From positions 10,497,819 through 10,561,818 of the forward strand of contig NC_049988.1 in NCBI RefSeq assembly GCF_000003815.2: 64,000 nt of DNA. The letters run 5' to 3'. Made by a program: the position numbers and the translations under genes. This document shows, piece after piece, positions 1-64,000 of this stretch. The DNA is from Branchiostoma floridae (lineage: Eukaryota; Chordata; Leptocardii; Amphioxiformes; Branchiostomatidae). The notes under the pieces were generated by a model that worked only from the letters and a program-made list of their open reading frames with translations, did not search any database and was not told the origin of the DNA. Positions within the stretch are counted from its first letter, which is position 1, and each line of letters starts with the position of its first letter.

Positions 1-809
1 GCCGAAGCGGTAAGCACCGCCATGGATCCAGATCATCACCGGTAGGGGGGTGGCTGTCTCACTGGCCTGGTACATAAAATGAAAGTTGGACTGTCTTCAA
101 CGTGTTCGTTTTCTCGAAGGAGGTTTTGATTTGTTGATAAAAGCAACAACAACAAGATATCAGAAAGAGAAATACAGTTCATTCAATCACCGGGCTCCGT
201 AAGTTTCAACGGTTGAACTCACATTTTCAAACCGGGGTCCGAAATGTTTGCGGAAAGGAAAAATAAAAGTGCTTTTCAAGGAAAATGCACAAATTGTGCT
301 AACGACTACTGTTTTTACATCATGTGCGTTTTGTTGCCTTTTATACATGTATTACACTTTTCGATCCCGAAAGCTGCCCGACCGAGCCCCGGTTTGGAAA
401 TGTGACCGAATTAAGGACTACCTAATGTCTGAGGATACAAACTGACCTGAGGAGTGTAGATATCCAAATATAGACAGTCTTCAGAAGTGTTGTTGGCTTC
501 TTCAGGTAAAATGGATAGTACATCTTCGGCGTACTGAGGGCAGGCTGGTCCGAAGGCTGTGGCGTCCCTCTCACCCGTCCAGGGTTGTGCCGGCTCGGGA
601 GGCATGAACCTTCGGTCTCCCGTCGGGGGCTTCGCGAAAGGCACCCCGAGGAAAATGTCGAGCGTAGTGCCGTTGTCTTGGGCGACCCTCATTCCTCTCA
701 GATCTCCGCTCTGTGTGGTTACTGTGATTTCTTCCCCATGCGAGGGGAGAGTCAGATAACAGAGTATTGTAAGAACGAACACAAGGTAGAAACGCCCACA
801 GGTCGCCAT
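1..809 (-). CDS. carboxylesterase/cholinesterase-like protein, 5' part (partial, runs off left edge)
   Basis: Two coding exons are visible on the minus strand: 447-809 (121 codons) and 1-66. The first starts at ATG 809, encodes a hydrophobic signal peptide ending near LPSHG, and ends at a CAG|GTCAGT donor in phase 0. The second follows a CCAG acceptor and continues in frame to the window edge. Family hallmarks of type-B carboxylesterases are the FLGVPFAKPPTGDRRF block, the EDCLYLDIYTP signature, and the oxyanion-hole motif WIHGGAYRFG in exon 2. The catalytic serine, acid and histidine would lie beyond the window, so activity cannot be judged. A secreted or GPI/membrane esterase is expected from the family. 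Whether it is a cholinesterase, a carboxylesterase or a catalytically dead adhesion protein is undecidable here. The 380-bp intron holds an inverted-repeat element. Confidence 0.9.
218..406. mobile_element. family A MITE (GC-rich TIR), copy 1
   Basis: An approximately 190-bp element lies in the esterase intron. Its left end reads CACATTTTCAAACCGGGG and its right end is the approximate reverse complement CCCCGGTTTGGAAATGTG. Inside each end is a second inverted block (gcggaaaggaaa / ttttcgatcccgaaagc). The same ends occur at 45931-46110, 48915-49104 and 49671-50034. No coding capacity is seen. Confidence 0.75.
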
Positions 810-2766
810 TGCTTACCAGTTGTAAAAAGAAAACACAAGCCAACACTTGAAAATGTACAGTAAACACATTAAGATCATTTATCTCATTAAATAGAACGGC
901 ATTTCAAAGGTAACGGCACGTGTAGACGTCGGGTGCAAAGAGCCCTGTGTCCTTTTTACTGTAAGAAATGTCAAGGACCTTAGTGTAGACCTCACTCTTA
1001 GTGATTTCAGCATATCTTAATCATGATGTTTTTAACGTAAGGAGAAAAGATATGCTGTCCCATTTAGTCACACTGGTACTGATGTAACTCGTAACCGTTG
1101 AAGTGACCTTCGGCCTTGTTACGCGGTGACCAGTGAGTAGTTCATGCCTTGAAGTGGTACCTTAGCCTTACAATGGGCAAACTCACAAAACATGAAGAAC
1201 ACTAACACACATTTTACACCAAGCGGAGGTCTGATCACCGATAACTTCACGCTATGATATATCGTTCACATAACAAATGTATTCAATCATTGAGTGCTCC
1301 CTTGACATAGTTTCCTTGAAATAGATACTAAATTTTAGTATGCCACACCCTCTCAAAGACTCCAGAAATACAGCTCGAAATTCATTGCGTTTTGCGTGCA
1401 AGAATTATGAAAAGTTTATGACACTTAGCTTTGATGGGAAGAATTTCGTCCTTGTACCGTTCCATGACATCCAGGTTTAGTACCAGTTTGGTACCGCCAT
1501 GTAGAAGTATCTCCTAAACGAAAAATGGCTATGCTTTATAGATAGTTACCCATTGGTTTCGTATGGCACAACGTCGGAATAGTCAATAATGTAACAGAAT
1601 GACTGTTGAAAAGAAATCTAAAATATTCGTTCAAGTTTGGTTGGGAACACTTCTGGATGGACAGACAGATGGGCTTGGTACCACTAAACCCTCGTTATGC
1701 CTCATATATTCACTCTTTTTGACTCTTTGAAATCATTTGGCGCATCTTTGGATAGTCAGCAATATCAATAGAACGCAGTGACGTTAGACAATATATTTCG
1801 AATATTCACCCAAATTTCATTGGGGAACTTCTGCAGGGGCGGACACACTACCTTCAAGCAGAAGTGTCATTCCCTTAGCCTGTGTTTACACAATCTCTCG
1901 TTGGCTGGGGTTAATGGCCCCTCCGGATCCCCTAGGCAACTGTAAGGCCGGCCGCTAGGAGCGCGATTTTAGCCAGGCTATCCTTCCCTGTGGTAGAAGG
2001 TTATGCTTCAGATAATCACTATTTGATTCAATTTGACACAACGTCGGAATACTGTCTTGTAAGAGTCTATTTTGCAAAATCATGCCCGACGGCTAATTGT
2101 ACGTAAAATCTCGAGAGTAAAGTCATTCAGTATGTAACACTTAGTAAGTTTCTAATGTGACGGTGTGTTTGTATGCCACACCACGGCTGCGCCATACTAC
2201 ACCAGATACCTTGTGCGTCATTCAGTAAAGTTGATTAAGCCGTCCCTAACCCATAGCCCTTACATGAATGGACTGTAAATGAATGCATTGCGTGCCATGC
2301 ATGACCCCCAACACGAACACACCTGTCTTAACCCTTAGCAACGAATAACAACAATGGGAGTGGCGGTGGCAGATTCCGTGTCACTGTCCGCGTGGTCGTC
2401 TGTACCATTTTACCGTCTGTAGTTTCTTTACGGACGTTTTCTTGTTGTTGTTGTTGTCTGTACATGCTCCAATGTGTCCGTGTTGTGTAATATTGACTTA
2501 GTGACATCACGGAAGAAGGAACGTCGTCAATAGCTAGGTACTGACAAGAGATCACAGAGTAGTGCATGCTATAGGTGCTTCCTATTCTTATACGAGGTCT
2601 TTGTCGCTGAGTCCTTATAAATGTTGAAGACAAGTGTAAGGTGATGGGCTCAGCACCGACCAAGCCAGTCGGCGCCCATGACGAGAGGCCAGCCGTGGTT
2701 GGAGCGGCGCAAGCTTCGGTCAAGTGGCGGGGGAAGGCGGGGGTAGCTTCAGGTGGCCAATCCAAG
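810..2766. other. intergenic region between divergent esterase and ARM-TIR genes
   Basis: No supported gene. The esterase (minus) and the ARM-TIR gene (plus) start at either end, so both promoters should lie here. No TATA box was recognised near either start. The stretch before 2767 is more GC-rich and the ATG sits in AAGATGGCGG, a strong start context. Loosely repeated phrases (cacaacgtcggaata near 1571 and 2039) and a MITE at 1876-1981 are present. The longest ORF, antisense at 2328-2780, shows no recognisable domain. Confidence 0.6.
1876..1981. mobile_element. family F short inverted-repeat element, copy 1
   Basis: Begins TAGCCTGTGTTTACACAATC and ends AGCGCGATTTTAGCCAGGCTA, with terminal TAGCCTG / CAGGCTA inverted. 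An inverted copy sharing nearly all of this sequence lies at 52354-52442. No ORF. Confidence 0.6.
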
Positions 2767-5700
2767 ATGGCGGCGTCCACGACAACAAAACAACAGGTGA
2801 GACCATCTTCTATTTCAGGGTTAGAAGGCCCTTATAGTCGGGTCGAATTTCGTTATAACAAAACTTGAAAGAACATTTTTTACTAATTCATTCTGATGTA
2901 TTAATTTACAAAGTTAAAAACAGATTAACTGTGATAACAATTTGTTAAATAAATAAATATGAATAAAAACATGTAGGGTAGACTACGGTAGTCTGCGACT
3001 CAACCATGCAGTAAAATACCTGCGAACTCGCTGCGACTAGAGTGGAAATGTGTGACCCTTAACTTCTTAATTTGAATGCAAGTTGTAAAAGTATTACTGA
3101 AAAGACATCAAAACACACCGTGAAAAGATCACGGTCTTATCTGTAAAATACGTTGATCGCTTTGTCAAATCTTAGGTCACAGTAAGGTCGCTTAATCATT
3201 GGAATGGGCGTTTAAAGAGGCACGGCGTATGATAATTCTGTGACCAACATGTCATATCCTAGATTTCAGTGTATTGCTTTTCAATCTCTTTTAATTTGCG
3301 CTGGGACAGACGAGGACAATGTAGCAATGTACGTAAGTAAGTAACTTATTTTAACAGTGCCACATACATGATACAGACAGAAGGTAAATGTAGTATTTTA
3401 GTCTCTCCCCTTACCGAAGTCAGGTACCCATTTTTACACCTGTATTTCAATCTGTTCTAACTTTAGGTCGCCGAGACAGACGACGAAAAGCAGGCCCGCC
3501 TCCTGAACCAGCATCCCGAGATGAAGCCTATCCTCAGGATCATGGACAGGGGCGTGGCTCAGGTGAAAGAGAAGAAAGGCGACGAAGACAGCATCGGCGA
3601 CGTCTACGAACGAGTCGACAAAGACATTGACGACCCTTACTGGAACTTCAAAGGAAAGATTCAGAGGCAAATCCAAGCTGAGCACCTCACCAAGATCGGG
3701 GCGGCCGGTATCTTTACGGATTACCTGAAATTCCTCAAGTCCACGGGCAACATGTTTGATGATGAAACCGTATGGGAGTGTTACTACGCCATTAGGAATT
3801 GTTGTTGGAGTTTTTCGGATGCAAGCTTCAACTTTGCGAAGAGGCTAGGAAAGGCCGGGCTCTTCCCCATGCTGATAGAGGACCTGAAACAATATAAGAA
3901 AACGTTTCAGACAAATCAGGTAGGTGTCGTTTTGTTTGGTTTGGTATTCACTCTTGCGTTTACTTTTACTTTCGCTGAAGTTCCTTGTCCAGCATTGACT
4001 TATTAATGACATTCTCTAACCATACTATCTTCGCTGGCTTGAAAAATATAAAATTTGGCCAAATAGTAACAACATTTTTTTCAGGGGTTTTGCCACCTTA
4101 GGGTAATGGGGGAATGTTACACCTATCTCAGGCTCATTCTCATGGCTAATCACCTAGCCTATATTTGCAGTGAGAGTAATTACCTTTAGGGATAATAATT
4201 TGCCAGGGTAGTTTGGCCAAAGGGTTTCATTGGCCGGTGCATGTTAACCTTAGCGTGGACGGACTCTCTTGCCAAATAATCCCCCTTTTTCCGAATTCTA
4301 CCATCCCCGTAGGAAGGCCTAATAGAGTCTACTTTTTTTGCCTAATTCTCCTTTCCTTATGAAGACCCGGTATAGGGTTATTAGATATCAATACTATGGC
4401 CATGAATCACAGGGTAGAATTTTGCATAGTTACCGCAAACGATTGATAAAAATCTTGTACCGAAACATGGATATGGTATCATAGCGACATTGGCATAATA
4501 AAGTGAACTGACTACTGGTACATGGGTAAATACACCGTGTCTTAGTCTCCGGGTAACTATTAACGTGAAACACACAAACAAACAATGGCTGTTATGTACA
4601 TGTCCGTATCTGCCAGGCGTTCGTGGGTGTACTGTTTACTCTGTTGACCACGCAACTGAAACAAAGAATACATTATTGCAAGGAGGCTGCTTACAATGTA
4701 TTGCCATCAATTTCAAATGCGATTTTGGTAATTACTTTTCTAAGAGAATTTCTATTTTCGAAAAATCTTAACGCCAATTCACTCTGAAGATTTCCTGATT
4801 GTGTAAATCTTTGGAGGTATTCATGATACAAAATATAACACTTCCAATTGTGTTTTGTACCGTACTAATATCATGTAATGGGATTGGGGCTGGGAAGAAA
4901 GCAATTCACACATTTCTGTGAAGCACGATGAAGTATACCTGGGCATCGTACATTCATAGATGGTGTACCACAGATGAGCCACCAGCGTCCAGCAATGAAA
5001 TCCAAAAATATACAGAAGCAAGCAATACGACCGGATTCGCTTCTAAAGCTACTTTTATAAAGTCGAAAACCCAAATCTACCATTTGAAAAATGTTGCAAA
5101 TATTTGTAAATATTTCCGCCACGTTAAAACCACTTGATATGATATTAAAAGAAAACGGTCATATCATTTCTGTAGGCACACAATTGGCTGGTGAGATGTT
5201 CGTTGGGAATCCTCCACAACTGTGCCAAGGTGATGGAGAACAGAGCCATCCTCAGACCGCTGGGGCTGATCGACCAACTCCTGCCCTGGATCAACACGTC
5301 CGACGAGGAACTCAAGACTGTCACAGTCATGACTCTGGCCTACATCGTTGGTGAGTCTTGGAAATAATTTAGCCTTTGAAATGATACTTAAACACGCTAT
5401 ACTATCAAGATCATAACATTTTTGCCTCTTTTGTTGCTTGGTGAATTGTTATATTGTCTTGCAAAACCAAGACCTGAATTAGTGAAACGTTGTCTATACT
5501 TGATGATTGAAATTGAATACATATATATTAGATGATAACTCAAAGTATACGGACTTTATCATAGATAACAACTTAAATCATCGTCCTTTGAAACCTTCAA
5601 TCAGTTTCCAACAGAACTGCAATAGTCTAAGACACTTTATGTGTTCTCAGAAAATTTCAAGGATCTAAAGCTTATGCCAAAAACAGTTACTCAAGCAACT

Positions 5701-8700
5701 GGATATGATTTTGGAAACGGTCAGACGTTTCAGACAACCATCCGGTGTCTTTCGTCAGTGTCATTGGATGGTTGTCTGAAACCTCTGATCCTTTCCCAAA
5801 TCATATCCAGATGCTTGAGTAACTGTTTTGGCGTACCTTAAAGCCTATGTTCATCATCTGTATCTGTAGCTGGTTATATTACACTGAACGATCCGTCATA
5901 CCTAACTTTTGCACATCTATCTGCAAGCGTTCTTTAAAACTATCCAGAAAAGATGCCCCTACTGTGCTTGGTGATAACAAGTTCCACTCTACGATAGTTC
6001 TGGGAAAATACGAATTTTTGAACACATCAATCCTAGGTTGGTAACTCTTGTACTTGAAGCCATAGCTGTTTCTTGTTCATATCCATCATCATCATCATAA
6101 CAGGTGAGGAGGATAACGACCTGATCATGGCTGATGACAGCGTGATCAGCTTCATCATGACGGTGTTTGAGGAGGCGGTGGACAGCGAGCTGATGCGGTC
6201 CCAGGGCTTCTCCGCCATGGAGATGGCCATGGGCATCAGCCAGCTGGCGCAGAACGACGACAATAAGGTCGGGATCTGCACTGATTGTTCTATATTAAAG
6301 CTTAAGTAAGGATCAAGTTTGATTAGCTTCCAATGTATTCTGAAGATCATTGCAGTCGACGAAAAGGGAATAGTTTATACGACGTAAGGGACCGTTTTGG
6401 AAGACTCTCGTCTATGCAAGGAGCTTTTTTCCTTGATAAAAGCTCCTTGGTCTATGCCACTCTGCCTACATGAAAAGATTGAGGGGCAAATTGGTAGACA
6501 GGTTTTGGTGGACACGCCTGTCGGTGATCACGTGACTAAATCCTGTTCTCCTATAGGCCGAATCAATAATTCTGAATGCCAGGAACGGTTCATAGTTGTA
6601 CATGTTTGAATCTTTTATGACTCCTGGAAGACTAGTGTTATGTATGCATATACTCACTAATGTGGACCTTTCAAGTGAAGAAATAAAAAAATACGGTGAC
6701 AACTACATGTTTTCTTATTATACAAAAACATCTCAGTACAATGCTAAACTTTCCTCCAACACAAAAGTACACACGGATCGAATTTCAACGACCACTTCGC
6801 TTTCTGCAGGATCAATATACTAATGACCAATATCACTTCAGAACGTAAAGTCGGATTAAGACGTGATGTTGCAGATACGTGTCGTCAGCAATTGGTCAAA
6901 CGTGCCAGGAAGTTTAGAACGTCCACCTTCTCTGTTCAGTGAGGGCTGGAGTGCCCTGGTGTATATGGCCTCCTTTATAACTGTTACATGTATTCTCAGT
7001 CAAGGCAGTTACATCCCTGTTTCCTACGTACCTTGTGCACCACCAGGTGATGATTGTGAAGAAGGGTGCCCTCCCCCTGCTGGTACAGCTGATGGAGACA
7101 GGTGATGAGGAGGAGCAGGAGCAGGGCGCTAACGCCGTCTGGCAGCTCGCCTTCCACGACGACAACAAGGACAAGATCCGAGCCGAACCGAGGCTCATGT
7201 ATCAGCTCAAAAGGTCAGAACGTACTTTGAAATTCCTGACGAAAGGTAGTGGATTCTACCTGAATCGTCTGACCGTTTCCAAAATCATATTCAGTTGCTC
7301 GAGTAATTGCTATTTGGGGTTAGCTTTGGTACCATCCGGATAGTAGTTCGCTCCGACGTTTATTATACATTATATACAATCGCTTTTCGCTCCGACTTTT
7401 GATAATGAGTCGATAATAGTTATCTGCTATTCAGAAGCGAACATATAAGAGAACTAATGCCCGTATGGTACCCAGGCTAATTTGGCGTATCTTAGTACCT
7501 AAATGTCTAACCTTCATGGACTCATTTAGCAGATATATTTCGACATTTGAACAGTTCTACATGTTTGCTCATGTCAACTTTGTCTCTGATGTTCTTAGAT
7601 GTTAACTGATTTCGTTTCTTAACAGGTTAAAGGACAGCAAGAACCAGGAGACTGCCAAGGCAGCTAACGGAGCATTGTGGGTGCTTGATAAACAAGCTAG
7701 GGGTAAGAGTTCACTTCATCTCCACAAAGTTTCACTAAGTTAGAAAGCTATGTGCACGTATCAAAAGCGTTGGTATAAAAAGCCACCTGGCTTTCATACA
7801 GGACAAAAGAATTACACTTTGCACTATGCCCTACTGCTACTGTCTTACTGTCATCATGGATGTGTACATTCTCGTGAAATGATGCATACGAGCAACATAC
7901 CTAACATATTTTACTTCTTGTGCAGAGGAAAAGGCAAAAGAGCTGTCAGAGAAGTCGGAAGAGTCCAGCAGAGAAGATCTTCAGGAGGGCAGCGGGCCGC
8001 ACATCATGATCAGTTACCAATGGGACCACCAGAAGACACTCGTTAAGGTTGGTAGTTATCTCAGAATATGTCTGTAGGTGTGCTATCAAAGTCTGTAAAA
8101 ATACTGCGCAGGAAATGGCTCCATACAGCTAACATCTATCAGTCTAACTTCTTCCATCGCATAACTACTTGGAATATGGAATTAGTCCATTGACTATACC
8201 AGATTCCGGTACCAAATCAAACCAAATGCAAAATATAAATGCCTTTATGATAAGTACTTGACCATATATACTTTTCCTACAACGAAAAGCGCAAGTTTCC
8301 AGTTTATAAGGCAATTGTGTTTAATCAAATGAAGCAAAACGCAAACTGTAGATGCCTTCACGCGATAAATGCTTCAATCTAAATCCACAGCCAAAAGCGT
8401 TCTAACAAGTATTAGTTTGCGGCGATTGAGTTTAACCAAATGAGTATGTAAGTTTTGAACCCCACAACCCAAAGCGCAATAGAGGTTCTACAAGTTTCCA
8501 GCTTAGGAGGCAATTGTGTTTAACGAAATCAAGCAAAACACAAACTCTGGATACTTTAAAAATCTTAATCCACAGCGAAAAGCGTTCTACAAGTATCTAG
8601 TTTTCGGCGATAGTCTTTAACTAAATGAGTATGTATACAAGACTGATTGTGTGACTGAGTGAGTATATAAGACTTTAAATGATGTAAACTGTATATGCAT

Positions 8701-10919
8701 TGTCTGGCCTTTGCCTCTTCCCTCATGACCTCAGTGAAAAGCGGCCTGCATGCCGATTTGAGCTTTCATGAAGAAACCAAATAACAGGTGTACATTTTGC
8801 CCCCTGTCCGTAGGTGAAGGACCGTCTGCAGTCGTACGGGTACCGCGTGTGGATGGACCTGGAGCAGATGGGCGGCTCCACGCTCCAGGCCATGGCGGAG
8901 GCGGTGGAGAACTCCGTAGTCGTGCTCATCTGCATGTCTCAGAAGTACAAGGAGAGTCCAAATTGTAGAACCGGTGGGTCATTCTTTGAATTCTTTTAAC
9001 TATTGGCACATTTGACCAATTGCTGACGTCAGGTATCCGCAAGATCACGTGCTAATAGATTACGTGTCTGTTACTCTCGCTAGTCTACGTTCTAAAGTGA
9101 TTTTTTGACACTTAGCACTTTTGACCAATTGCTGACGTCACATGTTCGCAAGATCACGTGTTAATGAATAGTGTTGATAGACCACGAGTTTACGTTCTGA
9201 AGTGATTGGTCATCAGCATCGATCCTGAATAAGTTATCCTTGAAAATATGATCCATGTATACCTTTGTGTTGGAAGAACGTTTATCATTGCACTACCAAC
9301 ACAGTTGAGCTTCCATGATCTTTTAGATCTTGTTTGCCGTTGTATTAACGTTATATATGTAAATGTATTGTTAGTTGTCTTTTTAGATAACATAGCCACT
9401 GGTATATTCGGTGGGCCTTCTAAGTCAAAGAAACGGACAAATGAAATATACATATTTTTGCAGATTTCTGTCAGCAATGACAACACAAGTGCTTTGCAGT
9501 TTTCAGAGATAAATTGTCGTCTTGTGATATTTTTCTCATATGCCCAACAGAGGCGGAGTACACCTTTCAGCTCCGTAAGCAGATCGTGCCCCTGATGATG
9601 GAAGGGAAATACAAGCCGGACGGCTGGCTCGGCGCCATCTTGGGAGCCAAGCTGTACTTTGACTTCAGCGCGCAACACAAGTTTGAAGACTCCATTGGAA
9701 AACTCATCAAAGAGCTAGGTAAATTTTCTTTTCTAGATCTAACAGCACATATGAGGCTAAAACGACATATTTACTAGAACACTGTACTGTACTCTACAAG
9801 TTTGAAGACTGAACTGGAAAACTCATCAAGAGTAAACGTGCATTTGCTCCTACAGTTTTACGTCACAGCGCAGCTAGATCATCGGTTTGTCTAGCAGCAC
9901 GTACTTAAGATTCACTTAAGGCCGAAACGACATCGCCCTTGTCACAACTTTGCTAGAACAGTGTTCAGTATCTCTAATAGCTACAACTCCATTCACAATG
10001 GCTGTAAAATCACACTAGTCACGGGCTATCATATTTTCTTTGTAAATTTCAGGACAGAGAGGTAGGTCAGCACAACTGGTCCAAAAGGTGCAGGCAGTGG
10101 AGGTGGGGGCCGGCGGAGCGGGGGCATTACCCATCATGCCTCCTGCTAAGCCTCGCGTGTTGGATTGGAAACAGGCGGAAGTGGACAACTGGATAGCAGA
10201 GAACCGACTTGAGAAGTAAGAATTATTACTGAATAGATTAAATGCGTAGCCATCTCAAACATAGAATATAAAAACCTAGAAGGGGAACCAGGTGTTCCAC
10301 AGGGTAGAATCCTGGGACCATGACTCATTAATTTATATTACTAGGCAAGTTTGTGACGGGACTAACCTACAAGATCAATAAATAAAATAAATAGATTATA
10401 TTTTATATTGGGTGACGGTTATCTTTAGGCAACAACATGGACAGTAATGTTACGCATGGTGTCAGGAGTCATCTTTCTTTTCAAATGTAAAGCAGTTTGC
10501 CTCTGTGTGTTTGACAGGAACTTCCTTCGAGAGCTGACAGGACCACAACTGCATTTCTTACAGTCCTTAAGAGGAGAGGTGAGTTCATTAACTTTATAGC
10601 ACTGATTCCATGACGGCATGACCTGAGTTTTCCGTAGTCTGTCTTCTCAACGATAACTAGCTTTGACCTCTGTCTAGATCACTCAAAACAGTTTTAGTAC
10701 AAAGCTAAAAGCCTACCAACTACAACAGCCAAAGCTATAACATCTCTAACGACATTTCTTGCTATAACAGTTATACCTCATCATGATTACCATTTTCGAA
10801 CCATATATTTTTTACAGGCCCCTGAGTTCTTCTACCAGTTCATAACCAACAAGTTGAAGCTCTCAAGTCTGGACCAGATCATGAGGTTCACCAACGCACT
10901 CAACGGCCTGGACGGCTGA
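2767..10919 (+). CDS. ARM-repeat, TIR and SAM-like domain protein (613 aa, 12 exons)
   Basis: Exons: 2767-2796, 3467-3919, 5176-5350, 6104-6267, 7047-7213, 7626-7702, 7926-8047, 8814-8973, 9551-9718, 10053-10215, 10518-10578, 10818-10919. Every join keeps frame; total 1842 nt including TGA. Residues about 90-355 are helical, armadillo-like, with repeat-type segments such as GALPLLVQLM and GANAVWQLAF. A TIR domain spans about 381-505: IMISYQWD, then GYRVWMDLEQMGGSTLQAMA, then VVVLICMSQKYKESPNCRTE. E450 sits in a C-x2-E arrangement matching the catalytic glutamate position of NAD-cleaving TIRs; E452 is the alternative. A SAM-like domain covers about 543-608 (LDWKQAEVDNWIAENRL, then ELTGPQLHFL). 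TIR domains act as signalling scaffolds or NAD hydrolases. SARM1 has ARM-SAM-SAM-TIR, so this is a different order and probably a separate invertebrate family. No signal peptide or TM, so cytosolic. The start is chosen for its MAAS context; exon 1 is only ten codons. Confidence 0.92.
3285..3440 (-). repeat. fragment of tRNA-derived SINE tail
   Basis: Within ARM-TIR intron 1 the phrases gacgaggacaatgtagca, acagtgccacatacatg, tacagacagaaggta and tacccatttttacacctg occur in the same order as in the SINE at 54300-54540. The tRNA-like head is absent. A diverged, truncated copy is the simplest reading. Confidence 0.5.
5675..5834. mobile_element. family B MITE, copy 1 (intron of ARM-TIR gene)
   Basis: A near-palindromic element of about 160 bp. 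The left arm runs GCCAAAAACAGTTACTCAAG and on through CAACTGGATATGATTTTGG; the right arm is its reverse complement, ending GAGTAACTGTTTTGGC. Internal arms (gtttcagacaaccatcc / ggatggttgtctgaaac) also pair. Copies at 7214-7320, 29053-29190 and 40084-40226. Confidence 0.75.
7214..7320. mobile_element. family B MITE, copy 2 (right end best preserved)
   Basis: Right arm GTCTGACCGTTTCCAAAATC through CAGTTGCTCGAGTAATTGC matches family B. The left arm is degraded, and the copy reaches close to the exon 5 splice donor at 7214. Confidence 0.5.
7323..7479. mobile_element. family H MITE, copy 1
   Basis: The left end TACCATCCGGATAGTAGTTCG is mirrored at the right end (AGAACTAATGCCCGTATGGTA, then CCAGGCTA). 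Internal tandem phrases (atcgcttttcgctccgac) match the copy at 12438-12650. Non-coding. Confidence 0.55.
8281..8640. repeat. imperfect tandem repeat in ARM-TIR intron 7 (about 200-bp unit, 2 copies)
   Basis: GGCAATTGTGTTTAATCAAA near 8312 recurs as GGCAATTGTGTTTAACGAAA near 8511. Each is followed by aagcaaaacgcaaact-type, aatccacagc-type and aaaagcgttcta-type phrases in the same order. Diverged duplicate, no ORF. Confidence 0.55.
9005..9210. repeat. 109-bp tandem duplication carrying CCAAT, CRE-like and CACGTG sites
   Basis: Two copies, offset 109 bp, in ARM-TIR intron 8. Each holds TTTGACCAATTGCTGACGTCA followed about 15 bp later by AGATCACGTG. The palindromic TGACGTCA sites are at 9024-9031 and 9133-9140; CACGTG is at 9046-9051 and 9155-9160. 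TGACGTCA is the CREB/ATF consensus and CACGTG an E-box. Use as an enhancer is inference. Confidence 0.5.
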
Positions 10920-11224
10920 GTGTTACAGGACAGCACCTCGTGCCTTACAGTACACATCTGAGATGTGAAATATTTTCACGTAGAAGAGTGAATCATAAAG
11001 TAGTGAGGATGAACTTTTTTGAAAAGCGAAGCAGGGTGTACATATTCTGAAATTGTAAGATATGTCATGTCATTGTAAAAGCACAGATTATTTTTAAAAG
11101 AAGAATACATGAGGAATACCCTCATGGTCTTGCATGTAATGCGATAGTCTGTATCATTGACGTTACTCTACGATTTTGGTGTTAATTACACAACCATTTT
11201 ATAGACAGATGGGGACATACAGGT

Positions 11225-11510
11225 ACTTCTTGTAGCACCGCAACTTGAAGCTGAGATGAGTTGGTGCTTCACATTCTTAAAGTACAGATATTTTGTACAG
11301 CACCGCTATTAAAGTTAACTTGGATTTTATTACCGCAACATCGTCTTGCAATTCACTGTTGAGTGTGACTTGTAGCACCACAAAATCTGAGATGAGGTGC
11401 AGAGGTGGTGCTTCATTGATTGTACGTTACAGCATCACTAAAGTGAATGTGGAATTTCCCTACCGCAATACTGTCTTACAACGTGCTTTTTGAGTGGTGA
11501 ATAACACTAT
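11225..11510. repeat. about 155-bp tandem repeat in the probable ARM-TIR 3' UTR
   Basis: CTTGTAGCACCGCAACTTGA near 11229 recurs as CTTGTAGCACCACAAAATCT near 11371. Each copy is followed by gagatgag, ggtgcttca, then aaagt-aa and ttaccgcaa / ctaccgcaa phrases in the same order. Imperfect and non-coding. Confidence 0.5.
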
Positions 11511-12437
11511 AAGCTATCAGCTTTCCGCAAAGTTGTGATATAAGCGGTAAACGAATTTTATTTGTCACATCATCTGTTTCATTGTTTAAATTACGTTACG
11601 TTAAACTGGTTTATTGTAAATTAAGCAATATTTTGTGTACAAACAATTTTAAAAATAAACACTCTAAAGCCATGCATGTATGTTGTCAATCTTCGATGGT
11701 TCATGTAAAAAATTTTCATTGTTTTGAATATTGTAACTGTTGTGCCAATGGTATACATCTTGCGAGTTGATGGCTAACTTAAGAAAAGGTGCAGCGACTT
11801 CGGACGTGATTGATAAGCGACACCTGTTGACAAACTCAGCAACTACAAAGATGGATCTCCGCCTTTTCAGACCAAAGTACACTAACACCGCAGGTGTGTT
11901 TACTACATCAGATGGGTTATCAATACTTGATTCCCTTTCAAGTCCTTATGAAGCAGGTTTACTTTGTACACAGTGGCTTTGTAAATGATTGACTAAATAA
12001 CTCATAACCGCGCCGTTGTGGAAACGTCACAGATTGTCATGTTTGGCTATCGCGATGCATTCTGGTCAGGGTCACTTGCTGGACCATATTACGACATTCG
12101 GTGAAAGCTGAACTGAATGCCCCCGTCTGAGATAGCTATCTCAACAGTGAAAAAGAAGACCACGAACAGTATGTAAGTATGACACTGTAGTGGAGCCTGG
12201 TGTGGTTCATGTTATGAGCTAAAATCTATTATCAGTTTATATTGTAAGCCAGTGTAAGTCCTTCCTATCACAACCATGAAACAACAATGTTGGACCTTGA
12301 TCAACTTCGTCTTGCAAAATATGGTACTGCAAATTAACGACACCGCTGTTTGATATCACGATCTTGCGCTAAAGACATTGACATCATCATGAAATATTGG
12401 TGTTTTGTTGATTTTCATGCAAAGTTGTGACTTGATA

Positions 12438-12650
12438 TAGCCTGACTACCATAAGGAAAGCAGTTTGCTCCGCCGTTAATTTTACACCATACACAATTCT
12501 CGCTCTGACATTTATCATACAGTAACACTATATATAGTCGCTTCTCGCCCTGACATTTATCACACACTATATACAGTCGCTTTTCTGTGTAGCAGAAGCG
12601 AACATAGGAGCGAACTACTACCCGGATGGTACACAGGCTAGACTTGATAG
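12438..12650. mobile_element. family H MITE, copy 2
   Basis: Starts TAGCCTGACTACCATAAGG and ends with the inverse-type sequence GGATGGTACACAGGCTA. Internal CGAACTACTACCCGG pairs with the left-end region. It has two internal repeats of (c)actatata-agtcgcttctcgccctgacatttatcac type. It ends 80 bp before the LRR gene ATG, so it may overlap the promoter. Confidence 0.6.
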
Positions 12651-12730
12651 GGAAAATATCATGATGTGAGGATCTACTTCCGCACCTGCAGATAGGGTTT
12701 TACGCACCATCCAATCACAGCAAGTCTACA

Positions 12731-14609
12731 ATGATGACGTTTCTCGTCATCTTACTGGTTGCCATGGTGACGGCGTCCTCAGCGTGTCCGTCAGTTTGCA
12801 GGTATGTATCTAATGTTGCCGTTGCCAAAAAAGGTCTTTTAACATTCCGTTTTCTGTTTATTCTAGTCTAGCGATTCCACAATAAGCAGTTATGACTTTG
12901 GGATTGAAAATGTTGGTGTTTTCAATTGCACCATTTTCATTTCTTTTTAGTGCAATAACAAATTCTCAAACAGAAAAAAACGAGTACAAATTACAAAGGA
13001 CATAAGACACATCTATCGTTGAAGAGGTTCATCAGTCACGTATGAGTATGTTGGTAGTGTAATTTTTCTATCTTCTATTCAATACTCACTGATTGAAGAA
13101 TTACTCTATCAACATAAGACGCATTTGCATTATGGATGTTTCCCTAGATGTACCGGCACAAGAGCAGACTGTAGCCGGGCGCACCTGACTGCCATCCCGT
13201 CAGATCTCCCCCACAACACCACCGAACTCATCCTCCGGGAGAACACCATCACCAACATCAACAACAACACTGCACTCCTCACCCTGAAGAACCTCTCATC
13301 CCTAGATCTACAGGACAACCTCATCAGTGTTGTTGTCTCTCACTCGTTTCCAGGTCATTTACAGAAGCTGAATTTGGCAAAGAATTCCTTCCAGTGCTCT
13401 GAACAAGATTTTCTTAACCTAGAATCTCTTCATAATCTCAAAGAGCTTGATTTGTCTTATAACAACATAGAAGTGTGCATACCTGACAATTTTCCTACCA
13501 GTCTCCAAGTACTTCGTTTGGATAAGATAGCTTATCATGGCAACTTAACTCTGGGTCCCCGACAGTTTGAAAACCTAACGGCTCTCACGCTGCTGTCCCT
13601 CGAGCAAAATGATATAGTAAACTTTCCTAGCGAAGCCCTTGGAAAGCTGTCAACTCTAACAGATCTCTCCTTGGCGAGAAACAAGCTGAGATTTCTCGAT
13701 GATTTGGTCTTACCCAGCTCTGTGAAACTTCAGCTTCTGGATCTAAGCTTCAATGAATTGAGCCAAATCAGTACCCACAGTTTTAGTGGTATTGAAAAGT
13801 CTTTGTTGAAATCACTATCTCTTTCTGGTAATAAAATCAAGACTATAGCTCCGTCGGCCTTTTCTCAAATGCCGCAGTTGAAGAATCTTACCATGGACCA
13901 AAACCCATGGCATTGTGGATGTGATTTGCTCCCTTTCCGAGAATGGTTAGAAAACGTTACTGTTCGGGAGTTACTTGGAATCACTAAGGGGCACGCTCTG
14001 AACTGTGAGTCTCCCGAAGACTTGAAAGGCCGGATGGTGAGTGAGGTACCCCTGCATTACTTCTGTAGCAACACTACTGTTCCTCCCTCAACCACCCTGC
14101 ATCAGACGACAATCCCCTCTAACGTTACCATGGTAACCGTCTCTAATGTCTCCACTATGAATCCTCTGACGTTACCACCAGATAAGAGGCTATTCAACTT
14201 CAGCATTGACAGAATTTCCGAGCAAACTGTGCAGCTATCATGGGCCTGCAGTGATCCTAATATTGTATTTCAGGTTTCTTGGAGTTCCAAACATTCTTCC
14301 ATGAGTTACAGTGGTTGGGAAAAAGGAACTTCCTTTGGCATTGACAATCTTCTTCCAAATACAAAATATCATATTTGTCTCATGGCGATGGTTGAAAAGG
14401 CAGCAACAGGATCCGGAAAGGAAGTGCAGTCGTCGTGTATGTCAATCATAACCACTGCTAAGCATGATGGTCTAGCGGGAGCTGGTCTGGGATTGGCTGT
14501 TGCCTTTCCCATCTGCTGTCTTGTGATTGGTGGATTGGGTGTTTTTGTTGGTCGTCGATTTTGTGAAAGAAAGAGTGGTGGTTATCAGAGCTTCAATGCC
14601 CAAGTCTAA
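12731..14609 (+). CDS. leucine-rich repeat transmembrane receptor (510 aa, 2 exons)
   Basis: Exons 12731-12801 and 13148-14609 join in phase 2 (CAG|GTATGT donor, CCCTAG acceptor). Exon 1 encodes a signal peptide (MMTFLVILLVAMVTASSA) and the first cysteines of an LRRNT cap, so the split cap CPSVCRCTGTRADC becomes complete only after splicing. About eight LRRs follow (for example LSSLDLQDNLISVV, LKELDLSYNNIEV). An LRRCT cap lies at about 276-329 (NPWHCGCD to HYFC). A Thr-rich linker is followed by a fibronectin III-like domain at about 375-458, a TM helix near 466-490, and an 18-residue tail with YQSF, a YxxPhi-type sorting motif. The predicted role is cell-surface recognition or adhesion. The LRRNT/LRRCT layout resembles AMIGO/LRIT-like receptors and agnathan VLRs, but there is no evidence of rearrangement. 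No cytoplasmic signalling domain is present, so a partner would be needed. Confidence 0.92.
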
Positions 14610-14786
14610 AATACATACAACAAATTGATAATTGAGTACATGTACATATTATGTTGACTAGAACAGGCATCTCCTCCATTCTTACAAACATGTTATTTCC
14701 TAGAATTACCATTGTTTGTTTAAGAAGATCTAGATGCTGAAAGTTTCTTCACCTTGACAATGTGTAAAGAGTCAATTTATATTCTG

Positions 14787-14905
14787 TGCATTCTCCTACG
14801 TAGATATTTGAAAGTAGATTCGATCCCGCGTCTTGGAACACTGTCCGATTCGTGCACATAGGAGTTTCTTCGACGCAGATTCAGTTATGTATGTAGTAGG
14901 AGAAT
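14787..14905. repeat. inverted repeat with CATTCTCCTACG ends
   Basis: GCATTCTCCTACGTAG at the left and TAGTAGGAGAATGATTC at the right are inverted. The same terminal word occurs in family J elements near 23351 and 55000, so this may be a diverged family member. Confidence 0.4.
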
Positions 14906-15615
14906 GATTCAATGCAAACCATATTCTTTTGTCATTGTACATAAGAAGATAGAAATCATGATCGGTAATGACTTGGTTTACTGTAGTGAATAGTCAAACC
15001 GAAATATGTCCGTCTACCTGCCTAAGTGTCTATGCCAGGGACTAATACTTTAATTCTTTTCGTAAGGTTCCTGACATAGATATGTTGCAAAATTTAAAAA
15101 AAAATCAAAGATACAAAAATGGAAACTGTGTATATATTCCGTTGAAAGGCGGAATTGTAACTGTAATTGAATCACCAGATTTCAAATCAATCGTTGCAAT
15201 ATCTCATTAAAAGCTTCCACGAGGCAAAAGACTCCATCTGTACATTGTACATAGCCTCTCTCGCAATCATGTTAATGGCCTATCGGGGCACTGATGATAG
15301 CGCACTCGAACTATCAAATGGCAAGCACACCTTTACCAAAGACAAAAAAATGTACTTTCAATCTACTTATGTCATGTCCAGACAACATATCTTCGTATTT
15401 AGGCCAATACATATGTAATGCTCTAAAAAAGAGAGACTCTATTGTACAGTAACAGACCGACTTGTTTAACCTGTATATTACACTATGTCAATACGCCATT
15501 TATGTTCATATTCCTGTACTATACATGTATGTAGTTATAGACCTTAGACGAATATCATTGTATTAATCGACTTATCACTGTTGCCTTACAATTGTACCAT
15601 GTACAAATGTCGTGC

Positions 15616-15621
15616 AATAAA
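15616..15621 (+). terminator. polyadenylation signal AATAAA, probably of the LRR gene
   Basis: TGCAATAAAGTTCATTC lies about 1 kb downstream of the LRR stop codon, the first clear canonical hexamer in that direction. It is followed by an ATTC microsatellite. Assignment rests on position only. Confidence 0.4.
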
Positions 15622-15749
15622 GTTCATTCATTCATTCATTCATCAACATCGTTTTGAAATCAGTGCTCTTTCAATTTATTCTATGCGTGTATGCGTGTAA
15701 TGTAGACTTTAGTTTAGAATTTTTTACGCCACACCCTGTTGATGATATA

Positions 15750-15956
15750 CTGAAATGCAGAAATGTTCGCGGTGGATTAATGTTCGCGGTTTTCGCGGTG
15801 GACACTTCACCGCGAAATTAAAACCACCGCGAACATTTTTCCATGGCAGTAAGAGACTACAGTACATGGTGCTACCGCGAAATTAAAACCACCGCGAAAA
15901 GTGCATTTCCCTCTACCACGAAATTAAATCCCCGCGAACTTAAATGCATTTACAGC
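15750..15956. repeat. family C repeat (TTCGCGGTGG inverted-repeat element), copy 1
   Basis: AATGCAGAAATGTTCGCGGT at the left is inverted relative to CCGCGAACTTAAATGCATTT at the right. Inside are repeated CCACCGCGAA-type and TACCGCGAAATTAAA-type words in both orientations. Other copies at 22057-22266 and 52970-53175. Non-coding. Confidence 0.7.
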
Positions 15957-18452
15957 ATATCATTCTGACAGTAATGTTCTCGACAGTATTTTGTTTTGTC
16001 TAATGATGCCAGGTCTACTACTGAGCCCCAGTGGCAGGAAACGGAGTGCAATAGAAACCAAGTGTTAAGTACCATAGAACCGATATGTCAGAACAAAACA
16101 GCCTGCAAAGGCATGCTACCATGCTATGTAATGAAGAATAGACTAACGTACCGTCATTGGCAATCGCATAATCCTTGCAATCTGATGTCTATATGGTATG
16201 ATATCCATACAAATGTATATCTAAGTATCTAGGTGACTGAAAGGGTGTTTTATTGGCTCCCCCACCTACGCTACCGGCGTTATGTACGCTGGCACACCTG
16301 AAACCTGTGCTTAAGCACGCCTCTTCACGACGATATGTCTGGATTCACTTGAAACAGCGTTTTCGCGTCGAGGAGACATCTAGTCATTTGAGGGGCTCTG
16401 ATCTGATCCAGCCGTGATATGGTAACCTAGGAGACGGCCCTTGCGTCAGCTCTTAAGCAATCAAAGGGCATCCTTGTTCATACAAACTCCCACCGCTATT
16501 AAAGGAAAGTTCAAAACATACATGACAAAGTCCACGCGTAGAGGGGAAGCGTTGAATATCAACAAGTCGACTCGTGCGGCTATTTTCACGGTTCGCGGAA
16601 GGCGTGTCAACCCAACGGTATCGCTAAAGATAACAAATCACAAATGGAGGCGTGTATGTTTCATGATCAAATGTCAGTATAAAGGCAGAGATCGTGGTAT
16701 GAGAAAGCAGTGTATTTGTGCATTGTGAACTTAGAAAGGGAATATATCTATGGCTTTAAGTGAAAGGCATAGTCACAGGCGTTAGAGGCATAGTCTCAGG
16801 TGTTATCGGAAGACCGGGTAATGGGTGGGATATAGCATGCCCAGCGTCTTTGTGCAAAATCAGCTTAAACCAGGATCTTCGAATGGCTTCCTCTGAGGTT
16901 TGACGCACGTCAATCTTATCTACGTTCATTACTGGAGCAAAACAACTATATGTTCGTTGAACAAATAAGCTGTGCTAAATGATTGCTTCGAGGGAAATAA
17001 CGCTTCTGCCCATGCGAGTGAGACTGAGAGTGAAAAAACAACAACAACATTTAACCCCCCTCAGTTCCGTGTGGTTTGTTCCACGTGTCATGAGTCTGCG
17101 TCCGCAGAGCGAATCGGCGGTTCACGCGCAGATGATGAAGCGATTAGGATTAAGGCCTTCCATTGATCGGATGTGAGGAGATTGGAGTATATATAGATGA
17201 GACACTGGATTAGTCTACCCGCGTTCGTTATCTAGATAATGGTGAGCTGGTGAAAGTAGGGGATTTGAGAGGCGATGTATTTTTCTGAACGGCCTTCAAT
17301 CACTCATTTAAGCCCCCAAACAACACATTTTATAGGACGTTGGTATGATGTTCTTAATATTACGAATTCCACACAAAAAATAATATAATAAAATATGATA
17401 AAATATCAATCAATATTGTGTGAATAACAGAAGTAATTTAATTTGCATTATATCGATACACCAGGGTGTAATATGGAAGTCACAAGTTGCACACTTAGGC
17501 CGGAATCACTCAGCCTGATATCGATCACCCAAACGCGTATTTTTTTTCCATTAACAGCTATCCTGTAACACTTATAAACTCCTGAATGCCATTTGAGAAA
17601 ATTGTAGGGAGTCAGGGTATGATTGGTAGGTGCGACGTATAAAATGTTGAGTTAAAAGATCTGAACAGGAAAGCTGCAAGATCTATGACATTTTTTTGAG
17701 AAATTGCTGCGTGAATCGTGAGCGAAAAACAGCTCCAGTTTCATTCTACATGTATCCCTCCCATTGGCTCAACTATCAGATGTCTGCATTCATAAACATA
17801 GCGTTACCTATAGCAACAGGTCTGACGTAAAAACGTCATCTAATGCAGGGGATTACTGACGCATTGTCCCGGTCCGGCTTTATGGTAACGTTTCCGAAAA
17901 ACTGCCATTACTTGCCTCCAAGCGCCACTTGTCTGTTGATGGATCCAGTATCCAGTATCATAGCTTAAAGTATAATGTTACTTTGTTTTCAAATAAGGAG
18001 TGCTGTTTTGAGTTCAGTCAACTTTGAAAAGAAATGCTTGTAAAACGCGCGTAACACCGTGCGCGTATATGATGCGATGAATATGCCAAAATATAGATAT
18101 GTTTTAGAAAAAATTATTAGAGTGCTTCATGAAACATGTAAGTACAATGTAACAGATAATTTCAGTTTGTAAAACATGGAACGTGTGCCATTAAAAAAAA
18201 AAAAAACATCCACGCAATCTTGAAAAATAACGTTTCTTATGTTAGTCTCTTTTGCTAAGTCAACGGCCTAACAGCAACATGACCTAAAGGATGGGTCACT
18301 TTTCTAGTTACCGTACCAGTGTAATCTGTAGTTACAAAACTGCACCATTCTCTACCTGTTTTAGCCCGTGTACCGTCCGTCAGAGCTCCTGGTGTGACAA
18401 CATGGCCACCCTGTCCACCCCCACCAAGTGGTACAGTCGGATTGGTTTGTAA

Positions 18453-21400
18453 ATGGCTACCGTCTCTGTCTGGCTGCCCCAGCCGCGGAGGGACGCCGCT
18501 TCGCCCGGGTTTACGGCTTTCGCCCGCGATCGCAAGGTTATGGCCACAGAAAACATGAAGTCCGAAGTCTGCGGACCTGCCAAGATCAAGCTGGAGTCCA
18601 AAGCGCTCGCCAAAGGACGTAACCTGGCCGCCAAAGTAGCCACACTCAGCGCCACGCTCAATGGAGATTTGTCAAATGCAAATCACGAGGACACCAACGA
18701 CCAGGCGAATTGTTTACGGGATTCCGAGGAATCAAAGCCGACCAACGGCACAAAGGGCGACGCGAAGGAACCCAAACCTGTAGGACATGGTGCCAAGGAC
18801 ACCGAAAACTCGGAAGATCTGAAGAAGCAGGTGAAACAATTGAAGGAGCTTTTGTTGTTGCACCTCGACCTGATCCAAGAGCAGCAAGAACAACTTCAGC
18901 AGAAGGAGAAGCAATTAGCGAAGGAGAGGGAAGACAAAGAAGCTGTGAGTGTCAAGATTCAAATTTTCTCAGAGATCAATAGTTTATTTGTCAATATCTC
19001 TCGTTGTCTGAGTCGGCAGGGATGTATTTGTGGTCAGATCGGGGTTAGAAACAAACCCAACCATTTTCCAACATGGCCGTTGGCAGTAGAATTTCCAACT
19101 GCTCTGATCATGCCAGCTGTTTAACAGCGACGTCCTCGGTCATTATAGCTTTTATCCTTATCAGATCATTATTCACACCTCGCCAATCGATTAATATCAC
19201 GTTTTGGGGGACGTATTCTGACCCAGAAGCGATCTTTATTGTAGGTTTGTTTTGTTTGTGAGGGGGCATTTTAACGAAATCCCGTCTGCTTTCCAACATG
19301 GCCGGCTTGCGAACCATTTGAAATTCGGTCGCAGTCCGCATCATTGATTGGGTCACAGGAATAGGGAGAAACGGGGACACCGTGAGCTTCCGATGTGGGA
19401 AGACGTAGGAAGAACGTCTTTAAGATATTTGAGGTTGTTTAGTGCTGGTGTCTTGACTTTCATGGATCCATTGTTGCCACATGTCCGAGCGTGGCCACAC
19501 ATCGCATTGTTTTTCTACGGTGTGGCGATGGAAAACGGCCACTTCCGGTTCGAGCGATATCCACTTCCGGTGACCCAGATATTTTAGAGCTGCCATTTAG
19601 AGCTCTATCCAAGAGAAAAAAGGCTAGTTTCTCGGTGACGACATTTAGCACGATTTGCGTGCTTTGCGCCAGAGTAGCTGAATGACGTTGGCTCTCCAAC
19701 GCACATCGTGGCTATGCAATTCGATAGGACAAAACCATATCATATTGTCAGGGGGTTACAGCAGAAAATTATAAGGTTCATATTTTAACAGATTTACTTA
19801 ACGTAAGGTCACAATTTCTCCGACATATGCTGTACTCTAAGTAAAAAATTTTGATGTAATTACCTGGAATATGTGTTTTATTTATTAACCCGTAAAATCT
19901 TTAATTGAATATCATCACTGTAATTGCAATGGTGTTGTCCAAACTTGTCACCTGACTCCATATTGGGACCTACTATAATTCATTGGAGGGGTGTGAGGGT
20001 GTGATTATTACAAAGATACTTTGAGTTCAAGAGCAAAGGATAGCATAAACTACATCAAATGAAGAAACATACATATTCAGATACTACAGCACTGTAATGC
20101 TACTTATTTTTGAAATGTAGTCTTTGGTTTTGAAGATTATTCAGCATACTCTTAGGCTATAACTAGTTAGGCAAAATGTATCTTACACTTGGTAGAGATT
20201 GCCTAACTGAGTAAAAAGATATAGTGGTTGGAAACATCCTTGGGGAATGCCTATTTAGACAGGGGTGCCTAAGCATTTGCACGAACCCTATGAAATTCGT
20301 ACGAATATTATGTGATACACACGAATCACTATGCGAAAACGCACGAATATTATGAAATTCGCACGAATCACTATGCGAAATCGTACGAATTTTATGAAAT
20401 TCGCACGAATCACTATGTGACACACACGAGCCTTATGTGATTTGCACGATCCTTATGCAAAAACGGCGGCCGGGAGGAGGCATGATTTTGAGCGTTTCTA
20501 CCCGAGATATTTATATTTCAAGGCATGGAATGGACATTTACCGTCGCAAAGATGTATTTGATAGCCTGTGAGCTACTGTTTAGCTTCATTTCGGCGTGTT
20601 ACATCGTATTTTCAGTCGCCGAAGCGGCGAAACCGCCATCTTGAAAATCCCGCTCCGTCTGTCACGTGACCCCGCCAGTGGTTGCGCAATTTCGCATAAG
20701 GATCGTGCAAATCACATAAGGCTCGTGTGTGTCACATAGTGATTCGTGCGAATTTCATAAAATTCGTACGATTTCGCATAGTGATTCGTGCGAATTTCAT
20801 AATATTCGTGCGTTTTCGCATAGTGATTCGTGTGTATCACATAATATTCGTACGAATTTCATAGGGATCGTGCAAATGCTTAGGCACCCCTGTTAGAAGG
20901 AAATTAGTACCTCTGGTAGAATAAGTGGAATTCTCAGACAAGTTTGCATAAAAATGCTTCCGTCCTTTCAAAGTTTTAATTTATGCCCGGTAGAGGCAGT
21001 AAAATGGGTATTTTTGATTGTACAATTGATACCTTTACCGTAGTACCATTTCTTCTCAAATAGAAGAACCCACATCAAAGTATGATGAAAAAAATACTTG
21101 CCCTATCTGTCATAGACTATTTCATGTGTACTACCGTTGCATTCTGGGAGATACATGGCACCAAAAAAAATAATGCAGATGGCAAGAGTCAATATTGTCA
21201 TGCCTACATTCACACCTGCTAAAGAAATGTACTCTCCAAGCAGAGGTTAGACTCCGGCTGTTTTTTAACGGGTTTTTTTAGTCGTTTTTATCAGGCTTTC
21301 TATTTTGTCCTTTTTCTTGAAGTACGCCAGCCAAACAGGTTTTGACACAGCAAGATGAAATACAAAACAGAAAGCCCGATAAAAACGACTAAAAAAAATG

Positions 21401-24400
21401 TTTAAAAAAACAGCCGGAGCCTAACCTCTGCTTGGAGAGTAAAAGAAATGTAAACAGGAGGGTCCAATTCGGGAGGTCAACAGGTTACAGTGCGCCAAGA
21501 GCGGAATGTTTGTAGACTAATCCTTTACGTTACAAATGTGAAATAATGGCACAAAAGTGTCAAAAAGTGTCAATAAGTGGTAGTAAATCTGAGATTTCTT
21601 AGTTTCAAATCTGAGCGCAAGTAATTCCGTAGTATGCCTTTAATGCAGATTCTCTTCTTCCCTGGTTAGTTGCAATGTCGGTTGGAGCGTATGGAGCGGC
21701 GCATGTCGCTGGTGAAGCGGGAAGCGGCGCCGTCCGTGTCGTCCATGAGCCCCAGCTCCTCCTGCTCCTCTCCACTCATGATGTCATCAGACATGATGCC
21801 TGGCACCAGCAGAGACTCCCAGCCGCTCAGGAGAGGCATCAAAAGGTGGGGATATGTGACATTTGCTAGCAAATAGAACTACATTTGATGTTTCCTATCC
21901 CATTTTTAAAGGATGTTGCCTAGCACCAGTAGAGACTCCCAGCCACTCAGGAGAGGCATCAAAAGGTGGGGATATGTGACATTTGCTAGCAAATAGAAAT
22001 ACATTTGATGTTTCCTATCCCATTTTTAAGATATGTTGTCTTGAATGCATCCATGTTACTGCAAATGCATTTAAGTTTGCGGGGATTTTATTTTGCGGTA
22101 GTGGGAAAATGGAGTTTTCGAAAGTGGTTTTCAGTTTTCAGTAGCTCCTTAGACTATTAAAAAACTATGACGGAATAATGTTTGCGGTGATTTTAAGTTC
22201 ATGGTGAAGTGGCCACCGCGAAAACTGCAAACTTTAAACCACCGCAAACATTTCTGCATTTACAGTATGTAAGGTAGATGCAGATTCATCTCATTCCAAA
22301 TCTAGGTATTTAGGAGCACATTTGGATGTTGTAATGTGTTTTTGCTGAGACAACAGGAAGATTGTCCATAGGTGGTCCTATGACAGGGCCACCTCACATC
22401 TGTATCTGATAATGATTCAATAAAGGGACAAGACTCCAGGTCAGTCCATCACAGTCTTGACCAAGCAAGTAGACAGCGCACATCTATTCTACCCTACATA
22501 GGTAAACCTAGTTTTGAACCTGTGTGGTAAAATTCGCCCATTCCTTAAGATTTTAATATATTGAGAATTCTCTCCTTAGACAATTTGCTGTAGCTGCATT
22601 CACTTATATTCCCCTTTATCTGCTGTGTAACCTACTTGATACTGACAGGAACTACAGTTTCCCCCAATTGTAATTCTGTTACATGTATCTCATTTCACAG
22701 ATCACATCAGGACAGTTCGTCATTCGGGAGGAGACTTGCAGCTAAAAAGATCAAGCGAGCGATTCACTTTTCTCACAGATCACAAATAAAGGAGTCCCAC
22801 GAGGTCAGGGGTAGAACTGCGGACGGACGACACAGCGCACAAGAGGACGGTATCATGAGAACGTCGTCAGAGTACTACAGTTCACTGCACCAGGCCCCAC
22901 CTTCACCTGTGTTAACTGTCAAAACCCCTCAGAAAGTGTCAAAGGATGATCTACACTGTAAGTGATAATTTGCTTACCGGTGACATTTATGGCTGTTTGT
23001 GTGAGAGAAATTGGAATAGAAAGGAGACCATATGTTTGTATATCTACATCATGCTTGTCATGAAAGTGAGTCTCTACTGAAAGTTGTCTGTTAACGAAAG
23101 CCCAATTCATTTTAGAAGGTAGAGTAGTAGAGTAGAGTAGAGTAGAATACAGTACAGTACAGTACAATAGAGTCTTTGGTAAGGTAGGAGTTCTCTACAG
23201 TCTAGACTGCTCCTTATAAGGGTTTTCTTCAGTTGACTGCCACATTGGGTTTGAAGGGATGGTTCAGTGCTCTATGTTTTTACATGACAGGGTGAAACAC
23301 TTTTGAGGGACAAAAAGACAAATAAGCAAACTTTAAGAGCTTGGAAATGCCATTCTCCTACGCAGAGGGACCACAGTCGTGTCAAAACTCGACTGTGTTT
23401 ACCTCTGCTATCTTGTGCACTCAGACCATGTAACGTCCTTGCTCAGACCAGTTAGGGACCGCCCTACTTATAAATATTGATGAGCTTGCCCTTATATGGG
23501 CAGTCAGCCGTTGGGGATCGGGCGTAAGAGGATGGTGCTATGTAAGACGTAACATGATTGGCTGATAGCTTCCCAGCGGCCTTTGCGAGACAGCTTGCGA
23601 CAACAACAAGCCCAAGAAAGGTCTATTCTCTTATTGGTTGACAGCTTGTTTGTGGCAACAATCATAATAACCACTGATAGGGCATGGGATAGCAGGGCCC
23701 CATAGGCTAATGCCGTTGGGGACCGGGCATTAGGAGGATGGGAAATACATGAAGTAAATGATATTCATTGCTTTCATTCTTCCTCCAGTGCCTCCATGGA
23801 GAGTGAACAACCTGACAACGTCATCTTTAGATGAAAAAGATTTTGTTGAGGTAGGTGACAGAATAGAAAGTCATGTACATGTACTTTCCACTATCAGACT
23901 CAAGCTTTTTTTATAATCTACACAGGTAGAAATGTAAAGCCATTTAAGTCATGGTGTAGCTAAGAAAATGGTAAAAGAGTCTTATGGTTTTAAGATTGAT
24001 TTTATGTGCACCCTTTGTTACAGGACATCACTGATGATGCATACAACCGAAGACATCAAAAATTGGAGTTAGATGAGAAGAAAAGAAAAAGGTTTGAAGT
24101 CCCTTTTGTATGTCAATTATGATAGACCATAGAACCACTCTTTGACCTCTCTGCATGTCTTTGTTATTATTTATAACAGAGAAAGATGCATGTACAATGT
24201 CCATCACTTTCAACTGAAGAAGACAAAGAAAACCATGCTCCAAACATGTAATTCCATAGGAAAACAAAATAACTAAGTTTTGCTGTAACACTTACATGTA
24301 CTCCAGTATCAACATTGTTTTGTGTCTCGCTGATTATAGATGGGACATACAAAGAATCCGAGAGAAACGTCAGTATGAAAAGCTGCTGATGCGCAACATG

Positions 24401-27400
24401 ATGAAGAAGTGCAACAGCGACACGACATGGGTCCAGCCAACGATAGGCTCCTTCTACCCTGAACCAGAAGAAGGTTAGTGTCCCAACTTTTTCTTCGTCA
24501 TGGTAGATATCATGGTAGCCCCATGATATGTACAAACTTAAAGACTTGCAGAAATACAATTGAATACAATTTATTTTTTAACGATCTAGAGGATCATTTC
24601 CTCGCTATTAGATTGAAATATTTTTCATGTGATAATTCGGTCGGGAAGTAATGTTAAAACGTCTTCAAAAAGTGCGAGTTGGGGCATCCGAGGGCGAATT
24701 CAAATGATATGCATGACGTCATTTTAGAGAGTCGCGTTCTTGTAGTAGTTCTACCCCTGTCCGCTGTAATGGCGTCTTGTACTACCGGTCGTGTTAGTAC
24801 AAAGTCCAGTAGAAGTTATTGTGTCGCAGGAGGCCCACATGGCGTTAGCTGTAAGAATAGTCAGTCTACCGAGGGGATATCTATGCACAGATTCCCCAAA
24901 GTTAAAAATGACAGAACTGCGGCTGACAAATTGAGAGTCTCAGCGAGCTAGAAAACAGTGTACAAAATTATGTATCAAGTTTGTTCAGAGGCATCGGCAT
25001 GGTTCCTTCCGCGACATCTACGGCTCCGCACACTTCGAGCTCCGCACACTTCGAGCCCTCGTACTTCAACATGAACCTTGAGATTATATTGGGGAGAGCT
25101 GTGGGAGGACCAGAAGGATTATCGCAGGAAAAGTTCCAACTATTGACACCGCTGGTCTGCCGACTCCCAGTCACGGAACGCGCGCGGAGAAGGGTGAATT
25201 CGCCACAGTTTATCACAGCTGCAGGACGTTTATTTGTCACATACTAGTAGTAATTCACCCTGTAAATTTACCTTGTATTTCGCTTGTTCTGGTCATAACT
25301 GTGTTGCCATTATTGTGAAGTACTTGTACGCTTAGACTCCGACACAAAACAGCACAAATGATTCTTGGATTTTACATCTTTGTCGGCGTCCGGATAGATT
25401 TCATAACAAAGTGAACCGCTTATACCGAACTCGTAACAACAATGATGCCGACGCTGTCCCAAGATTTTCAAGCACGAAAATTTGCTGACCGTATTCAAAA
25501 TACGTTGGAAAAATAGTCACTAGATTTTGTCATGAGTATTGTAGTTTTTGGTCTCCGTAAAACCAAGTTACGAGCGAATCTGGGATTTTCTCGTCGTCAA
25601 CAACAACAACTCTAAGAAAAATGGCCCCAAAAAAGATGGCGGCCGTGCGCTAAAAACCTCAGAGACTTTTCGAATTTTCTCTCACGGAAACACCAGTCTG
25701 TATGTTTTTCCTCGAATCATAAGGAGCTTACGAAATCTGTGTGTTGTGTAGTGTCTTAGCGGTGGACATGTTGTTGATAGATGAGTTAAAATAGTTTGGT
25801 TTTGTATAAAAACTTCTAGCGTAACCTGAGCATGTAAACAAAGGAAAATATATCGAGGTTGCGGGACCACAAGCATGTACGTACTCGTTACTATGTCATC
25901 GATAACTCGTTTTTTTTGCTCGTGTAGCTACAAACTTGGCACTTTTGTCGCTAGATTTTGTCATGAATATTGTGGCATTTATATGTAGTACTGATATGGT
26001 CTCCGTAAAACCTAGTTACGAGTGAATCTTGGATTTTTCGTCGTCAACAACAAAGAAAAATTCCTCACAAAAAAATGGCGGCCCCGTGCCATGCGCTATT
26101 ATTTAACCACACTTTTCGAATTTTCTATCACGGAAACACCAGTCTGTGTGTTTTCCTCGAATCACTGGGAGCTTACAAAATCTGTCTGTTGTGCAGACAA
26201 ATATGAGACAGAAAGAACAGTCACTCTCAAAATGTTTCACGGACTCGTCACAATCTGGAGGCGTTTAGCTATCGGCCGTGCTCACGACTAGAAATAGTCA
26301 GTCTACGACGTACTATCTATCCGATAAAAGCTTACAGGTTTGTAAACAAACACATACTTTGAGTGGGAATGTATTTTGAGTCGCATTTCTTGTGGCAATG
26401 AGGTTGCTTCTCATTTTAAATCCTGGCGAACTGTACGTAGTTAGTTGCTCAGCTGTTGTATATTTGTACGCGACCGAAGCTTTAGTCCCGGTTTCGCTAG
26501 CAGACACAAGCTGAGACCGCAAAGAGGCACAAACTTCTGCGCTTCCGCTAGAAAACATCTTCAAATTAATGTACAGCATGGCCTCCGTACTGAGGATAAT
26601 GTAAGCTAATGCTATCATTTGTGTATAGAAGAAGCGATGACTGTTTGTCCCCGCTTATTCCACACGCTACAATAATGAACTTTCTCCCCGCTTGCGTTAC
26701 GCGCGCTTGGTACGTGCATCAACTTCAAGTGCCTCTAAGATATATTTCAGTGGCGTGAATACGAACGAAATTCTCTTCAAGTGAAGTGAAGTATGTGCTC
26801 TTTAGTCGTGCCGAGTTTCGTCAATGAATTATGTTTCCTTTATAAGATACAGGTCTATCAAATGTATATTATTCCCCTAGTCAACCATACCAGCTAGTAG
26901 GGACTAACTAAAATGACGTCACGGCATGTTCCTAATTAGTTCCAGCAAAGAGCTCAAAGTACACATTTTTATGTCGCTGTTTGAGGGACTTCCGGACGGA
27001 CAATTGATTTGAAACTTGCATTGACTTTCTCAGAAAAGATCAAATTTTTACATTATTGGTAGAAAATGCTACAGACGATTTCATTTCAGTTACACTTTAA
27101 TGGCACATCCCAGTTTTAGACGGATATAAAGTACCTCCATAATGATCCAGAAATATTGTGGCAGTGACTCATTTTGAGTGGAAGAGTTACCATGTTTGTT
27201 ATCATCCTCAGAAATACAGCCGAGTTGACTTCTACATGTATTAGTATTGTGTCTAACTCTTGAACCACTTCATCCCTCCACAGTGGAGCATGTAGAAGTA
27301 GGAGATACAGTTCCAGTGGTAGCTTTTGGACATCCCCTACCCTGTATCACGAAAAGGTGAGTGTAGAGCTCCATTTTCTTGAGTCTGTGGTACAATGAGT

Positions 27401-27742
27401 CTTAGCTACTAATTTTAAAGGCAGCTTAATAATAGTGTTTAAAGGAGAGATTCACAAAAACAAGTTCTATGGCTTATTTATAGAGTAGCTTCAATACAAT
27501 ACAATTGTCACAATATCAGCTAGTTAGCCGCCTAGTGTCCACATGGTATTGTCCTTGTAGCAATCCTAATAAAGTCAAAGTGCTTTGTATATAACCTTGC
27601 CTCATGACAAGTCAAGACTCTAAACTGTTTTCCTTTCCTGCCATCCAGTGAATTCAGTCTACCATGGAACGTGGGGAGTTACAGTTCTGCTCGAGGTCGA
27701 AGGTCGCGAGGACGAGGCAGAGGAAGACGGAAATTCTACTAA
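18453..27742 (+). CDS. MSL1: MSL1 homologue, male-specific lethal complex scaffold (451 aa, 8 exons)
   Basis: Exons: 18453-18944, 21670-21845, 22701-22957, 23789-23850, 24024-24091, 24340-24473, 27284-27356, 27649-27742. All phases join; total 1356 nt including TAA. The coiled coil LLLLHLDLIQEQQEQL continues across the exon 1-2 junction into RLERMERRMSLVKRE, matching vertebrate MSL1, where this helix dimerises and binds MSL2. The C-terminal PEHE region carries PPSPVLT, PPWRVNNL, KLELDEKKRKRWDIQRIRE and SFYPEPEE, then VVAFGHPLP and FSLPW. In MSL1 this part binds MOF and MSL3 in the H4K16 acetyltransferase complex, so a nuclear chromatin role is expected. The protein ends in an Arg/Gly-rich tail (RGRRSRGRGRGRRKFY). 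The start is uncertain: ATG 18453 gives the longest frame, while ATG 18540 (MATENMKS) has a better context. Exon 2 has a duplicated 3' part just downstream. Confidence 0.92.
20260..20892. mobile_element. family E element with long array-type terminal inverted repeats
   Basis: Left end CAGGGGTGCCTAAGCATTTG, right end CAAATGCTTAGGCACCCCTG. The arms extend about 200 bp each (20260-20460 and 20690-20892) and are close reverse complements. TTAGA flanks both sides (20255-20259 and 20893-20897), consistent with a 5-bp target duplication. Each arm is built of about nine units of 20-22 bp, such as CGCACGAATCACTATGCGAA and CGCACGAATATTATGAAATT. The unique centre (about 230 bp) has no ORF. It lies in MSL1 intron 1. 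Confidence 0.8.
21230..21441. mobile_element. family D MITE (Mutator-like), copy 1, with 9-bp target duplication
   Basis: Left terminus TACTCTCCAAGCAGAGGTTA, right terminus TAACCTCTGCTTGGAGAGTA, flanked by AAAGAAATG at 21221-21229 and again at 21442-21450. Inner inverted arms (actccggctgttttttaa; ctttctattttgt / acaaaacagaaag) also pair. A second copy at 56035-56230 also has a 9-bp flank duplication. No coding capacity, so it must be mobilised in trans. Confidence 0.88.
21794..22033. repeat. 120-bp tandem duplication covering the 3' end of MSL1 exon 2 and its donor
   Basis: The block at about 21794-21913 recurs at about 21914-22033 with an exact 120-base offset and few changes. It spans the last 40-odd bases of exon 2, the AAAAG|GTGGGG donor, and about 70 bases of intron. 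In copy 2, TGGCACC has become TAGCACC, which makes an AG acceptor and bounds a 42-nt potential mini-exon at 21924-21965. Confidence 0.88.
22057..22266. repeat. family C repeat, copy 2 (inverted orientation)
   Basis: Begins CTGCAAATGCATTTAAGTTTG and ends GCAAACATTTCTGCATTTAC. The central CCACCGCG words match the family but many CG dinucleotides are decayed to TG or CA. It lies in MSL1 intron 2, immediately after the 120-bp duplication. Confidence 0.65.
23100..23172. repeat. AGTAGAGT / ACAGT microsatellite
   Basis: Simple repeat of about 5-bp units (agtag, agtac) in MSL1 intron 3. Confidence 0.7.
23351..23741. mobile_element. family J element, long copy
   Basis: Left end CATTCTCCTACGCAGAGGGA, then CCACAGTCGTGTCAAAAC. 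The right end is CCGTTGGGGACCGGGCATTA and a GGAGGATGG tail; an internal second right-end-like block lies at 23507-23541 (GCCGTTGGGGATCGGGCG). A compact copy fusing both ends lies at 54949-55013. Confidence 0.55.
24760..25085 (+). pseudogene. degenerate THAP-domain fragment within MSL1 intron 6
   Basis: The ORF at 24679-24951 contains YCVAGGPHGVSCKNSQSTEG followed by ISMHRFPK, a typical start of a THAP zinc-binding domain (C2CH: first two Cys and the HRFP core). About 100 bp on, after a stop, another frame reads SAHFEPSYFNMNLEI, matching the usual THAP end (CSAHFE, with its Cys changed). The central Trp region is lost, so the domain is broken. THAP domains occur in DNA-binding host proteins and in P-element-type transposases; the intronic setting and nearby repeats favour a transposon or retrogene relic. 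No transposase core was found. Confidence 0.55.
25525..26205. repeat. two diverged copies of a 220-bp block downstream of the THAP relic
   Basis: Blocks at about 25525-25742 and 25955-26197 share TAGATTTTGTCATGA, GGTCTCCGTAAAACC, CGTCGTCAACAACAA, AAAATGGCGGCC and TCACGGAAACACCAGTCTGT in the same order, about 430 bp apart. Both contain ATGGCGG followed by a short ORF, but no domain. They are probably part of the same intronic insertion. Confidence 0.6.
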
Positions 27743-29052
27743 AACGTTGCAGATGTCCTTATGTAGTTGAGAAACACTTGTGTCTGTGCTTGTATTCAGT
27801 CTTAACGTTTTTTCGTAGACCGGGCTTTCTTTTTGTAAAGCTGCCTAACCTGTAAATCAGTGTACTAAGATTCAACATGTAGCTGTATTAGAATTAATAA
27901 CAATCAATGTTTCCTACATTTTTGTTGGCAGGTGTTCAATTCAACCTCAAGAATCTCATGCATTGAAATGAAAACAAGCAAACTTCACGTATGAAAAGTT
28001 GTTTTTGAAAAGAACAAACCAATGGGAGTAAGTTAGAGCTGTCTTTCACTGAAACCCTAGTGCTACGTCACAACATTTTTTCTTTCATGTGTGTTTCTGT
28101 GTGTGTTTGTGAGTTTGTACAGGTAGCTGAAGTGTAGTGTAGAGTCTAGAACCAAGACCACAGAAAAGGAGTGATAGTTGTAAATAAGAAAAGGAAAAGA
28201 AGTCATGTCTCTACTGCAGGCAGTTTGAAAACCATTACAGAGACTCAACTGTGTATAGAATTCAGAAGAGGATTAGAAGGGAGAGGGTTTGCATTATGTC
28301 CAACCCCTCTAGTAAGTAATGTGTAAGCAGGGTCGCACCATTGTGTTTGGGACTGTTCCATTGTCAAAGTAGAGGGGTGGAATGGGACTGCAAAGTTGAA
28401 GTGAATAGCAGCGATGTCAACAGATTGGAAAAGTAAAATGTTATTCCACCCCTAAACTTTCTTAATGGAATAGCCCATGTGCAGAGCTGGGATGTACCAC
28501 TTCTTGAGGAGGTGGGATAAAGTGTACAGAGCTTCATGTAAAACTGGGCCAGGCCCATGTTGATACTCAGGTTGTCCAATGCAGCGATTGTCTAATGTAA
28601 CTAATACCGGGATAGTAGTGTCTAATGCTACCTTTTGTTGACAAGTAAGAAATGAAGCCTCTATTTTTGTGAACATTTAAGAAAAGAACTAAAAAAAACT
28701 ATAAGCTTCAGAGGTAGATGTTTTAAGTCTGTGTCTACTTAACAAAATTGTCAGAGCCAGTGTGGACCAAAAATAACTGAACTTTTAACAACAAATGACA
28801 GCTTTTTGTTACTGTGTGTAGTGTATGTATGTAGCATGCAGACTCACTCTCGCGTACAATGGCTAGATCCTGTTGCCTCTTATGAGGTTGTGCCAGATAT
28901 GAGTTGCACTGAAAGACTTTAGGCATTGAAAGGCATTAAGATATCTTTGTTCAACATCTTCAAGTTCTATTAAGTTTTACAATGTTGGCTAAGCTTCATT
29001 GATCAGATACATCAATGAAGGTTAGACATCCACGTAATAAGATACACTCATC

Positions 29053-29190
29053 GCCAAATAGCAATTACTCAAGCAACTGGATATGATTTTGGAAACGGTC
29101 AGACGTTTCAGGCAATGTCACTGAATGGATACTGACTAAAACGTCTGTTTCAAAATCATATCCAGTTGCTTGGGTAAATGCTATTTGGGG
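29053..29190. mobile_element. family B MITE, copy 3
   Basis: CCAAATAGCAATTACTCAAG plus CAACTGGATATGATTTTGG at the left, with near-perfect inverse CAGTTGCTTGGGTAAATGC and TATTTGGGG at the right. The best-preserved hairpin of the family. Confidence 0.8.
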
Positions 29191-29434
29191 TTCATTGGTC
29201 AGAACGTAAAGGAATTGGTTTCTTACTCTCATCCAGTCATATCAAATAAATACAACCATCTTGCAGTTTTATGTTGCTTACAAGAATGTACTAACATAAG
29301 GCCACTACCACTAAACTATGCTGCAAGTATTGTTTCATGCCCACCCTTACCATAGAAATAAATGTACATATCTCACTGGTTCCAGCCTTCAGAAGTTGAC
29401 AGGACTTTGTTGTACAGCAGTTGGGTTCAAGTTG

Positions 29435-29440
29435 AATAAA
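29435..29440 (+). terminator. polyadenylation signal AATAAA, possibly of MSL1
   Basis: GTTGAATAAAGTTTGAAAC lies 1.7 kb after the MSL1 stop codon and is preceded by a family B element within the putative 3' UTR. Position is the only evidence. Confidence 0.3.
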
Positions 29441-31946
29441 GTTTGAAACTTAAAGATGTGCAGTTCGTGTTGTAACAGTTTCTCTGAGAATTTGCTTGCT
29501 CATGTACTAGTAAATGCCTTCACTTCCTTAATATTTTGTATTGAAGCTATCGTTGATGCTTTTACTTTCTGACAGATGCTTTCTACTGAACTGAAAGGAT
29601 GTAGTGAAAATGAGAGGAGCGAACTGTTATACAGATGAATACCTTCCACGTGTGTAATGTTCAAGATTTATATTGTCTTTAGACTGACAATATATTTGAC
29701 CTAAATGCTGCAATAAGGCTGTTGTTAGAGACTGAAATATATTAGCTACATGTAACTAAATCTGTTAGACCTGGTCAGGAACTAACTCTTGCATGAAGTA
29801 AGCATTCAGTAAAAATTCAACACAGGTGGTACAATAGTCCAGACATAAACTAGTGAGTAGACAGCTAACATGTGTAACCAGACTTCCTAAACCTCAAATT
29901 ATGTGCTATTGAAGGCATAGTCCTATTTACCTCATTCTCAATAGAGTAGTGAGGATGGGATTCTGTGGACAGACAGATGCAGGGACTTCCGGAAGCTTCA
30001 TGTACCATCTGGTACTGAAGAGAACTGAGGCCATCCCTTGCTTTGCCAAATCGAGGAGTAAGATTATGTAATGTTTTCTGACTGCTGTACCACTCTGTCA
30101 TCCAACATCTTGACCTTCCACCATTCTTGCTTAGAAAAAAATGCAGGTTGGTAGGTATATGTACATGAATTTTAGTGTAAGGCATATTCTCTACCTTGCT
30201 GTTTGCCTTATCATGATTCAGAAAATAGAGATCTGGCTCTAGACTAAAATTGTAAATCATAGCCACGCAGATAGAATCCACTGTCTCAGTCACAAGATGG
30301 GCCCTAATAAGTCACATTTAGCATTTGCATGATTGATACAAATTTTGCATTGTAATTGTTCACATTCAGTCTGTTAAGAGCCACATTCACACCACCTAGA
30401 GAATGCACACTTTTACAACCATGGCTGTTTTTGGTCCATCAGTCCATGACAGAAAGCTAAGACCTGAACCATCTATTTCTCCTGGCAAAGATGACTCAGA
30501 AAACGTAAAGAAACAATGTTTTATTGGATACCAACTTGGACATGTAATAACAAAATGCAGGCCCTCCCCCCTAGTACGACTAACATCTAAAACATAAAGT
30601 CTCACATACATGTTAGGGTAGTTTTCTTGTAACTGTGGATGTAATATTTCAGATGACCACCAGAGCATGATTTCTTTTACATAAAATGGCTGGAGTGTCC
30701 AAACTACATGTCTTGTTTACAATCTACACTTTTCACCAGGACCAAGCTTTGAAGATGCAAAAGATGTATCCTAACTGAAGATTAACAATATCACCGGATT
30801 TGGGAAATTTCTTTAGGTAGCCAATCTAACTGATGGTCACAAAATGACTGACAATGATAAAACTCAAAACTCTGTTGCTTACTTGTACCACAGGAACAAG
30901 TCACTATTCTTATGCAGAAAAAAATAGTCATCTTTGAAACTAATCACATAGGTACAAGCTGCATTTATGAAGGATGCTTATAGGTGAACTGTATGAATGC
31001 CACTGACAATATTAGTTATACATGTTAAAGAAAGGTTTACTAATTTTTACAGCTGTCCTTGATGTCTGTAGTAGGTATGTCACAGTTGATGGTAGCTCGA
31101 ATCACAGGGTTTAGCAAAGATTATTATACAGGGGAACATAACATCTCTACGACTACAACTAAATAAACACCACTTGTCTTTCAAACAACAATATAACTTC
31201 TATACACTTAGCAAACAAAGCCTAAGACTTCAGTATGTGATCTTGTGAACATTTCATCCTTTCTTTTTGTTTTTCCGGGACGAACAGATAATGAGGCACT
31301 GAAACCCCAAAGCCACCAGGGACATTACAACATTTTACTAGATATTAAAGTTAAAATAAAAGAATATTGTCAACTTTTCTGCATTGCAATCCCCTGTTCG
31401 CAGTAGAACAATAAGTAGCAATGTACCAGACTTTCCAAAAAGCAAGCAGGCATTTGGGGACAACTATTTTTGTATTTCCACTATTCCACCCCTGTCCCAA
31501 TGAAAAACTACAGGGTATGTCAACTTTTTCCTCAAAATACTGCAAGCAAAATTTGCTGCCTCTTCTGTCTGGGTTCCTTGCTGTGAAAAGGGGAATGCAA
31601 GTGGAGTTGTCCTGGTAGTATGAACAACAGACAATGTGGGGATTCTGTCAAATCTCATCACCACTAGTGATACAACTGTGTAGCACAATTCTATCAAGAC
31701 AAAGTATGAAACACAAGCAACATGGGGTGAAGAAAGGGGCCATGTTTGCATGTTCTTACAAAGCTGTGATACAAACTACACTGACAAACTGGGGAATAAT
31801 ATCTTGATCAGTAACTCCTTGCCCAGCTTGTTTGGTACATGTGATAGAACAGGACTGCACCATTGTATCTACAGGGGGGATGAGATGTGCCAGCTTGCAT
31901 GGACCATGTGATTTGGGTAGGTTGGAATGCAGGAAGCTGCCTTGGC

Positions 31947-34900
31947 TCAGTGTTCCCCCCCTCCTGTCTGCTCCTGGTACACCTCTATTATGTCGTTATC
32001 TGTCATTTCCAACTGTGGAGGGAAGTAAGAAGGTAGAAACACAACATTAGTCCTAACATAATCATTCTTCACATAGTTCTACCATAACTGTCTATCAGTG
32101 TCACACAACTTAGGCTAAATATGTCGTGTCTCTTATTATCCCACTCGCACTAGCGTGAGTGACTAGCAAAACAACTGCTGACCCCATACTTTTCTTAGGG
32201 GTGGGATGTGCCTAATGTTGCAAAGGGACATCAAGTTTTAGATCTGACAATGTATCATTGATCTCCTTATGATACTAGTGTCCTGACTGTTGGATCACTT
32301 TTGCTAAAGTCTAAAAAAGAGAAATCCTTCCCTACCAACCCTATTTCTTCAGCACTGTAAGTAGACACAGAACATTAATTTCACTTGGCCTTACCGGTAG
32401 ACATTCTGAAGTCTATTGGTTTAAAAATTCTTACTTTCAGAAGTAACTTCAGCCTACTAAAACTTGCCAAAATGAGTTCCGTTTTTCATATTAATCACAA
32501 TTATCATTCCTGTTCATTAAGCCATGCCAACTATATATACAAATATACAATCAGCCAAATATTACTTGTATCAACTAAGCATTTCGAGAAAAACAACAGG
32601 TGTGAAGAAGAAAAAGTCTAACCTCCTTTGGTGTCTGGTCATCATTAATGCGTTGTCCATCAAATAGGAACCGCAATGAGTTGATAGGAACTCCCTGAAA
32701 TAAAACGGTCACAAAAAGTTATGAAAGATTGAGCTGAGCTATAAATGCATTTGGACAAACCATTTCCTTCCTTATTAGATATATGTCTTTATAGGATCCC
32801 AACAAAACTCTATTCTGCTTGATGACAAGTTAAAATATAACTTGAAACTCCTTTCTTTCCTCTTTCTTGGCTGGACTTTGCGAACGAAGATCATCTGTGG
32901 TTTGGACCGCTTGGTCCATGTTGGCCACAGGAACCCCGATGGCTAACTAGTCTCATGTAGGATAGACACACTGACCACAGCAGTTGCAGTGGAATACTTG
33001 ATAAATGTACTAGTCTACTACCTAACATCAGAGCCATATGTGACCAGTAATACAGACCTGTCTCTGACAGTATGACTCTTTGAGCTTCCTCATCTGGGTG
33101 GTCATTTTCACCTTGAAATGGATCTCACTGTTGTCCTGGAAACAAACAACAAATAGTTTTAATGCTGTAAATTCATATGATTTCGCGGTAAGAGGCAAAA
33201 GGTTTCACAGTGAAGTGGTTTAAGTCACGAGTGAAGCAAAGGGCAGGGAGGTATGGAAGACCAAATAAATGTTTGCGCAAAATGTTGCAATTTCTTTTTT
33301 GACCCCATCTCTCCAAAATATCTTAAACTTAAAAGACGTGAAATTGATGAAAATGTCTTCATGTAAGGTTGAAATAACAGATTTCACTACGAAAATTAAT
33401 AACATGGGCTCCCAAACAATGATTCTGTGGGAAACAAATGGAGACGGCTCTGATTCTGATACACATTTCTCAAGGTCAGAGTAACCTTGGTGTATTCTTC
33501 TAGAATCTAGATTTAGCTTTGACCTTGAACCTGACGGGGATAGTAATATCAACAGACACCACAGGCACTATTGGACACAGTCCAACTATCAAATATTGAT
33601 ATGAACACTGAGAGAACACACTCATGCAAAGGCAATGGGCTGGTAAGTCAATATATTGGGTTCTCTAAGTGGAAAATACATGTATGAATATGAGGTTTGT
33701 GAATCATCATTGCTGTTAGTGTTACAAACATACCTTTTACAATGAAGTCTAGTCACTATCAATCATTCAATGTCAAACATCTATCAATTGCACCAAGTCT
33801 TTAATGTAAGGTTAACTACTAGTAATATCTTATCATAGCACTGATGTCATTTTAACCATATCCTGATCCTTATATTTCCCAAGGACCTTTCCTTGCCTTC
33901 GCCAGAATCCCTGTGGAAGTTCGTGTTCTTCAGTTGCATTACCTGTACTTCCTGTTCTTGTCCAGTTTCCTGTTTTAAATATTCACTTCGCCAAATTACA
34001 CCAATAAGAGGTAGGGGCATCTAAAGTGTGAATATTTTCACACCTCACAATAATGGACTTTGACACTTGGACACACCTCTATTACTTTGACACTCCCCAA
34101 CATAGGCCCCTCACTACAAGATTAACATGTTATGCAACCTCCAAAACACAGAAAACAAGTTTAATATGAACCTAACACAATAAAGTCTCATAATTGAAAT
34201 ACACTTTATTGATTGGTACGGACTATTTGGACTATACATGTGGACTAAAGCTGTGCCCCCCTCCCCCTTTTGGGGCCCCACATGTGTTCGCTCCTAAATA
34301 CCCCCTACGGGGCCCCAGAGGCCACACCAGGTGAAGCGTGGCTCGCACCCACACAAAGGCCGGGAATATATATTTTTATAACCACAGACTATGCATACAG
34401 AAGAAATGTGTGCGAACTCTACGTATCGTGGTCGAAGCGCAACAGATACGACTGTTTCCAGAGAAATGCTAGGTAAGAAATCATAACAAATTTTCCAACA
34501 CCGTGACTGAAGGACCCACGCGTCGTATGGCTGGGCAAGCTCAAGAAACAGAATCCCTATATCCACATAATTTCAACTGGGGTTGATAATTTTTAACCTT
34601 TTGGTAACTCATAGGAAAGGTAACAGTCTGGGTCTGGTGAGTTTTCGTTCTTGCGATACGTTGCTATCGGTGAGGACATGGGACTGAGAGAATGGCACAT
34701 GTGGTGCATGTTAGACACTGTAAACAATGGCGCGCTTCTGACACTTTCGGTTCCAGCCCTCCCCACAGCGAAACCGCAGTCTTTCCGCAGTCACAGGGCA
34801 CTGGCCATTAGCTAGTACAACTATGATTCACATTTCATGTATTGGAAGTTATTAGAAGATTGTGGTGATTTTTACCTGGCCCATAACTTTGAGTTTGATA

Positions 34901-35138
34901 TACTGCTGGTCCCCCGATCCTGAACCTTCTGCCGGCTTCGCGTCCTGAAAGAAATCGCATGCAAAGTGTCTAATTTACTGAGTTTTCGCACAAAATATGA
35001 CACAGAAATAAAGAAGTAAGACACACACACCTAATCACAAGTCCATAATTAAAAATATTGCCATAAAGTAGACGCAAATGAGTCAAAATTGGTAAAATTT
35101 TGCCCAATTCCCGCCCTTACCGAATTATCGTCCGACAT
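31947..35138 (-). CDS. SUMO1: SUMO (small ubiquitin-like modifier), 100 aa, 5 exons
   Basis: Minus-strand exons: 35121-35138 (MSDDNS), 34876-34944, 33058-33135, 32623-32694, 31947-32012. All introns are phase 0 with consensus ends; total 303 nt including TGA. The product is near full SUMO-1 length (101 aa in human). It shows the ubiquitin-fold signatures [45 protein letters not shown] and [16 protein letters not shown] proteases would cut after the di-glycine, releasing a GEH tail, before conjugation to lysines by the E1/UBC9 pathway in nucleus and cytoplasm. The N-terminal arm has no psi-K-x-E motif, so poly-SUMO chain formation through this arm is not expected; that and the [11 protein letters not shown] core favour a SUMO1-type member. 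The symbol reflects similarity, not proven orthology. Confidence 0.96.
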
Positions 35139-38100
35139 GTTGGCCGCATGTATAGCGCATGCGTACAGGTCGTCCCATGCTTACATCCGGGCCCTTTTTG
35201 TTTTTGTTTACCTGCGTTGTTTATCCGGTACACAGACGGCAAAGTGAGGTCATTCACCCTTATCCAGGTACAAAACCCGTCTGTATTGTGCCATGGAATA
35301 GCAGTGGTGTATTGTCTTTATATGGGAAGGACTCTAGTTGACGGAAAATGGACGTAGTGTGATGAAATGGCTGTGCTTGGCATCATTGTTGATCGTAAAC
35401 AAAAGACTAAACATATGAATAATTAATTAGGTATCGGGATCCGGTTTGAACCGGTTTTTAACACTGAAAAGCGCCTCCTTGCGGCCAAAGTCACGATGAC
35501 GCAGCTGAAAATGAGGATGGCGGTTGGATAGTAGAGCGTCTTTCTTGTGTCTCACTGGATAATTGTAGAGTCAGTTATTTTGCTTGGACCTTTAAAAACT
35601 CTTTTTATGCTGTTAGTTACTTCGTTAGTCCGTTACTTGCACAGTAATCAATTGCTTTACACGCTAAGAATCAATTATTTTCATGCTAAGAACTTTCATA
35701 CTTAGACAATTATTTTCCAGTTATTTTTTACGAAATATCTCATGTTACGCTATTATTTTTTTTGTGTGGTTTAGATAGAGTGAAACTATGTCAAAATTCC
35801 TCCTATTGCTTGCAAACCAGTTTTACGTTGTTGTGTTTTGCCTGGGTTTAATTAAGGATATTCTACATTTCAAAAGGCAGATACATTATCAACGTTATAC
35901 TGAATTTCTTTAATAGCCATACTGTTTTTGGCTTCCGTTTTTTTTTTTTTCCAGTGTACTAACGTTAGTCGCACAGATTGATGTTCATATCATTTTATAA
36001 TCAAATATGTTAGTGGCCTTTGGCATTAAAGAAGAGATCATTTTAAACGAAATGGAAGAAATGTTTCGGATTTGTGGCTTTCACGTGTTGTCATTGTCAG
36101 GAAGGCGAAACTTTCCCATAGAAAGATATAAAGTTCAACGATAAACGATCAAGTTCAACTATGTCAGTATCTATTCACCACGTTATCAGAGATGATCCCT
36201 GACACGGACTTCTCCTAGATCTTTCGCCCTGGACCGCCTTGGTCTCCAAGCAGACATCAGCTGGATGAAAAAAAGAGAAGAATTTGGCCAAATAGGGACA
36301 AAAAGTTGCCATGGGATTTCAGTCAGTCTTTTGCAGTCTATCCGCTGGCAGGACAGTTCACTCATATACCAATTGTCTCCTCCTAGGCCCAATTCCTTAC
36401 TTAAATTGGCCAAAGTCCCTTATCACTATTCGGCCAGTGGTAGAGACTAGACCTCCTCTCCTAAGCCTGTTGCTACATTCGATTGCGTCCGCATTTAGCC
36501 CCTGGTAAACGTTAGCCCACGTTACTATAATCAAGGAGGTTATATTAAAACTGCATATCATGATATTTCACTGTCAGGGGCTGTTTGGACTTCCTCCCCG
36601 AGAGGCCTAAGGGCCTGAGAAGTTGAAGGGCTGCTGTGAACGTTAATGTTAGCTATACATTGTACTACACAATATTAAGGAACAATATTGCTTTTCTGGC
36701 TACTAATAAGAAGAACAATATTGCTTTTCTGGCTACATCCGACAAGTACCAGTGGCAACGACGAGGTCAACTTGTCGGCTGGCCATGGATAGAGATGTTG
36801 TGTAATCAATCATCAGTATGACGACGTTGTTGTGGTGCATCATTAGGCCATGTTGATTTGATGATATAGATTACATCATCTGGGAGTCTAAAAACCGATG
36901 CGAGCGCGTGAATAAAAAAAGTTTGACAAAAAAGTTGTCTTTATTATGAAATATAGGTTTGGAAACAGACGAAAATTGATGCGCGCGGATGTCATACATA
37001 TAATCAAATGAACATGGCCTTATTCAGAATCCGACGAAGATGAATTTCAATTTTCATACACTGTTACCGGTAGCGCCGAGATATAATCTACCATGGAAAA
37101 ATGCCCTTTCTTAAGCAATATTACGTAAAGCGTAAGTTGAAAACGAGTTATCACCGAGACAGTCCCTACAGACAATAACTTGTGTATTATTCATAAGCAT
37201 GATCAGAAATTTATGTAGTGGCAATTCCCTTATCAAATTAGAATATCAAAGGCGCTGTGATGCACTAATTGTGAAGCCTAAGAACATTTGTTGCACAATT
37301 GAAAAGAATCGTAAGATGTCGCTTTTGACAATCGATTAGTTAGGCAAACCTTTCCATGCGAAATGTATACGGAATGCCATTGGCCAAATTGTTAGCTGAA
37401 AGGCAGGCACAATCGACCTAAAACTTAAATGTTATGGCCATTATGGTTTTTGAAATCAGTATTTTTATGGAGAAAAACTTTTTTTATATCAGCCTGTATA
37501 GTACAATATTGCTCATGACTAAAAAAAAAACGCACAGTAAAACCCCTTGGTATATCAAGTGTGTAGACTTAATGTTTTAATGCGGTATTCAATATAGTGC
37601 AGTTAACAAAAAGAACACGAGCACTACTAGAACTGAATGTGCTGGGAATAAAGAACATCAATAATTATATACATCTCTGTCTCTGTTGGTACATTTATTT
37701 CTTAGAACGAGTGACGTTATTTATATGTAGTTAGAAATGGTTAAAACTATCATCCTCGTGTTAGATTCGGTGTAAATATGATATTTGTTACATAAATGAC
37801 ATTTACGTCATAAGTCGTTTCGGTATTAAGTCACAACAAAAATAACCCATTTTACAAAGTTATGGTTAGTCTTTGAAACATTTTCCCCTGAGTAACCTGT
37901 CTACCTTGTGGTGTACACATATGACCAATATATACATAGATATTATATTTAGTTGAAATCGTCCCATGGTTTGTTGTAGTCGAAGTGTTTTCTCAGCCAA
38001 GCCTCCACCTTAGTATTGTTTCGTCTGATTTCTGCAGTTTCCTCTTCATCCGCAAGGTGAACAACAGGCTGCCTCTGTTGCTGCGGCCGGTTTGTTCTTG

Positions 38101-38166
38101 ACGTATTCTGTAACCTGTCTACCTTGTGGTGTACACATATGACCAATATATACATAGATATTATAT
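35139..38166. other. upstream region of SUMO and downstream region of the 38 kb gene
   Basis: The SUMO promoter must lie just above 35138; no TATA box was seen. A 25-bp phrase (aacaatattgcttttctggctac) is tandemly repeated near 36681-36738. Much of 36850-37900 is AT-rich without ORFs or domains. A duplicated gene end occupies 37892-38110. Confidence 0.5.
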
Positions 38167-38330
38167 TTAGTTGAAATCGTCCCATGGTTTGTTGTAGTCG
38201 AAGTGTTTTCTCAGCCAAGCCTCCACCTTAGTATTGTTTCGTCTGATTTCTGCAGTTTCCTCTTCATCCGCAAGGTGAACAACAGGCTGCCTCTGTTGCT
38301 GCGGCCGGTTTGTTCTTGACGTATTCACGT
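37892..38330. repeat. 219-bp tandem duplication covering the 3' end of the hypothetical gene
   Basis: The sequence from GTAACCTGTCTACCTTGTGG at about 37892 restarts at about 38111 and matches base for base, as far as I can read, to the GACGTATTC junction. The distal copy (38111-38330) holds the true last 50 or so codons and stop of the gene at 38167. The proximal copy repeats those codons downstream as dead or alternative 3' sequence. 219 is divisible by three. A recent duplication or an assembly artefact are both possible. Confidence 0.9.
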
Positions 38331-40529
38331 CGTTTTGAGGGTCGTGCAGTACTAATTGACGTTGGTCTATGGCCAGTCTGTCTTTTAAGCCCTTGATGTT
38401 GTCTACGTCTACGTTTTTGAGGTCGAAATTGTGGAAAACCCGCTTTATTTCCCTGTCCACAGACATGCTACCAGTACGTGTGCCCTCCCGTCTCGGCGTA
38501 TAAGTCCTTAGAGCCGAGAATTTAGCGTCTTGAGGCGGTGCAGATTTGGCGTAAATCTTCCTTAAGAAGGGAGACGACGCGCGAGAAGAAATCTTCTTGA
38601 CGCCCTGTGAGGAATCTTGAACGATGTAGTCGCTGGATTTCTGCAGGCGGATTGAAGCCCAGACGTTTGGGTAGTAACCGGGCTTACCTGAAAGTCAGAA
38701 GAAAATGCTGTGAGATATCCGTGTATTCATTTTTACTTCCGTGAAAACAGGTATGGTATTGTTTTCGGTCCGATTCATATTTGTCCATATTTGTTCCCAT
38801 TCTCAGCGTTGAAAGTGACTCCCCATCATCGGAAAAAGTGCACCCATGTAGAAATGTCCCCCGTGAAAAAGTGTCCCCCATGTAGAAAAAGTGCACTCCA
38901 TGAAAAAATGTTCCCCCATGGAGAAATGCCCCCCCCCCCCATAAAAAAGTGTTCCCCCATGCAGAAATGTCCCCCATGAAAAAGTGTCTCCCCATGCAGA
39001 AATGCCCCCTTAAAAAGTGTCCCCGAAAACAGTGTTTTCCCATGCAGGAATGTAGCCTGAGTACCACCCTCCGCTGACTCAATACTTTCACTGGCTAACC
39101 GTGGATGGTACGTCCTTGGGCTAATGATTATAACTATTGAAACTTTATGACATGTCATATGAATTATGATGTGTTTTTTTCCTCAAATGTACACAAAAAA
39201 GCATATTGCTTAGGGTTTCTAGCAGCATGGACTGTCAGAGAAACATAGACATATAAACACATGTTCCTGCAATTTCAATGTTGATTTTCTCAGCAAGACC
39301 ACCATCCATTAGAAACGTTTACTAATGGCACCTCGAACATGTTTACTCGTTTCAACACTCTTTTATGCCTGGGACAAGGCTTTTAGTTTTAACGATATAG
39401 GCGGTTAACGGCAGGAAAATGGATCTCTCCATTTGGCCTCGAGTTATAATTACTGTACGAACGGAGGGCTGAAAACAGGAGAACTAACATATCGTGCGTC
39501 CCATCTATGGTTTACATTATTATCAGCGAGGGCAAAGTACTTCGTGGCGTATTGACGCGATATCGCTTTCTTCGTACTTTGTTCTTTACCTGCACGCCTT
39601 AAGCATATAATCCCCTTAAGTGGTATTTCGAGAGGAAGACATGTGTCATATGTTATGATTTTCAAGCAGCATTACATTATGTCTGTTTTCCTGGTAGTTA
39701 AGTGTGAAACGTAAAATCCACAAATGAAAAGAATTGTTATTCCTTGTAGCTGGATGAAAATTGGGCCATGGCTACTTCTTTGTGAGGCATTTCGGAATTG
39801 GTGATTATCTACAAAGATTATCAACCATTGATCAATCAAATGTTGCTTTCCAGGTGTCGTTTCTCATCATTGTAAATGTTTGACCTATTTTAGAAACACA
39901 ACAAGCACAAACGAAAGTGCAATTAAGTATTTTCTCATTCAGTATATGTTGCAAAATATACTAGTACTAGGAACCGAAGCAAGAAAAGGGGTTAGAGTAG
40001 AATAGACAGCTGTCAGAAAACAAATCATAAAACTTACATGAGAAACGTCGATGAAGGTTAGACATCCAGGTGAGAAGATGAACCAAAAAGCAATAACTGA
40101 AGCAACTTGATATGATTTTGGAAACGTCAGTGTCACTGACGAAAGACATCGTATGGTGCCTGAAACGCCTGACTGTATCCAGAATTGTATCCATGGCCAG
40201 TTGCTTGTGTAACTGCTTTTTTGGCATTATTAAAGAAAGTTAGCTTATTGGAAAACGTGCCACATACCTGTTGATTCAGGAAGATTGTAGCTGATAGCAG
40301 GCAACAGACTGACGTGTTTGCGGAACAGCGCGTCTTCCACCGTGTGTAGCGGCAGGGACTGTCCCTGGACCTGCATCGGGAGGGTAGCGGCTCTCTCCCG
40401 CCCCGTCTGCGGCGGTGCTGCCGTGGGCGACGGCGGAGGGAAGGACGTGGACGGGCCCCAGACACTCAACAACCCGCGGGGCGACTTCCGTACGTCCCCC
40501 TTCCCCTTACTCCTCTGTAGCAAGGACAT
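38167..40529 (-). CDS. hypothetical protein, 260 aa, two exons
   Basis: Minus-strand exons 40268-40529 and 38167-38687 join in phase 1 (ACAG|GTATGT donor, TTTCAG acceptor), giving 783 nt including TAA. The start is ATG 40529 (MSLLQRSKGKGDVRK); an in-frame stop lies not far upstream. I do not recognise the family. The protein is basic and hydrophilic with no signal peptide or TM. It has a Pro-rich stretch (STSFPPPSPTAAPP), then LPLHTVEDALFRKHVSLLP, YNLPESTGKPGYYPNVWASI across the splice, and a polar C-terminus ending VEAWLRKHFDYNKPWDDFN. Reading the exon junction as one sensible segment supports the model. Low complexity and aromatic-rich short motifs would suit a cytoskeletal or ciliary accessory protein, but that is a guess. 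Confidence 0.7.
38826..39056. repeat. minisatellite in the intron of the hypothetical gene
   Basis: Degenerate units of about 19 bp (CCCCCATGNAGAAATGT alternating with CCCCCATGAAAAAGTGT) are repeated roughly eleven times. Because the unit is read open on the minus strand, ORFs of HFFMG/HGGHF type appear; they are repeat artefacts. Confidence 0.85.
40084..40226. mobile_element. family B MITE, copy 4
   Basis: CCAAAAAGCAATAACTGAAG then CAACTTGATATGATTTTGG at the left, with the partly decayed inverse CAGTTGCTTGTGTAACTGC and TTTTTTGG at the right. It ends about 40 bp from the exon 1 donor of the hypothetical gene. Confidence 0.65.
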
Positions 40530-43323
40530 CTCGAAGTCACAAGTACTCAAACAGCGACGTATACGTAGCTTGCACAAGTGTCACCAACTCAACATGAAAT
40601 CGTCCAGATTTTGCCAACAGAATGTTCCTGCCAGTTGGTGATCTGTATCAGACATGTTTTCGTTCAGGAATTCGCCCCAAAACTATCTCCTGGCACCCGT
40701 ACAGACGTGCAACGAATTCCTCAGGAGACAGCAAGGCAGCCACCTTAGCACGGTGTTATCAAAACTAGAGCATCCTTTCGGTGGTACCGTGAGAGGGTAC
40801 GTGCTTGAGCAAGCCTCCTGTCTTATGCCTCCACTGAAAAGCGAGTCTATAAACAGGTGACAGGTCACCTCCGCACACGTCTGGTGCTGTCACGGGTTGT
40901 ATACACGGTCCCTACTAGCAACCAAGATGCCGGAGGGACATTCTGACAAATCGTCAACAAGACAGCTTGTTCGACGGGATGAGGGATAACCGCGTGATTG
41001 ACACTCCTGTCCCCCACCCCTTGCAAGGGTCAAAACTGACAAAGAAAGGACTAAGACTACTCATCCCTTACGCGTTAGGACTTTACGGTGCATGCCCCAA
41101 GAGCTATAATACCGTCAAGCATGGTATTGAGGTGTGATAGTTTACAGAGACCGCACACGAAGCATGTAGTCCTACAGGTGTATTTAGCTCTTCAACCTGG
41201 AAGCGTGCTCTGTTACGGAGACTTTACCATAAACATCAACTCGACATGCTTAGAATAGTAATGACACAACGTCCTTTGCAAGAAACGCACGCCGAATTCT
41301 AACCCTCGAGGTAGAATTCGTCTGCAATATCAGCTGTCAAAGTGTAGTTTTGTATCGTGGATACACACGCATACAGAAAGAGTTTTGCTAGACGGTTTCT
41401 AACAGAAAGACAGGTCCGTACACATACCAAACAGTATGGGGTATTCTAATGGGTGTCAATGGCTGTGTTTGCAGTACCTCGGCTCTGTGAGACATATAAA
41501 CTAAACTCTTTCTTTCTTTTCGTCAGTTTGTTCTTTCGTTGTTGTGGTTTGACAGAACAGTTGTACAAGTCGACTGACAGAATGTTTTTGTAGCGTGTTT
41601 CTTTGTATGTCTCTGTGTTGAAGGAGGCGCCAATTTCTGTTTGATGAGATTAAAGAAGTTTAGACTGGTACTAAGAGACAGCGCACATATGTACATTATA
41701 CAATGCAGGTAGGAAATTAGTAGCTCTGTCAACTCTTCTCCAAAGTCCATCCAGAATTAAAATTTTTATAAAAAGTTTACGCATCAACGCCCACCTAATA
41801 ACTGTAATTTGGGAGGGAATCACTTAACAGTCATCAGATTAATTCCAAATACTACTGTCACACAAGGTTGCGAAGTACTAGACACTAAGTATATTCTAAG
41901 GGTGAACGTATGCCCTACCCCTTCTCAGTTTTGATATTTACCGTCAGCACTTTCAGTTGTTAAATGTCGTCTGCAGGGGGGCGGGAACACACAGTCTCCA
42001 CACTTCGGCGAACTTCAGACGAAAACAAGTGCCAACTTGACAAATAGACAACTGAGTATTGCTCTTTTTGCACGCTCCATCGTAATTACTTTGTCTTAGA
42101 AGTGGTGTTCAGTGCGTGTTCGAGAGCACATTGTTGAGTTCAAGGGTAATACTTGGTGTAGGAAGGTTGTCTATCCTCACGTAGTTCTACTTTGTCCACT
42201 CGTGTAAGCGAACCCACAGGGTTCACATCAACACGAACTCTATTCAATTGGAGCGTGTCTAACGGCAAATAGCTAGTCTACGTCCAACGGCGGGCTTACT
42301 GTAAACTTTGTCTGAAGACCACGGAGAGAAGTAAACTTGGAACAAAGGCTGTACATGTGGTAAAGGCCGCTTTGTTGAGTGTTAGCGGGGATTTGCTCAA
42401 GAGTTCACTTTTGATTACTGGGTCGTTCTGTAACCGACATCGTTACGTGATTTTAGACATTGTCGTCCCATAAGGTTACTAGTATTGTGATCCTTGAGTG
42501 TGATATTAACTGATAATTAAAAGAATGCCGCTGTACAATAGTAAAATTAAGGTACAATGCAATCCAAATACAATGGGTCATAAGTATAGATGATATATTT
42601 TTGTTATTTTTCTACTTCACTGTTTACTTGTTATTTGATGTACTAGTAATCTGTTCTGACAACATATGAACAACAACAGCACAGATAATGTTGCCTATCT
42701 ATTCCGTTTTTTTTACACTTTTAAAAGCATACCCTGAGAAGATACATTGATGGCCTATCAGACAGATTCTTGATTTTTTTTGGTGTTTTTCTTAAGTAAG
42801 TGAGAGTCTATTTCGTGTTTGTCTGGTTTGTCTGTTATTCAGAGCTGTACAAGATTAGCACCACTTACAGCATACACCAATAGTTCAGACCATACCACCT
42901 CCAGATATAGTGTCAAGCCTGCATTGTTATTGTTGTTGTTGTTCAATCCTTTTAAAGACAACCATTGCTTTGATTCTGTATGGTTGGTCCAGAGAGAGTG
43001 GTTTTATTTAGAGTTATTCAGAACTGTACAACATTAGCACCACTCGCAGCATATACTACTACTTCAGACCTTACCCACTCCAGAGATAGTGTCACTATGT
43101 CCAGTCTGCATTGTTAATGTTGTTGCTGTTGTTCAATTCTTTGTTTTCAAAGACGACCAATGCTTTGGTGCTGTATGGTTGGTCCAGAAAGTGGTTTTAT
43201 TTAGAGTCATTCAGAGCTGTACAACATTAGCACCACTCGCAGCATATACTACTACTTCACTACCTGAGTGTTTAAAGGCGTCACAATGCCTGGCTGTATG
43301 CGCATTTATATTACCTGTCCTAA
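40530..43323. other. intergenic region between hypothetical gene and Kv channel
   Basis: Contains the promoter side of the minus-strand hypothetical gene (above 40529) and the 3' side of the channel gene. Apart from the tandem repeat at 42830-43262 nothing is supported; ORFs are below 80 codons and lack domains. Confidence 0.5.
42830..43262. repeat. 185-bp tandem repeat (about 2.3 copies) beside the Kv channel 3' end
   Basis: CAGAGCTGTACAAGATTAGC near 42840, CAGAACTGTACAACATTAGC near 43019 and CAGAGCTGTACAACATTAGC near 43211 mark three unit starts about 180-190 bp apart. Each unit carries cttacagcata / ctcgcagcata, gtctgcattgtta and tatggttggtcca phrases. The GTGGTTTTATTTAGAGT part supplies an AATAAA on the minus strand, so the array may contain the channel gene's poly(A) sites. 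Confidence 0.85.
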
Positions 43324-46300
43324 TCAATCTACTTCCTCGGTGCCTTGCACGTTTTTCTTCGTCCTTTCCTCCCAGTCCTTCTCCATTCTCTGGTTGTAGA
43401 GCCGGTCAAACTGTGTGACGATGACGGGCACGGGTAGGGAGATGGTCAGGATGCCGGCCAGGGCGCACAGTGAGCCGACAAACTTCCCTATCACAAACAA
43501 AATATAGAGACATTAGAACAAGAGTTCGTAGGACATATACCTCCATGAAGTAATTATGATGTTAACGGTGTGGCTAAGCTATTTGATACACTCTTCACCA
43601 AGATTAACAACTTCTTTAAAACTTTTACTGTTCATGTCCTGCAGTTGTTTATTATAATACTAGCCAGTAACCAAGGTAGTGTAGCAAGCCGTCACCTAAC
43701 ATCTGCTTGGAGAAAAGAGACAAACAACAATTGATTAAATGGCTGTACCACAAAACCTTTAAGATGGGGGTGTCTATCTACAATTCTCTGAAACCTGAAC
43801 ATACTGCTGATGTGCCTGTTTCGTCGGGACCTCAGTAACTTCCAACATGCCAAATATAAACCGAATCCATCGAAGGGGGCATGAAGCTGCGAACACACAG
43901 ACACAGACAAAACAGTACCTCCACTGAAGGGCACTGAAGTGAAGTGATAAAGATGCAGCGCTATGGCTTGACGTTTAGAATTTGAGGATGAAGCACACTT
44001 CAGCCAGTTATGCATATATAATATATGATATTTGCTATATCTGACATACTTTAGTAGATATGCACATATAGCTAGCCACATTATCTATGGCATTACAAAT
44101 ATTGTTTACATTTCCTTTAGAGCTCTCTACCTGATGCATTAAAAGATCAACACGCATTAAAAGTAAACAGCCCACATGTAACGCGTTGACAAAGAGACAT
44201 ATATCTTACATAATCTTTGGGCCATTTGTTAAACCCAGAGTCTTTCGGCACTTTTACCGGAGCTTAATAAATCCAATGAGTCCGTGCTATGATGACCTAG
44301 AAGTTACAGGTGTTTGGGGTTTGTTTATTTGTTTAGGAGGGTTTGTAGTTAATGATGGGAAACAAAAAATGAGGAGTGGACGGTCCTGACCCACCTGCTC
44401 CGGTCTGTGGGTAGGTGTCACCGTACCCCAGGGTTACCATGGTAACGATGGCCCACCAGAAGGCGTCAGGGATGCTGGAGAAGTGCGACTCGGAATCTTC
44501 CGGCTGGAGTGAAATGATTAAACAGAACAGCATTCAGAGAACACAAGCATACCGAGATGCTAATACTGGGTGATGAGACCAAGGAGGTTGAGAAGAGGGA
44601 CATATTCTATCAGTTTCAAGTTCCTATCAGTTTCACGGATTCTCCACCATCTAATAATCATTATCATGATCAGGACACAGTGCCAGTGCAGTGCCAATGA
44701 AATTTTCCTACGCTCTGACATACCGTCCTTGTTGTAATTGCTACAAACCTCAACATGTTTCAAAATGATTTATGTTTGTCTGTTTCTTTAATTAGGATAC
44801 CCACTACTATTGCATTTTGTTTCAGACTATTCTGCCGTTTATGGAACAATTGAATGAAGTGTAAAGAACATAATATTGTATTATTGGTAAACAGGACTGA
44901 TACAAAATAATAATGATAATAATAATAATAATAATATCGGGTGTATTTTGCAGCCAGTAGATACCCAAAGTGTGGGTAATGAGGTCGAGGCACCTCCTCG
45001 AGCACGGGACCCCCGTTTTACGTCCCTCCCGGAAGACGATTTCGTGGAAAGCTTCGTGAGGCTCAAATGTATATTTTAAAAGTGAGAAGCAGAGCTCAAC
45101 ATAAGACAATGGAAATATGATTTGGTTATTATATCAAATGAAAGATAAGTGGTAAAAATATTAACAACTTGAGTGAACCAAGCAAATGATATGTAATACC
45201 GTATTTAGGACAGTTCGAAAGTCTGTATCTGCATTCGTTGTGTTTTTCTTAGTTTTAATTACCTGAAGTTGTTCCACAAAGTAGATAGCTGAAGCGAACA
45301 GGATGACGAGGATGACCATGAAGACCAGCAGCATGCCGATGTCACTGCCGCTGCCTGCCAGGGTACTGCCCATCATCTTCAGACCCTCCGAGTACCGCGA
45401 GAGTTTAAAGATGCGCAGGACGCGAACCAGCCGCATCAGCCGCAGAGTCAGCGACGCCTTGCGGTACCTGTTGGAACGGCAATGGTTTTCTTGCATACGA
45501 AACAAGGCCGCCCAAGGTATCGGCTGGGGTCTTTAGGAGATATGACAGCTGCAGGTGTTTGCCATATTGGATCATCGTATACACGATAAGGTAAGTATAA
45601 GTGTGCCAATTTCGGCTTCGTCGCTTTTGCTATAATGGCACATGACACTGATCTCCAAGTAAACTTTTTTAGTGCAGAAAGGTCACTTTTAGTGTAAAAG
45701 TAACGTTGCTCAAGCTCCGGAAAAATCCGACTGAGGGCTTGAGAAACATTATTTTGTCTTGCTACATCTGCTTGGAGAATGGCCCGACCACGTGTCTTTT
45801 TCATTAGAACCCCAATAAAATCCTGAAGCGGCATAAACCAATCAAACGACTAAAGGCTTTTTCTTATCATAAAGATATCGGCTGGAACAATCAAAGCAAA
45901 GCGCAATACATTATGCCGTCTTCGGCCTACGCCATATTCCAAACCAGGGCCCGGCCGGGCAGCTTTCGGGAACGAAAAGTACGATATAAAAGACACCAAT
46001 AATAATCAAGAGAATAATCGCGGACATCATCTATGTAGATTTGTACGTATACATGTCTATTTTTCGTTTCCACAGACAGCCCAACCGGGCCCCGGTTTAG
46101 AAATGCAACGTTAGCCTTCTTCTCCTTAAGGTGGTGTCTTACTGCACTTGGGGCACCGGTGCAGCACTTCGGGGTTCGAAAGATTACTCAACGAATTTCA
46201 GAGATAAAGAACGAATTTTCTAACGTTTTGTGTATTTCGATGTCTTCTAAGTCATACTTTTACGTATTACGCAATATCTAAATTCTAAGAAAATCGGTGA

Positions 46301-49300
46301 AAATAACACAACAGTGCCGCACCCCGCAGTGCCGCACCGGTGCTCCAAGTGTAGTGAAATACCACCTTTTACTCACAGTCCGCTGGTCTCCCCCTTACTC
46401 GCCAGCACCACAGACACGGTGATGAAGTACGGCACGATAGCGAGAATGTCAAACACATTCAGCACGCTCCTGAAGTAGTCCTTCTTACTGGGGCACGCCA
46501 CGAACCGCAGCACCACCTCTAATGTAAACCACGCCACGCACACTGTCTCTATCCAGAAAAACTCCGTGGTGAACTCAACCTCGGGGTTCTGAGCGCGCTC
46601 CGAGAAACCGGGTAACGTCTCAAGACATAAACTTGAGATGGACAAGAGGATGAAACAGACACAAAGCACGGCGTATAGTTTAGCCCAGACGGAGCTCCCT
46701 GGCAATTCCAGAAACAGCCATAGTTTACCGAAACAGCCGTCACGGTTGAGGCTCAGCTGTGAGCTGGCCACGCTGAAGCCTTCCTTCTCACGATATTTCT
46801 CGATGACGTCATCACCTAGCTGGAAGAATCGAAGCTCGTCTGTGAAGACGTCGAGAGGAACTTCACTGGGTCTGCAAAGGGGAGGGGGGAAGAATCATAA
46901 AGAGATAATCTTATTTAACAGAAGTCCTTCTTGCATCATTCTGTTATCTATCACTATATTTGACGATTTATATTGGTGAAAATTCTGTCCTCCTGAATGC
47001 ACTGCATATCTAATCATAATCTACTAGCAGATCCTATTATGGTACAAGATAGTATGCCGCGGCCATCTGACCAAGGAGGGTAGTCAGCCAAGAGGTGTAA
47101 ACTCCTTTGGCAGTTTCTGATACTATCTTATGCTACCGTGGAATTTGCTTGGAGATTACTGTATATCTAAGTTAAACCCCTTGTTCTGCTGAGCCCGTGT
47201 ACCTGTATATGGGTCCAGTATCTTTATGGGTTTGGAGTATTTCTCACTTAAATGTGGCATACCAAAGCAGACCACATCGATTGGGGGAGTAAATCTGCAG
47301 CAGCAGCACAGAACAGGTCAAGTTTTACTGGTCTGATTATTCAAACGGCTTAGGGGGGTCAAATTGGCAAACAAATCTTAACAGGACAAGTGTTTGAAGT
47401 TGACAACAGACAGACCACAACATTGAATAGCGTCACAAAAACTATTCATTTTTCTTAATAACTTCAACACACACCATATACCAATTAGAATCCTGCCAAT
47501 ACCAGCTATTCTATTTTTGGTGGTAACGCTCTATTTGTGTAGGGAATCTTGCTAAGCGAAAAAAAATACCCCTTCATCTTCGTATTCCACAACGCTGATA
47601 TTGCCCAACCCCGAATGAAACTGCTTCAAATCCATCGTCCACCCAACCAATTACCGCGACACGAAGATTGCCGCTTCCAATCGGGAAAACATCAGCACTT
47701 CGGATTCATCCCGGCGTGCTTTACGGGTCCGCTGACCTGATTTATCGATTCATGTCGTCTGATTGAGACCAATAAAACTGGTCCGGTATTGGCGCCATTT
47801 TAGGGTGGCATCTCACTGCACTTGGGGCACCAGTGCGGCACTGCGGGGTTCGTTCACTGCGGCAATGTTGTCTTATTTTTATTTCGATTTTTTTATAATT
47901 TAGATATTGCGTAAATGTATGACTTAGAAGACAAGAAATAAACAAAACGTAAGTATATATTTTTTAATCTCTGAAATTCGTTGAGTAGTCTTTCGAACCC
48001 TAGAGTGCCGCGCCGGTGCCCCAAGAGAAGTGAGATACCACTTTAGACAGCGAGGAGCTATATGTGTAGAATGGTGTAAGATGATGGCATGGGCAGAAAA
48101 GAAGCTAAGCGATTTTTGTTTACACTTTCTAAACATTGTGTTTTTTACAGATAAGGTTTGTGTTCAGATGGTTAATCAATAAGCCTAAGTAATTCACCAA
48201 AAAGAGTATTTACCGAAAACGACAGTTTACCTATTGCTCTCCACAACTGACGGGTTTACAGGATGAGCGTTATTTATTGGTTAAGTGGTGGGTCTAAAAG
48301 CTGATTAAGGAAGCCCTGTAACTGATGTCTTTGGGGGAAAGTGAATAATTGACCATCGTGGCGGATACAACATACTGAATTGCAGTTAATACCACCCTAT
48401 CATACATAGCAATAGATTACATACTTCTTGTCAGCACTCCACAGTGCGTCTATGCATCAAACGTAGTTAAAACGTAAACAGGCTGTCATAAGCAGACAAG
48501 ATCAACAATTGCTCGTTTTTCTCCGCCCTCGCTGGAATTTTCAGGCTACTGACTCAGAATGTAGTTAATGTAATTTGATTGGGTCTGTTTTAACTTAATT
48601 TGATATTATGTCTTGTCACATTTATATTACAAACAACCGCAACATTTCTAGCCTAATGCTCGCTTGCAACCCAATTCTTTATATCAAATCTGTACTTACA
48701 CGACAAAAGTCTAACGACATTCGCAAGGCCTTCTACAGTTATACATACATACCAGCAAGCAGATACACATATGCAATTGATGTATACTAGTAGATAAATA
48801 TCAAAATATTGAGTCCGACGTATCATTATACTACTCGTTTTTATGTCATAGTATTTCTAATATATTTACCTAATGGTACACAGTAAGGGTTTATATGTAC
48901 CAGTGTTAGGCTAACGTCATATTTCCACAAAGTGGCCCGGCCGGGCAGTCCGGGGGAACGAAAAGTACGATATAAAAGTCAACAAAAGCACAAAACGGAC
49001 CGAAAATAATTCAATAGCGTGCCTTTTGCATATTTATTGGCATAAACGTAAATTTTTCGTTTCCGCAAACAGCCCGGCCGGGCCCCGGGTAGGAAATGTG
49101 ACGTAGCTTGGCCCAAGGAAAGGACGTACCGATGTAACTTTCCACCAGTCTGGTAAAATGCGAGTATGGCCTCTGCGCTGGGCCTGTGTCTGTCAAAGAA
49201 ATACTCCCTCCTCTCGGCGTCGTAGTACTGTTGTCTTCTGACCGGGTCTCCTAGCAGCGTGTTCGGGAATCGAGCCAACGTTTCCGGCTGGGTTTCCAGC

Positions 49301-50224
49301 TTCAACCCGCTGACATTGATGACGACCCTGCCGAGACAAGATTGGCCTTGACATTGGTGGCGCGGGATGAGAAATTAAAATTTGGTTCCACGTTGATTTA
49401 TGAAAAGTGCTGCGGTTGACAAATGTACAGCACGAAGTCAGTGTCGAGTGCCTGATTAAATTTGCTTGTTGTGGGGTGATATGAGGTAAACTAATCATGC
49501 TAGCAGACGGGCTGTCAGTTTTGATTTAAAAACATGCTACGCTTACACATGGTTTATTGTGGCATAATTCACTATGTTGGCTTTTTATCTGGAAATAGAT
49601 ATAAGGTGTTACATGATTGGTTCTCCAGAAACCTCCACGTAAATCTTAATAAAGCTTTTTGTTTGATTACGTCACATTTCCTACCCGGGGCCCGGCCGGG
49701 CTGTTTGCGGAAGCGAAAAAAATAAAGTTTATGCCAACAAATATGCACAAGGCATGCTGTTAATTTTGGTCCGTTTTGTGTTTTTGTTGTCTTTCATATC
49801 GTACTTTTTGTTCCCCAGAACTGCCCGGCCGGGCCCTTTTGTGGAAACCAGCCTATGTCACATTTCCAGACCGGGGCCCGGCCGGGCAGTTTTTGGTAAC
49901 GAAAAGTGTGATATACAAGACACCAAAATACACAACAAGTAAAGAGGGCATTATTTGTGTATATTTTTACGTATACATTTCTGTTTTTCGTTTCCACAAA
50001 GATCCCGGCCGGGCCCATTTGCGGAAATGTGACCGTGATAGCCAAAGTTACCTGCAGCGGCGATGATCGTACTCTGCCCTCCGCCGGTCCTCCGTCAGGT
50101 CCCGTTGGTAGTCGCTCCAGCGGGGCGGTGCTTCCCTGGGCCGGGCCCTCCGCGGCTGGGCCCACGGGCTCCCCTTCTGCTCTCCCCCGGTCACGTCCAT
50201 CGAGGATATCAAGGCAGCCTCCAT
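43324..50224 (-). CDS. Shaker/Kv1-like voltage-gated potassium channel alpha subunit (447 aa, 6 exons)
   Basis: Minus-strand exons: 50052-50224, 49130-49327, 46377-46871, 45263-45467, 44395-44503, 43324-43487; phases fit and total 1344 nt including TGA. The T1 tetramerisation domain (about 57-160) begins [20 protein letters not shown] and includes FPNTLLGD and [11 protein letters not shown]1 is about 185-206, S2 227-247 ([10 protein letters not shown]), S3 258-279 and S5 327-355. S4 is about 292-314, with [17 protein letters not shown] giving the regular Arg/Lys every third residue. The pore helix [10 protein letters not shown] leads to the filter TLGYGD at 381-386. S6 carries the PVP bend at 412-414. 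Four subunits form a plasma-membrane K+ channel that repolarises excitable cells. The filter has Leu where TVGYGD is usual. The C-terminus is short and ends EEVD rather than the Kv1 PDZ tail. The start is ATG 50224 in the GAGATGG context. Confidence 0.94.
45931..46110. mobile_element. family A MITE, copy 2
   Basis: CATATTCCAAACCAGGGCCC with GGCCGGGCAGCTTTCGGGAA at the left; the right end has ACAGCCCAACCGGGCCCCGG and TTTAGAAATG. Lies in the Kv intron between the S1-S3 and S4-S5 exons. Confidence 0.75.
46128..46369. mobile_element. family I MITE, copy 1, ending at the Kv exon 3 splice donor
   Basis: Left AAGGTGGTGTCTTACTGCAC with TTGGGGCACCGGTGC; right GCACCGGTGCTCCAAGTGTA with GTGAAATACCACCTT. 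The arms are inverted repeats about 240 bp apart. The right end stops one base from the minus-strand donor of the exon ending at 46377 (GTGAGT at 46371-46376). The second copy is at 47798-48046. Confidence 0.8.
47798..48046. mobile_element. family I MITE, copy 2 (opposite orientation)
   Basis: TTTAGGGTGGCATCTCACTG at the left and GAAGTGAGATACCACTTTAG at the right. The interior matches copy 1 in reverse complement (gaatttcagagat / tctctgaaattc; tattgcgtaaatgta). Located in the long Kv intron. Confidence 0.8.
48915..49104. mobile_element. family A MITE, copy 3, next to the T1 exon donor
   Basis: ACGTCATATTTCCACAAAGT and GGCCCGGCCGGGCAG at the left; GCCCGGCCGGGCCCCGGGTA and GGAAATGTGACG at the right. 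The right end lies about 25 bp from the donor of the Kv exon that ends at 49130. Confidence 0.8.
49671..50034. mobile_element. two adjoining family A MITEs filling Kv intron 1 (copies 4 and 5)
   Basis: Copy 4 spans about 49671-49855 and copy 5 about 49855-50034. Both have GTCACATTTCC and CCGGGGCCCGGCCGGGC-type left ends and GGCCGGGCCC right ends. They share the joining GTCACATTTCC. Together they occupy half of the 724-bp intron and stop 18 bp from the exon 1 donor. Confidence 0.82.
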
Positions 50225-52219
50225 CTCTGATGATTCCTCACCTTGTAGCTGGAAGTGCTGGCGGCTTGCCTGCACTCAATAACCTGCTGTCTTTTACACT
50301 TCTCTAGGAGTCCTCAAAGCCATATTCCATCGTGCGGTACTGATATTTTTACTCCTAGCAACATGGACCAAAGCAGAATGCCTGGGACTAACCACATATA
50401 AATATGAGTGAGCCCTCAGATTGACGACCACAACACTATCAGACATAACAATGAAAACATAAGACTTGTGGATGTGGCGACGTTCAGCAGAATTTCACAC
50501 ACGTCCAGTCGAGCTTGCCAAGGTACCTATCAGCAGCCCACATTCACACGGAGGTAGGGGCCAGCCATAGACGGGTGTAAGTAACGTACGGCAGGGCACT
50601 GTCGCATTGGTCAACTCAGCAATATCATAAACGCACGCCGGCAGTACTGATGCACCCTGGGCAATCCCTTGATGAGCATAACTCTCTTAGCATAGCGACG
50701 GTCTGTGTACACTAGGCAATATATGCCAGGAATGTTTCACGTCACCATCAGAACCTGCTCTCGCAGCTTGTTTTACACTCTCTTTCTACATAACACGAAC
50801 TATCGCAGACTTAGAATAGGATTGCCTAAGTATACTTAGCAATTTGACCGAATCTTATTCGTATACTTAAACACCTAAATGATATACTTGTACTGAACAG
50901 TCTTACGGGTATACGTAGGATGGTAGCACTTCTGTGTATATTTGATAACGTTAACCGCTCAAAATTAATAAATACGCAAATAGGATTACACTGTATTCCT
51001 TGCTAAGCACTATACCGCCCTTCTTTCATTAGTTTATATTGTTCACATCATTTCAAATTGTGAAACGGAATTTGACAAAGATTAAATTCTGTATAAATCA
51101 ACCCTTTAGATTTCTTCAAGGGAGCAAACTGTCAATTTTATTGTGTTAAGTTCACCTTTTAAAAGGTTAAATGTTGAAGGGTAGTTGATTGAATCAAATT
51201 AAGCATAACTCATATCCAATAACAGAAACCATGTCATCGTCCATGGCTTAATTTTTGTCAATTTTCTCCCAATACATAAATCTATCGTGCGGCCAATTCC
51301 GTCGGAAGTGGGTTTTAATGAATTAATAGAGTTCCATCCGTCAAGCGCTGAATCCCCGGGGTACGGCCGTCCCTTTCCACGACTCAGCCAAGGACGTTCT
51401 CCCCTCAGTAATTGACCTCCCATGGATGATACACTGTTCTCAAAGTTTGTGGTCGCCTCTCGTTTGTGTTTTATTGACAGAGGTCAGGGCAGTCATTAAG
51501 AGGAAGCATGTCTCGCAGGCATTCCAATCATATGGTCTAAAATAGCGCCAGCTATAGGTGTGTACGGGTTGGTGACCTGGTTACAGGCGTGCCAAAGCTG
51601 TGTGCACACTAGTAAGTACGGCACTGGAACTGGTACTGGTGCTGATGTGGCACATTTTTCTTGCAAAGTGAGGTAAACATAACTCATAACTCATGTACAC
51701 CATTGCAGTATAGACGAGATTCAAAACCCAAGCAATGAATAAACTTTTAAGGTCTTTTGTTTGTAATGTGTAACATTTTTTGTTGTAGCGCAAGGAGGTA
51801 AACATGACGTATACCACTTCCGTATAGACGAAATTCAGGTCTTTTTTTGTTTGTGGTGCGTAAGGTGGTTGATGGTTAGCTTGACATTGTTCGAGATTAC
51901 CCTGTCCTTGAAATTTGCCGATCAAAACGTAGAAAGACAAACTGAGTCAGCTTCGAATTCATGGAGTATGGGTACCATCTCGCTTCGAGGCCAAAGCTAA
52001 CACCCCTCCCCAAATATGTAGTCTATACATGACTAGCATATCCGGTTATAGTTGTCGGACCTTTTTGATACTTCTGTCATTAACAATTACAAATTCAATC
52101 ATTGGAGGGTTTGTTTTTAAAGTGTTTTTTCCATTCTACTATTGAATGCTAACACTACTGATCAATGCTTGTTAGCCGATGTGAGTATGCCCTGTCGGCT
52201 GAGTGAAGTCGGCTACGGT

Positions 52220-52295
52220 ACGAGGAGGCATGACCCTGCTGCCGACGAAGAAATGGCAGAGTTTCCCCCTTCCCGACAGGGTCATGCCTCCTCGT
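52220..52295. repeat. 19-bp perfect inverted repeat (hairpin)
   Basis: ACGAGGAGGCATGACCCTG at 52220-52238 is exactly inverted at 52277-52295, with a 38-bp loop. Just beyond lies GTCCGATCGATTTTCGCC, which also occurs in the right end of the element at 60628-60867, so this is probably a transposon remnant. Confidence 0.7.
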
Positions 52296-52353
52296 AATTT
52301 AGAGCTCGCAGACTCGTCGTCCGATCGATTTTCGCCTAATGTGAGGGGGGTAT

Positions 52354-52442
52354 TAGCCTGACTAAAATCGCGCTCCTAGCGACCAGCCCTACAGTTGGGG
52401 TCATTAACCCCAGCCAGCGAGAGATTGTGTAAACACAGGCTA
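52354..52442. mobile_element. family F element, copy 2 (inverted)
   Basis: Reads TAGCCTGACTAAAATCGCGC at the left and GATTGTGTAAACACAGGCTA at the right, the reverse complement of 1876-1981 with minor indels. Confidence 0.65.
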
Positions 52443-52857
52443 CGGTGACACTTGTCCCTCGTCCATCATTGTCAGTCCCGGTTTTGCCAGGAAAACTGGA
52501 CACACAGCAATCTCGTCTGACAGACGGCCACCGAAACGTCGGATGTGGTTGTATATATAATGGCTGTGAATATGTCGAGAAATCATTCTCAGTCATATTA
52601 TCTGTTTGGATCATTTAACGATGTATTCTCTGATGTATAAACCCTAGCATGACATGTACAAAGCCATAGATTTATACATATCTTCAACCATGATATTTGA
52701 GGGGGCATAGCGTAGGCAATAGGCGTACTTGTCTAATTATATGCCCTTTGGATTGTTCACAACAAACTGTTGAATGGGCTGTCTAAAGTTCGAGGTTAGA
52801 ATATCTAGATCGGTAGAATATTTACATGTGGACGGTAGCAAAAATAAAAGGGTCAAA

Positions 52858-52930
52858 CTCCGGTCTGAGCCAACAAAACTGATAAACACTCATGTGGGGA
52901 AACATGTGAGTCTGTTCACATATCTTACTA
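52858..52930. repeat. dispersed repeat shared with 57605-57680
   Basis: GGTCTGAGCCAACAAAACTG then GGGGAAACATGTGAGTCTGT correspond to GGTCTAGAGTCAACAAAACTG and GGGGAAACATGTGAGTTTGT near 57610, in the same orientation. The family is unknown; the second copy is downstream of a LINE relic and may be part of its 3' region. Confidence 0.55.
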
Positions 52931-52969
52931 CTGGTGAAAAGCAAAATTGTCTTGGTACATACTACACAG

Positions 52970-53175
52970 TAATGTAAATGCAGAAATGTTCGCGGTGGAT
53001 TAATGCTAGCGGTTTTCACGGTGACCACTTCACCGCGAACTAAAACCACCGCGAAAATTTTTCTATAATGGTATTAGTCTATGGTGTTACCGCGAATTTA
53101 AAACCACCGCGAGAAGTCCCTTTTCCCGCTACCGCGAAATTAAATCCCCGCGAACTTTCAAAGTGTATTTACAGT
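52970..53175. repeat. family C repeat, copy 3
   Basis: AATGCAGAAATGTTCGCGGT at the left and CCCGCGAACTTTCAAAGTGT then ATTTACAGTA at the right, with the same internal order of CCACCGCGA words as 15750-15956. Confidence 0.7.
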
Positions 53176-53650
53176 ATTACACTGTTCGCATTACAAAACA
53201 CCAGTAAGATTAGAAGTCACACCGAAATCGCAGGGTTGTAAGAAACTGTCGTTCTAGCTCTGAGAGTCGGAAACGTTTGCTTACCTCCGTGACAACGGAT
53301 GTATTGTGTGCGGTTTTTGTGTTTGTTTGTTTGTCTTGGTGTGTGTCCGCTGTTAACCAGAGATTGGCTGGGTTGTCTCGGGCGCAACTTGCTCCCCCAG
53401 TATTGGAAGGTTTGCTTGGTCCAGATTCAAAATTGCATTGGAAAAAGTACAGACAGAATTAGTGAAAAATTAACAATAAAGAATAAAACGACAAATTCAC
53501 AAAAAGTGGTTCAACATCCGACTGGGCTGACAAAATGATGACGTCATGGTGTTGTGTAACATCGTTACGAAACAGTAGCCCAATATTGACCTCCAGATAA
53601 CAATAAATCATGCGGCGTAACATGTGAGTACGTCGACCCAGGGTTACGGG

Positions 53651-53657
53651 TATAAAA
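53651..53657 (+). promoter_or_regulatory. TATA box of lipocalin 1
   Basis: GGGTATAAAATCCGCG lies 70 bp upstream of ATG 53721, a distance that allows a 5' UTR of about 35-40 bases. Confidence 0.65.
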
Positions 53658-53720
53658 TCCGCGACGACAGGGGACAGAATCAGTTCTTAGGCCCTCCTTG
53701 CTCTGAGTTGTACCTGCACG

Positions 53721-56517
53721 ATGCTGCTGACTGTTGTTGTGTCCGCCGTCTTGGCCCTGTCTGTCCCAGGGGCGCAGGCACAAGTCTACGGGTGGGGAGG
53801 GTGCCCAAATGTAAGTATATATTTTGAAAAAGGCTTGGGTATTTGTGCCAAGAAAGCTTTGAGACAATGACTGTTGTAATCACAACGTTGAACGAACCCA
53901 AGCATAGTAGACATTTGTATTAATTCCATTGATGGTAAATCTGTTATATTACAAATATGGAATGGACTTCAATATTAAGAATCATAATTGCGGATGGCTG
54001 CTTTAACCAAGACCCCTACATTGTGATATACTTTTTTGAAGCTTTGCGTCAACAACATGTACATGTGTGAGTTTTCCATATATAGGTTAGGAACAATGTA
54101 GATGGTAGTTTTGATAGTCTCTACCAGACTGACCACGCTGGATATTATAGGGAGAACAATTTGCCTGGAGAGTTTTGCAAACAGAGGAGTTGGTCGGCCG
54201 GAGAGGAAACAACCTTAGCGTGGACTGATTCCTCTGGCCAATTTCAAGTCCGACCTTTTTTTACAGAATTTTTATTTTTTCTTCTTCTATTTTTGCTTTT
54301 TGGACAGAAGAGGACAATGTGGCACTGCACTCAAGTTTTTGGTAACTTATATTAACAGTGCCACATACACGGTACAGACAGACGGTACCCATTTTTACAC
54401 CTGGGTGTAGTGAGGAAGGTCGTGTAAAGTGCCTTTCCCAAGGGCACAACGTCGGGGCGGGGCACGGCGGGGATCGAACACCTCTAGGTTCCGAGCCGAA
54501 CGCTCTACCAGTTACGCCACGCCCGACGCCACAAAGAATTCTACGATCCCCGGGTACCCCCCGTAGGAAAGCCTTGTGGAGGCTAACGTTTGGAGGAGTA
54601 AGAACTCTGTGGAATCGGCGGTTTATAATACGGTTGCTTGTTTCTGTCTCCAGGTTCCTGTAGCAGAGAACTTTGATGTAGAGCGGTGGCTGGGCACGTG
54701 GGTCGAGATCGCGCGATTCCCCAGTAGTGTGGAGGAGGACGTGGACTGTGGAACAGACACTTACACCACGCAACAGGACGGCAAGATCAAGGTCAGGAGG
54801 TCTCGCAAGTTCAAGTCTGCACTTTCCAGTCTTAATAGTGTTTGTGAGTAGTATATGCAAATGTTGCACCGTCATTATACATGTAGTAGTAAGTTCTACG
54901 GTAAGAGTCAGACTTGAAATGAATCCAGGACACGGTCACAAATCATACTCCTAACGCCCGGTCCCCAACGGCGTTTTGACACGACTGTGGTCCCTCTGCG
55001 TAGGAGAATGTAACAAATAGACGCCGTGCAATTGGGACCTTAGCCTTAGTAGAAATGGGTCTCGAGACAGAAGAACAATTCAAAGTCAATCGTCGTCTTA
55101 CATAGCAATCAGCAAGTTGTTCTCTTTTTGTAAACAGTTCCAGTATGAGGGCATCAGATACGGACAGGCGATAAACCATGTCGACCCGCTGTACGCCGTG
55201 TTCAATCCTGAGGAGCCCGCCAAATTCTCCGTGCCTTACTTCAGTATCAGGTAAGAACAGTAGGATAGACTGCCTACTTGTTAGGCAAGCTTTTTGGCCG
55301 ACTAGCAAAAAGATGTCTATGTTACGAAATGTCAATGTAGGTAAAGTAACGTTGTATGCATATGTAACTCTGATAAAGAAAAATGCTTAGATACACATGT
55401 ATTCTATTGTTCAACCATCGGTTTGACATAACGCTACTTTATCTTTATCAACGGGGAAAGCTATATCCGTTGTGTTAAAACAGGGGAATACAGATATCAG
55501 AAGGAAGTTGGTTTCAAACTGCAGTACTTTCAAAATATTGTAGTTCAAAACCACCGTGCGTTGACTTGATATCCATAAATGCACTGTTTTCAAAAACAAC
55601 GACTATAGGTTACCCTGTAGATAAAGTTGAAGTAGCGTTACGTATTTGGTTAGTGGTTGACTCTTAATTTGGATGTAAAACAACACTACTGAGGCTGTGA
55701 GCGCGCCACCTGGCGACATGCCAGTTCAGTACAATTATTCTCGGATGTCCAGGTAAATACTACTTACATACTAGTATATACAACATTTATCCAATAAGTT
55801 TGCACCGACACGAAAATAGTTTTATTCTTTTTATCCTCACAGTTTCCTACCTGAGATGCCCTACTGGATTCTAGAGATAGATCACGACCCCGAGACAGGA
55901 TACTTCGTGGGCTACACTTGCATGGACGCGTGGGTTGGAAACATGCAGGTACATTAGTGACCACAGCATCACAAGCATTCTATAACCTCTGCACTCAGTA
56001 TTTCCTACCAATAATACGGTTGGAGGGCATGCCTTACTCTCCAAGCAGAGGTTCGTCTCCGGCTGTTTTTTGACGTGCTTATAGCCGTTTTTATCGGGCT
56101 TTCTATTTTGTACCATTTTCTTGATGTCTCGTGGCCAAACATAAATAATTAACGGTACAAAACAGAAAGCCCGATAAAAACCGGCTAAAAACACGAAAAA
56201 AAACGGAGCCGAACCTCTGTGTGTAGAGTAGGCATGCTTTACTATGAAACGTTCAATAACAACACATTTGGGTGTGAAGTTGTGACTGGACATTTCCTAT
56301 GCAAATATTTTTTTCTTCAAATTTGGTCATGATACTGACACAAAATACTGAGTTATGTTTCATTCTTTCCGTCTAGATTCTCTGGATCTTCAGCAAAGAG
56401 CGCGAGATGGACCAGGAGAGACTGAATGGCATTCTGGGAAGGCTGGAAGGATACGGTGTTGACGTCACCCAGCTTGAGTACGTCAGACAGGACGACACGT
56501 GCCCAGCACTGCCCTGA
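53721..56517 (+). CDS. apolipoprotein D-like lipocalin 1 (195 aa, 5 exons)
   Basis: Exons 53721-53810, 54654-54791, 55138-55250, 55843-55948, 56377-56517; 588 nt including TGA. A signal peptide (MLLTVVVSAVLALSVPGAQA) leads to CPNVPVAENFDVERWLGTW, which contains the lipocalin GxW signature in strand A. Four cysteines (in GGCPN, DVDCGTD, GYTCMD and DDTCPALP) fit the two disulfides of ApoD-type lipocalins. Secreted lipocalins carry small hydrophobic ligands in a beta-barrel. The exon 2 donor at AAG|GTCAGG is chosen because its phase joins FQYEGIRYG in exon 3; reading on to a stronger GTGAGT at 54845 would give a frame that stops. A SINE in antisense fills part of intron 1 and a Mutator-like MITE part of intron 4. 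The gene at 57942 is its tandem paralogue. Confidence 0.92.
54300..54540 (-). mobile_element. tRNA-derived SINE in lipocalin 1 intron 1
   Basis: On the minus strand an A-box-like TGGCGTAACTGGTAGAGCG (54501-54519) is followed by a B box GTTCGATCCCC (54469-54479). Then come a body with GCCCTTGGGAAAGGCACTT and a tail with GTGTAAAAATGGGTACCGTC. The acceptor stem does not close, so this is a SINE head and not a working tRNA gene. A fragment of the tail is at 3285-3440. Confidence 0.78.
54949..55013. mobile_element. family J element, compact copy with both ends fused
   Basis: TCCTAACGCCCGGTCCCCAACGGC joins directly to GTTTTGACACGACTGTGGTC and CCTCTGCGTAGGAGAATG. In reverse complement these are the right and left ends of 23351-23741, so this looks like an internal deletion derivative. 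Confidence 0.6.
56035..56230. mobile_element. family D MITE (Mutator-like), copy 2, with 9-bp target duplication
   Basis: Left TACTCTCCAAGCAGAGGTTC, right GAACCTCTGTGTGTAGAGTA. The flanks GGCATGCCT (56026-56034) and GGCATGCTT (56231-56239) match at 8 of 9 bases. The interior shares GGCTGTTTTTTGACG, CCGTTTTTATCGGGCTTTC and ACAGAAAGCCCGATAAAAAC with copy 1. Confidence 0.88.
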
Positions 56518-56810
56518 GAACGGGACGTCGACTTTCAATGACATTTTTTTTCTGCTTTGTAAATTAAAATTCAGTTTCACGAAAAAAAATGCATAGCTAG
56601 AGCAAACGTTGCGTCTGCATTCGAAGATACTACGCGATGATTATATATATATAGTTTACAAAAATTTTACAAAAGAAATCTGTGTTTGAGTAAAAACAAA
56701 TAAATATATATTTCACACAACTTTCTGCATTTCATTTTACGAGTGACAGACAGAGCTAAATCGGCTCCTGTCTAACATACCATGTTAACCTGACACAGAA
56801 ATTGATGTGG

Positions 56811-57060
56811 TCTGTACCATGCTAGACAAGACGAAGGCTGGCAGACTGACTGAAAAAAAGGACTTATCTGAGAGGAATCTTAGTGATAACATCGATGGAA
56901 CAAAATATAGCAGAGCTACCCTCAGTTGGCTAGGGCATGTAGAGATAATGGACGAGGAAAGAATCCCAAAGATAGCTTTTGAATACAAACCAAAGGGCAA
57001 GCACCACCCCTTTGATAGGCCCATGGAGAGAAAGAAACACTGACAAAGTTAAGACTGAGC
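56811..57060 (+). mobile_element. non-LTR retrotransposon (LINE) relic, C-terminal reverse-transcriptase tail
   Basis: The open frame contains LSWLGHVEIMDEERIPKIAF followed by EYKPKGKHH, closely resembling the region downstream of the reverse-transcriptase domain in many LINE ORF2 proteins (WLGHVxRMDxxRIPK, GKRxRGRPxxRW). The following RGRPKKRW-type stretch is disrupted and a stop follows. Only a short 3' fragment remains, so it is inactive. Confidence 0.7.
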
Positions 57061-57851
57061 AGACTAGATAGACTTGAAGAGGAGGGGATCTTCCAAGACC
57101 AAGAAAGACTGGAAAGGGTGATACTCTTATTCTTAGACAAGTCCTAATGCCTACTTAGAGAAGATGTAAGAAAAAAAACAACTGACAAATAAAGTTAGAG
57201 ACACTAGCTACAGACTGCGTAGAATAGGCAAATAAAATGTCTGTTGGAAAAGAACAATAGACAAAATCTAGTTTTCAGCATGCTACCAGTATCAGAAAGA
57301 AGAATGGTACAATATAATGCATAGCTGTAGCAACATTCTATGCGATGAAGAAGCTGTTTATGCAATTAACAGTGTAGAAAATGCTGTCTATAACCTCCAA
57401 CACATAGACAGATGGGTAGTTGCTGTGTAGCAAATAATCATTTCTGTATGTTTAATACTGCCACAGGTACAGTGTTGTTTGCTAAAAATCACACACGTTA
57501 GAAACTCCATATCAATCCATGTTCCCAAAGGAATTACAGCTACCCACCATCAAATAAATATTATGGGTAGTTGCCATATAACAAAGCCATTCTAAACTGG
57601 AAACTACGGTCTAGAGTCAACAAAACTGATAACGCTCACGCGGGGAAACATGTGAGTTTGTCGGCATATCATATTGGAGAAATAAAACTCTGATAATTCT
57701 GATAATGCCATCCATAACTGAGGACACTTTGTTGTCATGTATACAGCTAGGATTGTGGATAAGCTTTTAAGGAAGATAAATCGTTAGTCCGAATAATCCC
57801 CATGGTAGGATCCATGGGGTTTGTGTTTGTGTGTCTGAAACTGAGAAGGGG

Positions 57852-57858
57852 TATAAAA
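57852..57858 (+). promoter_or_regulatory. TATA box of lipocalin 2
   Basis: GGGGTATAAAAGAGTTG lies 90 bp upstream of ATG 57942. Both paralogues keep a TATA box at a similar distance, consistent with duplication of the promoter together with the gene. Confidence 0.7.
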
Positions 57859-57941
57859 GAGTTGTGGACTCACCAGACAACAGACCATTAGACGTGTTGC
57901 TCCCGCGTACATCTGCAGACGCCTCAAGGAGTGATCGCACG

Positions 57942-60900
57942 ATGTTGTCGGCCGTGTTGGTGTCTGTGGTCCTGGCCCTGACTGTCCCGTCAACTCACGG
58001 GTTTGTGTTAGGTTGGGGACGTTGCCCTTACGTAAGTATACGAGCGAGAAGGACATGTAAACCTGTACATATACTAGCATGCATTAGACTGTGTAGTTGC
58101 ATGTAGTAAAATAACACCTTCTTACTACACTAGTACTTGTACTTAGATTGTTCAGAACTACCTAAAACTATATCATCCTGACATGTACTTAGCTTGTGAG
58201 AGCAGAAACGTACAATAAAGGCCTTCTTCATTCAATATATAGGCATATTTTTGTTGAACTGAACTGACTGAAGAATCAGCCAGAGTTAAACAATCTGTGA
58301 GAGGAAGTTTGAACTTAAAAGGTAGGTAGAATGTCTCCACATTTGTCCATGTCTTTACGATTACGTTTACCCAAGGAGGTACATGTACCATAACGCGGTT
58401 ATCAAAAGGCAAAAATTTGCTTATGAAAATTAAGTGAGTCAGAAAGTTGTTACGTCTTTCAAGGACGTTTCTTTCAAGGAAACTGAAAACGATCGAGAGA
58501 CTGATCACTGGTCATTTCAAGTTAGTTAGACAAAACTTTATTGTAAGAAATGGTCATTGAAGATATCTAGAGCTCAGTGCTTCAGCGCTACCAAGGTTGA
58601 AGCTACACATAGAATGTCCCATTGGTTGACGAGTGTCTTCTCTTCTTCCTTGCAACCTCCGTACATGTAAAGTTGCCTCCGGCGAAGGATTTCAGCGTGG
58701 CCGACTGGACGTCTGGTGAGTGGCTGGAGACGTACCGCTTCCCGTTCCTGCTCACCAGGGATGTCACCTGTGGCAGGGCCAGCTACTCTCCTGAACAGCC
58801 CGGCCAATTCAAGGTTATTGTGCAAACCTATAGATATCCCACTGTACTAGCCTGTTACACAACCTCTTCGTGGTGGGTCACTTAAAGCGCGATTTAGTCA
58901 GACTAAGAGATCATGAAAGGGAAAAACCCTTGCACCTTCCCTGGTGGCAAGACAAATTTTCTTACTCGCCATTTCTGGTGATCTTTACAATTCAAATTGT
59001 GGAAGACGAAAAGAGGTTGCTTATCCATCGGCCAGCAAGGCGCCATATACAGCTAACTGATAACGAAGAGCGAAAAAAGGAAGAGGGAAATGTGTCCTCC
59101 AAGTTTTAGCAGTCAATGAAAGCTGTCCTATTGGTTGACTTTTCCTTGCTTTTTCTGCCCGCCATATTTCACGGGCTGACATAACCCTGGTCCTTTTCAT
59201 CTCAACAGTTTACTTACAAGGGCCAAAGGAATGGTGTACCGATCGAGACTGTGGACTTCCTGTACTTGCAACAATTATCCAGCGAGGCGTCCGACTTGGA
59301 GGTGTATCACGAGGATTTCAGGTACGACTCGTAATAATTATAATTTCCGACAGGNNNNNNNNNNNNNNNNNNNNNNNNNNNNNNNNNNNNNNNNNNNNNN
59401 NNNNNNNNNNNNNNNNNNNNNNNNNNNNNNNNNNNNNNNNNNNNNNNNNNNNNNNNNNNNNNNNNNNNNNNNNNNNNNNNNNNNNNNNNNNNNNNNNNNN
59501 NNNNNNNNNNNNNNNNNNNNNNNNNNNNNNNNNNNNNNNNNNNNNNNNNNNNNNNNNNNNNNNNNNNNNNNNNNNNNNNNNNNNNNNNNNNNNNNNNNNN
59601 NNNNNNNNNNNNNNNNNNNNNNNNNNNNNNNNNNNNNNNNNNNNNNNNNNNNNNNNNNNNNNNNNNNNNNNNNNNNNNNNNNNNNNNNNNNNNNNNNNNN
59701 NNNNNNNNNNNNNNNNNNNNNNNNNNNNNNNNNNNNNNNNNNNNNNNNNNNNNNNNNNNNNNNNNNNNNNNNNNNNNNNNNNNNNNNNNNNNNNNNNNNN
59801 NNNNNNNNNNNNNNNNNNNNNNNNNNNNNNNNNNNNNNNNNNNNNNNNNNNNNNNNNNNNNNNNNNNNNNNNNNNNNNNNNNNNNNNNNNNNNNNNNNNN
59901 NNNNNNNNNNNNNNNNNNNNNNNNNNNNNNNNNNNNNNNNNNNNNNNNNNNNNNNNNNNNNNNNNNNNNNNNNNNNNNNNNNNNNNNNNNNNNNNNNNNN
60001 NNNNNNNNNNNNNNNNNNNNNNNNNNNNNNNNNNNNNNNNNNNNNNNNNNNNNNNNNNNNNNNNNNNNNNNNNNNNNNNNNNNNNNNNNNNNNNNNNNNN
60101 NNNNNNNNNNNNNNNNNNNNNNNNNNNNNNNNNNNNNNNNNNNNNNNNNNNNNNNNNNNNNNNNNNNNNNNNNNNNNNNNNNNNNNNNNNNNNNNNNNNN
60201 NNNNNNNNNNNNNNNNNNNNNNNNNNNNNNNNNNNNNNNNNNNNNNNNNNNNNNNNNNNNNNNNNNNNNACGCCCACAGGAACTAAGAGTGACAGGTTGA
60301 AAGAGCAGGGTACATCCAGACAGGCGGTTTGGCTGTTGGATGTCCCTGCGTAGGAGGATAGTACTTTTCAAAGCAAATTGTATGGTTGCGGCCTCTTGTT
60401 TTTGGTGTGTTTCAAGTGCTGTGGCCTTTTCTAGACTCACAAAATATTTCACAAAACGACGAAATGTCGGCGTCTATACAACGAGTCTATAGTGTATGAA
60501 TGTCTGTACAAGGAGGTGGTTTGTGCAGGTCTGATAATACACTTGCGATTCTAACGTGATTCACTGCGACTTGAAACTCTTGAGCAACGGCGCCGGCGAC
60601 TATCAAGTCATACTGGCACTTATGCTTATACCCCTGTCACATTATCCACGATCTTCGGGCGAATCGATGGAATTTCGAAGATCGGCAATATTTAAGATCG
60701 ACAGTATGTTCCACCTGAAAACCTACCCTGTCACATATCATTATTCAGACATTTGAGCCATACTTCGTACCTTGTACAATTGTTGTGCAATAAAGTTATA
60801 AGCGAGGCTTGGGCGATTGCCGCAGAATCGTCATCCGATCGATTTTCGCCAAATGTGACAGGGGTATTACGAATGCTCCTTGGGTTTAGAGCGGTCGAGT

Positions 60901-62284
60901 TTTACAATGCATGCATAGCATTCCTAAATGTGTGCTTGAAAAATTACAATAGTATCCACGCAAAACTTGTGAGAAGAAAGTGCAAATTCACACCAAATTT
61001 CCGGCTGGTTCTATACTTCACAGCTATCTGCCCAGGCTAAGTTACCGCATCGTGGAGTGGAAGCCAACCGACAGCACATCCGGCGGCTACTTTGTGCATT
61101 TCGGGTGTAAGGACGTCCTGGGCATCTTCAATCTCCAGGTAAATACCGTACAGTACGGTTTTTCTTACTGGACCGGTCCGGAAAAACAGACCTGAAAAAA
61201 TCATGTGGACCAGATGTTGGACCTATTGGCCTCTGAACAACTTATGATCAGGCATTCACACGTTTTGGGGCTTACCGGTCCAAGAAAATAACACGAGCGA
61301 AGTAGAGTAGAGTGTTAGTTATTTCTGCCATGTTTTACAGTCAATCGTACAGAGGCAGCTAGCCTTCAAACGCCAGTGGGAGTCGAAAACTCCACAAAAC
61401 AGATTCCTTTGTAGCGAAGTGGACCATTGTTAGGAGTATCTATTCACAAGTTTTCACATACTGAATCAGGTCCAGGTTCAGGTCCGGACCTGGACCTAAT
61501 CCTCTGGACCTATAGCTAAACCAGACCTGGATTTTCTATACCAGTACCCGCCCCTACGTGCAGATATTCCAAATGTTACGATGTATATCTAATGTCTCAA
61601 TACAAACATTTGCCCTTCTCTGTATGGCTATTAGACGCATTTTAAGTCAGCATGAACGTCCATCTGTTTTGATAGTTTCATTCACTAACTTTTTGCGTTG
61701 AAACTTGGAACAAACTGAGTTTTAGCCTTGCAACGGAACCTGTTACTACATTTTCAAATATCTTTTTATGTGTATGGTTGTGCGGGTGTTTATGTTCAAT
61801 TAGAATTTTAGGAACGTAAATTCATATGCCACGTCATTTGAGACATTTTAACGGGACTGTTTGGAGCTGAAGGGCTGTACCAATGGTACATCAGCCCAGA
61901 TGCCTTTATATTACAGTGGAAACTCGCGTTTTCTTGCAGGGGTATAAAACAAATACACATTGTACGTAGAAATCATGTTATAATTCATGCCAATATTTAA
62001 CAACCGATGACAACCTGAAGCAATGTCAATGTCCACGACTGTATTACAATATATATTTAGCGTAGTCACATTTCAGTAGCTACCACTGTGACAATTCTAA
62101 TTGGACTTTCATACGTTACATGTGTGTGTTCTTTGCTTCTCCACAGAACCTGTCCATCTACCAGCGCCAGGTCGACTTTAGCCAGCTCCAAGAGATTCTC
62201 CAGTCTCTGGAGGACAAGGCCATCCACACAATAAATGGCAACAGTATCATTGCCATGCATCCTGACTGCCCACTGCCTGAGTAG
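57942..62284 (+). CDS. apolipoprotein D-like lipocalin 2 (about 198 aa, 5 exons, assembly gap in intron 3)
   Basis: Exons 57942-58031, 58673-58813, 59209-59321, 61024-61138, 62147-62284; phases 0,0,2,0 match lipocalin 1 and exons 1 and 3 have identical lengths (90 and 113 nt). A signal peptide (MLSAVLVSVVLALTVPSTHG) precedes GWGRCPY. The GxW motif is in DWTSGEWLETYRFP. Cysteines in GRCPY, DVTCGRA, HFGCKD and PDCPLPE give the same four-Cys pattern as lipocalin 1. The exon 4 start is set at TTCACAG|CTATCTG because SYLPRLSYRIVEW then aligns with SFLPEMPYWILEI of the paralogue. The 915-base gap (59355-60269) falls in intron 3. It cannot be excluded that the gap hides a further exon or that exons 4-5 belong to another copy, but frame and homology favour one gene. 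Like its paralogue it should be a secreted carrier. Confidence 0.85.
59355..60269. other. assembly gap (915 N)
   Basis: All bases are N. It lies inside intron 3 of lipocalin 2. ORFs that cross it are artefacts. Confidence 0.99.
60628..60867. mobile_element. family G MITE in lipocalin 2 intron 3
   Basis: Left ATACCCCTGTCACATTATCC, right AATGTGACAGGGGTAT, with further inverted CGATCTTCGGGCGAATCGAT / ATCCGATCGATTTTCGCC. Length about 240 bp, no ORF. The right-end sequence also appears next to the hairpin near 52318-52352. Confidence 0.72.
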
Positions 62285-62305
62285 TGGGGCAGATAACTGA
62301 AAAAA

Positions 62306-64000
62306 TCTTTCACTTTGTGATACAAGCACCAACCTTGGTACAGATACTCATTAGTCTTTACTGTTTTGAAAAAGTACGCGGGCCATTTGATTTGACTTTC
62401 GGCGCCCCCTAGCGGCGCGTTTTGGTACTGCAGCAGACCTTCCGGGCTTTGTATCTCCTGTTCTAAACATGCTACAGTCATGATTTTTATGTGGTAGAAA
62501 GCTGGTAGGGTAAGGAACAAGTGACGTAAGTTTGGTTTCCTTAGCGGCTTGCGTTGGAACTACAGAGGCATTTTTTTGCCGCTGCCGAATTGCCCTAGGG
62601 GCGCTTTTTGGTACTGCAGCAGACCTTCCGGACTTTGTATCTCCTGTTCTAGACATGCTACAGTCATAATTTTTATGTGGTAGAAAGCTGTTGTAGTAAG
62701 GATAAAGTGACGTAAGTTTTGTCTCCCTAGCAGCTTGCGTTGGAACTGCAGGGGCGTTTTTTTGCCGCTGCCGAATTTGAAGCGGAACAACTCCGAATGT
62801 TTAAAATGTCTAAAAGTATGGGACAGCTAAATGTTCAACTACAATTGTGATACAAGCACCAAACTTGGTACAGATACTCATTAGACTTTACTGTTTTGAA
62901 AAAGTACGCGGGCCACTTTATTTGACTTTTGGCGCCCCCTAGCGGCGCGTTTTGGTACTGCAGCAGACCTTCCGGGCTTTGTATCTCCTGTTCTAAACAT
63001 GCTACAGTCATGATTTTTCTGTGGTAGAAAGCTGGCAGGGTAAGGAAGAAGTGACGTAAGTTTGATTTCCCTAGCTGCTTGCGTTGGAACTACAGCAGCG
63101 TTTTTTTTTGCCGCTGCCGAATTGCCCTAGGGGCGCTTTTTGGTACTGCAGTAGACTTTTCGGGCTTTGTATCTCCTGTTTGAAACAAGCTACAGTCATG
63201 ATTTTTATGTGGTATGAAGCTGTTAGCGTAAGGACGAAGTGATGTAAGTTTGGTTTCCCTAGCAGCTTGCGTTGGAACTGCAGCGGCGTTTTTTGCCGCT
63301 GCCAAATTGCTCCTAAGGGCGCTTTTTGGTACTGCAGAAGACCTTCCGGGCTTTGTATCTCCTGTTTGAAACATGCTACAGTCATGACTTTTATGTGGTA
63401 GAAAGCTGTTTGAGCAAGGAAGAAGTGACGTAAGTTTGGTCTCCCTAGAAACTTGCGTTGGAACTACAGAGGCATTTTTTTGCCGCTGCCGAATTGCCCT
63501 AGGGGCGCTTTTTGGTACTGCAGCAGACCTTCCGGACTTTGTATCTCCTGTTCTAGACATGCTACAGTCATAATTTTTATGTGGTAGAAAGCTGTTGTAG
63601 TAAGGATAAAGTGACGTAAGTTTTGTCTCCCTAGCAGTTGCAGGGGCGTTTTTTTGCCGCTGCCGAATTTGAAGCGGAACAACTCCGAATGTTTAAAATG
63701 TCTAAAAGTATGGGACAGCTAAATGTTCAACTACAATTGTGATACAAGCACCAAACTTGGTACAGATACTCATTAGACTTTACTGTTTTGAAAAAGTACG
63801 CGGGCCACTTGATTTGACTTTCGGCGCCCCCTAGCGGCGCGTTTTGGTACTGCAGCAGACCTTCCGGGCTTTGTATCTCCTGTTCTAAACATGCTACAGT
63901 CATGATTTTTCTGTGGTAGAAAGCTGGCAGGGTAAAGGAAGAAGTGACGTAAGTTTGATTTCCCTAGCTGCTTGCGTTGGAACTACAGCAGCGTTTTTTT
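62306..64000. repeat. satellite-like tandem array, 186-188 bp monomer in a higher-order unit of about 0.9 kb, continuing past the window
   Basis: GGTACTGCAG recurs at 62424, 62610, 62954, 63142, 63328, 63514 and 63846. Most steps are 186-188 bp; two steps are lengthened by about 150 bp because a second segment (TGATACAAGCACCAAACTTG through AAAAAGTACGCGGGCC) is inserted. That segment recurs at about 62318, 62848 and 63740, giving a higher-order period near 892 bp. Monomers share CCTTCCGGGCTTTGTATCTC, CTACAGTCATGATTTTTATG, AAGTGACGTAAG and TTTTTTTGCCGCTGCCGAAT. Minus-strand ORFs of MTVACLEQEIQSPEGLLQYQ type are generated by the repeat. The array starts about 20 bp after the lipocalin 2 stop. 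Confidence 0.93.

Follow-up and report, generated by a model that had tools for sequence, protein, structure and literature searches.

An amphioxus ARM-TIR gene with a glutamate at the catalytic TIR position and a predicted helical tail

The window, by which we mean the whole 64,000-nucleotide stretch of DNA analysed, looks eukaryotic: it holds a split gene on the plus strand at 2767–10919, which encodes an ARM-TIR protein and is our main subject, as well as voltage-gated channel exons, a carboxylesterase-family exon, and a reading with leucine-rich repeat and fibronectin III features. The last of these, an unsplit reading of 494 amino acids at 13125–14606 (+), has leucine-rich repeats and a likely membrane segment near its end, and its fibronectin III match was weak and below the cut-off. 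The channel exons, which matched BTB_2 and Ion_trans, were located at 45164–49374 on the minus strand, and the carboxylesterase-family exon (7.4e-32) at 414–809 on the same strand. A 186-bp unit is tandemly repeated in two arrays, at 62407–62777 and 62937–63641 (90% and 87% matches, respectively), and a 218-bp unit was duplicated head to tail at 37892–38326 with 100% matches, which is possibly recent or an effect of the assembly.

Splice-site reading and translation gave 12 exons for the ARM-TIR gene, at 2767–2796, 3467–3919, 5176–5350, 6104–6267, 7047–7213, 7626–7702, 7926–8047, 8814–8973, 9551–9718, 10053–10215, 10518–10578, and 10818–10919 (+), which join without a stop into a protein of 613 amino acids, the same length as the complete reading claimed in an earlier, sequence-only reading of this DNA. 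All 11 introns begin with GT and end with AG, which on its own is weak support because the junctions were set by eye, without transcript data. Stronger support comes from the contrast in composition between the exons (GC 0.54, GC3 0.726) and the introns (0.379), and from the TIR profile PF13676, which was covered over its full length by exons 7, 8, and 9. The assembly of the gene without transcripts would fit an artefact in which two adjacent genes were mis-joined, but the stop-free chain of 12 exons, the distinct coding and intron compositions, and the complete TIR profile across three exons all speak against this, and we regard it as hardly credible. The ARM-TIR gene is a real, intact animal gene.

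Several smaller features were observed along the gene. Its start codon lies within AAGATGGCGGC (2764–2774), one of three plus-strand matches in the window, which resembles the YY1 site of some animal gene starts. A 34-nt copy of part of exon 9 (9677–9710), 91% identical, occurs in the following intron at 9796–9829; it carries a stop in the frame of the exon and is a broken partial exon duplication. Intron 3 contains a near-palindrome at 5680–5829, with arms of 64 nt that are 92% complementary and separated by 22 nt, and intron 5 has an arm related to these (7260–7314); together they resemble a small inverted-repeat mobile element.

The armadillo repeat region corresponds approximately to residues 67–355 (3635–7701 (+), exons 2–6; its borders are approximate). 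It was backed by Pfam, with at least one Arm profile match over the cut-off, by PDB sequence matches, and by a fold comparison indicating a solenoid; the ARM-like helical repeats proposed earlier are thus real and lie ahead of the TIR domain. Between the end of the ARM region, near residue 355, and the start of the TIR domain at residue 382 is a gap of approximately 26 residues. The single-sequence model of the full-length protein was poor (mean pLDDT 45, and 27–37 across the TIR domain).

The TIR domain (residues 382–502; 8003–9708 (+), exons 7, 8, and 9) was identified with Pfam TIR_2 (PF13676; 7.2e-24, 85.1 bits against a cut-off of 28, over the whole profile), with the bSEFIR profile, and in an alignment with five other TIRs. 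The classical TIR profile PF01582 scored 20.2 bits on the full protein, below its cut-off of 21.3, and 22.8 bits on the TIR fragment, just above it. In the PADLOC library, the TIR domain matched bSEFIR (8.8e-11), SAVED5-SAVED_TIR (5.4e-7), and two Aga_TIR-PNTD1-PNTD2 models (3e-6 and 5.5e-6), whose prefix Aga we take to mean Argonaute-associated. The search of the PDB with the TIR domain (E up to 10) returned nine rows, the best of which was a weak match to Cat1 (E 0.017); six of the nine were SARM1 chains, including one SARM1/tir-1 chimera, with a best E of 0.26. Cat1 and SARM1 both cleave NAD. The NCBIfam search with the TIR domain and the C-terminal tail gave no match for either.

Searches for relatives in contig collections gave pattern hits that did not hold up: with the TIR fragment, none of 75 pattern stretches in the genome contigs and none of seven in the viral contigs was confirmed as a relative, and the five viral loci that matched a nine-residue motif were not TIR-like outside it. 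The window itself has no match to this motif pattern because the codon of Glu450 is split by an intron. With tblastn, the TIR domain matched 58 plasmid records (E up to 5), of which 48 were from Enterococcus, and four phage records (E up to 1). Five of these 62 records, three from plasmids and two from phages, with all those of Enterococcus excluded, were aligned with the amphioxus TIR domain, to which they were 20–27% identical. Because the two from phages are almost the same sequence, this amounts to fewer than five independent TIRs, and the plasmid match L010 spans only 48% of the query.

The codon of Glu450 (8973 and 9551–9552 (+)) is interrupted by intron 8. In the alignment, from which SARM1 is absent, E450 was invariant in all six TIRs (that of the amphioxus protein and the five from plasmids and phages), as one of seven invariant columns that also included D411, the beta-B aspartate, whereas E452 was not conserved. 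This comparison supports the assignment of E450 to the position of the catalytic glutamate of TIR enzymes, and the candidate NADase glutamate chosen beforehand was the right residue. Four residues ahead of it, where WxxxE TIR NADases have the tryptophan of this motif (PMC11374754; also described as W71/E75 in PMC7075850), the amphioxus protein has Asn446 (8961–8963 (+)). As described in PMC11374754, the W204A substitution inhibited the activity of AbTir, the matching tryptophan was dispensable in TcpC, and, according to earlier work cited there, this tryptophan is strongly conserved in TIRs that make cyclic ADP-ribose and less so in those that are non-catalytic or make other products. A glutamate at the catalytic position is also common in TIRs such as those of TLR1/2/6/10, exceeding 90% in a TLR subgroup, and how often it occurs need not parallel the reported TIR activity (PMC7075850). 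With Asn446 at the tryptophan position, cyclic ADP-ribose would be an unlikely product of this TIR domain, and its cleavage of NAD is uncertain.

The C-terminal tail (residues 535–613; 10139–10916 (+), exons 10–12), modelled alone from its single sequence with AlphaFold2, was predicted to form five helices (mean pLDDT 74.2, pTM 0.55). It had been described as SAM-like, but no SAM family matched it in Pfam (E up to 10). Likewise, no SAM chain appeared in the PDB sequence search with the tail, among the 18 Foldseek matches of the single-sequence model (none of which reached E ≤0.001), or among the five chains listed of the 33 to which the tail was re-aligned. We also built our own SAM tests from SAM domains in the PDB, one of which was rerun with altered gap costs after its first result. 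The resulting SAM profile scored 0.1 bits against the tail (E 0.052 for one sequence), and with hhalign the tail was not above shuffled sequences; in this round of tests, two of 60 shuffles scored higher than the tail. In another comparison, three of 400 shuffles reached the score of the tail, which topped the other windows of the protein along a poor alignment path; in a further one, 18 of 1000 shuffles reached it, and windows starting at residues 96–106, in the ARM region, scored higher than the tail (2.6 vs 1.7). As no SAM match was found and the model has five helices, we refer to the tail as a predicted five-helix domain, which is perhaps a divergent SAM.

These results bear on the permuted ARM-TIR-SAM order described in the sequence-only reading, and on the proposal that the protein is a permuted SARM1, in which the same three kinds of domain occur in an altered order and form an NADase inhibited by ARM and assembled by SAM. 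The presence of both ARM and TIR, as in SARM1 and TIR-1, with a glutamate in the C-helix region at the catalytic position (E450), agrees with this proposal, as do the five helices of the tail model and the weak SAM-like signal above shuffles in the comparisons with 400 and 1000 shuffles. However, that signal is offset by the poor alignment path in the former, by the higher-scoring ARM windows in the latter, by the two of 60 shuffles that beat the tail, and by the lack of a SAM family in the Pfam search. SARM1 has an ARM domain, two SAM domains, and a TIR domain at its C-terminal end, whereas here the TIR domain occupies residues 382–502 of 613, and there is no space for SAM domains between ARM and TIR because the gap is so short. 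The PDB search with the N-terminal half of ARM gave 31 rows, none of them a SARM1 chain, and SARM1 was also absent from the matches listed for the whole protein (60 of 90 PDB rows); the similarity of the TIR domain to SARM1 was weak, and the pocket tryptophan is missing. These data do not support the permuted SARM1, which we consider improbable; a separate domain combination is the simpler view. What the sequence-only reading had seen was borne out for the ARM repeats, the TIR domain, and E450 and not for the SAM tail, and its interpretation stands as far as E450 and the position of ARM ahead of TIR are concerned, whereas the SAM identity and the permuted SARM1 are not supported.

We are confident that the gene encodes an intracellular member of the "ARM-TIR" adaptors counted in invertebrates, and its product probably oligomerizes to signal. 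That it cleaves NAD is possible, and we lean slightly against it; the combined mechanism, in which a TIR domain held by ARM and the tail signals after triggered assembly, is likewise put forward tentatively, at somewhat less than an even chance. In the resting state, the ARM solenoid and the tail would keep the TIR domain apart or masked; a partner or small molecule bound to ARM would act as the trigger; copies would then assemble via the TIR domain and the tail, and the assembled TIR domain would signal. If NAD is cleaved, linear rather than cyclic ADP-ribose, or a weak activity, would be expected because E450 is kept and the WxxxE tryptophan is an asparagine. Such a switch is favoured by the ARM and TIR matches, the invariant E450 and D411, the matches of the TIR domain to bacterial defence models, and the published ARM-TIR class, and disfavoured by Asn446 and by the frequency of the same glutamate in the TLR1/2/6/10 TIRs. 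Its most specific form, an animal TIR enzyme that does not belong to the lineage of SARM1, is controlled by ARM, assembled by the tail, and uses the glutamate without the WxxxE tryptophan to make a non-cyclic product (linear ADP-ribose or another) as an immune or cell-death signal, is rather unlikely.

The protein could instead be a non-enzymatic scaffold or adaptor, with the TIR domain joining TIR partners (e.g., in the TLR and MyD88 pathways), ARM and the tail serving in recruitment, and E450 having a role in structure or assembly only. We give this a substantial, if slightly less than even, chance. It is favoured by the asparagine at the position expected for the catalytic-pocket tryptophan and by the high frequency of the glutamate in a TLR subgroup, which need not track activity; in amphioxus, TIRA, TIRC, and SARM are described in a review as inhibiting TLR signalling via protein contacts (PMC6043800). 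Arguing against the scaffold are the TIR_2 type of the domain, its significant scores with TIR and SEFIR models from bacterial defence, and the borderline scores of the classical profile. With its ARM domain, the glutamate at the catalytic position, and a possible assembly tail, the gene is a clear test case for the role, enzymatic or scaffolding, of the little-studied ARM-TIR proteins of invertebrates, and its NxxxE variant gives a sharp prediction on the product.

ARM-TIR proteins with a similar tail are probably common in invertebrate protein databases. Among bacterial defence proteins (bSEFIR, SAVED-TIR, and Cat1), the likeness to the amphioxus protein is in the TIR sequence, to which the comparison is limited, and the five plasmid and phage TIRs share the glutamate at the position of E450 at an overall identity of 20–27%. 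In amphioxus, 28 TIR domain combinations are reported, including a TIR-SAM hybrid with a reported cDNA (model Brafl1_131196; PMC2575513), which, by its published description, unites a TIR domain and an annotated SAM domain in one protein; the string "ARM-TIR-SAM" did not occur in the literature collection searched. Lancelets are also included in group 18, a set of TIRs with varied architectures that come for the most part from lower metazoans (PMC7075850). An "ARM-TIR" category was counted among oyster genes (PMC4346834), 10 (text) or 11 (table) such proteins were reported in Aplysia, where their function is called unknown (PMC9334734), and Arm is paired with TIR in multiple choanoflagellates (PMC6040629). 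Like these proteins, that of amphioxus combines armadillo-type repeats and a TIR domain, and it has the domains required by the rule in Table 5 of PMC9334734, as assigned by Pfam instead of the InterPro entries given there; unlike it, they are described, in the passages of these sources that deal with them, without mention of a helical domain after the TIR, a comparison of descriptions only. Judged by its domains, the amphioxus protein looks like a further case of this known, poorly understood ARM-TIR class.
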